64,000 nucleotides of DNA, from positions 240,581 through 304,580 of the forward strand of contig ATMD01000001.1 in the NCBI GenBank assembly GCA_001856825.1, read 5' to 3'. The position numbers were made by a program, and so were the translations under genes. Below the pieces are notes generated by a model. That model ran no database searches. It was not told where the DNA came from and was given only the letters and a program-made list of their open reading frames with translations. Position 1 is the stretch's first letter. Every line of letters starts with the position of its first letter. Below are positions 1-64,000 of this stretch, one piece after another. This stretch comes from Thermoplasmatales archaeon I-plasma (GTDB lineage: Archaea; Thermoplasmatota; Thermoplasmata; Thermoplasmatales; GCA-001856825).

Positions 1-2
1 GT

Positions 3-1157
3 TACCTCGATATCATAAGAATAATGGGATTCGCAGTAGTTGCAAACCTCGGTGCAAGCGTCACCGGAGGTATGGTCCTCGGACTTCAGAAATTCAGGGT
101 CAATGCACTGGTCAGCGTTGCGTATACGGTGGTTATGTATTCCGCAATAGTAATTCTACTACAGTTCATCGTCAATCCACTTGTGGTGGTCGTAGGATGG
201 ACTGCAGGCTATTCCCTGGGTGCCTTGTTATTTTCTATTCACGTGACAAGAAGGATAAGGGGGATGAAATCAAGCGCAAAGGCTGTTTCAGTGAGGACAA
301 TCATCGATTACTCTCTCCCCCTCTTCATATCCTCCCTCCTGGGGTACGGTGCGACATACGTGGACAGATTTGTCGTATCGTTCTTTCTGAACCTTTCGGA
401 GATGGGAATATACAACTTCTCCCTTCTGATTGTCTCTGCACTTGCGATACTCATAGGACCCTTCAGCACAATCCTCCTTCCCAAACTTTCCGAGCTGTAC
501 GGCAGGGGGGATATTGAAAATCTCCGTCTGTACAGTTCAAAGGCCATAGAACTCCTTCTAGCCTTCTACGTCCCATTCTCTTTCTTGGTTGCTGCCATTT
601 CACCATCTATACTCCTTTTCCTCGCAAACCCATCATACCTTCCTGGGTTTATACCAATAACTGTAATAACGATAACAAACGCACTTTTCATATCATCCAA
701 CATTCTGGCAGTTTCGCTGCAGGCCGTCAGGAAGACGAAGATATTTCTCATATCGTCATCCCTTGCACTCATTTCCAACTTCATCATTTCCGTATTGCTC
801 ATCCCTAGGTTCGGAATAAACGGAGCAGCGGTGGGCTTTTCATCCATTTACATCATGGGCTTTGCAGTAACGTACTACTACTCAAGGAAATATGAAACGG
901 CGTATTTTGAAAGGGGGAAGATAGCCAAGATCATGCTCTCAGCGGCAGTAATGTTCTCCGTTGTTTTCGCATTGCAGATGTACTACTGGTATTCTCCATT
1001 GAAGATGATAGCATACATACTTCTTGGCTTTGCTATTTACGTATTGCTCATCAGGCTGCTGGGTACATTCAGCGGGGAGGACGTCGAAATGTTCATGAAA
1101 CTCCTTCCAAAGGCATTGAACATCAAGGCAATACTGAGGAAACTTGTTGTGAAGTGA
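3..1157 (+). CDS. Polysaccharide/lipid-linked oligosaccharide flippase (MATE/Wzx-like), 5' end outside window
   Basis: Integral membrane protein of the oligosaccharide flippase superfamily, expected to move lipid-linked glycans across the cytoplasmic membrane. The frame is open from base 3, and the first ATG at 24 falls within what should be the third or fourth membrane helix, so the true start lies upstream. About 385 codons are visible against 470-500 usual for the family. Roughly ten hydrophobic helices alternate with short basic loops, and a GLQKFR-type loop is visible near the in-window N-terminus, as expected for Wzx proteins. It is the first gene of a surface-glycan locus and is followed by a relic of a second flippase on the other strand. 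The family is clear; the substrate cannot be told. Confidence 0.8.
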   Translation, partial: YLDIIRIMGFAVVANLGASVTGGMVLGLQKFRVNALVSVAYTVVMYSAIVILLQFIVNPLVVVVGWTAGYSLGALLFSIHVTRRIRGMKSSAKAVSVRTIIDYSLPLFISSLLGYGATYVDRFVVSFFLNLSEMGIYNFSLLIVSALAILIGPFSTILLPKLSELYGRGDIENLRLYSSKAIELLLAFYVPFSFLVAAISPSILLFLANPSYLPGFIPITVITITNALFISSNILAVSLQAVRKTKIFLISSSLALISNFIISVLLIPRFGINGAAVGFSSIYIMGFAVTYYYSRKYETAYFERGKIAKIMLSAAVMFSVVFALQMYYWYSPLKMIAYILLGFAIYVLLIRLLGTFSGEDVEMFMKLLPKALNIKAILRKLVVK

Positions 1158-1509
1158 CCTCATTACCTGTCGGCGAGGAACCAGAACGCATTTTCATGGG
1201 ATGGAGGCCATCATATTCTATTATAATGTTCAAGCTGAAGGGGGTGCATATATGATGCGATGGATCTGTCACCGCAGCCTGCACAGCCACCTATGAGTGG
1301 TGCAATGAGTACAGGGAGTGCATGGCTCAATATTCTTCTCACTCTGGTCCAATCCAAGCATCTCTTTGCAACCCTAATCCTTCAGAGTAAGATTAGCGGG
1401 TATGCTATGGACGAGAGTGCATATCCTGCAGCCCAGCCTACGACTATGAAGATGCTATCGTCGAATATTGAGAGGAGAACGGCAGGGAGGGAATACGTGA
1501 TAAATATGC
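1158..1509. other. Gene-poor stretch, no supported gene
   Basis: This stretch lies between the flippase stop and the relic flippase. An open frame on the plus strand (1260-1589) overlaps the relic and has a composition unlike a conserved protein. A second frame reads a Cys-rich peptide interrupted by stops, so this may be decayed coding sequence. Nothing can be assigned. Confidence 0.4.
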
Positions 1510-1997
1510 CTACGATATTCCATAATACTTGCGACTTGAAATTTTGGAGGCCGAAAATATTCCGCTTAAAAATGTGCAGAGGACCATGAAAAAGAGGTCG
1601 ATGCCTAGGTATTTCACAGGGAGTATATACTTGAATGTGTGGAAAAAGAGCATAGCGAATATCGGTGAGCTAAGGTAGAGGGCCAAAAGAGAAAGAATTC
1701 CAAGGGATATGCCTATTAGGAGGAATTTAGTGATCATTTCCCTTATCTTTCCATATTCCTTTCTTCCCATCTGGTATGAAATGTAGTGCTGCAGTCCGTA
1801 TCCAAGCCCAAGGGAGAAGAATACACTCAGGAAAGAAGTGATTGCCAGGAGAAGTGCAACCGTTCCCACCAGTTCAGAACTGTAAAAGAGAATTATGTAC
1901 ATATAAAGTATGAAGCATGCAAGCACTAACGCGATGGAATCGACGTACTGAAAAATATGCCTCCGCTTATTTCCTCCTTGATTTCAAGTTGCTCCAT
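1510..1997 (-). pseudogene. N-terminal fragment of a second flippase, frameshifted and truncated
   Basis: The reading frame starts at an ATG at 1997 (MEQLEIKEEISGG, a typical Wzx cytoplasmic N-terminus). It loses frame in a five-T run near 1951-1955, and one additional T would restore it. It then continues as a 138-codon hydrophobic stretch with helix 1, a GLGYGLQHYISY loop and helices 3-4. Similarity stops after LSGIFSA, and the last 12 codons look unrelated. About 160 of an expected 480 residues remain, so the gene is dead. It matches the family of the flippase at the window start but points the opposite way and keeps only the N-terminal part. This suggests a duplicated or replaced flippase rather than a piece of the upstream gene. 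Confidence 0.7.
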
Positions 1998-2096
1998 CAG
2001 TGTGTCAGGATATGTACCCAATATATTACCGTTGCCTGTTCTCTTTCATATTTGGCATAAAGAACCTATGCTTTTGCGAGATTACCCCTTTTCTCC

Positions 2097-2138
2097 AACA
2101 TTTAACTGAGATGAGGCCACATAAGGTAGTTAAATGTT
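2097..2138. repeat. Perfect 11-bp inverted repeat with 20-nt loop
   Basis: AACATTTAACT at 2097-2107 is mirrored by AGTTAAATGTT at 2128-2138. It lies in the non-coding stretch upstream of the methyltransferase gene. It could be a hairpin, a regulator site or the end of a lost mobile element; nothing decides between these. Confidence 0.6.
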
Positions 2139-2268
2139 AAACGAGAAGGATAATTGAGATAGATAAGGGAAATACCAAAGACAAAGATTTTGAGGTACGG
2201 TATCGACGGAAAAAAATTAATACAGGTAACTTAATATAAACCACAGGGAAACAAAGGAGAATTTCTGA

Positions 2269-2943
2269 ATGGCAAACCTTATTAAGAAACTCGCTGCCAG
2301 TAAGCCCGTTTGGCAAATGACTGGGTTGACCTACCCAACAGCGGTGAGGGCTACCACCGGAAGGTTTATGTCTAAGGATGATTACTTAATTTCAGGCAAA
2401 GACGAAATGTCCGTTTTTTCTCGATATATCAACGAAGACAAGAGTGTCTTGGAATTCGGGTGCGGTATGGGCAGAAATTTGTTTGGAATTGCTGGCAAAA
2501 TAAGGGAAGGCTATGGTATTGACGTAAATCCTCATTACATAAAATTAGCCAACAAAATTACATTAAAATACAATTTTAAAAATTTGCATTTTTTAAGATA
2601 TGACGGTGCTAATTTTCCAAATATTCCTATTGTCGACATTATACTTGAAAAATCAGTTTTTGAAAGGTTAAATAAACCTTTAGTTGAAAGGTACGTAAAA
2701 AAACTTACAGAATTATTGACTGACGGGGGAATTATTATTCTTTTCTTTCTGATGGAAAGGGCCGAGGGAACGGAAATCACAAAATTGTTAGGAGACTCCG
2801 CGTATGTTTTCTGGAATAATGAGGAGATTGAGCAATTATTGAAATCTATGAATTTAGATATTGTAGAAGTACTCCATACAAAAGACGCAGACTACTATAT
2901 CTGCCGTAAACCTGAATCATCAAAGGAAATAACTCAATTCTAA
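2269..2943 (+). CDS. Class I SAM-dependent methyltransferase
   Basis: Cytosolic Rossmann-fold methyltransferase of 224 residues. The SAM-binding motif I is LEFGCGMGRNL (about residues 62-72). An acidic strand-2 end (GYGIDVNPHYIKLANK, about residues 83-98) follows, then a motif IV-like VDIILEKSVFERL. The start is supported by an AGGAGA-like site 8-10 nt before the ATG and by a TATA-like element (TAATATAAA) about 30 bp upstream. It is more AT-rich than the genes after 35 kb, fitting an accessory glycan gene that may have been acquired. It lies directly before the IS3-like element. The acceptor (sugar, lipid or small molecule) cannot be inferred. Confidence 0.8.
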   Translation: MANLIKKLAASKPVWQMTGLTYPTAVRATTGRFMSKDDYLISGKDEMSVFSRYINEDKSVLEFGCGMGRNLFGIAGKIREGYGIDVNPHYIKLANKITLKYNFKNLHFLRYDGANFPNIPIVDIILEKSVFERLNKPLVERYVKKLTELLTDGGIIILFFLMERAEGTEITKLLGDSAYVFWNNEEIEQLLKSMNLDIVEVLHTKDADYYICRKPESSKEITQF

Positions 2944-3096
2944 TTTTGTTCGAGAAATTAAAAGGAAATAGTGGTGCAGTACATACCGTCACATGTACTG
3001 GTCCCCGTTATATTTGTACCACTTGATAGTGGAGAGTTGTTTATATACAGTACAACAAGTTAGAAATCAAATAACACATCAAGAGGTGATTATGTA

Positions 3097-3396
3097 ATGG
3101 AAGGTAAATCGAGCAGGACCAAGGAAGAGAAGGCAAGGATTGTGATGGAAGCACTTACAGGTAACACATCTATAGCAGAAATATGCCGCAGATACAACGT
3201 AACGTCTTCAGCTTTTTACAAATGGAGGGATGCTTTCATAGCAGGAGGTACTGCATCCCTTGAAGCTGGCAAGACATCAAAGGAAATGCAGATGCAGAGG
3301 GAGATGGAGAACCTGAAGACAATCATCGGCGATCTGACTGTTGCCAATGAGACTCTAAAAAAAATTCAACTGTCGAGGAGAGGAGGGAAGCCATGA
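3097..3396 (+). CDS. IS3-family transposase OrfA (helix-turn-helix DNA-binding subunit)
   Basis: A 99-residue protein with an HTH of the IS3/IS911 OrfA type: KARIVMEALTGN, then IAEICRRYNVTSSAFYKWR (about residues 12-46). A short leucine-type heptad region (about residues 65-92) probably mediates dimer formation with OrfAB. A strong site GAGGTGAT (3083-3090) sits 6 nt before the ATG, and a TATA-like TTTATATAC lies about 55 bp upstream. The stop overlaps the orfB start by ATGA. That suggests re-initiation coupling in addition to, or instead of, the programmed -1 frameshift common in this family. Confidence 0.9.
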   Translation: MEGKSSRTKEEKARIVMEALTGNTSIAEICRRYNVTSSAFYKWRDAFIAGGTASLEAGKTSKEMQMQREMENLKTIIGDLTVANETLKKIQLSRRGGKP

Positions 3397-4268
3397 ATGA
3401 AATGATTGGCAGGGGTTTCACAATGAGGAATGCGAGCAGGCTGTCCGGATATCCAAGATCCCTTCTCTATTACAGACAGAGGGAAAGGAATGTGCCTCTT
3501 GATACAGATCTGATATCGAGAATAGAGGGCATAATCGCCCAGAGGCCATCATATGGCACCAGGAGGGTGACTGCGATGATAAGACGCTCCGGTCTTATCA
3601 TCAACAGGAAGAAGGTGAAAAGGCACATGAAAGAGATGAATCTCCTCCACAGCCATAAAAAGAGGTTCAGGAAGAGCGTTCCAAGGACTATGGTTGTTTC
3701 AAGACCAAACATCTTCTGGGAAACTGATTTCACCAAGGTCTACATAGATAGAGAAGGATGGGTATATTTCACAGCTTACATTGATCTGTGCTCCAGGAAG
3801 ATAAAGGGATACCTTACATCAAGGATGGCCAGGAGCGATGAGATGATTGCTGCACTTGATTCAGCTTTATTCCCAACATTCCCAGACCTTAACATCAGTG
3901 AACTTACAATAAGGTCCGATAATGGTTCACAGCTCACTTCAAGGAAGTACGAGGATCACCTGAGGACGCTTGGAATTGACCATGGGACAATTCACCCCCA
4001 CACTCCAGTGGAGGATGCCCATATAGAATCATACTTCGGCCACTTCAAGGAAGACTACATCTACAGCATGGAGTTCAACAGCTTTGACGAATTCAGGGAT
4101 TACATGGATATGGCAGTTAAGGACTACAATTCAGTGAGGCCCCACTCATCACTGAATTATCTCACCCCGGATGAGTTTGAAGAGCGTATTGCCATAGACA
4201 GTGTTTTCAAGAAGAAATGGTTGGACAGACAGGTAGGGAGGTATAAGAATGTCTTACTCCTCGAATGA
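3393..4268 (+). CDS. IS3-family transposase OrfB (DDE integrase-like)
   Basis: A 291-residue catalytic transposase. An N-terminal HTH_21-like part (PSYGTRRVTAMIRR, about residues 50-63) precedes an rve-type DDE core. Asp is in FWETDFTKVY (about 110), the second Asp in TIRSDNGSQ (about 178), and Glu in DAHIESYFGHFKED (about 213). The C-terminus has the usual VRPHSSLNYLTPDEF signature. Length and motifs are complete and no stops are present, so the enzyme should be active. The start codon overlaps the end of orfA by four bases. Confidence 0.93.
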   Translation: MNEMIGRGFTMRNASRLSGYPRSLLYYRQRERNVPLDTDLISRIEGIIAQRPSYGTRRVTAMIRRSGLIINRKKVKRHMKEMNLLHSHKKRFRKSVPRTMVVSRPNIFWETDFTKVYIDREGWVYFTAYIDLCSRKIKGYLTSRMARSDEMIAALDSALFPTFPDLNISELTIRSDNGSQLTSRKYEDHLRTLGIDHGTIHPHTPVEDAHIESYFGHFKEDYIYSMEFNSFDEFRDYMDMAVKDYNSVRPHSSLNYLTPDEFEERIAIDSVFKKKWLDRQVGRYKNVLLLE

Positions 4269-4457
4269 ACTCGAAAAGTGGTACAAATTTGAGGGGTCCA
4301 TGTCACACATAATTTGTGACAGAGTCTTGAACATTTACTACTAAGTCATAGTAGAACATTAGAATCATTTTAGCTAGAGTGCAGAACTGTTTTGAGATGT
4401 TTTCCAGAATTTTATGTTCATGCTGTATTTCCAGCGTGGTAATGGACCCCCCTGCAT

Positions 4458-6106
4458 CCTGAACTCCCTACTTTTACCACCACGATATCTTTTCCAATGC
4501 CTCAAGTATGTCCTTCTGCTTCCTTGTTCTCTCAAGCTCCTTCGTACTGCCATTCTGGTCCTCCATCATGTGAAGCTTCTCAAGTTCCAGGAGCATCCTC
4601 TCGATGGAGTATCTTTCTTTGAGGCGGAATGACTGCATTCCCCTGAGCAATGCAGTCCTGATTATCAGTGATAGGAAGAAGACAAACAAGGTCCTGCGGA
4701 TTGTGTGTTCACTGTGATCCCTCAGTGGGAAAAGATCCAGGTCAGTCTTCAGTACACGGAATGCCTTCTCTATCGTATCCCTCTGCCTGTAGAGCGACAG
4801 GCATTCCAGTGCAGAACATTCTCCCCTGTAAACGAGAAGGAATCTTCCCATCCTGTTCTCTTCAGCAGAGATAGCGTTGTCCCTGGCTCTAGTGATGATA
4901 CGGTCATTCTCGATGCTGTATGAGATGTGTATCTCAAGTATGATCCTGCAACGTTTTCAATGCTTCTTCTCATGCCTTTCCTGACCTGCATCCTCTCTAT
5001 CATCTCCCTCTTTTCCTTCAGTCTCCTGTGGAAATCCAGTCTTTCCTCAGCTTCCCTCTTCGGGTCGTGATAGAAATAGCCTGTCAGGTCGAGCTCTTCC
5101 ATCAGGAATGATACCCTCTGGCAGAATATGGGATTTCCGTCATACATTATGACGTTGTCAACCCTGTCCACAGTCCTCGCTGCCCTGGAGAATATGGCCT
5201 TCACCTCCTTCCTGACTATGGATGTTGCGATCACGTATTTCATACTTGAAATAAGACGGAGGTTGTCGACGGAGAAGAAACACCTTTCGAGGACTATCTC
5301 CATCTCGCTGATGCGGGGCGAAAGATATTCGATCGTTCTCCTGAGCGTCACTATGTCCGGCATGCCTCAGGGATAGAGCTCATAGTAGAGGGGAATGCCC
5401 CTCCTCTTCTCCATGAGCATCGAGAAATTGACCTGTTCAAGCTCATCATGATCCTTTGCATGGCCATACTCGAATATAGGGGCAACGGAATATGAGGGTA
5501 TTGATGTGATGTCGTAGAGCAGAGAGGATTCCGGGTCCAGCTTCCTGATCAGGTCAAGGGAGAATCTTCTGTACAGGTCTGAAGAGCCTATCTTCTCCAT
5601 GAGTTCGCTGTTCCTCTGGGATGAGAGTTTGGCGGGCATCACAACGGAAAGGTATGTTCCTTCGTACCATGTGCTTATGCTGTTCTGGCGAAGCGATCTT
5701 ACTATCTTAGGCATTGCGAGAGCTATCACCCTGTTGCATTCGTCCTCCGTTAGATATCTCTACAGCATCTCCATGAGGCCAATGCTCTCGGTTAATCTCA
5801 GCAGCGGAATGAACGGACCGTAGATGAGGCTTCTCCTTGGCAGGACGCTTCTCATTCTCTTCGTCCTGCCATTGATCTCCGTCCCTATGTACTTGTAATG
5901 GTACTTTGTGTTCTTTATCCTACTATCGTAATACGGCATCCTCTCGTAGACGTATATATGGCCATTCACTGGCTTCCTGATGATCTGTTTTGATGCAGTA
6001 ATGATGGTAAATACCAGTACTATAATCAAACATTTCGCTATATGTGGAACACGGAAAACAGCGTGTCCAACAGAAATTAATGGTGGTAAATCAACGGGAG
6101 ATCAGG
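4458..6106 (-). mobile_element. Dead IS4/IS1634-like insertion sequence, about 1.65 kb
   Basis: Imperfect inverted repeats flank a broken transposase. The left end, 4458-4482 (CCTGAACTCCC then TTTTACCACCA), matches the reverse complement of 6081-6106 (CCTGATCTCCC then ATTTACCACCA). Overall length equals that of the intact relative at 14,668-16,312, but the end sequences differ, so they are distinct members of the family. The exact outer boundaries are not certain. Confidence 0.7.
4474..6029 (-). pseudogene. IS4/IS1634-like transposase, inactivated by two stops and a frameshift
   Basis: Read on the minus strand, the protein is colinear with the intact transposase at 14,697-16,205. The N-terminal domain (VNGHIYVYERMPYYDS) comes first. 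An in-frame TAG at 5760-5762 follows, then the first catalytic Asp in SSLLYDITSIPSY. A TGA at 5367-5369 comes after LYYELYP. Next is IVLERCFFSVDN, where the usual second Asp is Glu. A frameshift near 4910-4950 leads to the final frame with the YRQRDTIEKAF signature (Y-2-R-3-D/E). These breaks and the lost Asp make activity very unlikely. Confidence 0.85.
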
Positions 6107-6308
6107 GTAAATAGGTCTGACATGTCCTACCATGGATTACTTGCACAAACATTTGCCTTTTACCATAATTTCCCTCTTCTTTGCGTTTTTTCTAAAATTT
6201 TACCGGCCGTTTACCGGTTACACTTGGCGTGGCCAGATGTCTCTCAAATAAACTTAAGAATTTGGTCCATTTTGCTATTCCAATATTAGCAAAATTCTAT
6301 AGCATGAC

Positions 6309-6337
6309 ATTATATATATTCACATTTTCACATATCG
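6309..6337 (+). promoter_or_regulatory. TATA box placing a leaderless GTG start at 6337
   Basis: ATTATATATATT (6309-6320) is centred about 23-25 bp before the GTG at 6337, the usual archaeal TATA-to-start distance. This argues that transcription begins at or near this codon and that the frame upstream (6229-6336) is not translated. Confidence 0.6.
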
Positions 6338-7647
6338 TGCGCGGGTCTAACGTTGCAATTCTGGGTGGGGGATGGGCTGGATTATTAGTAGCGAAAAGAC
6401 TCATAGAAAATGGCATAGAAAATATTTCAATATTGGAAGCAACAAAAGAAGGGGACCAAGGTGGTTTGCTTAGGAGTGAGGTGATAAACGGCTTCACCTT
6501 TGACTGTGGTGGCCCTCATCTGTTGTTTAGCAGGGACAGAGAAATATTATCGAGGATAAACGAATTGCTGGGCGATAACGTTTCGGAGAGGATTCGCAAT
6601 AATTTTGTATTCTACAGAGGTGAGCACATACAATATCCGTTTGAAAATGGAATATATTTGCTTCCACCAGAGAAGAGGGTTTTGTTCCTCGAAGGCATAT
6701 TCAAAAGCATGATTTTCACTGCCAAGAATGTAAACTGGAAACCGGAAAATTTCCTAGAGTGGATTACTGGATTTTTCGGGGACCATTTGTCTAAAGAATA
6801 CCTTATCCCATACAATGAGAAAGTGTGGAAAAGGCCATTAGACAGTATGGCAGCGGATTGGGTTTTCACTCCAGGGAGGTTACCTTTCCCAAGCCTCTCG
6901 AATATGCTTAAATCGGCTGCCGGTCTTCCTACCACAGGCTACAAGGAGCAGGCGCATTTCTATTATCCTAAAATTGGTGGGATATCCGCCCTTTTTTCGT
7001 CGCTATATAAGAAGGTGATCGATAGTGGGGTTAGGTACGTCAATGGAGTAAGGGTCTCCTCAGTAAGAAAAGGAAATGAAGGAGATTTTGTAATTAATGG
7101 GAGAATCCTGTCAAAGAGGGTGGTTAGCACTATTCCTTTGCCTGAACTGTTGCTGTCTCTCGATAGCAAAAACTACAGTAAATTAGCGGATAGATTTGAC
7201 TATAATAGCGTTGCTATTGTAGGTGTAGCAATAAAGGGGAAGACCCCTGACAAAACAACTATTTACGTTCCAGATCCAAAGGTAATTTTTCATAGGTACA
7301 CGTGGATGAGCTCCTTAGTTCCACCGAATAATTCAGGGCGTAGTAACCTCATTGCTGAAATGACTCTACCAAAGGGTGAAAATTTTGACCCAGAAAGAAT
7401 AAGAGACGAGGTCATACGAGGGTTAGTGGATATGGGTGTTATTGATGATGAAAATTCAATTCTGTTCACGCGATTATGGTTTAATAAGTACGGATATCCC
7501 ATATACACTATGGATCACAACGCAGTCAGGGGTGAGGCTATCAGCGTACTTGGGGATTATGGAATAAAATCTGTTGGAAGATGGGGTTCATGGCATTACT
7601 GGAATACGGACATGGTATATAAGGCAGTTGAGGATACGCTTAGATAA
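6337..7647 (+). CDS. FAD-dependent oxidoreductase, protoporphyrinogen-oxidase/UDP-galactopyranose-mutase-like
   Basis: A flavoprotein of about 436 residues. It begins with a dinucleotide-binding fold (VAILGGGWAGLLVAKRL), then an acidic strand end (ILEATKEG) and a GGLL/DCGGPHLL segment typical of amine-oxidase and UGM-like FAD enzymes. The C-terminus ends in WGSWHYWNTDMVYKAVED, resembling the FAD-contacting end of this superfamily. In glycan clusters such proteins usually act on nucleotide sugars or lipid-linked sugars, but the substrate cannot be read here. The GTG at 6337 is preferred because of the TATA box upstream; the longer frame from 6229 would add a hydrophobic stretch ahead of the nucleotide-binding fold. 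The next gene begins 5 bp after its stop. Confidence 0.75.
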   Translation: MRGSNVAILGGGWAGLLVAKRLIENGIENISILEATKEGDQGGLLRSEVINGFTFDCGGPHLLFSRDREILSRINELLGDNVSERIRNNFVFYRGEHIQYPFENGIYLLPPEKRVLFLEGIFKSMIFTAKNVNWKPENFLEWITGFFGDHLSKEYLIPYNEKVWKRPLDSMAADWVFTPGRLPFPSLSNMLKSAAGLPTTGYKEQAHFYYPKIGGISALFSSLYKKVIDSGVRYVNGVRVSSVRKGNEGDFVINGRILSKRVVSTIPLPELLLSLDSKNYSKLADRFDYNSVAIVGVAIKGKTPDKTTIYVPDPKVIFHRYTWMSSLVPPNNSGRSNLIAEMTLPKGENFDPERIRDEVIRGLVDMGVIDDENSILFTRLWFNKYGYPIYTMDHNAVRGEAISVLGDYGIKSVGRWGSWHYWNTDMVYKAVEDTLR

Positions 7648-7652
7648 AGACG

Positions 7653-8826
7653 GTGATTGATACGGAATCACTCAAGATCAATTACATAATGTATTCGACA
7701 GGCAGAACTGGAGGTAATAGAACGTTGTTTAATTTCATGAACGAGCTTGTAAAATTAGGCCATGAAGTATCTATAACCACAATTTATTACGACCCTTGGT
7801 TCCCGCTTTCCAGCGATGTGAAAGTAATATCAAATAGAACTAGAATCGACTTATACTATTTGTACGGAATGCAGAGGATAAACCCTCGAAATATGGTTCA
7901 CGAGCACATGTCGTTTTTGAACAAATTTATGAGACTTGTACCGAAGGTTGACATCAATGTGGCAACCTATTCTCCTACAGCATATATAGCTAGCCTAAAA
8001 AGTATGGACGGATCGACTCCTTTCTATCATATGCAACATTTTGAAACTATAGTCTTCGACGACCCACTAATGAAAAAATTTGTTTTCGACACTTATTTCC
8101 TACCAATCTATAAAATTGCCAATTCAATTTGGCTTCGGGATAAATTGTTTGATATCACTGGTGAAAATTATCACGTAGTTAATCCTGCAATTGAACATGA
8201 TATATTCTACCCAAGAAATCCTCAATGCAATGCAGATGAAAAAACTGGGCTTCAGGGTAAGGAGAACAACAGGATAGACATAGTTGCCTTGGGAAAGGGC
8301 GGATGGAAGAATGCTGTTGGAATTTATGATGCAGTCAGTAGGGTAAGACTTGCAGTAAGAGACAAGAAGATAGTGTTACACTACTTTGGTCTCAAACCAC
8401 TAAAAAGTATTCCGTTTGACGGCAAAGATACGGTTTTTCATAAGAACCCCAGTGACGAAGAGCTCGCACGTTTGTATTCAAACTCGGATATACAGATTAC
8501 ATTTTCCGAGGCAGAAAGTTTCCCCCTGGCCACCGCTAGAGGCTATGGCCTGCGGTTGCGCGGTAATTACAACCCCCTATGGTACAGAGGATTACGCTGT
8601 AGACGGAGAGAACGTCATAATCGTGAAGCCTAATGACGTGAACATGCTTGCAGACAAGTTGAAGATGCTCATCCAAGATGAGCACACGAGGAAAAAGCTG
8701 GGAGAGAATGGAATTAAGACATCAGACAGATTCAATTATCCTTCACAGACAAAAATACTGGAAAAGGAAATGAAAGAGGCAATGGACGAGAATGCAGTAA
8801 AAAATTGGAGGTTCAAAATCTTATGA
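7653..8826 (+). pseudogene. GT4-type glycosyltransferase with a single-base frameshift
   Basis: The first frame (GTG at 7653 to about 8537) gives a GT-B N-terminal domain (TGRTGGNRTLFNFMNEL) and most of the C-terminal domain, ending in ITFSEAESFPLATA. The second frame continues exactly where the family motif should: EAMACGCAVITTPYGTED, then a normal C-terminus ending at 8826. Removing one base near 8538 (GCTAGAGGC to GCTGAGGC) rejoins the two parts as ATAEAMACG and gives a protein of about 390 residues. Either the gene was inactivated recently or the sequence has an indel error; the rest is not decayed. It follows the FAD enzyme by 5 bp, as in an operon. Confidence 0.85.
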
Positions 8827-8919
8827 GGATGATTCGAATTAGCAATTTTCTGAGCAAAGTTCCTAACGCCTTTGATGCTTGTCTCAGTATATGTTTTTCA
8901 ATAAAGAGGTGAAGACAGC

Positions 8920-9813
8920 ATGGGGACTTTAGAAAATATGAAACTACTAATGAAAAATTTCAAGAACTGGTTAGGTATTGGTTTGAGAATTAAGTTTACC
9001 CAAACAAAGCAACTAAAAGTAGTCTTGAGGTCGGGTGAAAATTATGTGCTTTGGAGAAATTATATTTTGGCCCTTTTACCACTTGTAAAAAAAGGAATGA
9101 TTGCTAACTATGCAATAACGTGTCTTCTTGAGGATAAGATTCCTTTCGGCCATGATTTCGTAATTATCCATGGGTGGATAGGAGAGAATAACAAAAGTAA
9201 CGGCGATGTAATAGATGTTTTTCTAAATGAGGACTATAGATTTTTGGATGTCAAAGACAGAGTCGTTGTAGATATCGGTGCTAACATTGGTGATTCTGCA
9301 ATATATTTTGCCCTTAATGGCGCTACAAAGGTGATCTCATTGGAACCATATCCTTATTCGTTCGCTTTCGCTGTTAAGAATGTGAAAGAGAATAATCTTG
9401 ATGAGAGAATATTACTTCTGAATGCCGGTTATGGGAGGGATGGAACTGAGCTAGTTAATGAAAATTTGGAATCAAATCACTCAACTGCGTTAGAACCTGT
9501 TGAGAACGGCAGAAGGATTATAATCTACTCATTGAAAACACTTGTCGAAAAATTTAAACTTGATGGAGCCGTACTAAAGATGGATTGCGAAGGATGTGAA
9601 TACGACCTATGTAATGAGGATGAAGAGGTACTTAGGAGATTCTCAGAAGTACAAATCGAATATCATTATGGGGTTAAGGGATTAGTAGAGAAACTAAGGA
9701 AATCAGGTTTCAACGTCAAACATACGAAATCACGTAGAATTTTTTACCCAGGTGCTGAAAAACCGATGATGCTTGGATATATCTATGCGATAAAGCAGAG
9801 ACAACAGGATTGA
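8920..9813 (+). CDS. FkbM-family SAM-dependent methyltransferase
   Basis: A 297-residue protein. The SAM motif VVVDIGANIGDSAIYF (about residues 113-128) is followed by ISLEPYPYSF, and LKMDCEGCEYDL (about 207-218) is the FkbM signature. FkbM enzymes O-methylate sugars and other natural products, and in surface-glycan loci they commonly methylate glycan residues. The first 100 residues are more variable and basic. The start is preceded by AGAGGTGAAGA, a plausible ribosome site 5-10 nt before the ATG. It sits in the same direction as the flavoprotein and GT4 genes. Confidence 0.88.
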   Translation: MGTLENMKLLMKNFKNWLGIGLRIKFTQTKQLKVVLRSGENYVLWRNYILALLPLVKKGMIANYAITCLLEDKIPFGHDFVIIHGWIGENNKSNGDVIDVFLNEDYRFLDVKDRVVVDIGANIGDSAIYFALNGATKVISLEPYPYSFAFAVKNVKENNLDERILLLNAGYGRDGTELVNENLESNHSTALEPVENGRRIIIYSLKTLVEKFKLDGAVLKMDCEGCEYDLCNEDEEVLRRFSEVQIEYHYGVKGLVEKLRKSGFNVKHTKSRRIFYPGAEKPMMLGYIYAIKQRQQD

Positions 9814-10187
9814 TAACACTGAAAATCTAAAAATTCTCTCCCTATCTTCTCCCATTTATCCTTATCTAGCCTATGAGTATAGTAATTATTGGTCAAGTTC
9901 GTAAGAAGCAAGGAGATTGGATTATCGCTAAAAAATGTACAGCATTAAAAATAGATGTTGATAAGCCAGTACCAGTGCTTACCTGGGCAACTAATCTGAT
10001 CGACAACATATGCGTGACAGATGGTACCCTGCATAGCTCCACTTCAAGAATGCTGTGAGAATATTTAAAAGAAACAAGACCGTAAGCATTGAGCTTATTC
10101 GATAATCAGCAGGTATCGAAGAACTTCTCCTTATGTCCTGATGCTAAGTTTCGGTAAAATAAATATGCGTGTTGGTGTTAATTAATT
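9814..10187. other. Non-coding stretch with promoter for the CDP-sugar operon
   Basis: No convincing gene is present. A 61-codon open frame at 9873-10,058 has no family resemblance and no promoter, and the reading frames after it are broken by stops. The last 35 bp contain AAAATAAATATG (about 10,156-10,167), centred some 26 bp before the GTG of rfbF, which points to a leaderless transcript. Confidence 0.5.
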
Positions 10188-10958
10188 GTGAAAGTAGTTA
10201 TCTTGGCTGGAGGATTTGGAACCAGATTGGGTGAGGAGACAGAACTGAAACCAAAACCTATGGTCGAGATAGGTGGGTACCCCATTTTATGGCACATTAT
10301 GAAGATTTATTCCCATTATGGTTTCAATAATTTCATCATATGTCTAGGTTACAAAGGTTTCGTAGTAAAGGAATACTTTATGAACTACTTCGCACACAAC
10401 AGTGACATTAGGGTAGATACATCTTCAAATAAAATAGAGGTATTGAATAATCATAGCGAAAACTGGAATGTTTCTCTCATCGATACGGGCCTAACAACCA
10501 TGACCGGTGGTAGAATACTGAGAATCAAGGATTACATCAAAGAACAAACGTTTATGCTAACATACGGAGATGGTGTTGCCAACATTAACATTCTGAAACT
10601 TTTAGATTTTCACAAACAAAATAAAAAATTAGCTACAGTCACAGCAGTTCAGCCAGAGGGTAGATTTGGATTTATTAAGTTTGGAGATAATAACGATGTG
10701 GCGTCTTTTGTAGAAAAACCAGCAGGAGATGGCGGGTGGGCAAGTGGAGGCTTCTTTGTCTTAGAACCTGGAATATTTGATTATATTAAAGGTGACGATA
10801 CTATTTGGGAAAAGGAACCAGTAGAAAAATTGGCATCTGACCGTCAGCTCAATGCTTTCAAACTTGATGGGTTTTGGAAATCAATGGACACCCTAAGAGA
10901 TAAGCAGGAATTAGAAGCATTATGGAAAAGCCGTGATCCACCTTGGAAGGTATGGTGA
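10188..10958 (+). CDS. rfbF: Glucose-1-phosphate cytidylyltransferase
   Basis: Makes CDP-glucose from CTP and glucose 1-phosphate, the first step to CDP-linked 3,6-dideoxy and branched sugars. The N-terminal nucleotide-binding loop LAGGFGTRLGEET (residues 6-18) is followed by KPKPMVEIGGYPILWHIM and the family-specific FLTYGDGVAN-like strand (MLTYGDGVAN, about residues 123-132). Length is 256 residues, as usual. The start is GTG, chosen because the LAGG loop must lie near the N-terminus and because a TATA box stands about 26 bp upstream. It heads a set of four genes for one CDP-sugar pathway. Confidence 0.92.
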   Translation: MKVVILAGGFGTRLGEETELKPKPMVEIGGYPILWHIMKIYSHYGFNNFIICLGYKGFVVKEYFMNYFAHNSDIRVDTSSNKIEVLNNHSENWNVSLIDTGLTTMTGGRILRIKDYIKEQTFMLTYGDGVANINILKLLDFHKQNKKLATVTAVQPEGRFGFIKFGDNNDVASFVEKPAGDGGWASGGFFVLEPGIFDYIKGDDTIWEKEPVEKLASDRQLNAFKLDGFWKSMDTLRDKQELEALWKSRDPPWKVW

Positions 10959-10994
10959 GTGGGTGCAGGTGAATTTAGTAAGCGGAGTGATAAA

Positions 10995-11444
10995 ATGATT
11001 TATGGAGTTAGTATAACGGAGCTTTCAATAATTCCTGACGAAAGAGGCGCAATTTTTCACATGTTGAGTTCAGATGATCCCGTTTTTAAGCAGTTTGGGG
11101 AAATATATTTTTCCAAGGTGTACCCGGGTATTGTTAAAGGATGGCACATTCACAGAAAGATCACCCTTAATTATGCAGTACCGGAGGGTATGATTAAGCT
11201 CGTTCTTTACGACAACAGAGCAACTTCTCCCACCAAAGGTGAAATCGTTGAACTATTCATCGGAGAGGAGAATTACAAACTTGTGACAATTCCACCAAAC
11301 ATATGGAATGGATTCAGGGGAGTAGGAACAAAAGTTGCAATTGTGGCAAATTGCGCAACGGAACCGTACGACCCAAAAGAGATCGAAAGAACTGATCCCC
11401 TTGGAAACGAGATCCCTTATGACTGGAGGTTGAAATGGAAGTAA
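10995..11444 (+). CDS. dTDP-4-dehydrorhamnose 3,5-epimerase-like cupin (nucleotide-sugar epimerase)
   Basis: A 149-residue RmlC-type cupin. The segments FSKVYPGIVKGWHIHRKITL (with the His motif) and IPPNIWNGFRGVG are typical of RmlC-like epimerases acting on 4-keto-6-deoxy sugars. The ATG at 10,995 is preferred over a GTG at 10,959 because GGAGTGAT stands 4-10 nt before it. It lies between the CDP-glucose pyrophosphorylase and an SDR enzyme, so CDP-4-keto-6-deoxyglucose is a reasonable substrate by context. It overlaps the next gene by 10 bp. Confidence 0.82.
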   Translation: MIYGVSITELSIIPDERGAIFHMLSSDDPVFKQFGEIYFSKVYPGIVKGWHIHRKITLNYAVPEGMIKLVLYDNRATSPTKGEIVELFIGEENYKLVTIPPNIWNGFRGVGTKVAIVANCATEPYDPKEIERTDPLGNEIPYDWRLKWK

Positions 11445-12394
11445 CCAGTAGAAAATTAAGAATACTAATTACTGGAGGAAATGGTTTCGTAGGGTCGCAT
11501 GTTTTAGAAACCCTCGTCAAGAAAGGAAATTGCGAAGTTGGAATAACTCTCAGAACAACTTCCGACACATGGAGGATAAATACGATGTTCACGGATGACA
11601 TAGAGCGTTTCTTTATAGATAGAGAAGGGGTTGAAAATGTTATTTCAAGGTTTAAGCCAGATTTGATCATACATCTTGCGGTTTTATATAAGAAGAGACA
11701 CACGGCAGGCAATATCGAGGAAATGTTCGATTCCAACATAACTTTCCCTTCAAAAATTCTTCAGGCGATGGTCCAAAACGACGTCAGATTTTTTATAAAC
11801 ACCGGCACATTTACTGAGTATTCTAACCAAAATAGGGATTTAACCGTTGACGCTCCGATCCTACCTTCTAATCTGTATTCTGCAACTAAGGTTGCTTTTG
11901 AAGATATCTTGAAGTTCTACACGAAGACATATAATATAAATGCCATTACTCTTAAATTGACTTCACCGTACGGACCTAGGGACAGTACTAGTAAACTTAT
12001 TCCATATCTAATGAACTGTGCTATTGGAAAAAATGTAGCAAATTTGTCCCCGGGAGACCAAATGTGGGATTATATATATGTAAAGGACGTAGCAGAGGCG
12101 TATAAATCAGCAATAGAATTCATAGTCAATTCGAGACACAGCTATGATTCATTTATCATTGGTAGCGGAGAATCTCACAGCTTGAAGGAAATTGCTGACA
12201 TTATAAAACGTTTTAATGGCGAATTAGAAATTAACTGGGGCGCAGTGCCATACAGTGAAATGGAAACTTACTATATAAGAGCAGATATTACGAAGGCTAA
12301 GAACACTTTAAAGTGGTGGCCTAAGTATACGCTTATAGATGGGCTTAGGGAAACATATGAATACTACCAAAGTGCCAAAAAGAATGGATGGTGA
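11435..12394 (+). CDS. Extended-SDR NAD-dependent sugar epimerase/reductase (CDP-sugar context)
   Basis: A 319-residue extended short-chain dehydrogenase. The cofactor loop ITGGNGFVGSH starts near residue 11, the catalytic pair is LYSATK (Tyr and Lys, about residues 148-153), and LTSPYGPRDS follows. Genes of this type beside rfbF and rfbG encode CDP-paratose/abequose synthases or CDP-tyvelose epimerases. Which product is made cannot be told from sequence. It overlaps the cupin gene by 10 bp, indicating co-translation. Confidence 0.8.
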   Translation: MEVTSRKLRILITGGNGFVGSHVLETLVKKGNCEVGITLRTTSDTWRINTMFTDDIERFFIDREGVENVISRFKPDLIIHLAVLYKKRHTAGNIEEMFDSNITFPSKILQAMVQNDVRFFINTGTFTEYSNQNRDLTVDAPILPSNLYSATKVAFEDILKFYTKTYNINAITLKLTSPYGPRDSTSKLIPYLMNCAIGKNVANLSPGDQMWDYIYVKDVAEAYKSAIEFIVNSRHSYDSFIIGSGESHSLKEIADIIKRFNGELEINWGAVPYSEMETYYIRADITKAKNTLKWWPKYTLIDGLRETYEYYQSAKKNGW

Positions 12395-12455
12395 GGCAAC
12401 TAATACCACATAATGTGTATTGCAGTACTCTAGGTACGCTGTTTCTATGAAAAAG

Positions 12456-12493
12456 TATTATATCTTAAAATATAACTTCAAACTTGTTTAATA
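12456..12493 (+). promoter_or_regulatory. Promoter of rfbG, leaderless ATG at 12,493
   Basis: TTAAAATATAAC (12,465-12,476) is centred about 24 bp before the ATG at 12,493. A TTG three codons upstream (12,484) is in frame but would lie upstream of the predicted transcript start. Confidence 0.5.
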
Positions 12494-13593
12494 TGAAAGA
12501 AGAAGACAAGGGAAATTGGACTTCCCAGGAAAAGCTTCAAGACTTTTATGAAAACAAAAGAGTCTTAATAACTGGTCATACGGGGTTTATAGGCTCTTGG
12601 CTAACAAAATGTTTGTTGACGATTGGGGCCAATATATTAGGGTATTCGCTAGAACCGCCATCCAAACCAAATATGTATAATGCAATTGGTCTAGGCAAAT
12701 ATATAAGAGACCTGAGGGGAGACGTGAGAGACATAAAATCATTGAAGCAGGCAATTTTTGAATTTCAACCTGAAATTGTATTTCATTTGGCTGCGCAGCC
12801 AATAGTCCTGGAATCTTACGACAATCCTGTGGAAACATTCGAGACAAATGTTATGGGAACAGTGAACCTTCTTGAAAGCCTAAGGAGAGTAGGGTCAGCG
12901 AAAGTGATCATAGTGATGACAAGTGATAAAGTATACAGAAACAACGAATGGGTCTATCCATACAGGGAGAATGATTCCTTAGGGGGAAAAGACCCCTATA
13001 GTGCCAGTAAATCGTCACAAGATATCGTAGTAAATTCATTCAGAGAAAGTTATTTTGATAATATGGGAGTTGGCATTTCTTCTATTAGGGCGGGTAATGT
13101 TATAGGAGGTGGTGATTGGGGGGTCCATAGAATTGTTCCAGACGTAGTTAGGGGACTAATGGAAGGCGGCATTATAAGGATTAGAAATCCAGACTCTGTA
13201 AGACCTTGGCAGTTCGTATTAGAACCAATCTCGGGCATACTTCTGCTAGCCCTAAAGATGTGGGGTGATTTTAAATTTTCTGGGGAATGGAACTTTGGGC
13301 CGAACAATCAAAGAGAAATAACAGTTAGGGAGCTTGTTGATAAATTTATAGAAAACTGGGGGAATGGAAGCTACTCTATAGTTAAAAGTAATAAAGCACG
13401 AGAAGCGAACTATCTTCAGCTAGACATAAGCAAGGCTAAAAACAAGCTTAACTGGCTTCCAAAGTATAATATTGAAGACTCTTTGAAAAAAACGGTAGAA
13501 TGGTACAACGCATATTACGAAGATAAAGGTAATGTTAACAACGTCACCGAGAGACAAATAAAGGCTTACTTCGAAGGTAGAAAGAATGAATGA
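12493..13593 (+). CDS. rfbG: CDP-glucose 4,6-dehydratase
   Basis: Converts CDP-glucose to CDP-4-keto-6-deoxyglucose. The protein is a 366-residue extended SDR enzyme. It has the cofactor loop ITGHTGFIGSW (about residues 27-37), the family mark FHLAAQPIV, VMTSDKVYRN and the catalytic DPYSASKSS (Tyr-x3-Lys). AGNVIGGGDW and RPWQFVLEP are highly characteristic of RfbG. It follows the SDR gene by about 100 bp with its own TATA box, so transcription can restart here. The last eight bases overlap the following glycosyltransferase. Confidence 0.93.
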   Translation: MKEEDKGNWTSQEKLQDFYENKRVLITGHTGFIGSWLTKCLLTIGANILGYSLEPPSKPNMYNAIGLGKYIRDLRGDVRDIKSLKQAIFEFQPEIVFHLAAQPIVLESYDNPVETFETNVMGTVNLLESLRRVGSAKVIIVMTSDKVYRNNEWVYPYRENDSLGGKDPYSASKSSQDIVVNSFRESYFDNMGVGISSIRAGNVIGGGDWGVHRIVPDVVRGLMEGGIIRIRNPDSVRPWQFVLEPISGILLLALKMWGDFKFSGEWNFGPNNQREITVRELVDKFIENWGNGSYSIVKSNKAREANYLQLDISKAKNKLNWLPKYNIEDSLKKTVEWYNAYYEDKGNVNNVTERQIKAYFEGRKNE

Positions 13594-14596
13594 AGTAAAA
13601 CTAATGAGCAGACTAAGGTGTCCATTAATCCTTGATTCTAAGGATTTTTCCTACAGCCTTGTGGATTATCGCAACTCACGTTTCACTAGCCAGAATCCAG
13701 ATAAAATCATCGATTTCTATGACAGCTTCAAAAATAGGGATGATCTCATCGAATGGATGAAGGAGAGGCCTAAGGGGGTTGCCAATATATATGAGGTTGA
13801 CGGTGACAATGAAATCACAGTGGTAGTACCAACTGCAGATTTCAACGGAAAATATGCCAAGGAATGCAGGGAGAACATATTCAAGGGTCTTCGCATGATA
13901 TTTGTGGAGAGCGGAGGTAGGGAAGATTTCTATTTCAACTTTGCACATAACTGCAATATTGGAGTAAAAAAAGCGTTGGAGTACGAACCAGAGTGGATTG
14001 TAGTCTCAAATGACGATATGCAACTGGTAGATTCTGTCGAGGATCTGAAAAACGCTCTATTAAAAATTGACAAGATGGTCGATGTCATTTTCTGCTTGCC
14101 TACCGCCAAATACCATTCAACCTATGCCATAATATCCAATAGAACAGCCAGACGCAATACCTTTCTAACTTTTTCTGGTAAACTAGACAGAAAACGCCTT
14201 GAACTAGAGAAGAAGTTTAGCGTACAATACATAGTTGGTTCTAATCTTTTCCCCTACAGACTCTTTTACAGTAGGCGATACAAGCTAAGATACACTGGCT
14301 CCTTCGGAATTTTTTCCGCTTCATTTGTTATGGCTCATTTGGATGGAATATTCGACGAGACTTACATCAATGGAGCAGAGGACATAGATTTATCATGGCG
14401 GTTGATTCATTCCGACGCCACATACGGGTTCATAAATTACAGAATAAAGGATATAATAGGAGGGACGATAGGCTCTTATAGCAGCACACGGAAGATGCGA
14501 GGGCTAGTCAATGACTGCTACCTCAATCACAAAATTGAAAAAGGGGAGTTGAAATTGAACCTATCTTCGACCCATTATATCACTACAGACTTATGA
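13586..14596 (+). CDS. GT2-like glycosyltransferase
   Basis: A 336-residue protein with GT-A fold features. VVVPTADFNGKYAK opens the nucleotide-binding part (about residue 72). WIVVSNDDMQLVDS (about 132-145) supplies the DxD-like metal site, and INGAEDIDLSWRL (about 252-264) is the ED motif of family 2 acceptor sites. The first 70 residues are an extra N-terminal part of unknown role. It overlaps rfbG by 8 bp, so it probably transfers the deoxysugar made by the upstream genes; this is inference from position. A hairpin follows the stop. Confidence 0.75.
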   Translation: MNEVKLMSRLRCPLILDSKDFSYSLVDYRNSRFTSQNPDKIIDFYDSFKNRDDLIEWMKERPKGVANIYEVDGDNEITVVVPTADFNGKYAKECRENIFKGLRMIFVESGGREDFYFNFAHNCNIGVKKALEYEPEWIVVSNDDMQLVDSVEDLKNALLKIDKMVDVIFCLPTAKYHSTYAIISNRTARRNTFLTFSGKLDRKRLELEKKFSVQYIVGSNLFPYRLFYSRRYKLRYTGSFGIFSASFVMAHLDGIFDETYINGAEDIDLSWRLIHSDATYGFINYRIKDIIGGTIGSYSSTRKMRGLVNDCYLNHKIEKGELKLNLSSTHYITTDL

Positions 14597-14626
14597 TCCT
14601 CAGCCATTTTCCTTGTTTTCTTACAG

Positions 14627-14644
14627 ATTCCATGAGCATGGAAT
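14627..14644 (+). terminator. Perfect 8-bp hairpin after the glycosyltransferase
   Basis: ATTCCATG-AG-CATGGAAT forms a perfect stem with a 2-nt centre, 30 bp after the GT2 stop. No long T run follows, so it may act as an mRNA 3' structure or be a protein site. Confidence 0.4.
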
Positions 14645-14667
14645 GTACTATTAATATCACTACACAA

Positions 14668-16312
14668 TTTGCACCTATCTTCGCCCTTTTTTAGTACTAC
14701 AACTCAATCTTCAGCTTTTCCATCAACTCTCTCTGCTCCTTGGTGTATTCCACATGCGCATGGGAACCATTAGCGTAAACAACTTCCCTAATGCCTGAGA
14801 TCGTCTCAAGCACCTGATTGTATGTGGTGTTGCACTTGGCTGCCATGATTGCTATCATAGAGTACCCAAGTATTGCCAGGAACAGTCTAGCCCTTGTTCC
14901 CTCTTCAGTTCTAGAGAAGAATGGTTCCAGGTGAGGTTTGATATGTGAGAATGCCTTCTCAACCACGTCCTTCTCCCTGTATATTCTGAGTATCTCGCTG
15001 GCAGGGAACTGCGTGTTGGTGAACAGTACAGTGTAACCAAAGGTGTTCGTTCTCCGCTGAATGGCATTGTGCTTCAGGGTATAGGTGAACGTTAGTTCTG
15101 AATACCTGATATCCACTAGATTCCTGAATCCTTTCAGTCCAGATTCTATTGTTCCTATCATGTCCCTCTGAGAGCGGAATCCCTTCCTGCTCATCATATC
15201 GTTGAGGAATGCCTCCTTCTCTGCAAGCTGTGAATAGAACGATTCCAGCCTCTGTGATCTGAGGCGGGGAGAGAAGTAAACGATGTATCTCTTTCCCCTT
15301 ATCCTCTCCTCCCTGCTGAATATGGTCTCGCTCTGGTACTGTATGTAGTTGCGGGAGTTCTCAATGTCCCTTGATCTGTGGATGAGTTCATCATGGATGG
15401 ATAGCGAGGAAGGGAGAGCGCCAATGACACCGTAGCCCTTCAGGTCTTTGAGATTATCCGCGCTGTAGACCCCCCGGTCGATGACTATGAGTATAGTGAG
15501 GATACCGTAGTCCTTCAGCTCGCCTGAGAATGCATGAATGGTGGATACTGATGGTATGTTGCCCGCGATTGTCCTGTAGTGTATGGGTATGCCATGCTTC
15601 TTAGTTACAGCTAAAACGAAGTTTATCTCCCTGTTCTCCCCATTCATGTGATAATAGTGGCCGTATTTTGCCAGGTCATTGCTGTATCCATAGTACCTTA
15701 TTGCACTCAGGTCATAGACTATTCCAGATGATCCGAATTCCCTTATAAGGTCAGCTGCCATTGATCTCTCCAGTACAGATGCAACGTCCGGGTCCTTCAT
15801 TCCAACCAGCTCAACCACATCCCTGATCTCCTTCTCCTTTAGCTCCGGAATGCCTGAATGCAGGTGGATGGAGTGATCAGGTCCCGCAATCGTTTCCGCT
15901 GCAAGGATCAGAATCTTCTTTGCTGCATCCTTTATGTTTGTTATGCCCAGGAGAGCATCTTCGTAATTGGCAAGGAATCCGTTATCCAGAGCCTGAAGGT
16001 ACATGATGTATCCTGCGGAATCAAGAACATGCCGCACCGTTCTGCGATCCACAGGCGGTATGAGCGTCCTCTCGCCATCCTTCTCAACCTCCTTCCCGAT
16101 ATAGGTAACCTCCTGCTTCACCTTTCCAGTCTCCTTGTCCCTGTAGGAACGCACCCTGCTCAGGTAGGCGTGACCATTCTTGACCTGTCTCCTAATGTAA
16201 GTCATGTAGTATAAATACCACTACAATCTATACAAGACTTTTTGCTACCACGATTGGTAAAATACTGTGTCACCAGAAAAATGTAGTAGTACTAAAGGGC
16301 GAAGTCAGGTTT
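14668..16312 (-). mobile_element. Intact IS4/IS1634-like insertion sequence, about 1.64 kb
   Basis: The ends share an inverted repeat: CTTCGCCCTTTTTTAGTACTAC at 14,679-14,700 matches the reverse complement of 16,286-16,304 (CTTCGCCCTTTAGTACTAC). Weaker pairing extends outward (TTGCACCTAT versus TTGCAAACCTGA). Outer limits are approximate and no clear target duplication is seen. It contains one complete transposase gene and separates the CDP-sugar part of the locus from the convergent glycosyltransferase genes. Confidence 0.8.
14697..16205 (-). CDS. IS4/IS1634-like transposase (DDE)
   Basis: A 502-residue DDE transposase of the Transposase_11 type. The N-terminal domain (VKNGHAYLSRVRSYRD, then EVTYIGKE) is followed by the catalytic Asp in GIVYDLSAIRYYG, the second Asp in ILIVIDRGVYSADN, and the Glu signature YREKDVVEKAFSHIK (Y-2-R-3-E type). 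A C-terminal helical part follows. It is full length without stops and so likely functional. The stop lies within the left inverted repeat, so the gene fills the element. The dead copy at 4474-6029 is a distant relative. Confidence 0.9.
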   Translation of the reverse strand: MTYIRRQVKNGHAYLSRVRSYRDKETGKVKQEVTYIGKEVEKDGERTLIPPVDRRTVRHVLDSAGYIMYLQALDNGFLANYEDALLGITNIKDAAKKILILAAETIAGPDHSIHLHSGIPELKEKEIRDVVELVGMKDPDVASVLERSMAADLIREFGSSGIVYDLSAIRYYGYSNDLAKYGHYYHMNGENREINFVLAVTKKHGIPIHYRTIAGNIPSVSTIHAFSGELKDYGILTILIVIDRGVYSADNLKDLKGYGVIGALPSSLSIHDELIHRSRDIENSRNYIQYQSETIFSREERIRGKRYIVYFSPRLRSQRLESFYSQLAEKEAFLNDMMSRKGFRSQRDMIGTIESGLKGFRNLVDIRYSELTFTYTLKHNAIQRRTNTFGYTVLFTNTQFPASEILRIYREKDVVEKAFSHIKPHLEPFFSRTEEGTRARLFLAILGYSMIAIMAAKCNTTYNQVLETISGIREVVYANGSHAHVEYTKEQRELMEKLKIEL

Positions 16313-16363
16313 GCAAGGAAGCTTAAGGGCCAACACGGATTAAGGCCACTTTTTCAAAATATG

Positions 16364-16400
16364 TAGTGATATAACAGGGCAAAGTTAGGATTGAATGCAA
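16364..16400. repeat. Second, eroded copy of the IS right end
   Basis: TAGTGATATAACAGGGCAAA followed by GTTAGGATTGAATGCAA resembles the right end of the adjacent element (TAGTACTAAAGGGCGAAG then TCAGGTTTGCAA) in the same orientation, about 75 bp further out. It suggests an earlier related insertion at the same place. Confidence 0.45.
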
Positions 16401-16464
16401 TCGTTAGATAAATAAGGTCCTCATCCCCTCAATGTAGGTCTCTACAATAGACGTAGCTGTAAAA

Positions 16465-17574
16465 TTATACCTCTTCAAACATCCGGACTATTTTCTTCAG
16501 TTGTTTCTCCCTATCGAAACGGCTGTTTGAGTTCTCCATAATACTATACCGCATCTCAATGTACTTAGTTCTATCTTCGAACCACAGGCCTTCGAATCTC
16601 TCAATGCCTTCTATTATGTCCTTGATGCTTCTTTTAACTATTGAAATAGCTCCACTCTCAAGAAACCCCTCATCCAAAATCTCTGAGATGGGATTCCAAG
16701 TGCTGAGCACCGGAACACCGTTTCTCAACGAGTCCAGCATAGAAATCGGAAATCCTGCTTCTCTATCAGATAAAAGAAGGAACAGACTTGCTTTCTGTAA
16801 CAGGTCATTCTTCGTCTTTTCATCCACGTAGCCCAAATATTTGGCATGTGGATTTTCCCTCATTCTTAGAATCTTTGCTGTTCTGTAATCTGCCTTCCCT
16901 GCGATAAGGAGAGTGCCTTTCTTTTCCTTTCCAAAATAATCCATGAGTTTTGGTAGATATTTGGAACCCTTCCTCCTGTTAACCGCATTCATAAACAGCA
17001 GATTGAAATTTCCATCATCACCCGGAGGGAGCGAAACGGAATAGGGAAAATTTTCTATCAGCAGTGCCCTAGGCCCCATGAACGACATGTCTGACAGTAT
17101 CTTCCTATCTATGCAGTGGACGAAAATGTTATCATCCCTCATTATCCTTAGAACTGCAAGAAATAGGATGATAAATATATCTCTGGATACTTTTCTGTTA
17201 GGATGATAGAAGTCGTGAGTTCCGAATATTCTCTTTGTGCCCTTTGGCTCCAAGTAAAACCTCCAAGCATAAATGGATGGAATGTATATTGCGTCATATT
17301 TGTTCTCTATCTTGAAGCCTATGAACGGCCAGGAAAAATTTTCCAATCCTAGTTTGTGCATTAAGGCTGCTATATATGAGTTGTAATACCTATAACGTAT
17401 GCGTGGATAATCTTCAAATGCCTCGCCTTTAGCATTAAAAAACCTAGGAATGTAAATATCTATATGGTGACCAGAGTTGTGAAGCTCTTGGATTACCATC
17501 TTCAACCAGTTTTCTCCGCCAAAATTATAACTCAATGGCCACTTCAGTATAAACGCTATTTTCCTTACTCTCAT
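16465..17574 (-). CDS. GT4-type glycosyltransferase
   Basis: A 369-residue GT-B enzyme. The N-terminus IAFILKWPLSYNFGGENWLK carries the glycine loop for acceptor binding. The C-terminal domain starts near NLLFMNAVNRRKGSKYLP and ends with the donor-binding signature FLLLSDREAGFPISMLDSL (the E-x7-E-like motif is reduced, with D replacing the second Glu). No signal peptide is seen, so it acts on the cytosolic face of the membrane. Its start overlaps the stop of the upstream membrane gene by 4 bp, so the two form an operon on the minus strand. Confidence 0.83.
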   Translation of the reverse strand: MRVRKIAFILKWPLSYNFGGENWLKMVIQELHNSGHHIDIYIPRFFNAKGEAFEDYPRIRYRYYNSYIAALMHKLGLENFSWPFIGFKIENKYDAIYIPSIYAWRFYLEPKGTKRIFGTHDFYHPNRKVSRDIFIILFLAVLRIMRDDNIFVHCIDRKILSDMSFMGPRALLIENFPYSVSLPPGDDGNFNLLFMNAVNRRKGSKYLPKLMDYFGKEKKGTLLIAGKADYRTAKILRMRENPHAKYLGYVDEKTKNDLLQKASLFLLLSDREAGFPISMLDSLRNGVPVLSTWNPISEILDEGFLESGAISIVKRSIKDIIEGIERFEGLWFEDRTKYIEMRYSIMENSNSRFDREKQLKKIVRMFEEV

Positions 17575-19277
17575 TTTATCTCCGCAAGGACAGAATACCC
17601 GCCGTTCACGTAGCTTATGTATAGAATGTTGAAATCTTCAGGTGCCTCGAATACGGGATTCCCCCATAGTTCTGCATACCACTCATCCACCACTATAAGG
17701 TCCCCCTTATGATATTCCGTCAGTGTTGATGCATTGATCTTCCCCCAGATCTGTATGTAATGGTTGCTCGGCGCATAGTACATTACCATTGCAGTGAGGG
17801 CTAGGGATAGTATTGTCAAATTCTCTAGATGATGGTTAAACACATATTTGCTGACGTACATGTCGGACTGCACTGAATTCCAAGCACCGTCGAGTCTCCC
17901 TGAACCGTAGCCAAGTTCGTCGCCAACTATGTTGGTGTATACTGGAAGGCTGTTGGACGATTCTATCGCGGGGACCAGTGCGGCAAAGAGGATAATCACA
18001 AGTAACGCAACAGCAATTAGCCTCCCATCTCTTGAAAGCTTCGTAGCATTAGCAGAATCGTCTTCCTTTATCGGGTGATGATTCTGACCCCTTAAATTAG
18101 GTTTATTTTGTGAAGTGTCACTAGAGAAATCTATCCCAAGAACAGTAACAAAGAGAGATACTGGCAGTATCAGTAGAAATACAGCCCCATGAAATAATGG
18201 GAAAGACATTGCAAACCCTAGGATAACAAAGAAGGAGGCAAAGGAGATTAACGCCAGGGTAGTAAGTTCATTATTCTTGAATGTTCTGCTCCAAGCGGTG
18301 TGATATAGGATAACGGAAGAAAGAACTGCCGCTACCGCAAACAAAAACAAGTCTATAAGTGGGGTTTCGAGTAGAAACTCCACAATAATTGAATACATGG
18401 GCGTAAGATATGTTACGCTCCCAAGCCAGATGACAGGGATTCCACCCACTCCAGAGGAGGTGGATGATACGAACCCAGTGTTTTCGAGAACGAGCCTCAG
18501 GTAGCCGAGGGGCGAGTGCCAGAAAGGAGGATTCAAGGATATAAAGATCAGAACCGATATAACAAGAAAGAGAAAGAAGAATTTGACGAAAGCTCCAAAT
18601 TTTACACTCTTGAACGAAAAAACATAGTAAAGAATTGGCAGAATGATGAATGCAATCTCATAGTACTGGGTGCTCATCATCAGACCGAACAATATAGCAG
18701 AAATTATTCCGTATTTTCCCAAAGTAAGCTTTGACCTCATTATCATTAGATAGAAAAGCAAAGTAAGGGGCAATGAAACTGAAGTTGGTAGCATAAGTGT
18801 AGTATCCATTATAATCGTCGGATTTAACCAGTACAGTATCAGAAATAAGAATGGAGCAATCTGGCTCTTCTTATAAAGCCAGATAACCAGAGGTATTATG
18901 AGAATTGTATTAAGGATTATGAGTCCTAATCTTTCGTCAAGGAGATAAGCCTGTGGTACATAATTTAGAAGGTTGCTGTAAAGCACTACATTTGGCAGCT
19001 TGAAGCCAGTTGAAATAAAGCCTATAATTCCAAATGTAAGTGGAAGAAGACCTGGGTTCAGTGCATTACCTCCAAGTTCTGATAGGTTCTGTGGTACCCT
19101 AAAGAACGCCTCAAAATACCTAACAGAAATCGGAAGCCAAGCAGCCTCATCAACGTAAATCCCTTGGTAAAAAGCGTAGTAGATCCTAAAAAGCAACCCA
19201 CTGATAAAAGCCGTGAGAATGAAGATTAAAAGTACGTACTTACCTTTATTCACACCGCTAGTTGGGAGATCATCCAC
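17571..19277 (-). CDS. GT-C-type membrane glycosyltransferase (PMT/ArnT-like fold)
   Basis: A 568-residue polytopic membrane protein with about 11-12 helices. The first extracytoplasmic loop contains QGIYVDEAAWLP (Asp43-Glu44), the acidic pair typical of GT39/GT83-type enzymes that use polyprenyl-phosphate sugars. A second loop has LNPPFWHSPLGYLRL. The C-terminal 130 residues are mainly extracytoplasmic after a last helix (LLVIILFAALVPA). By family it should transfer a sugar outside the cell to a glycolipid or protein; donor and acceptor are unknown. It is translationally coupled to the GT4 gene downstream. Confidence 0.75.
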   Translation of the reverse strand: MDDLPTSGVNKGKYVLLIFILTAFISGLLFRIYYAFYQGIYVDEAAWLPISVRYFEAFFRVPQNLSELGGNALNPGLLPLTFGIIGFISTGFKLPNVVLYSNLLNYVPQAYLLDERLGLIILNTILIIPLVIWLYKKSQIAPFLFLILYWLNPTIIMDTTLMLPTSVSLPLTLLFYLMIMRSKLTLGKYGIISAILFGLMMSTQYYEIAFIILPILYYVFSFKSVKFGAFVKFFFLFLVISVLIFISLNPPFWHSPLGYLRLVLENTGFVSSTSSGVGGIPVIWLGSVTYLTPMYSIIVEFLLETPLIDLFLFAVAAVLSSVILYHTAWSRTFKNNELTTLALISFASFFVILGFAMSFPLFHGAVFLLILPVSLFVTVLGIDFSSDTSQNKPNLRGQNHHPIKEDDSANATKLSRDGRLIAVALLVIILFAALVPAIESSNSLPVYTNIVGDELGYGSGRLDGAWNSVQSDMYVSKYVFNHHLENLTILSLALTAMVMYYAPSNHYIQIWGKINASTLTEYHKGDLIVVDEWYAELWGNPVFEAPEDFNILYISYVNGGYSVLAEIK

Positions 19278-19513
19278 CGGTTTGGGATAATGCCTCCATT
19301 AATAAAATTTACTCGTTATGTAACTGGTTAATCTCTTGTGCCTATTTGCGGTATTTGTTAAATTTGGCATCAAGAACATTACTATTGATTGAGATTAAGC
19401 CATATTTCCGAGTGATTTGTGAATGACAGAATCCGTATATGAGAAGTGAGAGCTAAGTGTTACTATAAGCAAAGGTTCATCCGAAACTAAATCTCCCTGT
19501 TCAAATTCGTCAA

Positions 19514-19732
19514 TTAGCTTTGTATCTGCTCTGGATAGAGTAAAGTTCTGGAATTGCCCAGAACCGCATTGTCGAACCGGACTTGCGAATTTCCCGCATC
19601 CGGCTCACCGACTGCCTTCACGGTATGCCTTATAGTTGACATTCTCAAATCTGTCAATCTTACTCGTATAATAAGTGTTTTAGCTGGACTTATTTTTACG
19701 TCATAGTGCCAGACAGATATTAAATATCGCAC
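19514..19732 (-). other. Possible group II intron relic in a 620-bp gene-free stretch
   Basis: The stretch 19,278-19,901 holds no gene that can be supported. On the minus strand, 19,574-19,606 reads GAGCCGGATGCGGGAAATTC followed by GCAAGTCCGGTTC. It folds as a stem (GAGCCGGA with TCCGGTTC, then TGCG with CGCA) that closely resembles the conserved hairpin next to the ORF in bacterial-type group II introns. A frame through it reads GEPDAGNSQVRFD, a peptide often produced when such introns are translated. No reverse transcriptase or domain V is seen nearby, so only a fragment would remain. The call rests on recalled family sequence. Confidence 0.4.
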
Positions 19733-19901
19733 GGACTTGGGTGGCCATCAGCATACTGCCTGTTTGCTCCTGAAAAACAAAAGTTCAAAGACTGGAATCT
19801 AACATTACAGAAGACCGAAACTTAGTACGATGATTGGAAACGGCCACACCTCATAGAGAGCGTGCTAGGAAAATAAATATTTTACAAGGAAATGTATCCT
19901 G

Positions 19902-20990
19902 GTGAATATCCTCTGGTTAGCACACCGCGACCCCATTAATCCGAAAGCAGGGGGTGCAGAGAGAACTATTTTCGAAGTGGCGGCTAGACTTATTGCTTGG
20001 GGCAACAAAGTGACTCTGGTAACGGCTGGATGGAAGGATAGCAAGGCTAGGCAAGACGTTAATGGAATAAAGGTGATACGCTTAGGCAACAGCGTAACTT
20101 TGCACCTTCTGTTGCCACTTTTTTTGCTTTTCAATAGATTTGACGTCATTATCAACGACCTAGGTCATGCAATTCCATGGGCTTCCGCTTCCTTCCTCTT
20201 TAAGAATAATATAGTCTTCTTCCACCATCTTCATGCAAAGTCTCTACCTGGACAAGTAAACCCTGTCCTAGCAAAGATTATAACTGCAGTGGAGAAGAGC
20301 TATCCTATGTTATATATGGGGAATATTTTCGTGACAGAATCCAAAACTTCCGTAGATGATCTTGTGGGCCTTGGAATAGAGAGATCCATGATAGTGAAGA
20401 TACCACCAGGAGTGGACTCATCGATATTTCATGCTTCAGAAAAGACTCCCAATCCATCCATCGTTTATTTTGGAGGGATGAGAAGGTACAAGAGACCTGA
20501 GGAATGCATCTATGTTGTAGAAAACTTAAAGGATAAGATTCCAGGCCTTAAACTGTACATCGTTGGTGAAGGACCGGAACTTGGGAATCTATTAGATTTG
20601 GTCAAGACAAGAGGTTTAGATAGTGTTGTAACGTTCTTAGGGAGAGTAGATTACTCTGAGCTAGGAAGGATAGTTGCCTCAAGCTGGCTTAATATTCATT
20701 CATCAGTTACCGAAGGCTGGGGTTTTTCCATATTGGAAGCTTCTTCTGCTGGAACTCCGACTGCAGCATATGACGTTCCTGGCGTAGTAGAAACGATAGA
20801 GAATGGCGCAAACGGTTTAAAGGTCAAGGATGGAGACAGAGAAGCGCTTGCGGAGGCGGTCTACAAAATTCTGAAGGACCCGAATGAGTTGTGGCTCTCG
20901 TCAATGAAATTCGCGGAGAAATATTCGTGGGACGCAACGGCAGAGTTGTGGTCTAAAACGATTAAAAAGGTTGAAGGCGAACAATCTTAG
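19902..20990 (+). CDS. GT4-family glycosyltransferase
   Basis: A 362-residue GT-B enzyme. The N-terminal loop is DPINPKAGGAERTIFEV (residues 10-26). The linker IPPGVDSSIF starts the C-terminal domain, IVYFGGMRRYKRPEECI follows, and the donor motif is SSVTEGWGFSILEASSAGTP (E-x7-E; about residues 267-286). This is a classic family 4 layout, cytosolic, probably membrane-associated. The start is GTG with AAATAAATATTTT (19,871-19,883) about 25 bp upstream, so the message is probably leaderless. It begins a short run of plus-strand glycan genes, the next two of which are broken. Confidence 0.9.
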   Translation: MNILWLAHRDPINPKAGGAERTIFEVAARLIAWGNKVTLVTAGWKDSKARQDVNGIKVIRLGNSVTLHLLLPLFLLFNRFDVIINDLGHAIPWASASFLFKNNIVFFHHLHAKSLPGQVNPVLAKIITAVEKSYPMLYMGNIFVTESKTSVDDLVGLGIERSMIVKIPPGVDSSIFHASEKTPNPSIVYFGGMRRYKRPEECIYVVENLKDKIPGLKLYIVGEGPELGNLLDLVKTRGLDSVVTFLGRVDYSELGRIVASSWLNIHSSVTEGWGFSILEASSAGTPTAAYDVPGVVETIENGANGLKVKDGDREALAEAVYKILKDPNELWLSSMKFAEKYSWDATAELWSKTIKKVEGEQS

Positions 20991-21051
20991 GCTATTAGAA
21001 TGTCAATTTGTTCTATGTGAAATTTTAATATATTTAGTTTCGTGTTAAAAT

Positions 21052-21562
21052 ATGAAGACAATTGTAACTGGCATGTCATACCAAGATTGGTTCTTCCTCT
21101 CCCAGTTGTTGTCCAAGGGTTACGGAGTTCATGACGCTTTCAGGAGAAACAGTTTGATGAGCGGTGGGACGATGGAATTGCAGCCTCCAGAGATAAAAAA
21201 ACAGATAATCATTCATTACGGCGATATCACAGACGAGAATTTATTGTCGAAGTTATTACAGTACGACATCCAGATGACTTTGTGATGGGAACTGGTAAAT
21301 CGCATACCGTTGAGATTTTGTTGACAAGGCCTTCAGCATCGTAGGAAAGAATGTTAAATGGATAGGGACTGATATCAATCAAGTTGGTCTTTCCTACGAA
21401 GGGAAAGTTTTAGTCAATGTAAGTAGGGCCTTCTACAGACCACTGGAGTCAGAAAATTATAGGGCGGATTTTTCAAAGGCACGTGAAAAACTCGGGTGGG
21501 AACCAAGGGTCGAGTTTAAAGAGCTTGTGAAGTTAATGGTAGAAAGTGATATAAAGGCGTAA
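21052..21562 (+). pseudogene. GDP-mannose 4,6-dehydratase remnant with large internal deletion
   Basis: The first 75 codons (MKTIVTGMSYQDWFFLSQLL, HYGDITDENLL) match the N-terminus of Gmd-type dehydratases, although the cofactor loop is altered. After QYDIQ the frame changes and the next readable part is the C-terminus: HPDDFVMGTGKSHTVEILL, then, after a further shift, FSIVGKNVKWIGTDI and a tail with FYRPLESENYRADFSKAREK and LGWEPRVEFKELV. Some 200 central residues, including the YxxxK site, are missing. An intact Gmd has 330-370 residues. It is a dead gene that once supplied GDP-4-keto-6-deoxymannose. A TATA-like element (TTTTAATATATTTA) survives about 25 bp before the ATG. Confidence 0.82.
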
Positions 21563-21607
21563 AATACATAATAAATTATAAATACATTTAATCTATCAAA
21601 AACAACA

Positions 21608-22393
21608 GTGCAGTCCATTGAACTCCAGAATATTATGATGCCTTCAACAACGATAATTATTCCCGCGTACAACGAAGGGAAGAGGATAGGCAGAGTTCTG
21701 GAGGAGATCGCAGATTTTGTAACTGTAAACAATCTGAAATGGGACGTGATTGTATCAATCGATGGAAGCGATAATACCAAAGAAATAGTCGAAGACTTTT
21801 CCAAGGAGTATACCTTCGTAAAATATGAGAGCGGAAGAGGTCGCAGTGGTAAAGGGTACGCGATTAAGAGGGTGGTAGACAAGTCCACGGGAGAGTTCAC
21901 TCTGATAGCGGATGCAGACGGTGCAGTAAGCCTTCAGGACATTCTTAATGGACTTCCCTACTGTGGTACTTAACATGCTATACTATTCGATAGGTATTCC
22001 GCCAATGGAAATGTTATTCCGTTATACAGGAGAATCCCATCAAGGGGATTCAACATACTCGTCAGGGCTATACTAGGACTTAAGGTTACGGACACCCAGT
22101 GTGGTTACAAACTTGTGAGGACAAGCATTATTAAGGAAGCATTTAAAAGAACCGGTGTTACCAACACATTTTTTGATGTCGCACTGCTGTACCATATTCA
22201 AAGAATGGGCGGAAGGATAAAGGAGATTGAGGTAAAGTATTCGCACAGAGACGAGAGCAAGTTCAACATTATGGGTGAAATACTAGGTCAAGGTGTCTCT
22301 CTTCTCGCTTTCAGGATTAGGCACTCAAGATTTTACAAATACGTTCCTAAAAGGGCAACAGAACTATACCTGAGAAAATTCAGGTGGATCTAG
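21608..22393 (+). pseudogene. GT2 dolichyl-phosphate-sugar synthase-like gene interrupted by one stop codon
   Basis: The gene reads in a single frame from GTG at 21,608 to 22,393, with one TAA at 21,971-21,973. Before the stop: TTIIIPAYNEGKRIGRVLEE, the DG site VIVSIDGSDNT, SGKGYAIKRVV and LIADADGAV (DxD). After it: FDRYSANGNVIPLYRRIPSR, then GFNILVRAILGLKVTDTQCG and YKLV, the acceptor-side motif of DPM1/ALG5-like enzymes. About 260 residues in all, as expected. The stop falls where homologues have a variable loop, so decay is recent. A TATA-like ATTATAAATAC lies about 28 bp upstream. The 3' end overlaps the convergent epimerase gene by 14 bp. Confidence 0.8.
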
Positions 22394-23306
22394 AATTCTT
22401 CTCAGCACGTTCTGAAATCTCCTTTATCATTTTTTTCACGCCGTCTCTTATGCCGTACCTGGCTTCAAATCTCAACTCCTCCCTCGTCTTGCTCATGTCC
22501 GCAAGCGTGAATTGCTGATAACTTTTCAGCGGATTGGGCACATGTTCAGCTTCTCCTTGATAGCCCATCTCTTCCTTTATTATGCGAAATATTGTGTTGA
22601 AATCAGTTGTTTTACCGGTTCCAACGTTATACGATTGTCCAGAAGTCCCATTGTTCATCGCTAGCAAAGATGCTCTGGCAGTATCCTCAACATATATGAA
22701 ATCCCTCCTCTGTGTTCCGTCGCCGAAAATTACAGGTTTCTTGCGGTTTCTTATGGAATCTATGAATTTCCATATAACGCTCGAATATTCCCCCTTGCTG
22801 TTCTCTCCTACGCCATAGGTATTGAAATATCTGAGAGATACTGTTTCAAGGCCATATTCGTTAAAGAGTCTCGCGGTCATCTCATTTATTCTTTTTGTTA
22901 TTGGGTAGAAGTTGGAATATACAGCAGGTAGCTCGGACTCCCTTGCCGCCTCCCTGATATCTCCGTATACTGAGGAGGAGGAAGCAATTATCACCCTCTT
23001 CACGTTGTTCTTAGCGCTAGCTGCCAGGACGTTGTAGGTCCCCATGACGTTCACTTCATACCCCTCTCCTGTCAGATTCTCAAATTCAGGCGGTGAAGTC
23101 ACGGCAGCAAGATGGAAAACGTAATCGATTCCGCTGCATGCCTTCTCAAGCATTTTTAAATTACGGACGTCGCTCATTATGTGGTAGTCTGAAACAGAAT
23201 TCTTGTCCCTTATGTCATAGGTACCAACTGTATTGCCTTCCTCCTTCAGCATCTTTACTATATTCCTTCCAATGAAGCCTGAACCTCCTGTCACTAGAAT
23301 GTTCAT
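22380..23306 (-). CDS. NAD-dependent nucleotide-sugar epimerase/dehydratase (GalE-like), copy 1
   Basis: A 308-residue extended SDR enzyme. The NAD loop VTGGSGFIGRN is at residues 5-15, and FHLAAVTSPP and IIASSSSVYGD follow. The catalytic YPITK (Tyr and Lys) is near residue 137, and RRDFIYVEDTARA is near 200. Such enzymes epimerise or dehydrate UDP-, GDP- or ADP-sugars; the substrate is unknown. The first 122 residues are identical to the paralogue at 27,083-27,985 and encoded by identical DNA, whereas the C-terminal 180 residues differ widely. The identical tract also covers the upstream region, so both genes share the same start context. Confidence 0.88.
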   Translation of the reverse strand: MNILVTGGSGFIGRNIVKMLKEEGNTVGTYDIRDKNSVSDYHIMSDVRNLKMLEKACSGIDYVFHLAAVTSPPEFENLTGEGYEVNVMGTYNVLAASAKNNVKRVIIASSSSVYGDIREAARESELPAVYSNFYPITKRINEMTARLFNEYGLETVSLRYFNTYGVGENSKGEYSSVIWKFIDSIRNRKKPVIFGDGTQRRDFIYVEDTARASLLAMNNGTSGQSYNVGTGKTTDFNTIFRIIKEEMGYQGEAEHVPNPLKSYQQFTLADMSKTREELRFEARYGIRDGVKKMIKEISERAEKNSRST

Positions 23307-23344
23307 CAGGAATCATAACCATTGGAATGATAAATGTGTATCTG
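22975..23344 (-). repeat. 370-bp perfect direct repeat, copy A
   Basis: Bases 22,975-23,344 are identical to 27,654-28,023 in the same orientation, by direct base-by-base reading. The tract covers the first part of the epimerase gene and 38 bp upstream of its ATG. Divergence is abrupt on both sides. Confidence 0.95.
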
Positions 23345-23426
23345 TTTAAGCTGAACAGTCCATAGTCACCATATTTCCTGAATTCGACTGAGAATATTTA
23401 TTAATACAGAGGTATTCTTTTCATGT

Positions 23427-24413
23427 ATGCTCAACAGGATGGTGATGACCAGAGCACCTTTGAGGATAACGTTCGTGGGCGGTGGAACTGATCTTCCTTT
23501 CTACTACGAGAAGAGGGACTATGGTGCAGTGGTATCATCCGCCATCAACAAGTACATCTACGTTACTGTGAACAGGAAGTTCGATAGCAGCATAAGGATC
23601 AGCTATTCCAAAACGGAGATAGTTGATTCTGTGGACAGAATAGAACATCCAACTATCAGGGAATCCCTAAGGCTCTTGGGTATAGAGAATGGCATAGAAA
23701 TTGTAAGTATCTCTGATATCCCGTCTCGAGGGACTGGTCTTGGCTCAAGCAGCACTTTTCTGGTAGCACTTCTCCATGCCCTCCACAGTTACAAGGGAGA
23801 ATTCGTCAGTGCTGAGGAGCTGGCAAGGGAGGCGGTAAGGGTCGAAAGGGAGATACTCAGGGAGGAGGGAGGGAAGCAGGATCAGTACATTGCAGCATAC
23901 GGTGGAACCAATTTGATGAAATTCAGGAGCGACGGAAGCGTCGAGATAGTAAATGCCGTATCTCACGACAGTAATTTGAAGAGGGTAGAGGAATCATTGC
24001 TTCTCCTCTACACCAACAGGGAGAGAAGTTCAACAGAGATACACAGAGACCAGATTGAAAATTCATCTGAAAAGATGAATGTATACGATGAAATGAAGAA
24101 ATTGGCGGATGGGACGCTCAAGGCCATATGCGACGGCGACCTTGACACGCTGGGTGAATTGATACACAAGAACTGGATGATGAAAAGATCGCTATCCAGG
24201 AGGATAAGTGACAGTTGGATAGACGAGAAGTATGAAATAGCCCTAAAACTCGGCGCCAAGGGAGGAAAACTGGTTGGTGCGGGCGGTGGTGGTTTTCTTC
24301 TGCTTATAGCAGAGCCGGAGAAGCACAGAAACATTGCGAAACAATTAGACCTCAGGAAGGTTGATTTCGGATTCAGCCAGTCTGGTAGCAGGGTGATATT
24401 TGTTGGAGAATGA
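23427..24413 (+). CDS. hddA: D-glycero-D-manno-heptose-7-phosphate kinase (GHMP kinase)
   Basis: A 328-residue GHMP-family kinase. The HddA-type N-terminus is TRAPLRITFVGGGTDLPFYY (residues 8-27). The ATP loop is SRGTGLGSSSTFLVALLHAL, GGKQDQYIAAYGG follows, and the C-terminal GHMP motif is GAKGGKLVGAGGGGFLLL. It would phosphorylate sedoheptulose-derived D-glycero-D-manno-heptose 7-phosphate to the 1,7-bisphosphate for GDP-heptose synthesis. The ATG at 23,427 follows a TATA box (ATTTATTAATAC, near 23,400) by about 27 bp; a second ATG four codons in is also possible. The gmhA start overlaps its end, consistent with one pathway. Confidence 0.88.
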   Translation: MLNRMVMTRAPLRITFVGGGTDLPFYYEKRDYGAVVSSAINKYIYVTVNRKFDSSIRISYSKTEIVDSVDRIEHPTIRESLRLLGIENGIEIVSISDIPSRGTGLGSSSTFLVALLHALHSYKGEFVSAEELAREAVRVEREILREEGGKQDQYIAAYGGTNLMKFRSDGSVEIVNAVSHDSNLKRVEESLLLLYTNRERSSTEIHRDQIENSSEKMNVYDEMKKLADGTLKAICDGDLDTLGELIHKNWMMKRSLSRRISDSWIDEKYEIALKLGAKGGKLVGAGGGGFLLLIAEPEKHRNIAKQLDLRKVDFGFSQSGSRVIFVGE

Positions 24414-24969
24414 TCATAACTTGTTGGAAAAGTATGTTTCAGACGGAATAGAAGCAAGAAAGTCTATCGAAGTTTCTGCTGTTATAACCGTCTCCGAGAT
24501 ACTTTTCGATAGACTTAAAAAAGGTGGGAAACTCATAACGTTCGGCAATGGAGGATCGGCAGCGGATGCACAGCACTTTGTAGCCGAACTTTCTGGTAGG
24601 TTTATGAAAGAAAGAAGGTCCTTTCCTGCCGTCGCACTTACAACCAACAGCTCTTCCTTGACAGCTATAGGAAATGACTACGACTTTTCTAAGGTGTTCT
24701 CAAGGCAGCTTGAGGGAATATGCGCCAAGGAAGACTTTGTGGTTGGGATCAGCACTTCTGGCAACTCTCCTAACGTCATAGAAGGCATTAGAACTGCCAG
24801 GAAAATCGGTGCATTTACCCTTGCACTGACTGGAAGAGATGGTGGAAAGGTAAGGAATGAAGCAGACAAATGCATCTGGGTCAACTCTGATGTTACCCCC
24901 CTGATTCAGGAAGTACACATTGCTATCATTCACATGATATGCTATTCCTTCGATGCAATGCTCGAATAG
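24400..24969 (+). CDS. gmhA: Phosphoheptose isomerase (SIS domain)
   Basis: Converts sedoheptulose 7-phosphate to D-glycero-D-manno-heptose 7-phosphate. A single SIS domain of about 189 residues: LITFGNGGSAADAQHFVAEL (about residues 45-64), LTTNSSSLTAIGNDYDF, GISTSGNSPNVIEG (about 118-131) and a C-terminal QEVHIAIIHMIC, all standard in GmhA. No ATG is in frame early; TTG at 24,400 or 24,403 would overlap hddA by about 11-14 bp, and a later TTG is also possible. The 3' end overlaps a convergent epimerase gene by 28 bp. Confidence 0.88.
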   Translation: MLENDHNLLEKYVSDGIEARKSIEVSAVITVSEILFDRLKKGGKLITFGNGGSAADAQHFVAELSGRFMKERRSFPAVALTTNSSSLTAIGNDYDFSKVFSRQLEGICAKEDFVVGISTSGNSPNVIEGIRTARKIGAFTLALTGRDGGKVRNEADKCIWVNSDVTPLIQEVHIAIIHMICYSFDAMLE

Positions 24970-25862
24970 AGAAGTTTTAGCCCCTTATCCAGTGTAACTC
25001 TTGCAGAGAATCCTATTTCCCTTTTCGCTTTCGATGTGTCTGCCTGTGTTACCATCACGTAATTCTTGACAGGCATCCTGACGTACTTAGGTTTGATTTT
25101 CCTTCCAGTTACCTTCTGTAACCTTTCTACCGCTTCGTTTAGCGAATAACTCTTACCTGTTCCAACGTTGTAGACGTTGAATCCCCTTGCTGATGAAGCT
25201 TTCTGTAACGCATCGACAACATCACTCACAAATACAAAGTCCCTGCGCTGTTCACCATCTCCATATATGACCGGCCTTTCGCCTTTCAACATTGCACTCA
25301 TGAATTGCGTCAGCAGATTGGAATACACCCCTTTCCCTATGTCGTTGTACCCATAAACGGAAAAGAACCTCATGGCTGCAACATTCACATCATGGAGCTT
25401 GGCATATAACTCACCTAGCCTTTCACAGGCTATTCTGGCTTCAGTATAGTAATCAGTGACCCCAGGAATAACGCTTTCCTTGTGCGGTGGGGATATTCCG
25501 TTATAAATGGAAGAGGTGGAAGCGAAGACTATGGGTATATTGTATTCCTTGCCGTATTCCAGGACGTTAGTGATGCCATGTATTACCTCACCCACTAGAT
25601 TTGGGTTTTCTCTATACATTGGAGATGCGGAGTAGATGCCTAGGTGGAAGATGTAATCGAAATCCTCTTTCATCTTCTTCACATCCTTTGCATCCCCCTT
25701 CACGAAAGCAACTCCGTTCTCTATTGCCCCCTTAATGTTGCTCTTCTTTCCAGTGTGAAGATTGTCAAGTACCGTGACATCATTATCCCTGTTCAGACTT
25801 TCCACCAGATTGCTGCCTATGAATCCGGCCCCACCAGTAACAAGTATTTTCTTGTCTTTCAC
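24942..25862 (-). CDS. NAD-dependent sugar epimerase-like SDR with YxxxR active site
   Basis: A 306-residue extended SDR protein. The NAD loop is VTGGAGFIGSN (residues 8-18), FHLGIYSASP and FASTSSIYNG follow, and a RRDFVFVSDVVDA segment lies near residue 205. At the catalytic position the sequence is DYYTEARIACERL, so the usual YxxxK reads YxxxR. The other two epimerases here keep Lys. The change may alter or lower activity, or mark a different reaction. Placed between gmhA and hddC, it probably works on a GDP-heptose or a derived sugar, by context only. It is convergent with gmhA and overlaps it by 28 bp. Confidence 0.82.
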   Translation of the reverse strand: MKDKKILVTGGAGFIGSNLVESLNRDNDVTVLDNLHTGKKSNIKGAIENGVAFVKGDAKDVKKMKEDFDYIFHLGIYSASPMYRENPNLVGEVIHGITNVLEYGKEYNIPIVFASTSSIYNGISPPHKESVIPGVTDYYTEARIACERLGELYAKLHDVNVAAMRFFSVYGYNDIGKGVYSNLLTQFMSAMLKGERPVIYGDGEQRRDFVFVSDVVDALQKASSARGFNVYNVGTGKSYSLNEAVERLQKVTGRKIKPKYVRMPVKNYVMVTQADTSKAKREIGFSARVTLDKGLKLLYSSIASKE

Positions 25863-26012
25863 AGTGAGAAATATCTATGGGGTATAAAATAACTCTGACC
25901 TGCCTATAGTGCCTTTGTGTTGTTTAAATCTGAAAGGCGAACGAATCTAAATGTTGTAAGAGCTAAAAGCAATCTTTGGAATCAGGGTGCATATATGAAT
26001 TCAGTCTCAACA

Positions 26013-26702
26013 TCAGAACTTCCTTCCAATGAAGATTTTCTTTATCTCTTCGTAGTCCTTGACCGTATCAACTGGCTTCCAGAACCCCCCGTATTTGTAG
26101 GCTGCAATCTCACCTTTAGAAGCAAGCGATTTGAATAGCGATCCTTCTATGCCTCTATCAGCAAAATTTCTCCTTAAGGTGGATTTTATTTCTCCCCTAA
26201 GGAAGTACGTACCTCCGTTCACATAATATGGAAGTAAAGGTTTCTCATCAAATTTCTTAACAGTATTCCCTTCTACAGAAACTATTCCGAAAGGACTCCT
26301 CATCCTAACCACTACTATTGTTGCAAGTTTTCCTGTATAGTGAGAATATTTTATGAATCTTCCAAGATCAACATCACAAACAGTATCACCATTCCTAAGA
26401 AGTACATCTGATTCAATTTTTGAAAATAGGTTACGCAGTGCCCAAAGAGTTCCCATCGGTTCCTTCTCCCTTAGATAGTGAATCCTGATTCCATTCCATT
26501 GGGTGCCGTACCTTTTCACTATGGTATCTCCCTTGTAGCCTATTAGCATATATACTTCATTCAATCCCGCAGATTCAAAATCGTAGAGTTGCTTGTCTAG
26601 TATAACGAAATCGTCTCTAAGGGGCAGCAGTACTTTCGGGAGTTCTGGATCGACTGATTGCATTCTCTTTCCGTACCCTCCAGCGAATATCGCCCCAATC
26701 AT
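26013..26702 (-). CDS. hddC: Nucleotidyltransferase, probable heptose-1-phosphate guanylyltransferase
   Basis: A 229-residue sugar-phosphate nucleotidyltransferase. The loop IFAGGYGKRM (residues 5-14) is followed by LPKVLLPL. EKEPMGTLWALRNLF (about 80-94) and LLRNGDTVCDVDL (about 101-113, with the metal-binding Asp) come next, and VNGGTYFLRGEI and GFWKPVDTVKDYEE lie near the end. The features fit the HddC/RmlA-like group. Together with hddA and gmhA it would complete GDP-D-glycero-D-manno-heptose synthesis, apart from the bisphosphate phosphatase, which is not in the window. A different NDP-sugar product cannot be excluded. Confidence 0.75.
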   Translation of the reverse strand: MIGAIFAGGYGKRMQSVDPELPKVLLPLRDDFVILDKQLYDFESAGLNEVYMLIGYKGDTIVKRYGTQWNGIRIHYLREKEPMGTLWALRNLFSKIESDVLLRNGDTVCDVDLGRFIKYSHYTGKLATIVVVRMRSPFGIVSVEGNTVKKFDEKPLLPYYVNGGTYFLRGEIKSTLRRNFADRGIEGSLFKSLASKGEIAAYKYGGFWKPVDTVKDYEEIKKIFIGRKF

Positions 26703-27082
26703 CGAAGGAAATTCCCATCTTGGCGATAAATGTTTGCAAAGTCAGAATTGGGACATGGCCACTTGAGGAACTGGGTAGTAAATGAGATTTAAAATTGAAA
26801 ATATCAAGATGATTGAAGGAGGTTATAGTTCAGAAGCACGGAAGTACAGGATAAGAATTGATGGATCCAAAAGAAGGATAATGGTCACACATCTCAACTG
26901 AATTCACATTCCTAAAACTTCCACCCATTCTCACATATACCTAAAGTATTCCGGGTATCTATCATCATTCCAGAAATTTCAGATTCAATTTAGGAATGAA
27001 CAACATTCTCTTGTTCTAAAAGGTTGAGATTTTCAATTATGAAATGGATATCATCGGTCTCTAAAATCCTTCATTTTTCCGT
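26703..27082. other. Gene-poor 380-bp stretch with one tiny open frame
   Basis: The stretch between hddC and the second epimerase is AT-rich. One plus-strand frame (26,782-26,901, 39 codons, basic, with KYRIRIDGSKRR) has an ATG but no TATA box or clear ribosome site, and it could be a decayed gene. Otherwise nothing is seen. Confidence 0.3.
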
Positions 27083-27985
27083 CTATTTTTCCGTCAACGC
27101 TTTTATCGTCTCCCTAATGCCAGTCAACAAGTCGAATTCAGGAATGAAATTCAGGTGATCTTTAGTGTGTGATAGGTCCGCCTGAGTGAACTGCCTGTAG
27201 TTCTTGATTGGTGTTGGAACGTACTCCACAGTTCCCTCATAATTCATCTCTCCCTTTATTATTTCGAAAATTCTGTTAAAATCAGTACTAACTCCTGTTC
27301 CAACATTGTAGACATCTCCCGCTTTCCCGTTCTTCATTGCAAGTATGGATGCTCTTGCAGCGTCCTTTACGTATATGAAATCCCTGCTCTGCGTACCGTC
27401 TCCGTATATCACAGGCTTCTTCCCATTCCTGATACTTTCAATGAACTTCCATATTACGCTCGAACTTTCTCCCTTGCTATTTTCGCCCATGCCGTATGTG
27501 CTGAAATATCTTAGCGTCACTGTCTCCAGCTTGAAATTATTGAACAATGCTGCAGTGACCTCCCCTATTCTCTTGCTCAGCGGATATAGATTCAGATATG
27601 TTTCAGGTATCATAGATTCCCTTGCAGCTTCTCTGATATCTCCATATACTGAAGAGGAGGAAGCAATTATCACCCTCTTCACGTTGTTCTTAGCGCTAGC
27701 TGCCAGGACGTTGTAGGTCCCCATGACGTTCACTTCATACCCCTCTCCTGTCAGATTCTCAAATTCAGGCGGTGAAGTCACGGCAGCAAGATGGAAAACG
27801 TAATCGATTCCGCTGCATGCCTTCTCAAGCATTTTTAAATTACGGACGTCGCTCATTATGTGGTAGTCTGAAACAGAATTCTTGTCCCTTATGTCATAGG
27901 TACCAACTGTATTGCCTTCCTCCTTCAGCATCTTTACTATATTCCTTCCAATGAAGCCTGAACCTCCTGTCACTAGAATGTTCAT
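27083..27985 (-). CDS. NAD-dependent nucleotide-sugar epimerase/dehydratase (GalE-like), copy 2
   Basis: A 300-residue extended SDR enzyme with VTGGSGFIGRN at the N-terminus, the catalytic LYPLSKRIG (Tyr and Lys) and SRDFIYVKDAARA. Residues 1-122 are identical to copy 1 at 22,380-23,306. From residue 123 on, the sequences diverge to paralogue level (MIPETYLNLYPL here). The border falls between the NAD-binding half and the catalytic Tyr, so the two proteins share the cofactor part and differ in the substrate part. The product specificity may therefore differ. The substrate is not known. Confidence 0.88.
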   Translation of the reverse strand: MNILVTGGSGFIGRNIVKMLKEEGNTVGTYDIRDKNSVSDYHIMSDVRNLKMLEKACSGIDYVFHLAAVTSPPEFENLTGEGYEVNVMGTYNVLAASAKNNVKRVIIASSSSVYGDIREAARESMIPETYLNLYPLSKRIGEVTAALFNNFKLETVTLRYFSTYGMGENSKGESSSVIWKFIESIRNGKKPVIYGDGTQSRDFIYVKDAARASILAMKNGKAGDVYNVGTGVSTDFNRIFEIIKGEMNYEGTVEYVPTPIKNYRQFTQADLSHTKDHLNFIPEFDLLTGIRETIKALTEK

Positions 27986-28023
27986 CAGGAATCATAACCA
28001 TTGGAATGATAAATGTGTATCTG
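27654..28023 (-). repeat. 370-bp perfect direct repeat, copy B
   Basis: Identical to 22,975-23,344. The two copies bracket hddA, gmhA, an epimerase and hddC (4.3 kb), so recombination between them could delete or multiply that cassette. Confidence 0.95.
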
Positions 28024-28210
28024 CTTTTGCAATAAAACGGGTCGATTCTAACTTATCAGGTATTCCAGAGGTATCGGTTATAACATAAAAAGCATCCTTT
28101 TCCGTAAATGTTTCAATAGCGTCAAGGTCATTTATGGATATACGTGCATTGCCAAGAAATAGAAATACATGCAGACAGAAAGTTCACCTAAGGCACAGAT
28201 ATCTGGTAAA

Positions 28211-28245
28211 TTCTTATATATTAATATTCAATAAATTAATCGCAA
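28211..28245 (+). promoter_or_regulatory. Promoter of the surface-protein gene
   Basis: TTCTTATATATTAATATTC (28,211-28,229) has a strong TATA element centred about 26 bp before the ATG at 28,245, implying a leaderless or nearly leaderless message. Confidence 0.6.
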
Positions 28246-31200
28246 TGAAGACCAATAAAGAGAATTTTAAGACTCAAACTTTCAGAAATAAAAGAATCGC
28301 AACGGTATTCCTCACTGCAGTCATGATTCTTAGCGTTCTTATGATATTGACGGTCGGTACGCAGCCATCTTATGCTGCAAGCGGTTCAGTCACATACGAC
28401 CCATCTGTTTTCACTAACGGACAGTCCACTCTGGTGGTAGCAAACGGTGGCACATTCACGGCAGGCTCCACTGTTTACTTCTACGTCAGTTCGACTGACA
28501 CTTTTGGAACATCTTCCGCACAGGTAGGTTCCTACACACTGCCCACTGGAACAACAAGCCTATCGAATGCAGTGTTCCATGTTACAATATCAGAAACTCC
28601 TGGGACGTACTACATAGCTGCATCCGATGACAACAGGGCAACTTTTACCTCCGGGTCACAGATAGTGGTGACCGCACTTTCCCCATCCATAAAGATGTCA
28701 TCCTCTGCGACTGCTGGTGGAACTGCTATGGTAACTGGCAGCCAGTTTGACCCTGGATCTACAGTGGACATCTACCTCCAGTATGCTGGCGGCCAGGTAG
28801 TTGCGAGCAACGTGTTGGCCGCAACAGGAAACTTCTCGACGACAATCAACATCCCAAATGCATTATACCAAACATCTTCCACATATTACGTTGTTGCACA
28901 GGAAGTATCATCATCTTCCCTCAACAGCGGAATAACTGCTTCCACCTCATTTACAGCCCTACCATCCATAAGCGTATCTCCCAGAGATATTCCCATGGCT
29001 GCATCATCCACGATCGTGGTCAACGGTTACGGTTTCAACCCGGGAGCTTCAATATCTGCAAATTCAGTTACATTAACAGCTCAGTCTGGAAGCATAACGG
29101 GAGAATCTAACGCAGCATCTACTGTTAACACGAACGGTCAATTCTCTTTGACCGTGAGCTTTGATTCTGCAAGTGCAAACGGAGGAGCGGTAACTGTAGG
29201 AATCAGCACGAGTCCTTCATCATCATCCTCTTCTTTTCCCAATGCCCTCTATGTATCTCAGTCAAATGCAACTTCTCTTGGATTCAATTTTGCTGTAACC
29301 CCCACAACTGGCTCAACCTATAATGTTGGAGATTCGTTCACAGCAACCGTATATAATTTCCCTGCATCACAGAACGTTGAATTCTATCTGGGAACTACAG
29401 AAGTGGGATCAACGTCGACAGACAGCAATGGGTTTGGGCAAGTCACATCAACAATCCCTGCGCTTCCAGGAAACACTTATTATCCAACTGCTGAAGTGAG
29501 CTCCATGGGACTGTACAAGCAGTCCACATCCCTAACAATCTCCCCGGATTTCATGGTTTCAAATCCGGGGAACGTAATTATGACAAGCAATCCCTCCGAG
29601 TACATTCCGTCCAATGCCGTGCTAACTGTCACAGCTTACGGGCTGAATCCTTCTGATACTTACAACCTTGATGACTCACTTGTAGCATCTGGCGGAGTCT
29701 ATTCCTCTGGAGCGTCTAATCTTGTTACGTCCATCTCAGTGGGAACTGCAAGTTCAAGCGGAATCTACCCAGCTGTAAACGGAACTCTGATTTTCAGCTA
29801 CAGTCCCTCATATGCCACAACAACCACAGGGTCAACGGCTACACTTACGATGACTGGTATTTCCGCTTACGATGGTTATACATTCAGCTACAAGACAATA
29901 GGTGCACCAACAGTATCTTCCCCTTCATCATTCAGCATTTTAACACAGGGAACGAGCAGCACAAGCCTGACAGTCAGCGGACTGATACCGTTTGAATCAC
30001 CTGTGTATCCAGGGATATCTTATTACTACTCAGCGTTCATGGGTTCAACGGCACTTTCCCTAACTTTCAACAGCATCACTAGCACTAGGGTATATGCAAG
30101 CGGGGGATCATTCAGCGGTACGTTCACAGTTCCCTATCTCTCTGGGGCTCTGGACCTTAACATTACTTATTCAGGTGCTACCTATTCAAGCAGCATAGCA
30201 ACCCAATATGTGGTAATATCAACACAGAGCACATCCTATTCATCAGGGACACTGCAAATAATTCCCTTGAGCACTGCCGGCAATTATGAGGTAGTGGGGA
30301 ATGACTACTACAACAAGAATCCGAAGCTCTATTACACGACTTATGCAGGTCCACAGTTGCAGGGAACGGAAAGCCTCACAAATGGTGCGTTTGCTGTTCA
30401 GGTCTCTCCGGGAACGAGCAACCCAGCAGGCACATATTCAGTGTTTACGGAACTTTCCAGCGGAGGGTTGACATATTTCGTCTATTCATCATACACAGTA
30501 ACGGCTAACCTCACTCTGCTCTCGACCTCAGGTGGAACGACTCAGATTTACAGCGGTCCAATAGGAACTGCACTTTATGTGAAGGCTGGAGGACTAGTGC
30601 CGCAAAGCTACTACAATGTATACTTTGGGTCAACGCTTGAGCTTACGGATACTGGGACAAATCTTGCTGCGGGGACGGATTCGTTTAATGTTCCTACATC
30701 AGTCCCTGGAACCCACGCAGTTACAGTTGTTCCGGTCGGATCCACCACATCAGTTGAATCAGCAGTGTTTGATGTGACGTCAAATCCTGACCTGACACTT
30801 GTCACGGACAGCAACTACGCTTTCCCTGGTGAACTGGTGCAATTCACTGTGTCTGGAATGGGAACACCAACATTCCCTTCGGGATTTACAGCTGGGTCAA
30901 CTCCTACCTATACAGTCACTGTGAATCTGAATGGAACTCCGTATGTATCGGTTCCGGCTTTCTTGCTTTCTTCGGGCAAACTAACGGGGGCCTTCCTGAT
31001 GCCAAATTCGAATCCCGGATCATATTATCAACTGACATTGTGGGCTAATGAAACGGCCTCTGGCAGCTACACTTTTTCAACCACACCCGGCACTCAGACT
31101 GGATATACTACACTGACTGAACCGTTTCCCCACTCTCAAAGCGACTATCTCGGGCTCGTTTCAGGCAATGGTGCCTTAGTAACCGGAATATCGCAGTCAC

Positions 31201-31769
31201 AGATTGCCCAGCTTGAAACTGACATAAACACAACTCTTTCAGTACCGATTTCTCAGCTGGATGCATCCGTGACGAGCATCCAGAATAGCGTAGCTCAGAT
31301 AACAACTGCTTTCGGTACAATGCAGGCATCCCTCAAGACTATAAACGCAACAGTTACATCAATAAACTCAGGCGTTGCAACACTTCAGACTACTCTTGGA
31401 CAAGTCTCGACATCGCTGAGCTCCCTTAATTCTACAGTGGTTGCTCTCAATGGGGATACGGCCAAGATATCAACAGCGGTCGGCGTGTTCAGTACTACAA
31501 TCAATAACATCAACGCAACCGTGACGCTCAGCAACGGCAACATTGCAACTATCAAGACAGATTTGGGAACGTTTACGGGGAACGTGACGAGTGTATCAAA
31601 CGGAATTGCTACCATTCAGACCAGCCTTGGGACGATAACTGCAAACACTCAGTCAACGGCCTTCCCTACTGGAATGCTCTTCATACTGGAGATTGTGATA
31701 CTCGTCCTTGCGGTAATTGCGGTAGCTTTTTCTGCGGTTGCAATGATGAACACAAGGAAGAAATACTGA
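28245..31769 (+). CDS. Large S-layer-like surface protein
   Basis: About 1,174 residues. The N-terminus has a basic start and one hydrophobic helix (ATVFLTAVMILSVLMILTVG), then QPSYAAS, a likely signal peptide cut after Ala. The body is rich in Ser, Thr, Gly, Tyr and Asn, with repeated beta-domain units and many N-x-S/T sites. About 140 residues before the end lies a coiled-coil-like part with repeats of the type TINATVTSINSG and SLSSLNSTV. A final helix (GMLFILEIVILVLAVIAVAF) ends in RKKY and anchors the protein. This layout (secreted, stalk, membrane anchor) fits archaeal S-layer proteins. The ATG at 28,245 fits the TATA box; the open frame upstream to 28,134 lacks a signal peptide. Confidence 0.78.
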   Translation: MKTNKENFKTQTFRNKRIATVFLTAVMILSVLMILTVGTQPSYAASGSVTYDPSVFTNGQSTLVVANGGTFTAGSTVYFYVSSTDTFGTSSAQVGSYTLPTGTTSLSNAVFHVTISETPGTYYIAASDDNRATFTSGSQIVVTALSPSIKMSSSATAGGTAMVTGSQFDPGSTVDIYLQYAGGQVVASNVLAATGNFSTTINIPNALYQTSSTYYVVAQEVSSSSLNSGITASTSFTALPSISVSPRDIPMAASSTIVVNGYGFNPGASISANSVTLTAQSGSITGESNAASTVNTNGQFSLTVSFDSASANGGAVTVGISTSPSSSSSSFPNALYVSQSNATSLGFNFAVTPTTGSTYNVGDSFTATVYNFPASQNVEFYLGTTEVGSTSTDSNGFGQVTSTIPALPGNTYYPTAEVSSMGLYKQSTSLTISPDFMVSNPGNVIMTSNPSEYIPSNAVLTVTAYGLNPSDTYNLDDSLVASGGVYSSGASNLVTSISVGTASSSGIYPAVNGTLIFSYSPSYATTTTGSTATLTMTGISAYDGYTFSYKTIGAPTVSSPSSFSILTQGTSSTSLTVSGLIPFESPVYPGISYYYSAFMGSTALSLTFNSITSTRVYASGGSFSGTFTVPYLSGALDLNITYSGATYSSSIATQYVVISTQSTSYSSGTLQIIPLSTAGNYEVVGNDYYNKNPKLYYTTYAGPQLQGTESLTNGAFAVQVSPGTSNPAGTYSVFTELSSGGLTYFVYSSYTVTANLTLLSTSGGTTQIYSGPIGTALYVKAGGLVPQSYYNVYFGSTLELTDTGTNLAAGTDSFNVPTSVPGTHAVTVVPVGSTTSVESAVFDVTSNPDLTLVTDSNYAFPGELVQFTVSGMGTPTFPSGFTAGSTPTYTVTVNLNGTPYVSVPAFLLSSGKLTGAFLMPNSNPGSYYQLTLWANETASGSYTFSTTPGTQTGYTTLTEPFPHSQSDYLGLVSGNGALVTGISQSQIAQLETDINTTLSVPISQLDASVTSIQNSVAQITTAFGTMQASLKTINATVTSINSGVATLQTTLGQVSTSLSSLNSTVVALNGDTAKISTAVGVFSTTINNINATVTLSNGNIATIKTDLGTFTGNVTSVSNGIATIQTSLGTITANTQSTAFPTGMLFILEIVILVLAVIAVAFSAVAMMNTRKKY

Positions 31770-31791
31770 AGTTAAGTTCTAATTTACTTTC

Positions 31792-31842
31792 CTTTTATTT
31801 TTCTTTACTAATTTTCAACGAGTTTTATTTTTCATTTTCTCT
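31792..31842 (+). terminator. T-rich terminator after the surface-protein gene
   Basis: Several T tracts (CCTTTTATTTTTC, GTTTTATTTTTC) start about 20 bp after the stop, the usual archaeal intrinsic termination signal. Confidence 0.5.
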
Positions 31843-32009
31843 CTAACCATACTCTATGAGGCTGCAGCATTACGTCTTTCTTATTGTAGGACCGATACAA
31901 TATTTGATATTTTATCTGTGTTATGAATCAATAATTTCAGCGGGTTTGCTTATGAATATGGATTGGGTGTTGTAAAAGCATAAATATAGTACCAGCATCC
32001 CTGGATCGA

Positions 32010-32084
32010 AGCGGGGTGGGGTAGCCAGGTAATCCCGACGGGCTCATAACCCGTAGACCGATGGTTCAAATCCATCCCCCGCTA
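32010..32084 (+). tRNA. Initiator tRNA-Met (CAT)
   Basis: A complete 75-nt cloverleaf. Acceptor AGCGGGG (32,010-32,016) pairs with CCCCGCT (32,077-32,083), with A1-U72 and A73. The anticodon arm is ACGGG-CTCATAA-CCCGT with anticodon CAT at 32,045-32,047, and the T arm is GATGG-TTCAAAT-CCATC. The three G-C pairs next to the anticodon loop (GGG/CCC) and the A1-U72 pair are marks of initiator tRNA. No CCA is encoded and no intron is present. Two eroded copies lie downstream at 33,679 and 35,333. Confidence 0.97.
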
Positions 32085-32432
32085 TATTCAGAGTCGTCTC
32101 GTTGAAAGAAATTGTAAATGATCACACAAAGGATTAAGAGATCTAAACTTGTCCCCAATTTGGAGTCGGATAATTCGGTACCAATTCTTGAACTGAAATC
32201 AATTCGAATAGAGGCATCTTACAACGGGTACAGATATTACGATCTTCACCTTGAATCTGGTTGACCAAAGAGAAATTAGGAAGAGATATGATGAGTGTCA
32301 TTTCAGCGATATTTCCAAACAGAAATCATTCATTTTTTCATTTAATTCATTTTTCAGGATGTATAGAGAGGTTTATGTACAATGCCATGGATAATAAGTC
32401 AACGACCGATTCGTTAACGAGGGGAAAATGAA

Positions 32433-33683
32433 TTGACCCACCTTTGGAAATCACCCGGCACAAAAAGAACGATATTGTGGTCTTATAACCCATCTCCCAT
32501 TGTGCTGCAATATTTAGAAGACATGAGGGAAGCAATCAGGTACGGGGTTATGAAATCATATCTTCAATGGAAGAACAGCGGATACGTGCCCTCCCCCATA
32601 GACCTGAGGAGAGAGATGAAGCCGTGGTTTGATTCTCGCTATAGCTACGCGAAACACCACATCAATCCTGTGTGCAGGTCCTCCGTTGCAATATTGAAGT
32701 CATTCATAAAGAATCACCAACAGAAGAGGTACCCTGAGGTAAGGAGACTCTCAATCAGACTGGATTCAAAACTAGTGAAGATTGCTGGTGACAAGATAAG
32801 GATAACTATCAGGCCTGGAGAATACGACTACATCACTATCAACGCACGAAACAAGAAATGGAGGGAGTATTCAAAGTACAGGATAGGTGAGGTTCTCATA
32901 ACGGATAAAATAATTGCCATATCGTTCATATTTCCAAATAATGATCTGAGCGATGAAAAGGTTGGTATCGACATCAACTTTGGATCAATAGTCGGAACAG
33001 TCGTGAATAAGGGCGAAGTAAAAGAAACGTTCACAGAATACATTCCCAACATAGCGAGGATACAGAATGACTTCTCTAGGAGGAGGCGCCAGTTACAGAA
33101 GCACATAAAAAACAAAAAGAAGAGGTACAAGAAACTCAAAGAGAGTAGGGGAAGACAGAGGAACAGGATAAGAGATTCCCTACATAAACTCTCTTCTAAA
33201 ATTGTCAGTAGGCATCTCAAATCGACATTCATCCTTGAGGACTTACGAACAATTAAAAGAAATTCCAATAACAAATCAAAGAAACTGCGAACTTATCTCA
33301 ACAGGTGGCCGTATTCAGAATTCCAGAAAATGTTGGAATACAAGAGTCAATTCAGGACCGTATACGTGAATCCAGAAGGGACTTCGTCAAAATGTCCTGT
33401 TTGTGGTGGTAGACTTGAGCATCCGGTCTGGAAGATGTCTCGATGTAAAAACTGTGGTAGAGATTACGACAGGGACAGGCTTGCTTCGCTCGCAATAACC
33501 CTTCGTGGCCTCTATCTTTGCGGAGATCCGTTCCCCGTGAGTGCGATAGCCTCTTTACCATCAGTGAGGAATGAATACCTGTACATCAACCACAGACCTG
33601 ATGTGGCTGAAGCAGGGGGGACTGAGATGGCAAATGCTTCGAATATCCTTGTACAAGAAAGTATAAGATCTCAAGAATGGTAG
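32433..33683 (+). CDS. TnpB-like RNA-guided nuclease (IS200/IS605-family OrfB)
   Basis: A 416-residue protein. An N-terminal helical and wedge-like part is followed by a split RuvC core: Asp in EKVGIDINFGSIVG (about residue 182), Glu in TFILEDLRTI (about 270) and Asp in GRDYDRDRLASLAI (about 350). A zinc ribbon (CPVCGG then CKNCG) lies between the last two. All three catalytic residues are present, so the nuclease may work. The start is TTG at 32,433, preceded by GAGGGG at 8-13 nt. No TnpA is nearby. The stop codon lies inside the first eroded tRNA copy, and no hairpin typical of an omega-RNA end follows, so the right end of the element seems lost. The 348 bp between the tRNA and this gene hold no other gene. 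Confidence 0.85.
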   Translation: MTHLWKSPGTKRTILWSYNPSPIVLQYLEDMREAIRYGVMKSYLQWKNSGYVPSPIDLRREMKPWFDSRYSYAKHHINPVCRSSVAILKSFIKNHQQKRYPEVRRLSIRLDSKLVKIAGDKIRITIRPGEYDYITINARNKKWREYSKYRIGEVLITDKIIAISFIFPNNDLSDEKVGIDINFGSIVGTVVNKGEVKETFTEYIPNIARIQNDFSRRRRQLQKHIKNKKKRYKKLKESRGRQRNRIRDSLHKLSSKIVSRHLKSTFILEDLRTIKRNSNNKSKKLRTYLNRWPYSEFQKMLEYKSQFRTVYVNPEGTSSKCPVCGGRLEHPVWKMSRCKNCGRDYDRDRLASLAITLRGLYLCGDPFPVSAIASLPSVRNEYLYINHRPDVAEAGGTEMANASNILVQESIRSQEW

Positions 33684-33744
33684 CCTGGGAATCCCGATAG
33701 ATTCATAATCTGCAGATAGAGGATTCAAATCAATTTCTCGCTAT
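33679..33744 (+). repeat. Eroded copy of the initiator tRNA, copy 1
   Basis: Sixty-six bases align without gaps to tRNA positions 32,020-32,085 (for example GGTAGCC at the start, CATAA at the anticodon, TTCAAATC and CGCTAT at the end). Most differences are G-to-A and C-to-T changes. The anticodon stem remains partly paired, but the T stem and acceptor are broken, so it is no gene. Its first bases supply the TnpB stop codon. Confidence 0.8.
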
Positions 33745-33998
33745 GCAAAATTATTGTCCCATATGAATTGTTACAAAATCACCGCTGCACGGTCATGTGA
33801 CTAAGTTGAGAATAAATTATCAATGTATTATCGTTTTTTCACAAGTAGAAGACATATGATTGCCTAAATGGGTTTAGAAACCTTTCTCTAAACCTATTAG
33901 ACCTGTTTAAAATATGGTGTTCATTTGGAACTATTCTTCCCTCATTTCAGAATTAACTGTAGATATAGTTTTATATATCTATTGTTAATTAAGAATAA

Positions 33999-34643
33999 AT
34001 GAAAATCCCCTTAGCCAATCAGCTCAAAAAGAGGCAGCAGGTTGAAATTTCAATTCTTCAAGACGAAATGGTCAGAATCGTCTATAACATATCAGTCGAT
34101 TCAGTACTGCACGGTGGGACATCCGTTTGGAGATGTTATTCTGGTAAGAGATTTTCTGAAGACCTCGATTTTTATTCCATGTCATTTCCAGATCTAGTAG
34201 ATAACTTTAGAAGAGAGATTTCAGCTGCCGGTCTGTCAATAACGAAAATGAAGGACACTGGGAATGTCATCTTTTCTCAGATCAGCGACGGAAGGGTCGA
34301 GGTTAGATTAGAGATTAATCACAAGCGCAAAGTGGAAGGAATTCCAGTAAAATACGAACTGTCAGATGGGTCGTACACAGAAGTGCTCTCCCTTTCACCC
34401 AACCAGATTATACTGGAGAAGATTGCGGCATACACTGACAGAAGATTCGTAAGGGATATTTACGATATCTATTATCTCTCAAGCATAACAGACGATCTCT
34501 CATCCATAAAGGACAGACTTTCCGTTTTTCTGGATCAGGTCGAGAAACCTGTCGATGAGCAAATTCTAAGGAGCTTGGTTTATATCGGAAATCCTCCAAC
34601 GTTTGAAAGGATGATAGGTGAACTGAGGAGATTGACAAAATGA
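33999..34643 (+). CDS. AbiEii/AbiGii-like nucleotidyltransferase (putative toxin)
   Basis: A 214-residue nucleotidyltransferase-fold protein. The active-site region LHGGTSVWRCYSGKRFSEDL then DFY (about residues 37-60) holds GGT and the DLD pair. IILEKIAAYTDRRFVRDIYD (about 130-149) contains the conserved Lys and the RDIYD motif of the family. AbiEii-type enzymes act as toxins by modifying RNA in type IV toxin-antitoxin and phage-abortive systems. The ATG at 33,999 lies 25 bp after a clear TATA box (TTTATATAT, about 33,970-33,978), so the mRNA is leaderless. The regulator gene follows with a 4-bp overlap (ATGA). The activity is inferred from the family. Confidence 0.85.
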   Translation: MKIPLANQLKKRQQVEISILQDEMVRIVYNISVDSVLHGGTSVWRCYSGKRFSEDLDFYSMSFPDLVDNFRREISAAGLSITKMKDTGNVIFSQISDGRVEVRLEINHKRKVEGIPVKYELSDGSYTEVLSLSPNQIILEKIAAYTDRRFVRDIYDIYYLSSITDDLSSIKDRLSVFLDQVEKPVDEQILRSLVYIGNPPTFERMIGELRRLTK

Positions 34644-35227
34644 AATACATGAGGGAATTCCGATCGCATTTCATGAAAAAACCAGCGTTCACAGCGAGGG
34701 AGGCTGAACTGTTCCTGGAGAACAGGGAGAGTTCCCCTGGTTATTACAAGCTTGTGATACACAATCTGCTTTCTAGAAGAGAGATCTATAGGATAACTAG
34801 AGGGGTTTACACCTTCCAGGAAGATGCCCAGATGTCTGGATTTGGGTTTTCACCGTTCTATTACGGCCTTGAAGATGCTCTTTCTCTGAGAAAAGTATGG
34901 GAACAGGAGACGAATCCCGTGGTCATTACGCCAAGGAAGGTGAGAGTTGGAATCAGGCAGTTCGAGGGAAGAAACTTCGTTGTGAGGAGAATAGATAGGC
35001 AAATGTTCTTCGGCTACACATATGTCGCATACGGTGATTTCCACATTCCAGTTTCCACCGTTGAAAAGGCGTTTATTGACTTCATCTACTATAGGATAGA
35101 ACTTCCGAAAGAATTGATGTTCGCTATAATGTCCATGTCAAGCAGGAGAAAGATAAATGAATATCTGCGCGAAATACCGAAATGGCTATCGAAGAAGGTG
35201 CAAGAAAAGATTGAAGAACTCCGTTAA
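34640..35227 (+). CDS. AbiEi-like winged-helix regulator (putative antitoxin)
   Basis: A 195-residue protein. The N-terminal winged-helix part (FTAREAELFLENRESSPGYY, then NLLSRREIYRITRGVYTF) is typical of AbiEi antitoxins. A middle part with GFSPFYYGLEDALSLRKVWE and a C-terminal helical region follow. AbiEi proteins repress their own promoter and neutralise the nucleotidyltransferase. Here the order is toxin then antitoxin, the reverse of the usual abiEi-abiEii order, with ATGA coupling. The paralogue is at 45,733-46,329. Confidence 0.8.
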   Translation: MKYMREFRSHFMKKPAFTAREAELFLENRESSPGYYKLVIHNLLSRREIYRITRGVYTFQEDAQMSGFGFSPFYYGLEDALSLRKVWEQETNPVVITPRKVRVGIRQFEGRNFVVRRIDRQMFFGYTYVAYGDFHIPVSTVEKAFIDFIYYRIELPKELMFAIMSMSSRRKINEYLREIPKWLSKKVQEKIEELR

Positions 35228-35332
35228 GGGAAGGCTACGGGTTGCGCGCATTGAGCTATAGTGCATCCTTTTCCTCCTCAGGCGACAAAGACGCAATAAT
35301 GGAATCAGGAACTTAGCGTAAAATTGGATAAC

Positions 35333-35398
35333 GCAGCCAGGAAATCCGGACAGGCTCATAAATGTAGACAGATCCTTTAAATCCCCCTACCGTAGCTT
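35333..35398 (+). repeat. Eroded copy of the initiator tRNA, copy 2
   Basis: GCAGCCAGGAAATCCGGACA, then GGCTCATAAATGTAGACAGA, align to the initiator tRNA from the D arm through the anticodon loop; TTTAAATCC and CGTAGCTT match the T loop and 3' end. One or two small indels are needed. Acceptor and T stems are not intact. It lies about 105 bp after the AbiEi-like gene. Confidence 0.7.
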
Positions 35399-35540
35399 TA
35401 GGCAGCCTAGTAAAACTCACGCATCATTCGTCTCTGTTGGAGATCAGCTAGGCAATGATTGAATCGCAGCACAACTTTCAATTGAAGTGGGAATGGAATT
35501 TACCAGAATCATCATTTGAAAATAGGGAATGAAAGGAAAT

Positions 35541-35560
35541 CCCTAGATTATAATCTAGGG
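35541..35560 (-). terminator. Perfect 20-bp palindrome after the oxidoreductase operon
   Basis: CCCTAGATTATAATCTAGGG reads the same on both strands and lies 20 bp beyond the korB stop. It could form a hairpin at the mRNA end or serve as a dimeric protein site. Confidence 0.5.
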
Positions 35561-35580
35561 CCTACTATAAGAAATAAAAA

Positions 35581-36516
35581 TCAGCAGAAAGATTCCATGA
35601 GTTTAGTGATATCATTCAACGGTTTTCCAGCAGAATCAATGGGTTCCATAACGTAGTTCTTCTTCCCATAGTCAGGTACAAGTTTCTGCAGCTTCTGGTC
35701 GTACGTTTCAGTCTGGTAATCTATGAAAACTCCCATCGGTATCCTGTCACCCCATTCCATTGACTTTGCGACTGCTTGCGGAAGCTTCTGCTTGTATTCT
35801 TCCTCATTGCTTGCAACAGGATTCCACCCTTCCTTCTCTATGTCGTATAGCCTTGGATCGTAGAATTCCTTGGTGTTTATGTTGTTGTAAGTCACGCAGG
35901 GCTGCATCACGTCCACCAGCGCCAGCCCCCTGTGCTTCATTGCCCTTATCAGCGTTTCCTTCAGGTGCTTTATGTTGTACGAATAGCTCCTTGCCACGAA
36001 TGTGAAGCCAGATGCAAGGCCAAGGAAGAGCGGGTTTACAGGGAACTTCAGGTTTTCTGTCTCTATACTCTTCGGCATCTCCCCATATGGCAGAGTTGGA
36101 GAAGCCTGACCCTTTGTCAGTCCGTAAACGCCGTTATTGAAAAGTATGTAGGTGAGGTCGACATTCCTCCTTCCTGCCGCGACAAAGTGTGCTGAACCTA
36201 TTCCCAGCCCGTCCCCATCTCCTGAAGCAGATATCACTTCCAGTCGTGGGTTGGCCATCTTCACTGCCTGTGCCTGTACAAGCGACCTGCCGTGGAGCGT
36301 GTGCAGCGTGTTAACGTTGACGTAATGAGGTATCTTTGAGCTGCAGCCGATGCCTCCCGTGAGGACAACATCTTCATTGGGTATCTTCATCTCCTGAAGA
36401 GCCAGCACCAATGCGTTAAGTATACCGAAATCTCCGCATCCGGGGCACCAGTCTATCTCAACGTTTGTCCTGTAGCTCTGCGGCTTTGCCGGCGGAGTTG
36501 CAGCGGTGCTAGTCAT
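35581..36516 (-). CDS. korB: 2-oxoacid:ferredoxin oxidoreductase, beta subunit
   Basis: Thiamine-diphosphate subunit of 311 residues, forming with KorA a cytosolic enzyme that oxidises 2-oxoacids to acyl-CoA with ferredoxin. The N-terminal iron-sulfur motif is DWCPGCGDFG (CxxC, about residues 22-31), with a further Cys in GGIGCSSK. The ThDP motif runs from SASGDGDGLGIGSAHF to ILFNNGVYGLTKGQ (GDGD to NN). The C-terminal Cys in MQPCVTYN is present. Length fits the Sulfolobus-type beta subunit. The start overlaps the alpha gene by 8 bp. Confidence 0.93.
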   Translation of the reverse strand: MTSTAATPPAKPQSYRTNVEIDWCPGCGDFGILNALVLALQEMKIPNEDVVLTGGIGCSSKIPHYVNVNTLHTLHGRSLVQAQAVKMANPRLEVISASGDGDGLGIGSAHFVAAGRRNVDLTYILFNNGVYGLTKGQASPTLPYGEMPKSIETENLKFPVNPLFLGLASGFTFVARSYSYNIKHLKETLIRAMKHRGLALVDVMQPCVTYNNINTKEFYDPRLYDIEKEGWNPVASNEEEYKQKLPQAVAKSMEWGDRIPMGVFIDYQTETYDQKLQKLVPDYGKKNYVMEPIDSAGKPLNDITKLMESFC

Positions 36517-38239
36517 AACTCAACACCTCCCTCTTTCCAAGCTTTTGTTTGCCGAGCACCTGAACCATCTCCTCAAATGCGATCGGCCTCCCATTGAATT
36601 TCACTATTCTTGAAATGGCTTCCAGTCCAGTCTTCTCCCTCAGCAGATCAGCAAGCTGCCCGCTGTAATTCTGTTCAACGTCTATTATAGTCTTTCCATT
36701 CAGATATTTCATAACTTCCTCCACAGGGAACGGCTCCATCATCCTTATCTGAAGTAGTGATACGTCCTTCACTACTTCCATTGCATCAAGGATCGGTCCC
36801 TTCGCCGAACCCCATGATACTATTACTTTCTTGTTCTCCGGGTTCCCATAGAATTTCACTTTCATATCAGCAGGCACTTCATTGAGGATAGAAGAGGTCT
36901 TGTTCATCCTCTTGTCCATCATCTTTATCCTGTTGTCAGCATCCTCTGTGAATATGTGACCATCCTCGTCGTGCTCATCGCCTGCTATCGTTACGAGTCC
37001 ACCCTTGACTCCCGGTACGGATCTTGGTGATATGCCATCATCAGTGAATCTGTATCTCAGGTAGTCCTTTGTCTCTTTCAAGATCAGTTTCCCCCTGTCA
37101 ATCCTTGTCTTGCTGAGATCAAATAGGTCTACAGTATAGTTGCTCATTGCCATAGCCTTGTCCAGGAGCACTATGACCGGTAGCTGATATTTCTCCGCAA
37201 TGTTGAATGCTTCAACAGTGTCGTAGAACGCCTCCTTGTGATCGCCCGGCGCTATCAAAACCCTTGGGAACTCACCGTGACCTGCGCTGAGTGCATACTT
37301 CAGGTCACCCTGCTCGTGCCTCGTCGGCATTCCTGTCGCCGGTCCTGCCCTCTGGTAGAAGAATATCACCACAGGTGTTTCAGTCATCCCTGCATACGAA
37401 AGCGCTTCAACCATGAGCGAGAATCCTGGTCCTGATGTGCTTGTCGCAGCCCTCAATCCCGTGTTGGCAGCTGCAATTGCCATGTTTATGGCCGCTATCT
37501 CGTCCTCAGTCTGTTCAACCACGAAATCATATTTGTCCATTATCGTCTCAAGGTAGTTTGACTCGTCGCTCGCAGGCGTGATCGGATAGTAAGACTGGAA
37601 CTTCAAACCAGCAACCATCTTGCCCATTCCGACTGCGTGGGTGCTATTTATCAGCATCCTCTTCTTGTAAGTGACGGGTTCCAGGTCAAATGTTTTTGAA
37701 GGCTTGAATTCAGCATACACCTCGTCAACTATTGCATTGTTCATCTCAGCAATCTTCTGCCTTGATGCGAAATTCTCTGAAATGATCTTCTTGAGCTTCT
37801 CCTTGTCTATGCCTATCATCTTCGTTGCACCTGCAAGGGCTATAGTGTTCTTCATCACGTTGAACTCCGACAGTGCCTTCCCGAATCTTGTTGCAACAGT
37901 CTGCAGGATGTCCTTGTAAGGTATTGCCGCGTGCCTTGCGTCGTCCAGATTTTCCTCATAGATTATTGAACCGTCCTTTGAAAGCTCCTTGGCGTGAAGC
38001 ATTACGCTCTTAGAATCCAATGGGATGAGGATGTCTATCCTCTCGGAATAACTTCTAATCATATCCTTGCACACTCTTACCCTGAAATAAGAGTGTTCAC
38101 CCTTTATCGTTGAGAAGAGTTCAGCATTAGTGAATACCTGATATCCCTCCCTTGTCATAAGCTTCGCAAAACTATCAGACGTGAAATTGATTCCGCTACC
38201 TTGGGGGCCGGCCACCATAAGATTTAGGTCATGCATCAT
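36509..38239 (-). CDS. korA: 2-oxoacid:ferredoxin oxidoreductase, fused gamma-alpha subunit
   Basis: A 576-residue fusion. The gamma-type domain (MVAGPQGSGINFTSDSFAKL, then TIKGEHSYFRVR, about residues 8-190) precedes the alpha pyrimidine-binding domain with SYYPITPASDESNYLE, the substrate-binding loop of the Sulfolobus-type enzyme. ATSTSGPGFSLMVEALSYAG and PTRHEQGDL follow. The last 130 residues form the transketolase C-terminal-like domain (VSWGSAKGPILDAM). This architecture is typical of aerobic or facultative archaea lacking separate gamma and delta subunits. It is transcribed with korB on the minus strand. Confidence 0.93.
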   Translation of the reverse strand: MMHDLNLMVAGPQGSGINFTSDSFAKLMTREGYQVFTNAELFSTIKGEHSYFRVRVCKDMIRSYSERIDILIPLDSKSVMLHAKELSKDGSIIYEENLDDARHAAIPYKDILQTVATRFGKALSEFNVMKNTIALAGATKMIGIDKEKLKKIISENFASRQKIAEMNNAIVDEVYAEFKPSKTFDLEPVTYKKRMLINSTHAVGMGKMVAGLKFQSYYPITPASDESNYLETIMDKYDFVVEQTEDEIAAINMAIAAANTGLRAATSTSGPGFSLMVEALSYAGMTETPVVIFFYQRAGPATGMPTRHEQGDLKYALSAGHGEFPRVLIAPGDHKEAFYDTVEAFNIAEKYQLPVIVLLDKAMAMSNYTVDLFDLSKTRIDRGKLILKETKDYLRYRFTDDGISPRSVPGVKGGLVTIAGDEHDEDGHIFTEDADNRIKMMDKRMNKTSSILNEVPADMKVKFYGNPENKKVIVSWGSAKGPILDAMEVVKDVSLLQIRMMEPFPVEEVMKYLNGKTIIDVEQNYSGQLADLLREKTGLEAISRIVKFNGRPIAFEEMVQVLGKQKLGKREVLSYD

Positions 38240-38478
38240 TTATTTCCCCTTCCACTCATATAACATTTGGGTAGAAATATCTTGGGCTCGTACTTTATAT
38301 TTTTGTTGGTAACCGGTTCAATTCAAGAGCTTGGATAATACCGCTTCTCACAGATTTAGAACACTTTTCCGTGGGCCATACCTACCTTCAAATACACTAT
38401 CAAGTAAGTCCAGGTTTGAAGATGAAAAGCACTTGTTATATGCAAAGGATGATATTTTCCACTTGTGGTAATTCCTTT

Positions 38479-39042
38479 TCAATTAATAGGTGCACCACAA
38501 GTTTGGCATTTAGAAGTTGTTATTTCATTAAGATTTCCACAGTATTTGCAAGGGATTTTTACAATCTCTTTTACGATTTCTTTGACTCTCACCTGTGACT
38601 CTTCGCTGGATTTATTGGAATCTGTTTGTCTAAATGACTTCTTGATTGTTATGGGTGGCAGGCCCAACTCTTTTCTCCGCGCAATAATGAGTTGCTCTAA
38701 TTCATAAGCAGTTATACCTGCAGCTGTAGGATGATTTTCGGAATACCCTTCTATTAATTTGCCATTTACATATAGATAATAGGAGTTCTCCCGTTTTTCC
38801 CCTTCAAGAAAAAGAATTTCTTCTAATCGTGTTTCACCGTCTACTTTAACTTTATTCACAAAACCAAACCAGTATGCTATTGCCAGAATTCTATGATTCG
38901 TTATTACTGAACTGGGTACCCCTTCCGGATACTCATCTCCCCACGCGAACTTCTGGTCTCCTATAATTAGGTGGATTTTTTCTCCCGGCTCAAACTTGAA
39001 GCGTCCTACAAACGTAAGAAAAGCTATATCGTCGTATTTCAT
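38479..39042 (-). CDS. Uncharacterised protein with C-terminal zinc ribbon
   Basis: A 187-residue protein. The N-terminal 110 residues look like a beta-rich domain (VTNHRILAIAYWFGF resembles a PH-like or bacterial-PH segment that senses lipids). A charged linker with heptad character (QVRVKEIVKEIVKIP) leads to a zinc ribbon CKYCGN...CQTCGAP (residues about 163-184). There is no signal peptide. Its location between korA and the Sec61 beta gene gives no clear hint. It is more AT-rich than its neighbours. Function unknown. Confidence 0.6.
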   Translation of the reverse strand: MKYDDIAFLTFVGRFKFEPGEKIHLIIGDQKFAWGDEYPEGVPSSVITNHRILAIAYWFGFVNKVKVDGETRLEEILFLEGEKRENSYYLYVNGKLIEGYSENHPTAAGITAYELEQLIIARRKELGLPPITIKKSFRQTDSNKSSEESQVRVKEIVKEIVKIPCKYCGNLNEITTSKCQTCGAPIN

Positions 39043-39177
39043 TTTTGGGCCCTACCTCGCCTTTTAGGGTACCTAAATAAAAACTCTTAGAATTTTATCT
39101 TTTCCATCGTTTCGCTGATGAATTAAAATTATACGATCAAAAGAAAGATTTAAACGACCTGTTGCCATCACGAATCG

Positions 39178-39345
39178 TTGCCAGACGATAGGAAAGGTTC
39201 TGGATTCCAGTCAGCTGCTGGTCTTATACGGTACTTTGACGAAGAGGAAGACAGGGGTCTGATTTTCGACCCGAGACTGGTCTTATACATAGCAGTGATT
39301 TTTGGTGTTGTAATAGAACTGCTGAAGGTTTTCTGGCCACTGTGA
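39178..39345 (+). CDS. secG: Preprotein translocase subunit Sec61 beta, TTG start
   Basis: A 55-residue tail-anchored subunit of the SecYE-beta translocon. GFQSAAGLIRYFDEEEDRGL matches the conserved archaeal segment before the helix. IFDPRLVLYIAVIFGVVIEL, then LKVFWPL, is the single membrane helix. The codon before the conserved part is TTG at 39,178; no ATG or GTG is in frame upstream. A TATA-like GATTTAAACG (39,147-39,156) stands about 27 bp before it, which fits a leaderless TTG start. The opposite-strand frame at 39,168-39,380 is only a shadow. An in-frame non-standard start slightly upstream cannot be fully excluded. Confidence 0.88.
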   Translation: MPDDRKGSGFQSAAGLIRYFDEEEDRGLIFDPRLVLYIAVIFGVVIELLKVFWPL

Positions 39346-39436
39346 CGTTCCCCTTTCAATAACAGAGTCACATGGTGCAACTTTACAGTTTTCAGAATGA
39401 GGAAAGTGCTAAGTCCTCATTATTCATGCAATCACA

Positions 39437-40483
39437 ATGAAGGAAGCTTTCCTTTACTCTACGGAGAGGGGTAGAGTCAGGTGCACGGCCTGCAGCAGGT
39501 ATTGCCTTTTGGGAGAAGGGCAGACAGGATTCTGTGGCATCAGGAAGAACATAGGAGGTCATCTCTTCCTACTGTCATACGGCAGGGCAGCAGCAGTTGC
39601 AGTTGACCCCATAGAGAAGAAGCCGCTTTACCACTACCTGCCTGGAGGAAGGGTGCTTTCACTGGCTACCAGCGGCTGTTCATGGGCATGCAAGTACTGC
39701 CAGAACTACGACATATCACAGAGGAGGGAGATCACGGGAGACTATTTCGAACCGGAGGATGTCGTAAGCATGGCCATACAAAGCGGATCAGACGGCATTT
39801 CCTACACCTATAATGAACCTTCAATATTTGCTGAATATGCTCACGACATAGGCATACTTGCCAAGAAGCGTGGACTTTTCAGCACATTCGTGAGCAACGG
39901 ATATGAATCATCCGAGTCCATATCTTACCTCAGGGAATTTTTGGATGCAATAAGCATAGATTTCAAGGGGAACGGGAATGACATATTCGGCAGGAAGTAC
40001 ATAGGGATTATGAGCTATGCACCAGTCTTCGAAACGCTCAAGAGGCTGAAGGCGGCCGGCATATACACTGAAATCACCGACCTTGTTGTTCCAGTGAAAG
40101 GCGTTGGAGACAATCCTGATGACGCACGAAACCTTGCTGTCTGGATTAGGGAGAATCTTGGGAAGGATGTGCCACTCCATTTTACCCGATTTCATCCTGA
40201 CTACCTGATGATGGATGTTCCCGCAACGCCCATAGAGACACTTGAAACGCATCACTCAATAGCAAAGGAGGAGGGCCTGAAGTTCGTCTACATCGGCAAT
40301 GTTCCCGGCCATCCTTTGGAAAACACCTACTGCCCTAACTGCGGTAAAGAACTGGTTAAGAGGTTTGGTTTCCAGATAACAAGCTACAAGATAACTGAAG
40401 ATGGCAGATGCCCGTTCTGCGGCGAGGACATGCACATAATAGTGAAGGGTAAGAGGGAACGGAACCCTATTACTGCGATATGA
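39437..40483 (+). CDS. amrS: AmmeMemoRadiSam-system radical SAM enzyme
   Basis: A 348-residue radical SAM protein. The N-terminal Cys motif (VRCTACSRYCLLGEGQTGFC, residues 14-33) and the radical SAM cluster motif ATSGCSWACKYCQNYDIS (CxxxCxxC) are the two AmrS marks, also found in pyruvate-formate-lyase-activase-like proteins. SYTYNEPSIF and HFTRFHPDYLM are present too. A C-terminal zinc-ribbon-like part (CPNCG then CPFCG) follows. AmrS is part of the AMMECR1-Memo-radical SAM set; the partners are not in the window. The reaction of the family is still poorly known. It begins about 90 bp after the Sec61 beta gene. Confidence 0.88.
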   Translation: MKEAFLYSTERGRVRCTACSRYCLLGEGQTGFCGIRKNIGGHLFLLSYGRAAAVAVDPIEKKPLYHYLPGGRVLSLATSGCSWACKYCQNYDISQRREITGDYFEPEDVVSMAIQSGSDGISYTYNEPSIFAEYAHDIGILAKKRGLFSTFVSNGYESSESISYLREFLDAISIDFKGNGNDIFGRKYIGIMSYAPVFETLKRLKAAGIYTEITDLVVPVKGVGDNPDDARNLAVWIRENLGKDVPLHFTRFHPDYLMMDVPATPIETLETHHSIAKEEGLKFVYIGNVPGHPLENTYCPNCGKELVKRFGFQITSYKITEDGRCPFCGEDMHIIVKGKRERNPITAI

Positions 40484-40553
40484 TCTCCTTTCTCTGTGAA
40501 GTGGTAAGGAGGAAGGAAAGAAACGGATAAATATACTCAAAGCCTGAAGAAAC

Positions 40554-41051
40554 ATGAAAATAGGCAATAACGTTTTCATTGCCCACAATGCCACTATCAT
40601 AGGGGACGTTACGATCGACGATAACGTCGGCATATTCTTCGGCGCAGTCCTTAGGGGTGACCAGAATTCCATCCACATAGGGAAAAGGTCAAACATACAG
40701 GATAACGTGGTGGTCCACGTGGACAGGGAGAACAGGACTGAGCTTGGCGAAAACGTATCCGTTGGTCACGGTGCAATAGTTCACGGTGCCACAGTGATGG
40801 ACAACGCGCTCATAGGCATGGGTAGCATCCTCCTTTCTGGTGCCGTTATAGAGGAGGGAGCGGTCATAGGTGCTGGGGCAATAGTGACATCATGCAAGGT
40901 CATAGGAAAGAACTGCCTTGCTGTCGGCAGCCCTGCGAAGATCGTGAGGTGCGATGAATCCGTTGGAGAACAGGCAAGGAAAAATGGAGAAACGTATCAG
41001 GCGCTAATGAAGATGCACATTGATGGGAAGTTTGCTGAATATAGTCACTGA
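40554..41051 (+). CDS. Gamma-class carbonic anhydrase-like hexapeptide-repeat protein
   Basis: A 165-residue left-handed beta-helix protein. Hexapeptide repeats (IGDVTIDDNVGIFFGAVLRG, IGKRSNIQDNVVVH and others) run through residues 2-130. The three zinc-ligand His residues of the family are in VVVHVD and SVGHGAIVHGA. The acidic loop of the Methanosarcina Cam enzyme is absent, as in CamH/YrdA-type members, so carbonic anhydrase activity is probable but not certain. A TATA-like ATAAATATAC lies about 25 bp before the ATG. The stop overlaps srp54 on the opposite strand by 7 bp. Confidence 0.82.
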   Translation: MKIGNNVFIAHNATIIGDVTIDDNVGIFFGAVLRGDQNSIHIGKRSNIQDNVVVHVDRENRTELGENVSVGHGAIVHGATVMDNALIGMGSILLSGAVIEEGAVIGAGAIVTSCKVIGKNCLAVGSPAKIVRCDESVGEQARKNGETYQALMKMHIDGKFAEYSH

Positions 41052-42409
41052 CCGAGATTGCCCAAGTCCTCCGGGAGATTTCCTCCCTTGAACTGCTTCT
41101 TCATCATGCTCAGTATCTTCCTGTTGCCCTTTATGTTCTTTACCATGTCCTTCACCCTCTTGTAGTCCTTTAGCAGCTCCTTCACGTCAGAAGTGTTGTA
41201 GCCTGAGCCCATCGCAATCCTCTCAACCCTTGATCCCTTTATCTCATCAGGGTTCTCCATCTCGTGATACGTCATTGAATCCATGATGACCTTGTATTTC
41301 TTCAGCTTCCCCTCGGATTCGTCGAAGAACTTGTCGTCTAGGTCCTTCTTCATTCCTCCTGAAGCCATTGGCAATGAGTCGAAGAGCTTCTTGAACAGGC
41401 CCGGCTTGTTCATCTGCTCCCATACGTCGTACATCTCCTTGAGCGTGAACTTTCCCTGTACCATCTTCTCCATCGCATCCTCGTCCAACTCCTTCTGGAA
41501 TTCTTTTGCAGCTGCCATAAGGGTCTCGAAATCCCCCATTCCAAGAAGCCTCGAGAGGAATCTTGCAGGGTTGAAGTACTCCATGTCCTCCATGTGCTCC
41601 CCGGTACCTATGAAAAGTATTGGTGCACCAGTAGATGCCACTGCGCTTAAAGCTCCGCCACCCTTCGCCGTTCCGTCCAGCTTTGAAATGAAAACTCCTG
41701 TGATGTTAACTGACTCGTTGAAAGCTTTTGCCTGTTTCCCAGCAGCCTGGCCAATGCTCGCATCTAGTATGAGGACAACTTCATCCGGCTTGACGAGGGC
41801 GTTGATGTCTGATATCTCCTTCGTAAGCGAAGAATCTATAGCGTTCCTCCCGCTTGTATCTATGATCTTCACGTCCCAGTCCCTGTACTTTTCCATCCCC
41901 TCCCTCACAACTTTCCTGCTGTCCTTTTCACCGTATATCCCGAAGAAGCTTGCTCCAACGGATGAAGAAACCTGCTCCAGCTGCTCGTATGCGCCCAGTC
42001 TCTGGGTGTCTGCAGCTATGAGCACCACCTTGTACCCATGCTTGATATAGAATTTTGCAAGCTTTCCTGCGCTCGTTGTCTTTCCCTGTCCGTAGAGCCC
42101 GACAAGCATAATCGTTGCAGGCTTCACGTGGAACTCCCTCGGCTTCCCCAGTATCCTGAGTAGCTCCTCGTAAATGATCTTGATAAGGTGGTTCCTCGGG
42201 TTGGAATTCTTTGGTACCGGTTCCTCCTTCGCCCTCTTCTCCACCCTGTTCGTTATTTCCAGGGTCAGGGAGACGTCCACATCAGCCATCAGAAGCGCCC
42301 TCTGCATCTCCTTAACAATCTCTTCCACAAGCCTGTCGTCAACGAGGGAACTCTTGTTAATCCTCTTCAGCGCGTCACGCAGGCTCTTCGCTAGCGAATC
42401 CAGCACCAT
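41045..42409 (-). CDS. srp54: Signal recognition particle GTPase SRP54
   Basis: A 454-residue GTPase that binds signal sequences and 7S RNA. The helical N domain (about 1-95) is followed by the G domain with GLYGQGKTTSAGKLA (G1), DTQRLGAYEQLEQ, IDTSGRNAID (G3) and SKLDGTAKGGGAL (G4 and closing loop). The methionine-rich M domain runs from about 300 to the end (MYDVWEQMNKPG, ERIAMGSGYNTSDVKELLKD). It is complete. It lies downstream of the rpo3 operon by 18 bp and is probably co-transcribed with it. Confidence 0.96.
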   Translation of the reverse strand: MVLDSLAKSLRDALKRINKSSLVDDRLVEEIVKEMQRALLMADVDVSLTLEITNRVEKRAKEEPVPKNSNPRNHLIKIIYEELLRILGKPREFHVKPATIMLVGLYGQGKTTSAGKLAKFYIKHGYKVVLIAADTQRLGAYEQLEQVSSSVGASFFGIYGEKDSRKVVREGMEKYRDWDVKIIDTSGRNAIDSSLTKEISDINALVKPDEVVLILDASIGQAAGKQAKAFNESVNITGVFISKLDGTAKGGGALSAVASTGAPILFIGTGEHMEDMEYFNPARFLSRLLGMGDFETLMAAAKEFQKELDEDAMEKMVQGKFTLKEMYDVWEQMNKPGLFKKLFDSLPMASGGMKKDLDDKFFDESEGKLKKYKVIMDSMTYHEMENPDEIKGSRVERIAMGSGYNTSDVKELLKDYKRVKDMVKNIKGNRKILSMMKKQFKGGNLPEDLGNLGQ

Positions 42410-42427
42410 TGTTCTTCCCCTTCTTTA

Positions 42428-43249
42428 TTACTCGCCCGGAACCTTCTCGACGATCCCCGAAAGCCTTTCCCTTATCCTGGAAAGTGCATAATCAAGAACC
42501 TCTCTTGGTTTCAGGCTACCGTCAGTTTCAAAATAGAATATAAACCTTTTATCGTCTTCCTTCTCTTCAAGTGAGTCCATCCTGTAGAGCTTGCTGACGT
42601 ATTTTGATGGGTAATCTGTTGTGAAAACGACCTCCTTGTCGTTCTTCCTGAGGACGTTCTTCGGTGAGTGCTTTATGATGTCGTCCAGTTCAGGCTCCCT
42701 GGCAGATACCTTCAGCTCCCTTCCATATCTATAGGAAACGCCGCTCGTTGCCTGGAATCTTGCATGCTCCCTTGCCCTGCCCATGTAGGCTTCCGCATCG
42801 AGCATGATTGCCTGCCTCTCGTTCAATTCCACTATAGGTATTTCCTTGTCAGTAGGTGCCATCTTCGAGTCGCCTATGGCTACCAGGTCACCGCTCATAA
42901 CCTTCTTCGGTCCAACGACGAATAGGCTGTAGTTGACTGTGCAAAGAGAGCATCCCGCACCACCGCAGGTGCAGCTGTCTCTTTCGTTCATCTTCAGGTC
43001 CGTGGGCAGAGGAACCATGCCCAGCCTTGAAGCTATGACCTCGTCGAAAAGAGAAGTGAGGGATGAGTACACCTTGTCCTCCCCCTGCCTTATCTCACCA
43101 TGATGGAAATTCACCTTTGAAATCGCCAACTTCGGTATGTCGTTAATCAACGTTCTCCTGAGCATGTTCGCATATGCGGGTGTGACGTCGCTTACCTCGA
43201 ATCTTATGAACGATTCCCCTTCCTCTATTATCTTTATTGATTCGCTCAT
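42428..43249 (-). CDS. rpo3: DNA-directed RNA polymerase subunit D (Rpo3)
   Basis: A 273-residue homologue of bacterial alpha and eukaryotic Rpb3, nucleating RNA polymerase assembly with Rpo11. [20 protein letters not shown] is the conserved dimerisation region. The insertion [11 protein letters not shown] (about residues 94-104) is close to the Rpb3-type zinc loop CxCx3CxxC. The third region lacks the Cys set of the ferredoxin-like domain known in Sulfolobus. The start overlaps the rps11 stop by 4 bp in the standard archaeal order. Confidence 0.95.
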
Positions 43250-43629
43250 ACTCTTCTTCCCCTCTTCCCCCCTTTCTTCTTCGTTCCATCGTGGGGAGTG
43301 GGGGTCGAGTCTTCTATCCTCGATATCTTTATCCCTGCCCTTGCAAGCGCCCTGACTGCAGCCTGGGCACCCGGTCCCGGATTGTGGCTCTTAGCCCCGC
43401 CCGGAGCCCTGATCTTGATCACAACATCCGTTATCTCCTTCTCCCTTAGCTTTTCCACTATGAGGTCTATCTCCTTCATGGCAGCGTATGGGGAGCTCTC
43501 GTCCCTGTCAGCCTTCACGACCATTCCACCGGATGCCTTTGCAAGCGTCTCTGCGCCCGTGACGTCCGTGACAGTTATGACAGTATTATTCTGTGAAGCG
43601 TATATGTTGACTACTCCCAATTTACCCAT
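43246..43629 (-). CDS. rps11: Small ribosomal subunit protein uS11
   Basis: A 127-residue platform protein of the 30S subunit. [38 protein letters not shown] and [20 protein letters not shown] are the conserved blocks. The basic C-terminus [11 protein letters not shown] is typical of archaea. It directly follows the rps4 stop by one base and overlaps rpo3, consistent with tight operon coupling. Confidence 0.97.
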
Positions 43630-44209
43630 TTATGCATCCTCCTTCTTCTCTGCGGCCTGCTGTCCCTTGTCCCCTTCCTTCTTCTCTCCAACAATCCTCA
43701 TCGGGTGAAGCTCGTTCGTGAAAGGTGAATTCGGTGCGTAGCTCACGGAGTCTTCCTCAACCTTCAGTACCTTGTATCCTGGGATGGTGATCTTCCTGTC
43801 GGCCACTGATATGTGGCCATGGACTATCATCTGCCTTGCCATGCCGGGCGTTCTTGCAAGCCCCTTCCTCATTACGAACGTCTGGAGTCTCCTCTCAAGG
43901 AATGATTGAACGTTCAGCGCCAAAATATCGTCTGCTGTCGCCTTCTCGCTCAGAATGCCGTACCTTGATAGTCTGCCTACCATGCTCCTTACCTGCTCCA
44001 TTGCCCGCGCATCCCCCAGCCTCAGGCTGGCCTGTATGTCCCTAGCATTCGTCCTGTACTTCCTGAGCTCAGATTCCGCTTTCCACAGTTCCCTCTTGTT
44101 CTTCAGTCCGTATGCACCGACCATCTGGGCTCTCCGCCTTGATGCGCTCCCCCTCGAACGGGTGCCTGGGCGTTTCGTACTTCTTCCTAATCTTCTTTGG
44201 ATCTCCCAT
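43630..44209 (-). CDS. rps4: Small ribosomal subunit protein uS4, apparent frameshift near codon 24
   Basis: An RNA-binding protein that starts 30S assembly. The longest open frame (ATG at 44,124) starts with MVGAYGLKNKRELWKAES and lacks the normal N-terminus. That part is found upstream in another frame: ATG at 44,209 gives MGDPKKIRKKYETPRHPFEG then ERIKAE, the standard archaeal start, preceded by GTGATGA and 6 bp after the rps13 stop. The frames must join within 44,131-44,140 (deletion of one base or addition of two). The S4 domain (RLQTFVMRKGLARTPGMARQ) and an acidic/Gln-rich tail are normal. As the gene should be essential, a sequence error or a very recent mutation is likely. Confidence 0.9.
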
Positions 44210-44215
44210 AAATCA

Positions 44216-44749
44216 TCACTTCTTCGTTTCAGCTGGCGCGGGTGCAGGTGCTGCAGGTGCCGCTGCTCCTGCCTCAGCAGGTCCTTCTCTCCTCTTCACC
44301 ACTCCAACTGCAAGTCCCTTCCTCCCGTTTGATCTTGTCCTCTGTCCCCTGACCTTCTTTCCCTTCTCGTGCCTCATTCCCTTGTAGCTCCTTGTCCTCT
44401 TCATCCTGTTGATGTCATCTTGAAGTGCAACGCCGAGGTCTGGTCCAACCTTCATGAGGTTCTCTCCCGTCTGGATGTCCTTCTGGTGGTTGAGTGTCCA
44501 GGTCGGATAGAATTCGTTGTACCTTCTCTCTATCGCTTCCTTTATCTCCTCTATCTTGCTGTCATCCAGCTCGCCGAGTTTCACGTTCCTCGGTATGTTC
44601 ATCTTTTTCAGCAGTATCTCTGCCGTCCTGTAACCGATTCCCTTTATATTTGAAAGAGCGTACACAACACTCCTAGTACCATCTAGGTTTGTGTTTGCCA
44701 GCCTTACAATATATTTTATGTTCTCATTCTTCTCTTTCTGCTCAGCCAT
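44216..44749 (-). CDS. rps13: Small ribosomal subunit protein uS13
   Basis: A 177-residue head protein of the 30S subunit. IVRLANTNLDGTRSVVYALS, then NIKGIGYRTAEILLKKMNIP and RMKRTRSYKGMRHEKGKKVR, with QRTRSNGRKG, are the conserved parts. An Ala/Pro-rich tail (AAAPAAPAPAPAETKK) extends it beyond the usual 148-150 residues. It is the first gene of the operon; GTGATGAT precedes the ATG, and a TATA-like element (GGTTTTATATTG on the minus strand, near 44,785) lies about 38 bp upstream. Confidence 0.96.
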   Translation of the reverse strand: MAEQKEKNENIKYIVRLANTNLDGTRSVVYALSNIKGIGYRTAEILLKKMNIPRNVKLGELDDSKIEEIKEAIERRYNEFYPTWTLNHQKDIQTGENLMKVGPDLGVALQDDINRMKRTRSYKGMRHEKGKKVRGQRTRSNGRKGLAVGVVKRREGPAEAGAAAPAAPAPAPAETKK

Positions 44750-44831
44750 ATCATCACTGCGAAGTAAAACCCTAAGATGTTTTCAATATAAAACCTTTTG
44801 ATTTTGCAGTACAGCGAGGATTCGCCGATTA

Positions 44832-44858
44832 TTTCTGTCTCCCCAGCAAAGACAGAAA
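44832..44858. repeat. Perfect 9-bp hairpin in the rps13 upstream region
   Basis: TTTCTGTCT (44,832-44,840) is mirrored by AGACAGAAA (44,850-44,858) with a 9-nt loop. It lies between the divergent rps13 and AbiE-like promoters. The role is unknown; the end of a mobile relic is possible. Confidence 0.6.
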
Positions 44859-44892
44859 ATGGGAAATACGTTTACTAACTCATATCACTCGG

Positions 44893-44992
44893 TTGGTCGC
44901 GGGATGGAAAGGACGGCTTGCTGTTTTCGAAGGTCCGCAAATAACAATTACGATCACTGAAGCGTGGAGCCCCCTGCGTTAGCTGGGGGTCA
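44893..44992 (+). pseudogene. Probable IS200/IS605 right-end relic (TnpB tail plus omega-RNA-like hairpin)
   Basis: A short frame ends EAWSPLR-stop, and its last codons run into a hairpin, GCCCCC/GGGGGT (44,969-44,990), with TGCGTTAGC in the loop. TnpB genes commonly end this way: the C-terminal codons and stop overlap a C/G-rich hairpin that ends the omega-RNA scaffold. No TnpB core is left. It lies about 110 bp before the second AbiE-like pair. The call rests on pattern memory, not on a search. Confidence 0.45.
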
Positions 44993-45101
44993 TTCCGTTG
45001 ACAATAGTTTGAGAACTGGGAAAATTCTTTACTTCGTGGATAGGCGGACGACAATAGAATAAGCGAGAGTTATAATATCATATAATTATTACTTATCCTA
45101 A

Positions 45102-45743
45102 ATGGAACCTATTGGAAACTTCCTCGGTGGTGATAGATTAAAGATAGCACAGCTCCAGGATTACTTGGTGGATATAATCTATGAAAGAATTGATCCTAGG
45201 GCAGAATTGCACGGGGGAACTGCAATATGGCGCTGTTATGGCGGAAACAGGTTTTCTGAATACATTGATATCTACATGAAACGAGAGTCGACTGAGAAGC
45301 TTATCCGCTCTCTTCCAAGGTACGGGATGCGGATTACATGGAGGGACAAGGAAATTCCCACAAATATGAAGATAAGTGATGGGGTAACAGAACTGTTGCT
45401 CGAATCGAAGGATGGTTACGCTGAAAGCATCATTAGGCAATATATGAGGCTGGATGGGTCCTCCTTGACTATCTCTGTTCTCAGCCCTACCGAACTTCTT
45501 GTCAGGAAAATAGAGGCGTACGAAGGAAGGAGGCTCATTAGGGACCTATACGACATATTCGTTCTCACAAATCACATTGACAGGAGAGACTATACTGTTT
45601 CTGAGAAATTGTCTTCTTTTCTCGAAACAGTAAGGGGTCCAGCAGATGAAAAAATGCTTAGCTCCCTCATATAAGCTGGAAATAATACTCTAAGCTACAG
45701 GGAAATCATAGGATATTTGAGGAGATGGCTTAATGAAGTATGA
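45102..45743 (+). pseudogene. AbiEii-like nucleotidyltransferase, inactivated
   Basis: Paralogue of the toxin at 33,999. The active-site region reads LHGGTAIWRCYGGNRFSEYI then DIY, so the first catalytic Asp of the DxD pair is Tyr. An in-frame TAA at 45,672-45,674 stands exactly where the other copy has Tyr (SLVYIGN versus SLI-stop-AGN). Reading through it, the frame continues another 22 codons (REIIGYLRRWLNEV) to a TGA at 45,741. The full length of 213 codons nearly equals the 214 of the intact copy, with an 11-bp overlap into the regulator gene. The TATA box (TATAATATCATATAA) about 25 bp before the ATG is kept. Confidence 0.85.
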
Positions 45744-46329
45744 AAACAAATTCCTAGAATATTTTTCAAAATTGCAATTATTTACAACGGGAGACGCAAA
45801 AAGGTATCTCTCCAGACTGGGGGCAAGTGAAGGATATTCAAGATTGTTGCTCCACAATCTTGTGAAAGCCCGGAAGCTGGAAAGGCTTAGTAAGGGGGTG
45901 TATACCTTTTCAAGAAATGAAGCAGTATCGGGATTTGCATTCAGGCCATTTTACTATGGGGCAGAGTATGCAATGACAATCCGAAAAATCTGGACACAGC
46001 AATCCATTCCTACTATATTTACAAAGTCAAAGGCCAATCCTGGAATTAGGACTGTTGCCGGAATCAAAGTGCTTATCAGGCGAATTGCACCTTCCGCGTT
46101 CTTTGGATTCGAGTTCCTGAAATATTCCGGAATCTTCGTACCAGTGGCAGTACCGGAAAAGATCGTACTCGATCTGGTCTATTTCAGAATAAGAGTAGAT
46201 GAAGAAACACTGTCCAATTTAATGAATCTGGTAGATGCTGAGACTCTTGGAAGTTATGCTGCTAGACTTGGGAGCTTTTATGCCAAGAGAATTGAAAATA
46301 TTATCGGAGAAGAAAGGAAGTCTCTATAA
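45733..46329 (+). CDS. AbiEi-like winged-helix regulator, intact partner of a dead toxin
   Basis: A 198-residue paralogue of the protein at 34,640-35,227. The winged helix (FTTGDAKRYLSRLGASEGYS, then NLVKARKLERLSKGVYTF) is followed by GFAFRPFYYGAEYAMTIRKI and a C-terminal helical domain. The frame is complete, with no stop or frameshift. It overlaps the old toxin frame by 11 bp. If it still represses the shared type of promoter, it could protect against the toxin at 34 kb or regulate it; this is inference. Confidence 0.8.
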   Translation: MKYENKFLEYFSKLQLFTTGDAKRYLSRLGASEGYSRLLLHNLVKARKLERLSKGVYTFSRNEAVSGFAFRPFYYGAEYAMTIRKIWTQQSIPTIFTKSKANPGIRTVAGIKVLIRRIAPSAFFGFEFLKYSGIFVPVAVPEKIVLDLVYFRIRVDEETLSNLMNLVDAETLGSYAARLGSFYAKRIENIIGEERKSL

Positions 46330-46358
46330 CTGCAGTCATCTGAAATCATGATTGTATT

Positions 46359-46568
46359 TTGCAATGGATGAATATCGCAGATTTTTTAGAGAAGGATGCA
46401 AGGAAGCTGAAGGAACTGCTCCTGAAGGAGGCTATGGTGGGGCTCGTTGATGGGGAGATATTCAGGACAGGGGGAAGCGGGTTTGAAAGGATAAACATAT
46501 CATGCACAAGATCCACTCTGAAGGAGGCGCTGGAGCAGATTGTCAAGGTACTGGGGAAGAGGAAGTGA
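46359..46568 (+). pseudogene. C-terminal fragment of a MalY/PatB-type aminotransferase
   Basis: Sixty-nine codons. LLKEAMVGLVDGEIFRTGGS, then GFERINISCTRSTLKEALEQ, match the last part of PLP-dependent C-S lyase/aminotransferases of the PatB group, which have about 390 residues. The PLP lysine and N-terminal domains are missing. It is therefore a remnant of a deleted gene, though it keeps an open frame. It sits next to the broken AbiE-like cassette, in line with deletions at this spot. Confidence 0.65.
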
Positions 46569-46645
46569 AATGGTAATTAACACTTAACTTGCAACTTGTT
46601 GCCCATGGGAACTGGCATGAGTAACGATTTATCTTTCTATCCATT

Positions 46646-47302
46646 ATGGTCACGATGATCAGGCTTCTCAAATGCATCCCGATGGATTATGGGAAATGCC
46701 TCGAGATGCAGAGGGGTATGAACGCCCTCAGGAATGAGGGGAAGATAGGCGATACAATAATTGCAACGGAGCATGACGACACCTATACGGGTGGCATCCA
46801 TTACAATCCTGAAGTTGGTGGAACGTACTCCGTTCCCATACTGAGGGTGGAAAGGGGGGGCAACCTCACGTATCACGGGAAGGGGCAGGTCGTCCTATAT
46901 TTCATATTCAACCTGAAGGAAAGGGGAATCAATGTGAGGGAACTGATCGAGCAGGTCCAGGCTGCGTTGATAGATACTCTCGCTTATTACGGCGTAAAGG
47001 GGGAAGGAAGGCTGTACAAGGAAACGGGCGTGTGGGTCGGAGACAGGAAGATATGCTCCATAGGATTTGCGGTGAAGGGTTTCTCCACGCTGCACGGTAT
47101 AGCAGTGAACATCAACACGGACCTATCGAAATTCTACAGCATAAGCCCGTGTGACATGGACCCAGGCGTGATGACTTCTCTGGAGAAGGAAATAGGGGGG
47201 GAGGTTGATGCGGGTGAATTCCTGGCGATGATGATAGGTAATATGTCACGAATCTTCAAAGAAAGTATAGAGGAAGGGAAGTGCGAAATTATTAATAAAT
47301 GA
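46646..47302 (+). CDS. lipB: Lipoyl(octanoyl) transferase
   Basis: Transfers octanoyl from acyl carrier protein to lipoyl domains of 2-oxoacid dehydrogenases or the glycine cleavage system. A 218-residue enzyme: RGGNLTYHGKGQVVLYFIFN (about residues 71-90) is the family signature. The catalytic Lys is in VGDRKICSIGFAV (about 133) and the catalytic Cys in SPCDMDPGVMTSL (about 170). ATG at 46,646 and at 46,655 are both possible starts. The next gene is a lysine aminotransferase on the same strand. Confidence 0.92.
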   Translation: MVTMIRLLKCIPMDYGKCLEMQRGMNALRNEGKIGDTIIATEHDDTYTGGIHYNPEVGGTYSVPILRVERGGNLTYHGKGQVVLYFIFNLKERGINVRELIEQVQAALIDTLAYYGVKGEGRLYKETGVWVGDRKICSIGFAVKGFSTLHGIAVNINTDLSKFYSISPCDMDPGVMTSLEKEIGGEVDAGEFLAMMIGNMSRIFKESIEEGKCEIINK

Positions 47303-47374
47303 TTTGTTTTATTTTTATAATGCAATAATTTTATAACTGAGAAAAATATATATCTACTCTTGTGATTTTGTTGT

Positions 47375-48709
47375 ATGTTTAATCAAGAGTTATTGGACGC
47401 GGATGAAATTAAAAAGATGATATCATCTCACATGCTCGCCGACGGGATGCCCCTCATCCTTGATCTCAAGAGGAGCAAGGGGATGAGGATGTACGACCTG
47501 GACACGAAGAAGGAATTCCTTGACTTCTTCGGTTTTTTCGCATCTAATGCAGTTGGCATGAACCATCCTGACATGTTCGAAAAGGATTTCTTGGAGGATT
47601 TGAAATGGGCTGCGATCACGAAGGTCACAAATTCCGACATCTACACACCTGAGATGGCTAGGTTTGTTGACACGTTTGCAAGGGAGACGGGCCCTGAGTA
47701 CATGAAGCATTACTTCTTCATAGACGGCGGTGCGCTTGCAGTCGAGAATGCACTCAAGACGGCATTCGACTGGAAGGTAAGGAAGAACATCAAGGAAGGG
47801 GTGAAGGGGGAGAAGGGGACAAAGATCATGCACCTCAAGGAGGCTTTCCACGGAAGGAGCGGATACACCCTCAGCCTCACAAACACATTTGACCCCAGGA
47901 AGACAATGTATTTCCCGAAATTCGACTGGCCAAGGATTACGAACCCGAAGATCACCTTCCCAATCACCAAGAAATCAATTGAGGACGTTGAGGAGCTCGA
48001 GGAGAAGAGCATAGAGGAGATGAACGCTGCTTTCAAGAAGTACAAGAACGACATAGCTGGATTCATCATGGAGCCGATACAGGGAGAGGGAGGGGACAAC
48101 CACTTCAGGAGGGAATACTTCCAGAGGGCGATGGAAGTTGTGCACGAGAACGATGCGCTATTCATCGTTGATGAGGTGCAGTCAGGCATGGGCATAACTG
48201 GCAAGTGGTGGGCCCACCAGCACTTCGGCATAGAGCCGGATGTGCTAGCATTCGGGAAGAAATCACAGATATGCGGCATAATGGCAGGTAAGAAGGTCGA
48301 TGAGGTGGAAGACAACGTGTTCAAGGTTTCCAGCAGGATCAATTCCACGTGGGGAGGAAACCTGGCTGACATGGTAAGGTCGACGAAGATAATTGAGATA
48401 ATCAAGAAATACAACCTGCTGAAGAACGCAGAGAACATGGGGAAGATAATAGTTGAATTCCTGGAGGAGATGAACCAGAAGTTCCCGAACGTTCTTCTCA
48501 ACCCGAGGGGAAGGGGGTTGATGGATGCATTCGATTTCAAGAGCGACAAGAAGAGGGACGAATTCTACGACAGGCTTTATTCCAAAGGCGTTGTGGTCCT
48601 GAAGGCGTCTGAGAGGACGATAAGGCTGAGGCCGCCACTCATTGTGGACGAGGAGGACATAAGCGAATTCTCGACAAAGGTGAAGCAGGTACTAGGCGAA
48701 ATGTCCTGA
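47375..48709 (+). CDS. lat: L-lysine 6-aminotransferase (class III)
   Basis: A PLP enzyme of 444 residues, likely converting lysine and 2-oxoglutarate to 2-aminoadipate semialdehyde and glutamate. FIDGGALAVENALKTAFDWK holds the PLP-phosphate region and EAFHGRSGYTLSLTNT the ring-stacking part. EPIQGEGGDNHFRREYF and FIVDEVQSGMGITGKWWAHQ contain the Asp contacting the pyridine N. The PLP-Lys is in FGKKSQICGI, the form typical for Lat rather than GABA or ornithine enzymes. A TATA-like AAATATATATC lies about 25 bp before the ATG. The substrate is inferred from similarity. Confidence 0.85.
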   Translation: MFNQELLDADEIKKMISSHMLADGMPLILDLKRSKGMRMYDLDTKKEFLDFFGFFASNAVGMNHPDMFEKDFLEDLKWAAITKVTNSDIYTPEMARFVDTFARETGPEYMKHYFFIDGGALAVENALKTAFDWKVRKNIKEGVKGEKGTKIMHLKEAFHGRSGYTLSLTNTFDPRKTMYFPKFDWPRITNPKITFPITKKSIEDVEELEEKSIEEMNAAFKKYKNDIAGFIMEPIQGEGGDNHFRREYFQRAMEVVHENDALFIVDEVQSGMGITGKWWAHQHFGIEPDVLAFGKKSQICGIMAGKKVDEVEDNVFKVSSRINSTWGGNLADMVRSTKIIEIIKKYNLLKNAENMGKIIVEFLEEMNQKFPNVLLNPRGRGLMDAFDFKSDKKRDEFYDRLYSKGVVVLKASERTIRLRPPLIVDEEDISEFSTKVKQVLGEMS

Positions 48710-48754
48710 AATTTTTGACAAATATTTTATTTCCTCCTTTATTTCCAAGTTGCA

Positions 48755-49372
48755 ATGGACTTTAGAGTGACGAAGGAAAACAAGGAAGAGAACGAGAAGG
48801 TCGAGAGGGCAGTAAGTGCCGAGATCTACTTCGAGAGGGGGTCAAGATACCTGTCCCTAAAGAAGTACAAGGAGGCGATAGACAACTTCCAGAAGGCACT
48901 TGAGCTGGACAAGGGTGATTACGAAACAAGATTCAACCTGGCAGTGACGTTCTTCCATTCAGGAAAATATGACAAGGCTCTTGAGATATTTGACGAGTTG
49001 ATAAAGGAGGGGAAGGAGGACCAGGAACTCTATTTCAACGTAGGTAGCGTTTACCTTGAGAGGGGGGACTACAGGAAGGCTGTCGAGAACCTCAAGAAGT
49101 GCGTTGCGATGGACGAGCTGTACCTTGACGGTTTCGTGAACCTGGGGAATGCCTACTTCTACCTAAAGGAGTATGACGACGCTATAAAGAACTACGACCA
49201 GTCCATAAGGCTCAATCCACAGAATGCAGATTACTACGTCAACAGGGGGCTCGCATACATGTCCAAGGGGGACAATGCAACTGCAGTTGCAGACTTTGAG
49301 AAGGCCCTTTCCCTTGACCCATCAAACAACAAGGCGAAGATCAACCTGCAGAAGATAGAATCAGAATCCTAG
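48755..49372 (+). CDS. TPR-repeat protein
   Basis: A 205-residue protein made of about five tetratricopeptide repeats after a charged N-terminal helix. Repeat signatures: YKEAIDNFQKALELDKGDYE, YDKALEIFDELIKEG, YRKAVENLKKCVAMDELYLD, YDDAIKNYDQSIRLNPQNAD and NATAVADFEKALSLDPSN. There is no signal peptide or membrane helix, so it is a cytosolic scaffold for protein contacts. It follows lat by 45 bp and overlaps the convergent GGGP synthase gene by 4 bp. The partner is unknown. Confidence 0.88.
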   Translation: MDFRVTKENKEENEKVERAVSAEIYFERGSRYLSLKKYKEAIDNFQKALELDKGDYETRFNLAVTFFHSGKYDKALEIFDELIKEGKEDQELYFNVGSVYLERGDYRKAVENLKKCVAMDELYLDGFVNLGNAYFYLKEYDDAIKNYDQSIRLNPQNADYYVNRGLAYMSKGDNATAVADFEKALSLDPSNNKAKINLQKIESES

Positions 49373-50085
49373 CTCTTTATAGCGCTTACAATCTTTCCCA
49401 GCACTGCTGGATCGCTTTCAGCCACCGTTCCAGTGACAACTGCTGCCGCGCCGGAATCAAGCATCTTTCTTGCAGTGGCAGAGTCCCTTATCCCTCCGCC
49501 TACTATCACAGGTATTGTCATGTCTTTGCACACTGCTTTCACGACTCCCGGATCTATGCTCACCGGTGCGCCTGAGCCAGCCTCAAGGTATATTGCCTGG
49601 AAGCCCATGAGCTCAGCTGCTGTAGCATAATCGAGTGCAGTCGAAACATCCTCCCTTCCTATCAGCTTCGCACTCCCGACCTTCCCAACAGTCATTCCCG
49701 GCTCGAAGACGAGATAAGCAACTGAAATGACTTCCATCTTCGTCTGCTTGAGCAGCCTTGCCGACTGCACCTGGTAACCAACCACGTACTTCAGTGATAA
49801 TGAATTCAGGAGGCTGAGGTAGAATATGCCGTCAGCATGCGGTGAGAGTGCCTCTGGGCTTGAAGGGAAGAGTATGACTGGCTTTTTGGTTAACCTCTTG
49901 ATCGCAACAACCAGTTCATCTACAGACTTCTGGTCTGTGTTTGTTGACCCTCCGACCATTATTCCATCGCTTCCCGAATCGTTTATGAATTCTATAACGC
50001 CCTTCACGTTATCAGGCCCATTCTTCTCCGGGTCCAGGAGAGTAAGATGCCTTATCCTGCCATATTTTATGTTCTCGAGGATCAT
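49369..50085 (-). CDS. Geranylgeranylglyceryl phosphate synthase
   Basis: Makes the first ether bond of archaeal lipids from sn-glycerol 1-phosphate and GGPP. A 238-residue TIM barrel. LTLLDPEKNG, DGIMVGGSTNTDQKSV and ILFPSSPEALSPHADGIFYL are the N-terminal family blocks. YLEAGSGAPVSID and IVGGGIRDSATARKMLDSGA bind the phosphate. The gene begins inside the end of the DGGGP synthase gene (4-bp overlap), so both steps of the lipid pathway are co-translated. Confidence 0.95.
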   Translation of the reverse strand: MILENIKYGRIRHLTLLDPEKNGPDNVKGVIEFINDSGSDGIMVGGSTNTDQKSVDELVVAIKRLTKKPVILFPSSPEALSPHADGIFYLSLLNSLSLKYVVGYQVQSARLLKQTKMEVISVAYLVFEPGMTVGKVGSAKLIGREDVSTALDYATAAELMGFQAIYLEAGSGAPVSIDPGVVKAVCKDMTIPVIVGGGIRDSATARKMLDSGAAAVVTGTVAESDPAVLGKIVSAIKS

Positions 50086-50924
50086 ATAATACTACCTACC
50101 AGGAAGGCCACGAGGCCCAGCATCATGCCAACCTTTATCAGATTTTGCCCCTTTGTCTGGTCGCTGAAGAAGTATGCAACCGATATGAGGAATGTGAGAT
50201 CGGAAAGTGCTACGGTGAATGCATAAAACCCATTCCATTTGAAGAACACATAAGGTATAGGCGTGAGCGAAACTGCAATGATTATGAAGATGGCTGCTGT
50301 CACCAGGCTCAGCCCCTTCCCTATCTTCTTCGGGAGTGTCGTCCTGTTTATGTCACCAGAAACGTCTTCGACGTCCTTCACAATCTCCCTCGCAAGATTT
50401 GCAAGGAATGCCATGAGGGAGAGGATTATAACAACGTAAGTCAGCTTTATCGACATGCTCCCGTAGACAAACACAAGCCCAACAAGTGAAGAGATGATTA
50501 TATTACCAGCAAGCCCCCAGGCCTTCGTCTTCCACTCATACGTTGCAAGGAGGAAGATAGCGAGTGCAGCTACGATGAACTGGAGAATGTTGAGCGTGAA
50601 TATGGAAAGGACCAGTCCTGCTATGAAAAGTGCTATAGCCAGGTATTTTGCAGAATTCCTCGACACCTGCCCCGACGGTATGGGCCTGTTCGGGTGGTTT
50701 ATCTTGTCTATGTCAGCATCAAAATAATCGTTCAGTATGTTCCCGCCCAGAAGTATTAGGAAAACCACGGCCATTGCGAGGTAGAGACGGGGGTACAGTA
50801 GTCCTCTGAAGCTCTCGACTGCAATTACGCCCCCTATAACGGTACCAAATGACGCCATCACAGCATTAACAGGTCTCATCAGGGCGAGATATCCTTTCAT
50901 GCCTAGAACCGAAGAACCAACCAT
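50082..50924 (-). CDS. ubiA: Digeranylgeranylglyceryl phosphate synthase (UbiA family)
   Basis: Adds the second geranylgeranyl chain in archaeal lipid synthesis. A 280-residue membrane prenyltransferase with eight to nine helices. The first Asp-rich motif is ILNDYFDADIDKINHPNRP (about residues 63-81), and the second, around LAREIVKDVEDVSGDINRTT (about 183-202), carries DxxxD. IPSGQVS follows the first motif, as usual for DGGGP synthases. Its coupling to GGGP synthase supports the specific assignment over other UbiA proteins. Confidence 0.93.
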   Translation of the reverse strand: MVGSSVLGMKGYLALMRPVNAVMASFGTVIGGVIAVESFRGLLYPRLYLAMAVVFLILLGGNILNDYFDADIDKINHPNRPIPSGQVSRNSAKYLAIALFIAGLVLSIFTLNILQFIVAALAIFLLATYEWKTKAWGLAGNIIISSLVGLVFVYGSMSIKLTYVVIILSLMAFLANLAREIVKDVEDVSGDINRTTLPKKIGKGLSLVTAAIFIIIAVSLTPIPYVFFKWNGFYAFTVALSDLTFLISVAYFFSDQTKGQNLIKVGMMLGLVAFLVGSII

Positions 50925-50952
50925 TAAATAAGTTCTTTTAAATATAGCTTTT

Positions 50953-51951
50953 TTATAGAGATTTCAAGATTTTTGTATACTCGTCTATACCACAGTCTGA
51001 CTTGATGCCTTTATCGTTGAAATTCGTGCCACCGGCTTTATAACCCTTATCCTTCAGTTTTTCTATTATAGCTGACTTCCTTATTTCCCTCTTGTCGCTT
51101 GAATTTGTGAAGAAAAGGAACATGAGGTCCTCGTTCCTGAAGTTTGCGAAAAGTCTCCTCGAATTCTCGGAGAATGGGAAATCTTCCATCTTTGTGATGA
51201 GTTCGGTGTCATACAGCTTGCCCACGTAAAGGGGGCCGGCGGTCTCCCCTTCAACATCCACATTCCTTATCTCATTCAGCGACTCATCTGCAACTTTGTT
51301 CCCCTTCCTGAATCTCACGAACACCCTAATGAAGTGCCCTTCCCTTATCGCAAGAAGAGACTTTCCTGCCCTGCCCAGGGAAGCCCCCCTTTCCATCACG
51401 TACTTCACGAATATCCTGGTTGATATCTCCCTTGAGTAGATGCCGTGAATGGACCTCGAACCGTAGATCCTCATGCCTTTATCCAGCGACTTCCCCTCGA
51501 GGTTAGCGGTATCTGTCATCGTAATGCCTATGATGCCGTTGTTCTTCAGGTTCATTATTGCAGCTTCAAGCAACCCTGAAGGGGTTCCGAAGGGATCCAC
51601 ATCGATATAATCCCATTTTCTAGACGATACTGCACAGAAATAGTCATCACCCATAATCTCAACGTCAACTGCATTCAACTTTGAATTCCTCTTCTGTATC
51701 TCCGTGTTTCTGGGGTCCCTGTCGTTCAGCACCACTTTCCATCCCGATTCTTTTGCTATCCTCAACCCCCTTATGCCTGTTCCTGCCATTGAATCAAGTG
51801 CTATGCCCGGTTTCATTGTTTTTAGAAGTGCTACGGAGAAATCCCTGGATGCTTCCATTGACCTGTTGTAAAAACCCGGTGAAATACTCCCCGGTCCCTT
51901 CTCAAATGATGAAATTGTCTCTATCTCTACTGCTCCTTCCCGGACAATCAA
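50953..51951 (-). CDS. trm1: tRNA (guanine26-N2)-dimethyltransferase
   Basis: A 332-residue SAM enzyme dimethylating G26 of tRNA. SPGFYNRSMEASRDFSVALL is the family N-terminal block. LDSMAGTGIRGLRIA (motif I), VVLNDRDPRNTEI and YIDVDPFGTPSGLLEAAI (the DPFG catalytic loop) follow, then a C-terminal domain of about 130 residues. It lies in an operon with the NTPase gene, overlapping it by 4 bp. It is slightly shorter than the usual 370-380 residues. Confidence 0.93.
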   Translation of the reverse strand: MIVREGAVEIETISSFEKGPGSISPGFYNRSMEASRDFSVALLKTMKPGIALDSMAGTGIRGLRIAKESGWKVVLNDRDPRNTEIQKRNSKLNAVDVEIMGDDYFCAVSSRKWDYIDVDPFGTPSGLLEAAIMNLKNNGIIGITMTDTANLEGKSLDKGMRIYGSRSIHGIYSREISTRIFVKYVMERGASLGRAGKSLLAIREGHFIRVFVRFRKGNKVADESLNEIRNVDVEGETAGPLYVGKLYDTELITKMEDFPFSENSRRLFANFRNEDLMFLFFTNSSDKREIRKSAIIEKLKDKGYKAGGTNFNDKGIKSDCGIDEYTKILKSL

Positions 51952-52487
51952 GATTCCTCTCCCTTGAGGAGCTGCGCTATCTTGTAAGGGAGGAGCGTCC
52001 TGTTGATCTGCGTCACCTCTAGGCTCCTCACGTCATCCCTCTTCTTCACTTCCTGGAGCAGCGGGTTCCTGCCTTTCTTGTGTAGCGTGAGTATCATCAT
52101 CTTGTCCATTTCCAGCACTTCCTTCACTATTTCCGTATACGCCTTGCTCTCCTGCTCTATCTTGCCAACCTCGTCTATGACTATCACGTCAGCATTCTCC
52201 CTCGCCCATTCTATTGCAGGTACCGCTACCTGGTCGAACGCCTTCAGGTCAACGCCAAACTTCCCTATCCTTATCCTTGAGTTGATGCTCTTGTGCGCAA
52301 AAATTATTGATGTCTTGCTGTGCCAGTCGAGCACCTTGAGGCCTACCGCCTCCTTCCCATCCATTACCTTCTCCGTCAGTATTCCACCGACAACGTTCCC
52401 CTCCTTCTCCAGAATGTCAATCGTCTTCAGGAGGGTCTGTGTCTTGCCTACTCCCGGCATTCCTGCCAGCGATATCTTAACCTTCAT
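51948..52487 (-). CDS. THEP1-type nucleoside-triphosphatase
   Basis: A 179-residue P-loop NTPase of the THEP1/NTPase_1 family. Walker A is LAGMPGVGKTQTLLKTIDIL (residues 7-26), GGILTEKVMDGKEAVGLKVL comes next, and Walker B is ADVIVIDEVGKIEQES (about 103-118). A C-terminal ILTLHKKGRNPLL follows. Members hydrolyse all NTPs; the cellular role is not clear. It overlaps mptD upstream and trm1 downstream by 4 bp each. Confidence 0.88.
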   Translation of the reverse strand: MKVKISLAGMPGVGKTQTLLKTIDILEKEGNVVGGILTEKVMDGKEAVGLKVLDWHSKTSIIFAHKSINSRIRIGKFGVDLKAFDQVAVPAIEWARENADVIVIDEVGKIEQESKAYTEIVKEVLEMDKMMILTLHKKGRNPLLQEVKKRDDVRSLEVTQINRTLLPYKIAQLLKGEES

Positions 52488-52855
52488 TCCTTAAGCACCT
52501 TGAACCTCATTAGCGGGTATTTCATTGAAGACACCCATGCCATCCTTCCCTCTACCAGCGCCTTTCCATACTTTATGTTGATCTTCACGTCCATCATGTC
52601 ACCGAGGAGTGTCTTGTACTTGTATGCAGGTCTCGACCTGCCAACCTTCCTCCTGTCGATGTTCACATTCACCTTTGTGACGAAGGGCTGTGCCGAAACT
52701 GCCTTCTCTATTGCCCTTTCCAGGAATTCGACGTTGCTGTCGTTTATCGGTATGCCTGTGTACTGGTGGTAAATGGAACCCAGCTTGACTCCAGCCTCGA
52801 AAATCGCCCTCTCCTTATCGCTGCATGAAAAATAACTCGTCGCGGGATCAACCAC
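52484..52855 (-). CDS. mptD: Archaeal dihydroneopterin aldolase
   Basis: A 123-residue protein of the archaeal MptD family, acting in tetrahydromethanopterin or folate-type pterin synthesis by cleaving dihydroneopterin. RAIFEAGVKLGSIYHQYTG (about residues 16-34) is the family block. The middle PFVTKVNVNIDRRKV and the end MKYPLMRFKVL also fit. It is the first gene of the mptD-NTPase-trm1-ubiA-GGGPS minus-strand run. The start follows a short AT-rich leader. Confidence 0.82.
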   Translation of the reverse strand: MVDPATSYFSCSDKERAIFEAGVKLGSIYHQYTGIPINDSNVEFLERAIEKAVSAQPFVTKVNVNIDRRKVGRSRPAYKYKTLLGDMMDVKINIKYGKALVEGRMAWVSSMKYPLMRFKVLKE

Positions 52856-52894
52856 ACAGCATGATAGCGCTATCGATAATAAAACTTATTTTGG

Positions 52895-54001
52895 TCAGGA
52901 AGAAAGGGCCTCTACTGCAGATAGATGCAACAGGAGTCCGTATTTCAGTGCATCCTCGTTCACATCAAACACGCTTGAGTGCTTCGAAACCTCTATTCCC
53001 TTTATCTTTCCTGTGCCAAGGAAGGCGAAGGCGCTGGGTACCCTCGAGCAGTAGAATGCAAAGTCTTCACCCCCCATCGTAGGCCTTGCAGTAACAGGCT
53101 TCAGGTATTTTGAAGCTATTGAGTCTATCTTCCCTGCCAGTTTCTCGTCATTTATGAGAGGAGGAAGCTCCCGCACGTAATTGACTTCCACGTGTTCACC
53201 CCTGAATTTCGTCACTTCTCGTTCAATTGTTTCAGAATCTTCACGTGTGTAAGTTCTCACTGTTCCGCCTATATTCACCTCTGCTGGAATTATGTTCTTT
53301 GCCTTCCCGCCGTTCACATATCCTATACTCAGGACTGCTGAGTTAAGCGGGTCTATCTTCCTTGCGGGAACGGTGAGGAGGTACTGGATTATCCTTGCTG
53401 ATTCCAGAACTGAATCGTATGCAAGATGCGGATAAGCGCCATGACCCCCAGACCCTTTCACCCTTATCTCGAAACTGTCAACTGCAGCCATCGCCTTCCC
53501 CCTGCATATCGAGTATTCGCCGACGTTCAGTGATGGCCATACATGAAGACCGAACGTATTCGCTATCCCTTCCAGTGCGCCGCCATCTATCATCATTGCT
53601 GCCCCCTGCCCTATCTCCTCCCCGGGCTGGTAGATGAATCTTAACGGTTTAAGGTTCGTGCGCTTGGAGTATAGCATCACACCCATGAGCACGGCGGTGT
53701 GGAGGTCGTGTCCGCAGGCATGCATCCTTCCGCTCACCTTTGACGAGAACTTGAGGCCGGTCTCCTCCACTATTGGCAGCGAGTCCATGTCTGCCCTCAG
53801 CGCTATCCTTGGGTTCGTGCCGTAATCCACTATCAGGCCGTTGCCCACCTCCTTTATGCTGAAACCTAGATCGGTGGCGAGCTTCTTCACGTAATTCTTT
53901 GTCTCCACCGTATCCATACCCAGTTCAGGGTTCTCATGTATGTGCCTCCTGTATTCCACCATGAGAGGGTATATCTTGTCCACTTCAGCCAGGTCAATCA
54001 A
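52895..54001 (-). CDS. M20-family amidohydrolase (N-acyl-L-amino acid hydrolase)
   Basis: A 368-residue zinc amidohydrolase. HENPELGMDTVETKNYV (about residues 17-33), LRADMDSLPIVEETG and HACGHDLHTAVLMG (metal ligands, about 92-105), then QPGEEIGQGAAMMIDGG (catalytic Glu). GSGGHGAYPHLAYDS carries the dimerisation-domain His, and a final metal-ligand region is TMGGEDFAFY. It is adjacent to an acylamino-acid racemase with 8-bp overlap, so the pair probably removes N-succinyl or N-acyl groups after racemisation; this is context inference. Confidence 0.9.
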   Translation of the reverse strand: MIDLAEVDKIYPLMVEYRRHIHENPELGMDTVETKNYVKKLATDLGFSIKEVGNGLIVDYGTNPRIALRADMDSLPIVEETGLKFSSKVSGRMHACGHDLHTAVLMGVMLYSKRTNLKPLRFIYQPGEEIGQGAAMMIDGGALEGIANTFGLHVWPSLNVGEYSICRGKAMAAVDSFEIRVKGSGGHGAYPHLAYDSVLESARIIQYLLTVPARKIDPLNSAVLSIGYVNGGKAKNIIPAEVNIGGTVRTYTREDSETIEREVTKFRGEHVEVNYVRELPPLINDEKLAGKIDSIASKYLKPVTARPTMGGEDFAFYCSRVPSAFAFLGTGKIKGIEVSKHSSVFDVNEDALKYGLLLHLSAVEALSS

Positions 54002-55079
54002 GTAGCCTTCCCCCCTCTACCTGAACGCTGTTGAAGAATTCATAATCAAGCGATACCCCTATGCCCTTTCCACTGTATGGTGTTATTATCCCATCCTTCA
54101 TTTCAAATTTCTCGTTCGTTATGTCCTTCCTGAAGTACTTGTCGTTTGGAGAAGTGTCCCCAGGCATGTTCACTAGTACATTGGATGCGAGCGATATGTT
54201 GAATGACCTTCCAATTCCAGTCTCAAGCATTCCGCCTATCCATATCCCTATCCCATTCTCCCTTGCCCTTTCCATCACTTCCAGTGAGTTAAGCAATCCT
54301 CCTATCCTGCCTGGCTTGATGTTGATTATGTCCACTGCCCCCCTCTCCATCGCATTTACTGCAGATTCCACAGACTCTATGCTCTCGTCCAGGCAAATTG
54401 GAGTTTTCAGTTCCTTCCTCAGGAGCGCATGGCCGTTTATGTCCTCAAGCGGAAGGGGCTGCTCTATGTACTTCAGGTTGAACTCATCCAGCTTCTTGAG
54501 AATCTTGAAATCATCCCTCGTGAACCCCTGGTTTGCGTCAACGCTGAGCGGTATGTCACCGTATCTTTCCCTTATTGCCTTTATGAGCTGGACGTTGTAC
54601 CCCCTCTCTATCTTCACCTTTATCCTCCTGTACCCCCTCTTCACCGCCTCACCTATGGTCCTCAGCTCATCGTCTATAGTTGACATGCCTATCGATATGC
54701 CTACTTCCGCCTTCCCCTTGCTCTTCCCAAGGAACTTGTGAAGTGGCTTTCCCTCCCTCTTTGCATTTATGTCCCATAGCAGCATCTCCATCCCCCCCTT
54801 TGCCATGTTGTGCCCCCTTATCGCCTTGGCCTTCTCGTTGAATTTCTCAGGCTCCAGATCAGGCGAGAACATTTCCTTCAGGTGATTGTTTATGACGTGG
54901 ATTGCCGTGAAGTTGTCCTCGTAACCGTATAGTGGCGCTTCGTCGGTTACAACCTCTGCAAAGGCCTTCTCCCCCTTTCCCTGGTAGAGGAGGATGATCG
55001 CATCCCTTGTAAGCTGGGTACCGAAGCTCGTCTTGAACGGTTTTAAAAGTGGAATGGATATCTTACTGTAGGATAACAT
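53994..55079 (-). CDS. Enolase-superfamily N-acylamino-acid racemase / o-succinylbenzoate synthase-like
   Basis: A 361-residue muconate-lactonising-subgroup enzyme. KPFKTSFGTQLTRD is the N-terminal lid. The first catalytic Lys is in IKVKIERGYNVQLI (about residue 165). Metal ligands are in LSVDANQGF, YIEQPLPLED and ICLDESIES. The second Lys is in INIKPGRIGG (about 268), and GGMLETGIGRSFNI is the OSBS/NSAR mark. No menaquinone genes are nearby. With the M20 hydrolase downstream, the likely role is N-succinyl- or N-acylamino-acid racemisation. Dipeptide epimerase is the main alternative. Confidence 0.85.
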   Translation of the reverse strand: MLSYSKISIPLLKPFKTSFGTQLTRDAIILLYQGKGEKAFAEVVTDEAPLYGYEDNFTAIHVINNHLKEMFSPDLEPEKFNEKAKAIRGHNMAKGGMEMLLWDINAKREGKPLHKFLGKSKGKAEVGISIGMSTIDDELRTIGEAVKRGYRRIKVKIERGYNVQLIKAIRERYGDIPLSVDANQGFTRDDFKILKKLDEFNLKYIEQPLPLEDINGHALLRKELKTPICLDESIESVESAVNAMERGAVDIINIKPGRIGGLLNSLEVMERARENGIGIWIGGMLETGIGRSFNISLASNVLVNMPGDTSPNDKYFRKDITNEKFEMKDGIITPYSGKGIGVSLDYEFFNSVQVEGGRLLD

Positions 55080-55135
55080 GAAAGTTGCATGAAGTTCACC
55101 AACTAATATTTTTGTCGCATTCCCATATAGGGTAG

Positions 55136-55912
55136 CTATCTCAAAGTTCCCCTCAGTGCGCTTACAATTGAGCTTATGTCCTCAGTTGCTGTCAATTCTA
55201 TGAACAGGTCCTCAAGGTTCCTTTCCTTGAGCAGTTCAGTCGTCTTCCCCTGTGCAACTATTTTGCCCGTCTTCATGATTGCAATTTCATCGCACACGTT
55301 CGCAGCTATCTCAAGTATGTGCGTCGAGAAAACGACAGTCATCCCGTCCTGCGCAAGGCTCCTGAGCAGGTCCCTGAATATCTTTGCTGATTGAGGATCA
55401 AGGCCGTTGATGCTTTCGTCCAGTATCAGTATCTTCGGCGCATGGATCAGGGATGCTATGATGGACACCTTCTGCTTCGTTCCGAATGACAGGCTGCCTA
55501 TGAACTGGTCGTTGTATTCCTCCATGCCAAAAGCCTTTGTCAGGTCGTTAGCCCTGCGTTCCGCCACCTCCTTTGGTATCCCCCTTATGGAACCTATGAA
55601 GCTGAAGTATTCAAACGGTGTGAGGCTCTCGTAAAGATAAGGCGTTTCTGGGACGTAGCCGACGATCTTCCTCACTGCTATCTGGTCAGTCCTTGCGTCT
55701 ATGCCCTCAACAATGACTGTCCCCCTGTCGAAAGGGGAGATGCCTGCCATGATCTTCAGGAGCGTAGTCTTTCCCGATCCGTTTGGTCCAAGTATGCCGT
55801 AAATCTCACCGCTCCCGATCTCTATGGAGAAATCGGAAAGAACCTCCTTCTCACCGTAAAACTTGCTGAGGGACTGGATCCTAATGGACACGCAACGAAT
55901 AGACAAACTCAA
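55136..55912 (-). CDS. ABC transporter ATP-binding protein
   Basis: A 258-residue ATPase. Walker A is GILGPNGSGKTTLLKIMAGI (about residues 38-57), the Q loop is VGYVPETPYLYESL, the signature is GSLSFGTKQKVSI (LSFG-type), Walker B is KILILDESINGLDP, and the switch His is in VVFSTHILEIA. The type is that of multidrug/Na-exporter ATPases (CcmA/NatA-like). The natural start may be the GTG about seven codons in. No permease gene lies next to it in this window. Confidence 0.92.
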   Translation of the reverse strand: MSLSIRCVSIRIQSLSKFYGEKEVLSDFSIEIGSGEIYGILGPNGSGKTTLLKIMAGISPFDRGTVIVEGIDARTDQIAVRKIVGYVPETPYLYESLTPFEYFSFIGSIRGIPKEVAERRANDLTKAFGMEEYNDQFIGSLSFGTKQKVSIIASLIHAPKILILDESINGLDPQSAKIFRDLLRSLAQDGMTVVFSTHILEIAANVCDEIAIMKTGKIVAQGKTTELLKERNLEDLFIELTATEDISSIVSALRGTLR

Positions 55913-56097
55913 CTAATTATCTTTTCTGATTTGCTGAATGGTTGCGCTGTTTCGGTCTAGATTGCACGTCGGCAAGGCGGGGGAAAGCATGCAAAGGTCA
56001 GGAAATAAAGGAAGCTGAAACGGGTGCCGAAGCTCCTTTCCATTGTATGCAGGGAAGGATGTAGCAAGATAAATATTGAGAATCGATATCTGCAAAG

Positions 56098-57237
56098 ATG
56101 GTCTCGTCGAGATTCAGGTCGATCCTCCCTTCCCCTACTGTTTCGCTTAACAACAAGTTTGCAGAAATCAAGGAGAGGGGGGAGAACGCCATTTCCTTCG
56201 GTGTCGGTGAACCTGACGCAACTACTCCAGAGGATGTCATAGATTTCGCTATGAAGAAGGCAAGGGATGGGAAGACACACTACACCTCCTCACTCGGCAT
56301 TAAGGAGCTAAGGGAGAAGGTTGCATCGAAATACAGCGCGATGACAGGGAAGGAAGTGAAGGCAGCGAACGTCATAGTCACGCCTGCGAAATTCGCAATT
56401 AACATGGCAGTGCAGGCAGTGATAGAGAACGGCGATAATGTGCTGATGCAGGACCCCAGTTTTGTCTCCTATCCTGAGATAGTGAAGATAGCAGGCGGCA
56501 TACCAAGGTATTTCACTTCCAAGGAGGACGGTAGCCCGGACATAGATGCAATGAACGAGATGATTGACAGCAGGACGAAGATGATACTGATAAACTCCCC
56601 CTCCAATCCGCACGGATGGGTTGCATCCGATGCTGACATGAAGGGAATAACGGAAATAGCTTCAGACAGGAAGATATACGTGGCAACTGACGAGATATAC
56701 GAGAAAATCATATACGAGGGAAGGCACATTTCCCCCCTTTCTTACCCCGGCATGGAGGAAAGGACGTTCGTCATCAACGGCTTCTCTAAGAGCCATGCGA
56801 TGACGGGCTGGAGGATCGGCTATCTCATCCCTCCACCAGAGTTCACCACTTACATAGACGCATACCAGCAGCAGACTTTGACGTGCGCACCATCCATCTC
56901 ACAGTATGCAGCTCTGAGGGCCATGGAAGATACCTCGTTCCCTGAAAGCATGAGGAAGACATTCCAGAAGAGGAGGGACAGGCTGTACGACATACTTTCC
57001 AAGAGCGACAGGATAGAATTCAGGAAACCCGCGGGCACATTCTACGCCTTCCCAAGGTTGAAGAATGGAATGAACGGTGAGGAATTCTCCAGCAGGCTCC
57101 TTGAGAAAGAGAAAGTGCTGGTGACCCCAGGATCGGGCTTCGGTCCATCAGGAAAGGACAGGATAAGGATGTCGTTCGCTCTTTCGGATAAGGAACTGGA
57201 AGAGGGTGCGAGAAGGATAGTTGAATTCCTGGGATAA
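56098..57237 (+). CDS. Class I aminotransferase (aspartate-aminotransferase-like)
   Basis: A 379-residue PLP enzyme. ISFGVGEPDATTPEDVIDFA, HYTSSLGIKELREKVASKYS and VTPAKFAINMAVQAVI are N-terminal blocks. NSPSNPHGW (Asn-Pro pair) and YVATDEIYEKIIYEG (Asp to pyridine N) follow. The PLP Lys is in FSKSHAMTGWRIGYL (about residue 228), and RMSFALS carries the substrate-binding Arg. The substrate may be aspartate or an aromatic amino acid. The 185 bp upstream, shared with the divergent ABC gene, hold only promoters. Confidence 0.92.
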   Translation: MVSSRFRSILPSPTVSLNNKFAEIKERGENAISFGVGEPDATTPEDVIDFAMKKARDGKTHYTSSLGIKELREKVASKYSAMTGKEVKAANVIVTPAKFAINMAVQAVIENGDNVLMQDPSFVSYPEIVKIAGGIPRYFTSKEDGSPDIDAMNEMIDSRTKMILINSPSNPHGWVASDADMKGITEIASDRKIYVATDEIYEKIIYEGRHISPLSYPGMEERTFVINGFSKSHAMTGWRIGYLIPPPEFTTYIDAYQQQTLTCAPSISQYAALRAMEDTSFPESMRKTFQKRRDRLYDILSKSDRIEFRKPAGTFYAFPRLKNGMNGEEFSSRLLEKEKVLVTPGSGFGPSGKDRIRMSFALSDKELEEGARRIVEFLG

Positions 57238-57254
57238 ACGAGAAATATGTTGGC

Positions 57255-57638
57255 CTATTTTCTCTTCTTCCTATAGGCGGTGTACTTCATCTGGTCGAAT
57301 TCAAGTACATGCCTTATCTTCTTCGAAATGAGGTACTTGCTGATGTCCTCCGAAACGTCCCTCACGTAAGTTTCCGGGAGCGGAGCAAGAATCGTTATCT
57401 CCTTCTTGCCAAGAGGGAATATCATCCGCAGCTTCCCTTCCCTGGTGTAGCCTTCAGGTTTCCTGTTGTTCTTTATGTCCTGCATGTTGAGCATGATGAT
57501 CACATCCTTGTGATCTGGCTCGTCCTCCATCTCGTTTGTTTCCTTGAAGAAAAGCTCCATCATACCCCTGAAACTCTTTTCCATCTGCTTCCATTCGAAG
57601 TTCTGGGGGAAAATTATGTGGCCACTCCAGTTCTTCAT
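57255..57638 (-). CDS. Conserved hypothetical protein in the rpo6 operon
   Basis: A 127-residue soluble protein that I do not recognise. It is rich in Lys, Glu and Met, with an alpha/beta pattern: WSGHIIFPQNFEWKQMEKSF at the start, HKDVIIMLNMQDIKNN and REGKLRMIFPLGKKEITILA in the middle, and a basic tail (YTAYRKKRK). No Cys pairs, helices in membrane or known motif are seen. It follows the rpo6 stop by 7 bp, so it is co-transcribed with an RNA polymerase subunit. A role in transcription or RNA binding is possible but only from context. Confidence 0.75.
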   Translation of the reverse strand: MKNWSGHIIFPQNFEWKQMEKSFRGMMELFFKETNEMEDEPDHKDVIIMLNMQDIKNNRKPEGYTREGKLRMIFPLGKKEITILAPLPETYVRDVSEDISKYLISKKIRHVLEFDQMKYTAYRKKRK

Positions 57639-57645
57639 GTATAAC

Positions 57646-57837
57646 CTACTTCGCCCTAGATCTCTTCTTGACCGTCATTGGGATCGCATCGTTTTCAAAT
57701 TCGATAAGCGCTATCCTGAGGGGGTCAGTTATGTCCTTCGGTATTTCAATTATGATCGGTGCGCCCATAGAGATCTGGAGGGCCCTCGCACCAACTATCC
57801 TGGCCTTTTCATATTTTGTAAATCTCCTGCCTGACAT
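57646..57837 (-). CDS. rpo6: DNA-directed RNA polymerase subunit K (Rpo6)
   Basis: A 63-residue homologue of Rpb6 and bacterial omega. [20 protein letters not shown], then APIIIEIP and [20 protein letters not shown], is the full conserved core. The ATG at 57,837 is chosen over the one at 57,879 because the family core begins a few residues later and AGGTGG stands 5-10 nt before it. A TATA-like ATTATAAGG lies upstream. The extended frame would add an unconserved 14-residue stretch. Confidence 0.94.
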
Positions 57838-57894
57838 TAAACCACCTGTAGAGTACCTTATAATACTTGAAACTGTCACAAATCTCCTTTTAAG

Positions 57895-58347
57895 TTATAG
57901 CCTTCTCCCTATTAAATTTGTTATCTTGTCCAGGAAGTGCCTGTCCTGGTTCGTGAAAGGATCAACAAAATCGCTGTCTATGTCTACTTCCCCAATCACC
58001 TTCCCGTCCCTGAATATGGGCGCAACTATCTCTGATTTAGTTTCCGGGAAGCAGGCAATGTACCTTGAGTCCTTTGAGACATCAGGCACAACAACAGTAA
58101 GCTCCTTCTTTGCGGCAAGACCGCATATACCATCCCCTACCTTTATTTTCGTATGCTCCGTCTCCTTGGGCCCGGAATAGGTAAGCAGTTCCAGGTTGTC
58201 GCCGTGCACCATATAGATCCCCACCCAGTTGTAATGCTTCACCCTTCTGTTCAAGAATTTCACCGTCAATGATGCAACGTCCGCTTTTCCAGATTTTAAT
58301 TCGCCCTCAAACTCCTTGAAAAGCGCATTGAAGTCTGTGTTTTGCAC
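57895..58347 (-). CDS. GAF-domain protein, free methionine-(R)-sulfoxide reductase-like
   Basis: A 150-residue single GAF domain. WVGIYMVHGDNLELLTYSGP, VGDGICGLAAKKELTVVVPD and SRYIACFPETKSEIVAPIFR match fRMsr enzymes, with the catalytic Cys pair in GICG and YIAC. Then GEVDIDSDFVDPFTNQDRHF. The expected reaction is reduction of free methionine R-sulfoxide with thioredoxin. Loss of the third, resolving Cys of some members cannot be judged. It is divergent from nop5; the two start regions are about 70 bp apart. Confidence 0.82.
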   Translation of the reverse strand: MQNTDFNALFKEFEGELKSGKADVASLTVKFLNRRVKHYNWVGIYMVHGDNLELLTYSGPKETEHTKIKVGDGICGLAAKKELTVVVPDVSKDSRYIACFPETKSEIVAPIFRDGKVIGEVDIDSDFVDPFTNQDRHFLDKITNLIGRRL

Positions 58348-58417
58348 CCACCATCATTTTCAACTGTTATTTAATATTAAGGCCAAGAAAGTTTTTATCC
58401 GTAACGTTCCTCAACGG

Positions 58418-59218
58418 ATGATGCTCTACCTAGTTTCCGTTGACAGAATAAAGGGCGATGACAAAGAATTCCCGCTGACTAAGGAGGAATTCACGTCAAT
58501 CTATCTCGACATCCTGCAGAACGGGAGGGGAACGTTCAACGGTGAAACGGTATTGCTTTCACCTTCCTTTAAGAAAAAAGGGGTGGATTACGGAATCCTG
58601 AGGGAGAGCCTTGAGATGCTGAACAGGAAATTGCTCTCATCAAGACTGACGGAGGACCAACTGATAGAGAAGATCATCTCAACCCTCGATGAGATGGAAA
58701 AATTCGAGAATTTCCTGGAACAGAAGGTGGATGAGACATCCATATTCATGAATTATGCAACGTCTGCGAAAGGTGACTTTTCAGAGCATATCGCGAAGAT
58801 GCTGGCGGAGATAAGGGGGTTTGTCAAGGAGCTGGAGAAGACTCTGGATGAATACGTGGAGAGGAGCGCCCCGAACCTGAAGAAGATCGTGGGATACAAG
58901 GTGGCAGCGAGGCTACTCAAGTCGTTCGGAGGTATCAGGAATCTGGCGCTCAGCTCATCGAGCACAGTACAGATAATCGGTGCTGAGAAGGCGTTCTTCA
59001 GGTTCAGGAAAGGCAGGGGAACTCCACCCAAGCACGGGATCATATACGAGATACCGGATATATACAAGGCATCCAGGAGCAATGCTGGCAAGATATCGAG
59101 GGCATATTCAAACGCAATAGTGAAAGCAGCCAGGGCAGACCTGGCTGGTATAGTTTCTGAATCAGATTCAAAGCTCAAGAAGAGGGTAGAGGAGATTAAG
59201 AGATCAAACAGGAAGTAG
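58418..59218 (+). CDS. nop5: Nop5/Nop56-58 C/D RNP core protein
   Basis: An RNA-guided 2'-O-methylation scaffold that binds fibrillarin and L7Ae. About 266 residues: a short N-terminal domain (LYLVSVDRIKG), a coiled-coil region (EKIISTLDEMEKFENFLEQK), then the Nop domain with APNLKKIVGYKVAARLLKSF and GGIRNLALSSSSTVQIIGAE, and KAFFRFRKGRGTPPKHGIIY, the C/D RNA contact block. The ATG at 58,418 or 58,421 is chosen because a TATA-like TTTTTATCC lies about 25 bp before it and the family begins there. The longer open frame overlaps the GAF gene. No fibrillarin gene follows. Confidence 0.9.
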   Translation: MMLYLVSVDRIKGDDKEFPLTKEEFTSIYLDILQNGRGTFNGETVLLSPSFKKKGVDYGILRESLEMLNRKLLSSRLTEDQLIEKIISTLDEMEKFENFLEQKVDETSIFMNYATSAKGDFSEHIAKMLAEIRGFVKELEKTLDEYVERSAPNLKKIVGYKVAARLLKSFGGIRNLALSSSSTVQIIGAEKAFFRFRKGRGTPPKHGIIYEIPDIYKASRSNAGKISRAYSNAIVKAARADLAGIVSESDSKLKKRVEEIKRSNRK

Positions 59219-59229
59219 GGGCTATGCAG

Positions 59230-59889
59230 TCACTGCGCATAAACAGTGAAGTGCACAGTAAAATGAAGGAAAGCAATTGCACCCCATTCATCAGCGACTA
59301 TCACCGTGTACTGGCCGGCGGGAAAATAGACGAAGTGGTACGAACCGTTGAAGGAGCTTGAAGCGACCCAGTATCCTGAAAACGTTGCTGTGCTAGTTAG
59401 AGTTATCGGTATTGGCGAATTGCTGGACGAAAGGATGTATCCATTGCTGCTCAGGCCCATGATCTTGTAGCTGCTCACCGGGTAGATGGCCGGGCACATA
59501 TATACCCCTGGCTGCCACATGTTCAGGGGCTTTGCAGTTAAGATGGAACTGCCAGAAACATTTCCAGGGACTACTGCGAAACCGTAGGGTACGTCTGCGC
59601 TGCAGGGAGAGACGCCAAGTCTATCTTTTTCCCCTCCTATCGTGGGCCACAGATCACTCACGTTGAAGATAGACGTTGGTCCGTTGTTGAATATTCCCAG
59701 TCGAAAAGTGATGTTCTGGCCAGAAATTATGCTGTTGCTATCCTCAGATACGATCAGAACCAACTGTTTCTCGCCGTTTGCATAGAATGAGAAGGGACCC
59801 CAATAGTAGAAGGATACCAAAGCTATGACTATTATCACAGCAACGACCGTTGAAATTATGGTAACCTTCTTCCTTGTTTGTGGCCTCAA
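59230..59889 (-). CDS. Membrane-anchored extracytoplasmic protein, unknown function
   Basis: A 219-residue protein with one N-terminal helix (VTIISTVVAVIIVIALVSFY) after a basic RPQTRKK stretch, so it is anchored with the rest outside. The outer part is beta-rich with Asn-x-Ser/Thr sites and a CSADV...MCPAIY pair of Cys that could form a disulfide. The end FPAGQYTVIVADEWGAIAFL resembles an Ig-like or CARDB-type domain for surface proteins. No specific family is recognised. It is convergent with nop5, 11 bp after it. Confidence 0.7.
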   Translation of the reverse strand: MRPQTRKKVTIISTVVAVIIVIALVSFYYWGPFSFYANGEKQLVLIVSEDSNSIISGQNITFRLGIFNNGPTSIFNVSDLWPTIGGEKDRLGVSPCSADVPYGFAVVPGNVSGSSILTAKPLNMWQPGVYMCPAIYPVSSYKIMGLSSNGYILSSSNSPIPITLTSTATFSGYWVASSSFNGSYHFVYFPAGQYTVIVADEWGAIAFLHFTVHFTVYAQ

Positions 59890-60062
59890 GTGGTTTCTCT
59901 CCTTCAGTCGACAACTGATGACTCACTATATACGATTTTCCCAGAAGTTGAAAATATCTTGAATCAAAGGGAGAGACAGAAGTTTATGCATCCATTCATC
60001 GCAACAAAGGTCAATTCTAGATGTGGAATAATAAAAATAAAAGAAAAAAAATCTACTGAAAT

Positions 60063-61124
60063 CTAATCTTTCCTTCTCCTTCTACTTACTGCGTAACCTG
60101 AAATGCCGCCAACCAGCACAACCGCTATCACCACAATTGCAACCAGGTAAGTCGTTGATGCCCCCTGGGGTGAATAGGAAACGATTGCTAGATCGTTAGC
60201 AGAAGTGACCTCAGCGTCGCCGTTTGTTGTCATAGCAGCACTGGGGTCTATTCTGAGCTTCAGGGTGTAAATACTCCCATTGTCGTTTATGGTGGAGTTT
60301 ACGGTGTAGTTCGTCGAAGCGTTGTAGTAGAAAGTGGTAGTGTTTGCACTGCTGTCATAAACCCTGACCCAGGTTGAGAGGGGCTTGCTGAATACGTGGA
60401 AATTAACCGTATTGTATGACGCTATGTCCCCGTTGAATCCAGATTGCTCAAATAACATTCTGAGGTCAATTGAACCGGAGTTCCCGCCCCCAATCCCCAG
60501 GTTCATGTCTCCAAGCTCATTCACGTCGATATTGCTGGTTATGCTTGCATTCACTGTTATATTCAGGAACGGTACCTTAACGGCCAGATTTCCACGGAAC
60601 ATGCTTTCCAGCTTTCCCTGTACGCCAAATGCTCTCCATGACATATCCACCACTGTGGAGTTACTTCCTGTCTTCTTCGTAAAGTTTGTGACAGTCATGT
60701 GAAGTGTCATGTTCCTGTAGACTGTGAGGTTCGTCTGGTTCGCGAAGGCGTGCACCTGATACGCAATTGTTGCATTTATTACGTGAATGACTGTAGCGTT
60801 TGTGCTTGACGTCCCAGTTGCATTGACAGTCCCAGATGAAGCATTGCCACTCACATCAACGTGATTCATGTCCTGCTGTATTTCCTGCCTTGTTGTGGCA
60901 TTCACGTAGGAAGTTGCATTGAGCCACATCACTGTACCGTTGAGCTGATTAGAAGCGTTGCTTCCTGCAGAGTAGGTGTAGTAGAGAACGTAGTTGCTGG
61001 TTGTGTTCACGCTTGCTACGTTTGTCTGTGTGTTTAGGGTCGCGTGCATGGTTGTGGCAGATCCCAGGGGGATTGCCATCATGCCAACGACCAAGGCCAA
61101 CATGAGTACTACCGAATACCTCAT
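60063..61124 (-). CDS. Secreted type I membrane protein, Asn/Thr-rich
   Basis: A 353-residue protein. The N-terminal signal peptide is VVLMLALVVGMMAIPLGSA, cut near ATT or TMH. The body is rich in Asn, Thr and Ser with many N-x-S/T sites (for example NATSYVNATT) and predicted beta strands. A C-terminal helix (YLVAIVVIAVVLVGGISGYA) is followed by RRRRKD, a stop-transfer tail. It is probably a glycosylated cell-surface protein. No family is recognised. It lies next to the anchored protein at 59,230 on the same strand. Confidence 0.75.
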   Translation of the reverse strand: MRYSVVLMLALVVGMMAIPLGSATTMHATLNTQTNVASVNTTSNYVLYYTYSAGSNASNQLNGTVMWLNATSYVNATTRQEIQQDMNHVDVSGNASSGTVNATGTSSTNATVIHVINATIAYQVHAFANQTNLTVYRNMTLHMTVTNFTKKTGSNSTVVDMSWRAFGVQGKLESMFRGNLAVKVPFLNITVNASITSNIDVNELGDMNLGIGGGNSGSIDLRMLFEQSGFNGDIASYNTVNFHVFSKPLSTWVRVYDSSANTTTFYYNASTNYTVNSTINDNGSIYTLKLRIDPSAAMTTNGDAEVTSANDLAIVSYSPQGASTTYLVAIVVIAVVLVGGISGYAVSRRRRKD

Positions 61125-61288
61125 GTTCTTTTGACCTGTGCATATTTTAACTAATTATTGGTACAACCTTCAAAAATTAATACAAAATTCGAACGGAATG
61201 CTTATGATGAACATAAACGCCCCACTTATAATCAATAACACTTCATGATAAGTTAATGTAGTCATTTTCCATATTCATTGGCGATAAT

Positions 61289-62581
61289 ATGGAACCAGTT
61301 TTACAGGTCGCCCTGGACTTTGAGAATCTACACAGAGCCCTTCAGGTGGCAAAGGAGGCGGTTGAGGGAGGCGCAGACTGGATAGAGGCAGGCACCCCCC
61401 TGATAAAGAGCGAAGGCATGAATGCCATAAGGGAAATAAAGAGGAATTTCCCGAACAAGATAGTTGTTGCCGACATGAAGACTGCTGATGTCGGGGGATT
61501 TGAGACGGAACTAGCGGCAAAGAGCGGAGCGCAGATCGTCACGATACTAGGAATAAGCGACGACCCCACAATAACGGAAGCGGTGAAGGCAGGGAAGAAG
61601 TATGGCGCGGAGATAATGATAGACCTTCTCCAGGTTGAGAACGTTGAGGAGAGGGTGAAACAGCTTGAGAAGCTTGGGGTGAAATATTTCTGTGAGCACG
61701 TGGGCATAGACATGCAGATGATAGGGAAGAACCCTCTAAAGGTGCTGGAGAGAGTGGTCGCTTCCACTAACCTACCAGTTGCAGTTGCAGGTGGGTTGAA
61801 CAAGGAATCCATTCCTGACGTGGTGAAGAGGGGGGCATCAATCATCATAGTTGGAGGCGCAATAACGAAGGCGCCCAACGTTACTGAGGAAACGGCAGCT
61901 ATCAAGAGGGTCATAGCGACCGGTGTCGCAGAGCACGACGACATGTACAAGAAATATTCAAAGAACGAGATAGTTGAAGCGTTATCGAAGGTATCGTCAT
62001 CAAACGTTTCAGACGCCATGCACAGGGGGGGTGCAATACACGGCATAGTGCCCAGGATTCCACCTGGAACCAGAATAGTGGGGAGGGCCCTGACAGTGAA
62101 GACGGTGAACGGTGACTGGGCCAAGCCCGTTGAGGCAATAGACCACGCAAAGGAGGGTGACATACTGGTAATAGATGCAGACGGAGGGGAGGATGCAGTC
62201 TGGGGGGAACTGGCATCGTGGAGCTGCGTGACGAAGAAAGTTAAGGGTGTTGTGATCTGGGGTGCGATAAGGGACCTGGACTCGATCATGAAGATCCCCT
62301 TCCCGGCATTCTCCAGGTACGTCTCTTCAAACGCTGGAGACCCGAAGGGTTTCGGCGAGATAGGGAGCGAGATTGAGATAAACGGAAGGAAGATAAGAAC
62401 TGGAGATTACATAATAGCGGATTATTCAGGTGTTGTCGTCATACCTGAAGAGGAAGCGCTTGAGGTTGCAAATAGGGCCGTTGACGTTGCTGAAAGGGAG
62501 AACAGGGTGAGGGAGGAGATAAGGAGGGGAAGTACACTGTCGTCTGTCCAGAAGCTTGAGAAATGGGAGAAAGTTGGGTAG
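61289..62581 (+). CDS. Fused 3-hexulose-6-phosphate synthase / RraA-like protein
   Basis: A 430-residue fusion. Residues 1-210: VLQVALDFENLHRALQVAKE, AGTPLIKSEGMNAI and VVADMKTADVGGFE form the OMP-decarboxylase-like HPS domain, with the catalytic ADMKTAD. VAGGLNKESIPDVVKRGASI binds phosphate. Residues about 225-430: VSDAMHRGGAIHGIVPRIPP and VVIWGAIRDLDSIMKIPFPA form the RraA-like domain, often a class II aldolase-like enzyme. In archaea HPS makes ribulose 5-phosphate from hexulose 6-phosphate for pentose supply. The fusion is known in archaea; the role of the second half is uncertain. The last 143 bp overlap an opposite-strand frame. Confidence 0.92.
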   Translation: MEPVLQVALDFENLHRALQVAKEAVEGGADWIEAGTPLIKSEGMNAIREIKRNFPNKIVVADMKTADVGGFETELAAKSGAQIVTILGISDDPTITEAVKAGKKYGAEIMIDLLQVENVEERVKQLEKLGVKYFCEHVGIDMQMIGKNPLKVLERVVASTNLPVAVAGGLNKESIPDVVKRGASIIIVGGAITKAPNVTEETAAIKRVIATGVAEHDDMYKKYSKNEIVEALSKVSSSNVSDAMHRGGAIHGIVPRIPPGTRIVGRALTVKTVNGDWAKPVEAIDHAKEGDILVIDADGGEDAVWGELASWSCVTKKVKGVVIWGAIRDLDSIMKIPFPAFSRYVSSNAGDPKGFGEIGSEIEINGRKIRTGDYIIADYSGVVVIPEEEALEVANRAVDVAERENRVREEIRRGSTLSSVQKLEKWEKVG

Positions 62582-64000
62582 CCGGAGGACTGGAAGTCCT
62601 GTTGTTGTACAGCCCCTCATAGTAAGAAAGGTTGTACCCCTTCTCACCCAGGTACGTCCAGTTGACCTCGAAGAGGTAGGTGGTGCTGTTGGTCGTGATG
62701 GACGAATTCTCGAATGCAAGGATGAAAGGTTCCTTGAAGAATTTCGTGAATGATGAACCGTTCACAAATATGGGTGGCTCGTTGGGGTTGAGAGTGCTGT
62801 TGTACCCCCATACCCCGTAGCGAAGCATGTAGCTGTTGAGGAACACGTATCCTATAGGTGCGTAGGAACCGTTATCCCCTGTTATCTCATTGATTGCAGA
62901 ATGCCAGCTTGTTGAATTCCATAGGACGGAAACGTTGTTGAACGGAGAGCTGAAACCGTAAGAGTAAAGGAGTATGCCTATCTGGTGGTCGGTCGCAACA
63001 GAAAGGCTCCTGTTGCCCTCAGCAACAAGGTACTGGATTGTTGCATTGTCCTCCAGTGTAATTGCTTCTGAATGCGAAGGGACGAAGTCAGAGACCATCG
63101 GGTAGCTTGCAACGCCCATCAGCAGTACCAAGGATACTGCGGCTATGACAACGACGTTTTCCACCGGCCTGCGTGCGGAATATGTGACGTGCCTTACAGC
63201 ATCCACCGTTCTTACCCTCGGTACGGAAATTATGTTCACGCCAGCTGCGCTGTTGATGGCAATGGCTGAAGTGACCTGCTGCCCTCCAGAGAACACCTGC
63301 TTCACCCTTGAACCTCTCTCACTCTTCTGCACCCTGAAGTGATGATACCATCTTATCAGCACATATCCAGCGATGATGCAGAACGGTTCGGAAAGATACT
63401 CGATGTTCCTTGCAGGTAGCAGGACGGTGTTCTTTGAAGCGAAGCTGTACAGAAGGGAGAGCATGATTGCCATGGACCATCCCAGGACCTCGTAGACGTT
63501 GTTTTCCACAAGGAAATACTTGATACCAATGACTGAGACGGAAATGAACACCAGGAAGGGGAGGGATATAATGAGGGCGGAGTATGAGATATAAGCCGGT
63601 ATTATTCCCGTCCCTTTCAGTGCAGCAAAAATCACAACTAGTGCGAATGCAGCAACGAATACCAGACCGACATCCCTCTTCGGCGCAACTTCGAGCTTCA
63701 TTCTCTCTATTGCCCTTACAGCATACCCCTTCACCCTTTCAGAATCCACCTTCGTCAGGAGGATGAACATGCCTATGACCAGCGCATAGAATATGGCTAC
63801 GACTGCCCCATAGCCTAGGCCGTGGATGGCCTTGGAAAAGAACGATACCATATCCGGTACCCTCAGGAGAAGGTATGCGATCATCAGGGTCCCGGAAAGC
63901 TCGATTATCATCATGTCTGAAAACAGCTTTTTCTTCCACTTGGTGCTGAAAAGGTTGACAGTGAATACCATTCCAATGATTGATATCAAGAAGAAGTACG
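62439..64000 (-). CDS. Multi-helix membrane protein with outer domain, 5' end outside window
   Basis: At least 519 residues are visible; the frame is open to the window edge (the listed TTG at 63,989 is not the true start). About ten membrane helices occupy the visible N-terminal 330 residues, with a cytosolic loop RVQKSERGSRVKQVFSGGQQ. Then comes an outer domain with many N-x-S/T sites. This layout is like GT-C-type glycosyltransferases of archaea, but no motif proves it. The last 48 codons run antisense to the HPS-RraA gene and have a Pro/Ser/Gln-rich composition (PYLQPQALPLQV) unlike the rest. They may be read-through after loss of the old stop codon. Confidence 0.65.
   Translation of the reverse strand, partial: YFFLISIIGMVFTVNLFSTKWKKKLFSDMMIIELSGTLMIAYLLLRVPDMVSFFSKAIHGLGYGAVVAIFYALVIGMFILLTKVDSERVKGYAVRAIERMKLEVAPKRDVGLVFVAAFALVVIFAALKGTGIIPAYISYSALIISLPFLVFISVSVIGIKYFLVENNVYEVLGWSMAIMLSLLYSFASKNTVLLPARNIEYLSEPFCIIAGYVLIRWYHHFRVQKSERGSRVKQVFSGGQQVTSAIAINSAAGVNIISVPRVRTVDAVRHVTYSARRPVENVVVIAAVSLVLLMGVASYPMVSDFVPSHSEAITLEDNATIQYLVAEGNRSLSVATDHQIGILLYSYGFSSPFNNVSVLWNSTSWHSAINEITGDNGSYAPIGYVFLNSYMLRYGVWGYNSTLNPNEPPIFVNGSSFTKFFKEPFILAFENSSITTNSTTYLFEVNWTYLGEKGYNLSYYEGLYNNRTSSPPATQLSPISQASGQTTVYFPSLSPPSPCSPFQQRQRPYLQPQALPLQV

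Follow-up and report, generated by a model that had tools for sequence, protein, structure and literature searches.

How did two epimerase genes that flank a sugar cassette come to be identical base for base over their front halves, when their back halves differ as paralogues do? This question was raised by a 64,000-nucleotide stretch of DNA from a Thermoplasmatales archaeon (hereafter the window), in which the genes, here called epiA and epiB, lie on either side of a heptose-like cassette (Table 1).

A direct repeat at the 5' ends of two epimerase genes

A maximal exact match analysis of the window revealed two copies of a direct repeat, identical at 370 of 370 positions with an offset of 4679, and no other exact repeat of at least 25 bp, direct or inverted, was found in the 64 kb. 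Both copies are contained within one 550-kb contig, and there is no third full copy in the genome (1.69 Mb in six contigs, 93% complete). The copies are the 5' ends of epiA and epiB, both of which read leftward. Upstream of the repeat, beyond position -38, identity between the two loci drops at once to random level (0.34-0.42); downstream, it is at paralogue level, with approximately 63% nucleotide identity across the C half. Amino acid identity continues past the repeat up to residue 124, and the next 40 coding bases hold 7 differences against 0 in the 370 bp of the tract (Fisher p 5e-8). The first-pass annotation had described a base-for-base repeat of 370 bp made up of the NAD-binding part and 38 bp of upstream DNA, with the remainder of both genes at paralogue level, and this description proved exact. 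The heptose-like cassette that it had placed between the repeats is also real, comprising hddA-, gmhA- and hddC-like genes and a third epimerase gene, with scores below the curated cut-offs.

The two proteins have the fold and the SSS...YxxxK catalytic layout common to extended SDR nucleotide-sugar epimerases (PDB 6dnt and 4zrm; TIGR02197). The structure closest to our model was 6dnt (TM 0.91). Identity to the best solved members is just 29-34%. Against TIGR02197 (ADP-glycero-manno-heptose 6-epimerase), epiA scored 175 and epiB 174 bits, under the cut-off of 274.6, and we therefore left the exact reaction of both enzymes unassigned. Two C-half positions that are conserved among the remaining rows of the alignment are altered in epiB (N161S and Y173S), which suggests a changed substrate, and epiA and epiB may accordingly act on different sugars. 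An annotation that relied solely on the N-terminal sequence would wrongly make epiB an orthologue of epiA.

The hddA-, gmhA-, epiC- and hddC-like genes all scored under the curated cut-offs of heptose families. For the GDP-/ADP-heptose pathway, three of the four enzymes (isomerase, kinase and nucleotidylyltransferase) were represented by sub-threshold homologues, and a search of the genome for a GmhB-type phosphatase with the HAD-phosphatase model TIGR01656 gave no match over the cut-off. Because of these scores and the missing GmhB-type match, we regard the genes between the repeats as likely, and only likely, to be a heptose cassette. In acid mine drainage (AMD) Thermoplasmatales, passages of an earlier report describe an ADP-heptose gene cluster in Iplasma (PMC3750248) and connect it with surface glycosylation. 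The genes studied here resemble that cluster in being probable heptose-type biosynthesis genes in the same archaeal order; they differ in that those passages report a complete pathway, whereas our GmhB-type search was without a match over the cut-off. Half-gene conversion is not described in the same passages. Thermoplasma-type N-glycans have been modelled with D-glycero-D-galacto-heptose (PMC12448462), which would make it reasonable for several epimerases to work on a heptose precursor. The cassette region is adjoined by a gene for a probable surface protein, which in relatives neighbours hddC (L041), epiC (L048) or epiA (L045). We did not call its product an S-layer protein, since the parts of two sources that deal with this disagree: Thermoplasmatales are said to be without a paracrystalline S-layer (PMC12448462), yet S-layer genes have been reported (PMC3750248).

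Table 1. Coordinates of the features discussed, numbered from the first base of the window
Feature	Position	Strand	Remarks
epiA, 308-aa extended-SDR nucleotide-sugar epimerase/dehydratase	22380..23306	-	Pfam Epimerase 6.9e-54; conserved orthologue, probable donor lineage
epiA codons 111-124	22935..22974	-	Probable older-transfer stretch; same amino acids as epiB, with 7 synonymous differences
Repeat copy 1 (370 bp)	22975..23344	-	epiA codons 1-110 and 38 bp upstream
CAGATACACATTTAT, core-promoter-like element	23330..23344	-	5' end of repeat, upstream of epiA
hddA-like GHMP sugar kinase	23427..24413	+	NF049969 2.4e-47, 162 bits, cut-off 600
gmhA-like sedoheptulose-7-phosphate isomerase (SIS)	24400..24969	+	TIGR00441 186.5 bits, cut-off 209
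epiC, third SDR epimerase	24942..25862	-	Distinct from epiA and epiB
hddC-like sugar-1-phosphate nucleotidylyltransferase	26013..26702	-	PF00483 1.5e-17; NF049965 64.9 bits, cut-off 300
epiB-carrying segment, ~1.46 kb	26738..28198	.	Missing from syntenic L041, where hddC is next to the surface-protein gene
epiB, 300-aa paralogue	27083..27985	-	Chimera: epiA-type N half, C half of an old separate lineage
epiB codons 111-124	27614..27653	-	Probable older-tract counterpart; REAARES residues
Repeat copy 2 (370 bp)	27654..28023	-	epiB codons 1-110 and 38 bp upstream
CAGATACACATTTAT, core-promoter-like element	28009..28023	-	Upstream of epiB
1211-aa probable secreted/anchored surface protein	28134..31769	+	Adjoins epiB

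Silent sites, trees and the native copy

Selection or conservation was ruled out by silent sites as the cause of the N-half identity. The epiA and epiB N halves showed 0 differences in 74 synonymous sites (pS 0), for which the 95% upper bound is a silent divergence of 4%, approximately one tenth of the divergence from the G011 lineage. When epiA was compared with its orthologues L034 and L035, 36% and 41% of the synonymous sites in the same half differed, with proteins 99% identical; constraint on the protein thus cannot explain the identity of epiA and epiB. The C halves of the two genes were saturated at silent sites (pS 0.83, pN 0.25). The trees of the two parts also conflict: in the N half epiA and epiB are the same, and in the C-half tree epiB falls outside the epiA clade. 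For the C half, the AU test rejected a clade of epiA and epiB (p 0.005) as well as the joining of epiB with the epiA clade (p 0.0075). The saturation and these rejections show that epiB did not arise by recent duplication of epiA; it is an old paralogue or xenologue with an overwritten front half.

Gene conversion is recognized by a tract of near-identity with sharp edges in otherwise diverged genes, by silent sites at which paralogues are closer than orthologues, and by conflict between the trees of the two parts. At this locus, we found 370 identical bases of 370 beside 63% identity in the C half, silent divergence of 0 against 0.36-0.41, and an N half shared by two genes whose grouping is rejected in the C half. 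From these observations, we infer gene conversion as the DNA mechanism.

Relatives retrieved by protein search, all of them metagenome-assembled genomes of Thermoplasmata/Thermoplasmatales, point to epiA as the native copy. The epiA orthologue lies divergently from hddA in L034, L041, L042, L044 and L045, with gmhA next and then mostly epiC and hddC, and epiA resembles its nearest orthologues over both halves and in the upstream DNA. In L041 (genome G011), the surface-protein gene directly follows hddC without an epiB segment. Colinearity between the window and L041 in blastn stops at 26737 and restarts at 28199; the segment in between may be extra in the window or may have been lost in L041. 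With the C half of epiB as the query, a search of 117 genomes of the order yielded no native epiB from before the conversion and no C-half orthologue above 66%. Small open frames flank epiB (at 26783-26902 and about 28024-28145), and they had no relatives in 41 genomes.

Tract edges and a probable older transfer

We examined where the tract ends on an AlphaFold model of epiB (mean pLDDT 89, pTM 0.89). Exact identity ends, at codon 110, with the end of strand beta5, which bears the catalytic serine motif SSS, and amino acid identity stops in the loop preceding the catalytic YxxxK helix. These positions in the model suggest that the tract supplied the NAD-binding half, with the Tyr-Lys helix and substrate lobe remaining those of the recipient. 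At its 5' side, the repeat begins exactly at the start of the conserved element CAGATACACATTTAT, where family-wide homology ends, as expected of a tract limited by homology. In the orthologues compared, the element occurs in a form that is roughly CAGATAnAnATTTAT, equally far from the start codon and with 1-2 changes in some, and the only exact matches to CAGATACACATTTAT in the genome are those before epiA and epiB. The ATTTAT box approximately 24-29 bp before the ATG fits what we take to be an archaeal core promoter serving a leaderless transcript. The repeat is probably a core promoter joined to a cofactor half, with the shared 38 bp presumed to act as the promoter.

Codons 111-124, just past the repeat, probably have a different history. 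In this stretch, epiA and epiB encode the same protein, but 7 of 40 bases differ, all of them silent. Apart from epiB, the REAARES residues encoded here occur only in epiA, L034 and L035 (with one change in L047); in the rest of the family, L042, L043 and L046 among them, this stretch reads differently. Three of the silent positions carry in epiB the base of L034/L035 and not that of epiA. These 14 codons thus point to tracts of two ages within epiB: a transfer reaching to codon ~124 probably preceded the present one. Most simply, it would date to about the time of the separation from the G011 lineage or earlier, and the recent transfer would then have replaced it as far as codon 110. The clade-specific REAARES residues set the direction of the older event as from the epiA lineage to epiB. 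The latest event probably ran the same way; this direction, read from one genome, is less secure than that of the older event because epiB already carried an epiA-type N half. No second species with a pair of the epiA/epiB type was found in the order (117 genomes).

Explanations of the mosaic and its known parallels

The explanation that we hold with good, though not complete, confidence is that epiA and epiB diverged long ago as paralogues and that the 5' half and core promoter of epiB were replaced from epiA by gene conversion, probably at least twice. Old paralogues of one nucleotide-sugar epimerase family would have come to flank the heptose-like cassette, and ectopic homologous recombination without crossing over would have put the 5' half and core promoter of epiA over those of epiB. 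An older event would have reached codon ~124, around or before the split of the G011 lineage, and a recent one would have carried 38 bp of upstream DNA and codons 1-110. The two enzymes would then share their NAD-binding half and core promoter but not their C halves, which evolved separately and hold the catalytic Tyr-Lys and the substrate-binding lobe. Recent gene conversion and a chimera had initially been proposed as an either/or choice; both terms apply, as epiB is chimeric and conversion is supported, and only the opposition between them falls away.

A one-off chimera, in which domain exchange or partial duplication inserted the 5' half and promoter of epiA once and recently before the C half of epiB, would suit the unrelated sequence of the two loci upstream of -38 (0.36-0.39 identity), which looks like a non-homologous junction, and in L035 a degraded IS110-family element does lie within a few bases of the corresponding point. 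However, a single recent event gives no account of codons 111-124, with their clade-specific residues and 7 silent differences beside 0/370, and the 5' edge falls at the limit of the family-conserved promoter-like element, as for a homology-limited tract. We consider this explanation improbable for the present tract, although a single domain exchange, joined at a non-homologous 5' junction, could have produced the initial chimera in place of conversion.

An assembly artefact, by collapse of similar N halves into one consensus or by misjoining of a second copy, is very improbable. The assembly is a draft of six contigs at 93% completeness, one genome is behind the 0/370 figure, and short-read assemblers do collapse near-identical repeats. 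Nevertheless, both copies have unique flanks inside one 550-kb contig, those of copy 1 match orthologues, the reading frame is intact across the junction in each gene, and the junction falls at a structurally sensible point. A collapse would still require N halves much more alike than the C halves are.

The first-pass annotation had also proposed a phase-variation switch, in which the direct repeats excise hddA, gmhA, epiC and hddC as a 4,679-bp circle to switch a surface sugar, a proposal that found no support and that we rate lowest of all. Homologous crossing over between identical direct repeats 4,679 bp apart could indeed delete the cassette, a surface-protein gene adjoins it, on the stretches retrieved for L049 and L050 an epimerase stands alone, with no hddA, and the L048 locus is reduced. 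Crossing over would remove these 4,679 bp, including the C half of epiB, and would leave an intact epiA reading frame under epiB upstream DNA. A reversible rearrangement calls for inverted repeats or a recombinase, but these repeats are direct only, which permits no inversion and makes any loss one-way and permanent unless the circle reinserts, and no recombinase or invertase gene lies between the copies. Moreover, relatives keep the cassette with a single epimerase of the epiA/epiB type, showing that the cassette is not built around the repeat; the reduced L048 locus retains epiC and is thus not a product of such repeats. The assembly holds only the full form, and no excised form was found among the related loci.

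The gap between N-half and C-half protein identity amounts to 37 points for epiA/epiB, and the next same-genome pair, L034/L035 (G011), reached 18. We considered recurrence of half-gene conversion in pairs from G011, G049, G090 and G095 and, at the nucleotide level, in G005, but none came near the 37-point gap. Contigs ending within the N half (L022, L023, L046 and L047) were likewise rejected as assemblies broken by a repeat, as the overlap of L046 and L047 is only 80% identical and those contigs have ~1.3-1.5x coverage. Within one binned genome, L034 and L035 showed a mild effect (pS 0.29 in the N half and 0.49 in the C half; Fisher p 0.008); the two are possibly co-binned strains.

The epiA/epiB pair offers a clean case of conversion confined to half an enzyme gene, with its edge near the loop between the cofactor- and substrate-binding halves. 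If recurrent, it would be a route for archaea to diversify nucleotide-sugar enzymes with a uniform cofactor half. A bolder and rather doubtful extension is that the genes form a modular pair, in which repeated conversion keeps the promoter core and NAD half identical up to an edge near the beta5/YxxxK loop and the substrate halves diversify, making the half-gene an exchangeable cassette for new sugar specificities of surface glycans.

A survey of 26 prokaryotic genes under recurrent concerted evolution, among them tuf, mtmB and flagellin genes (PMC6053082), describes paralogues made closer than orthologues by gene conversion, as in our pair. The word epimerase is absent from its text, and epiA/epiB differ from the genes listed there in that conversion takes in only half of the gene and signs of recurrence come from a single lineage. 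The closest precedent is the mtrA-1/mtrA-2 pair of methanogens (Wang et al., 2015; PMC4632066), also archaeal paralogues in which one domain was homogenised by repeated conversion and another differs. The mtrA genes belong to one operon and show the pattern over many species and a very long time, whereas epiA and epiB are sugar epimerase genes of one genome with a 4.7-kb cassette between the copies and a tract that includes a promoter-like element.

Conservation of the two halves of epiA

In the epimerase protein alignment A1, we compared the epiA clade, comprising epiA and its relatives at loci L034, L035, L042 and L043 of Thermoplasmata/Thermoplasmatales metagenome-assembled genomes. Within this clade, protein identity was 94-99% in the NAD-binding N half and just 73-83% in the C half, which holds the catalytic Tyr-Lys and substrate part. 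Between epiA and L042 or L043, silent sites were near saturation despite the conserved N-half protein. The N-over-C contrast was missing or inverted among pairs more distant than this clade.

Multiple epiA-hddA pairs in one binned genome

Genome G011 held four separate divergent pairs of epiA and the kinase gene hddA (L034, L035, L040 and L041), reflecting either a true multiplication of the sugar cassette or the co-binning of strains.

Disrupted genes and mobile elements

The family 2 glycosyltransferase gene is interrupted by an in-frame stop near 21971, and its L035 counterpart is unbroken (299 aa). The window copy looks like a recent pseudogene. Between this putative pseudogene and a GT4 gene lies a further SDR sugar dehydratase/epimerase gene, apparently in remnants and disrupted by frameshifts and deletions. 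Transposase and TnpB/OrfB genes bracket the window's glycan region on both sides. At L035, the gap separating hddA from epiA carries an inserted, degraded transposase, which lies a few bases off the spot equivalent to where the 370-bp repeat has its 5' edge in the window.

Disrupted genes and mobile elements in the window and at L035
Feature	Sequence	Position	Remark
IS1634-family transposase	window	14697-16205	
SDR gene remnants (apparent)	window	21050-21560	
Family 2 glycosyltransferase	window	21497-22390	adjoins epiA
TnpB/OrfB (Cas12f-like) gene	window	32433-33683	
IS110-family transposase	L035	231-1550	degraded
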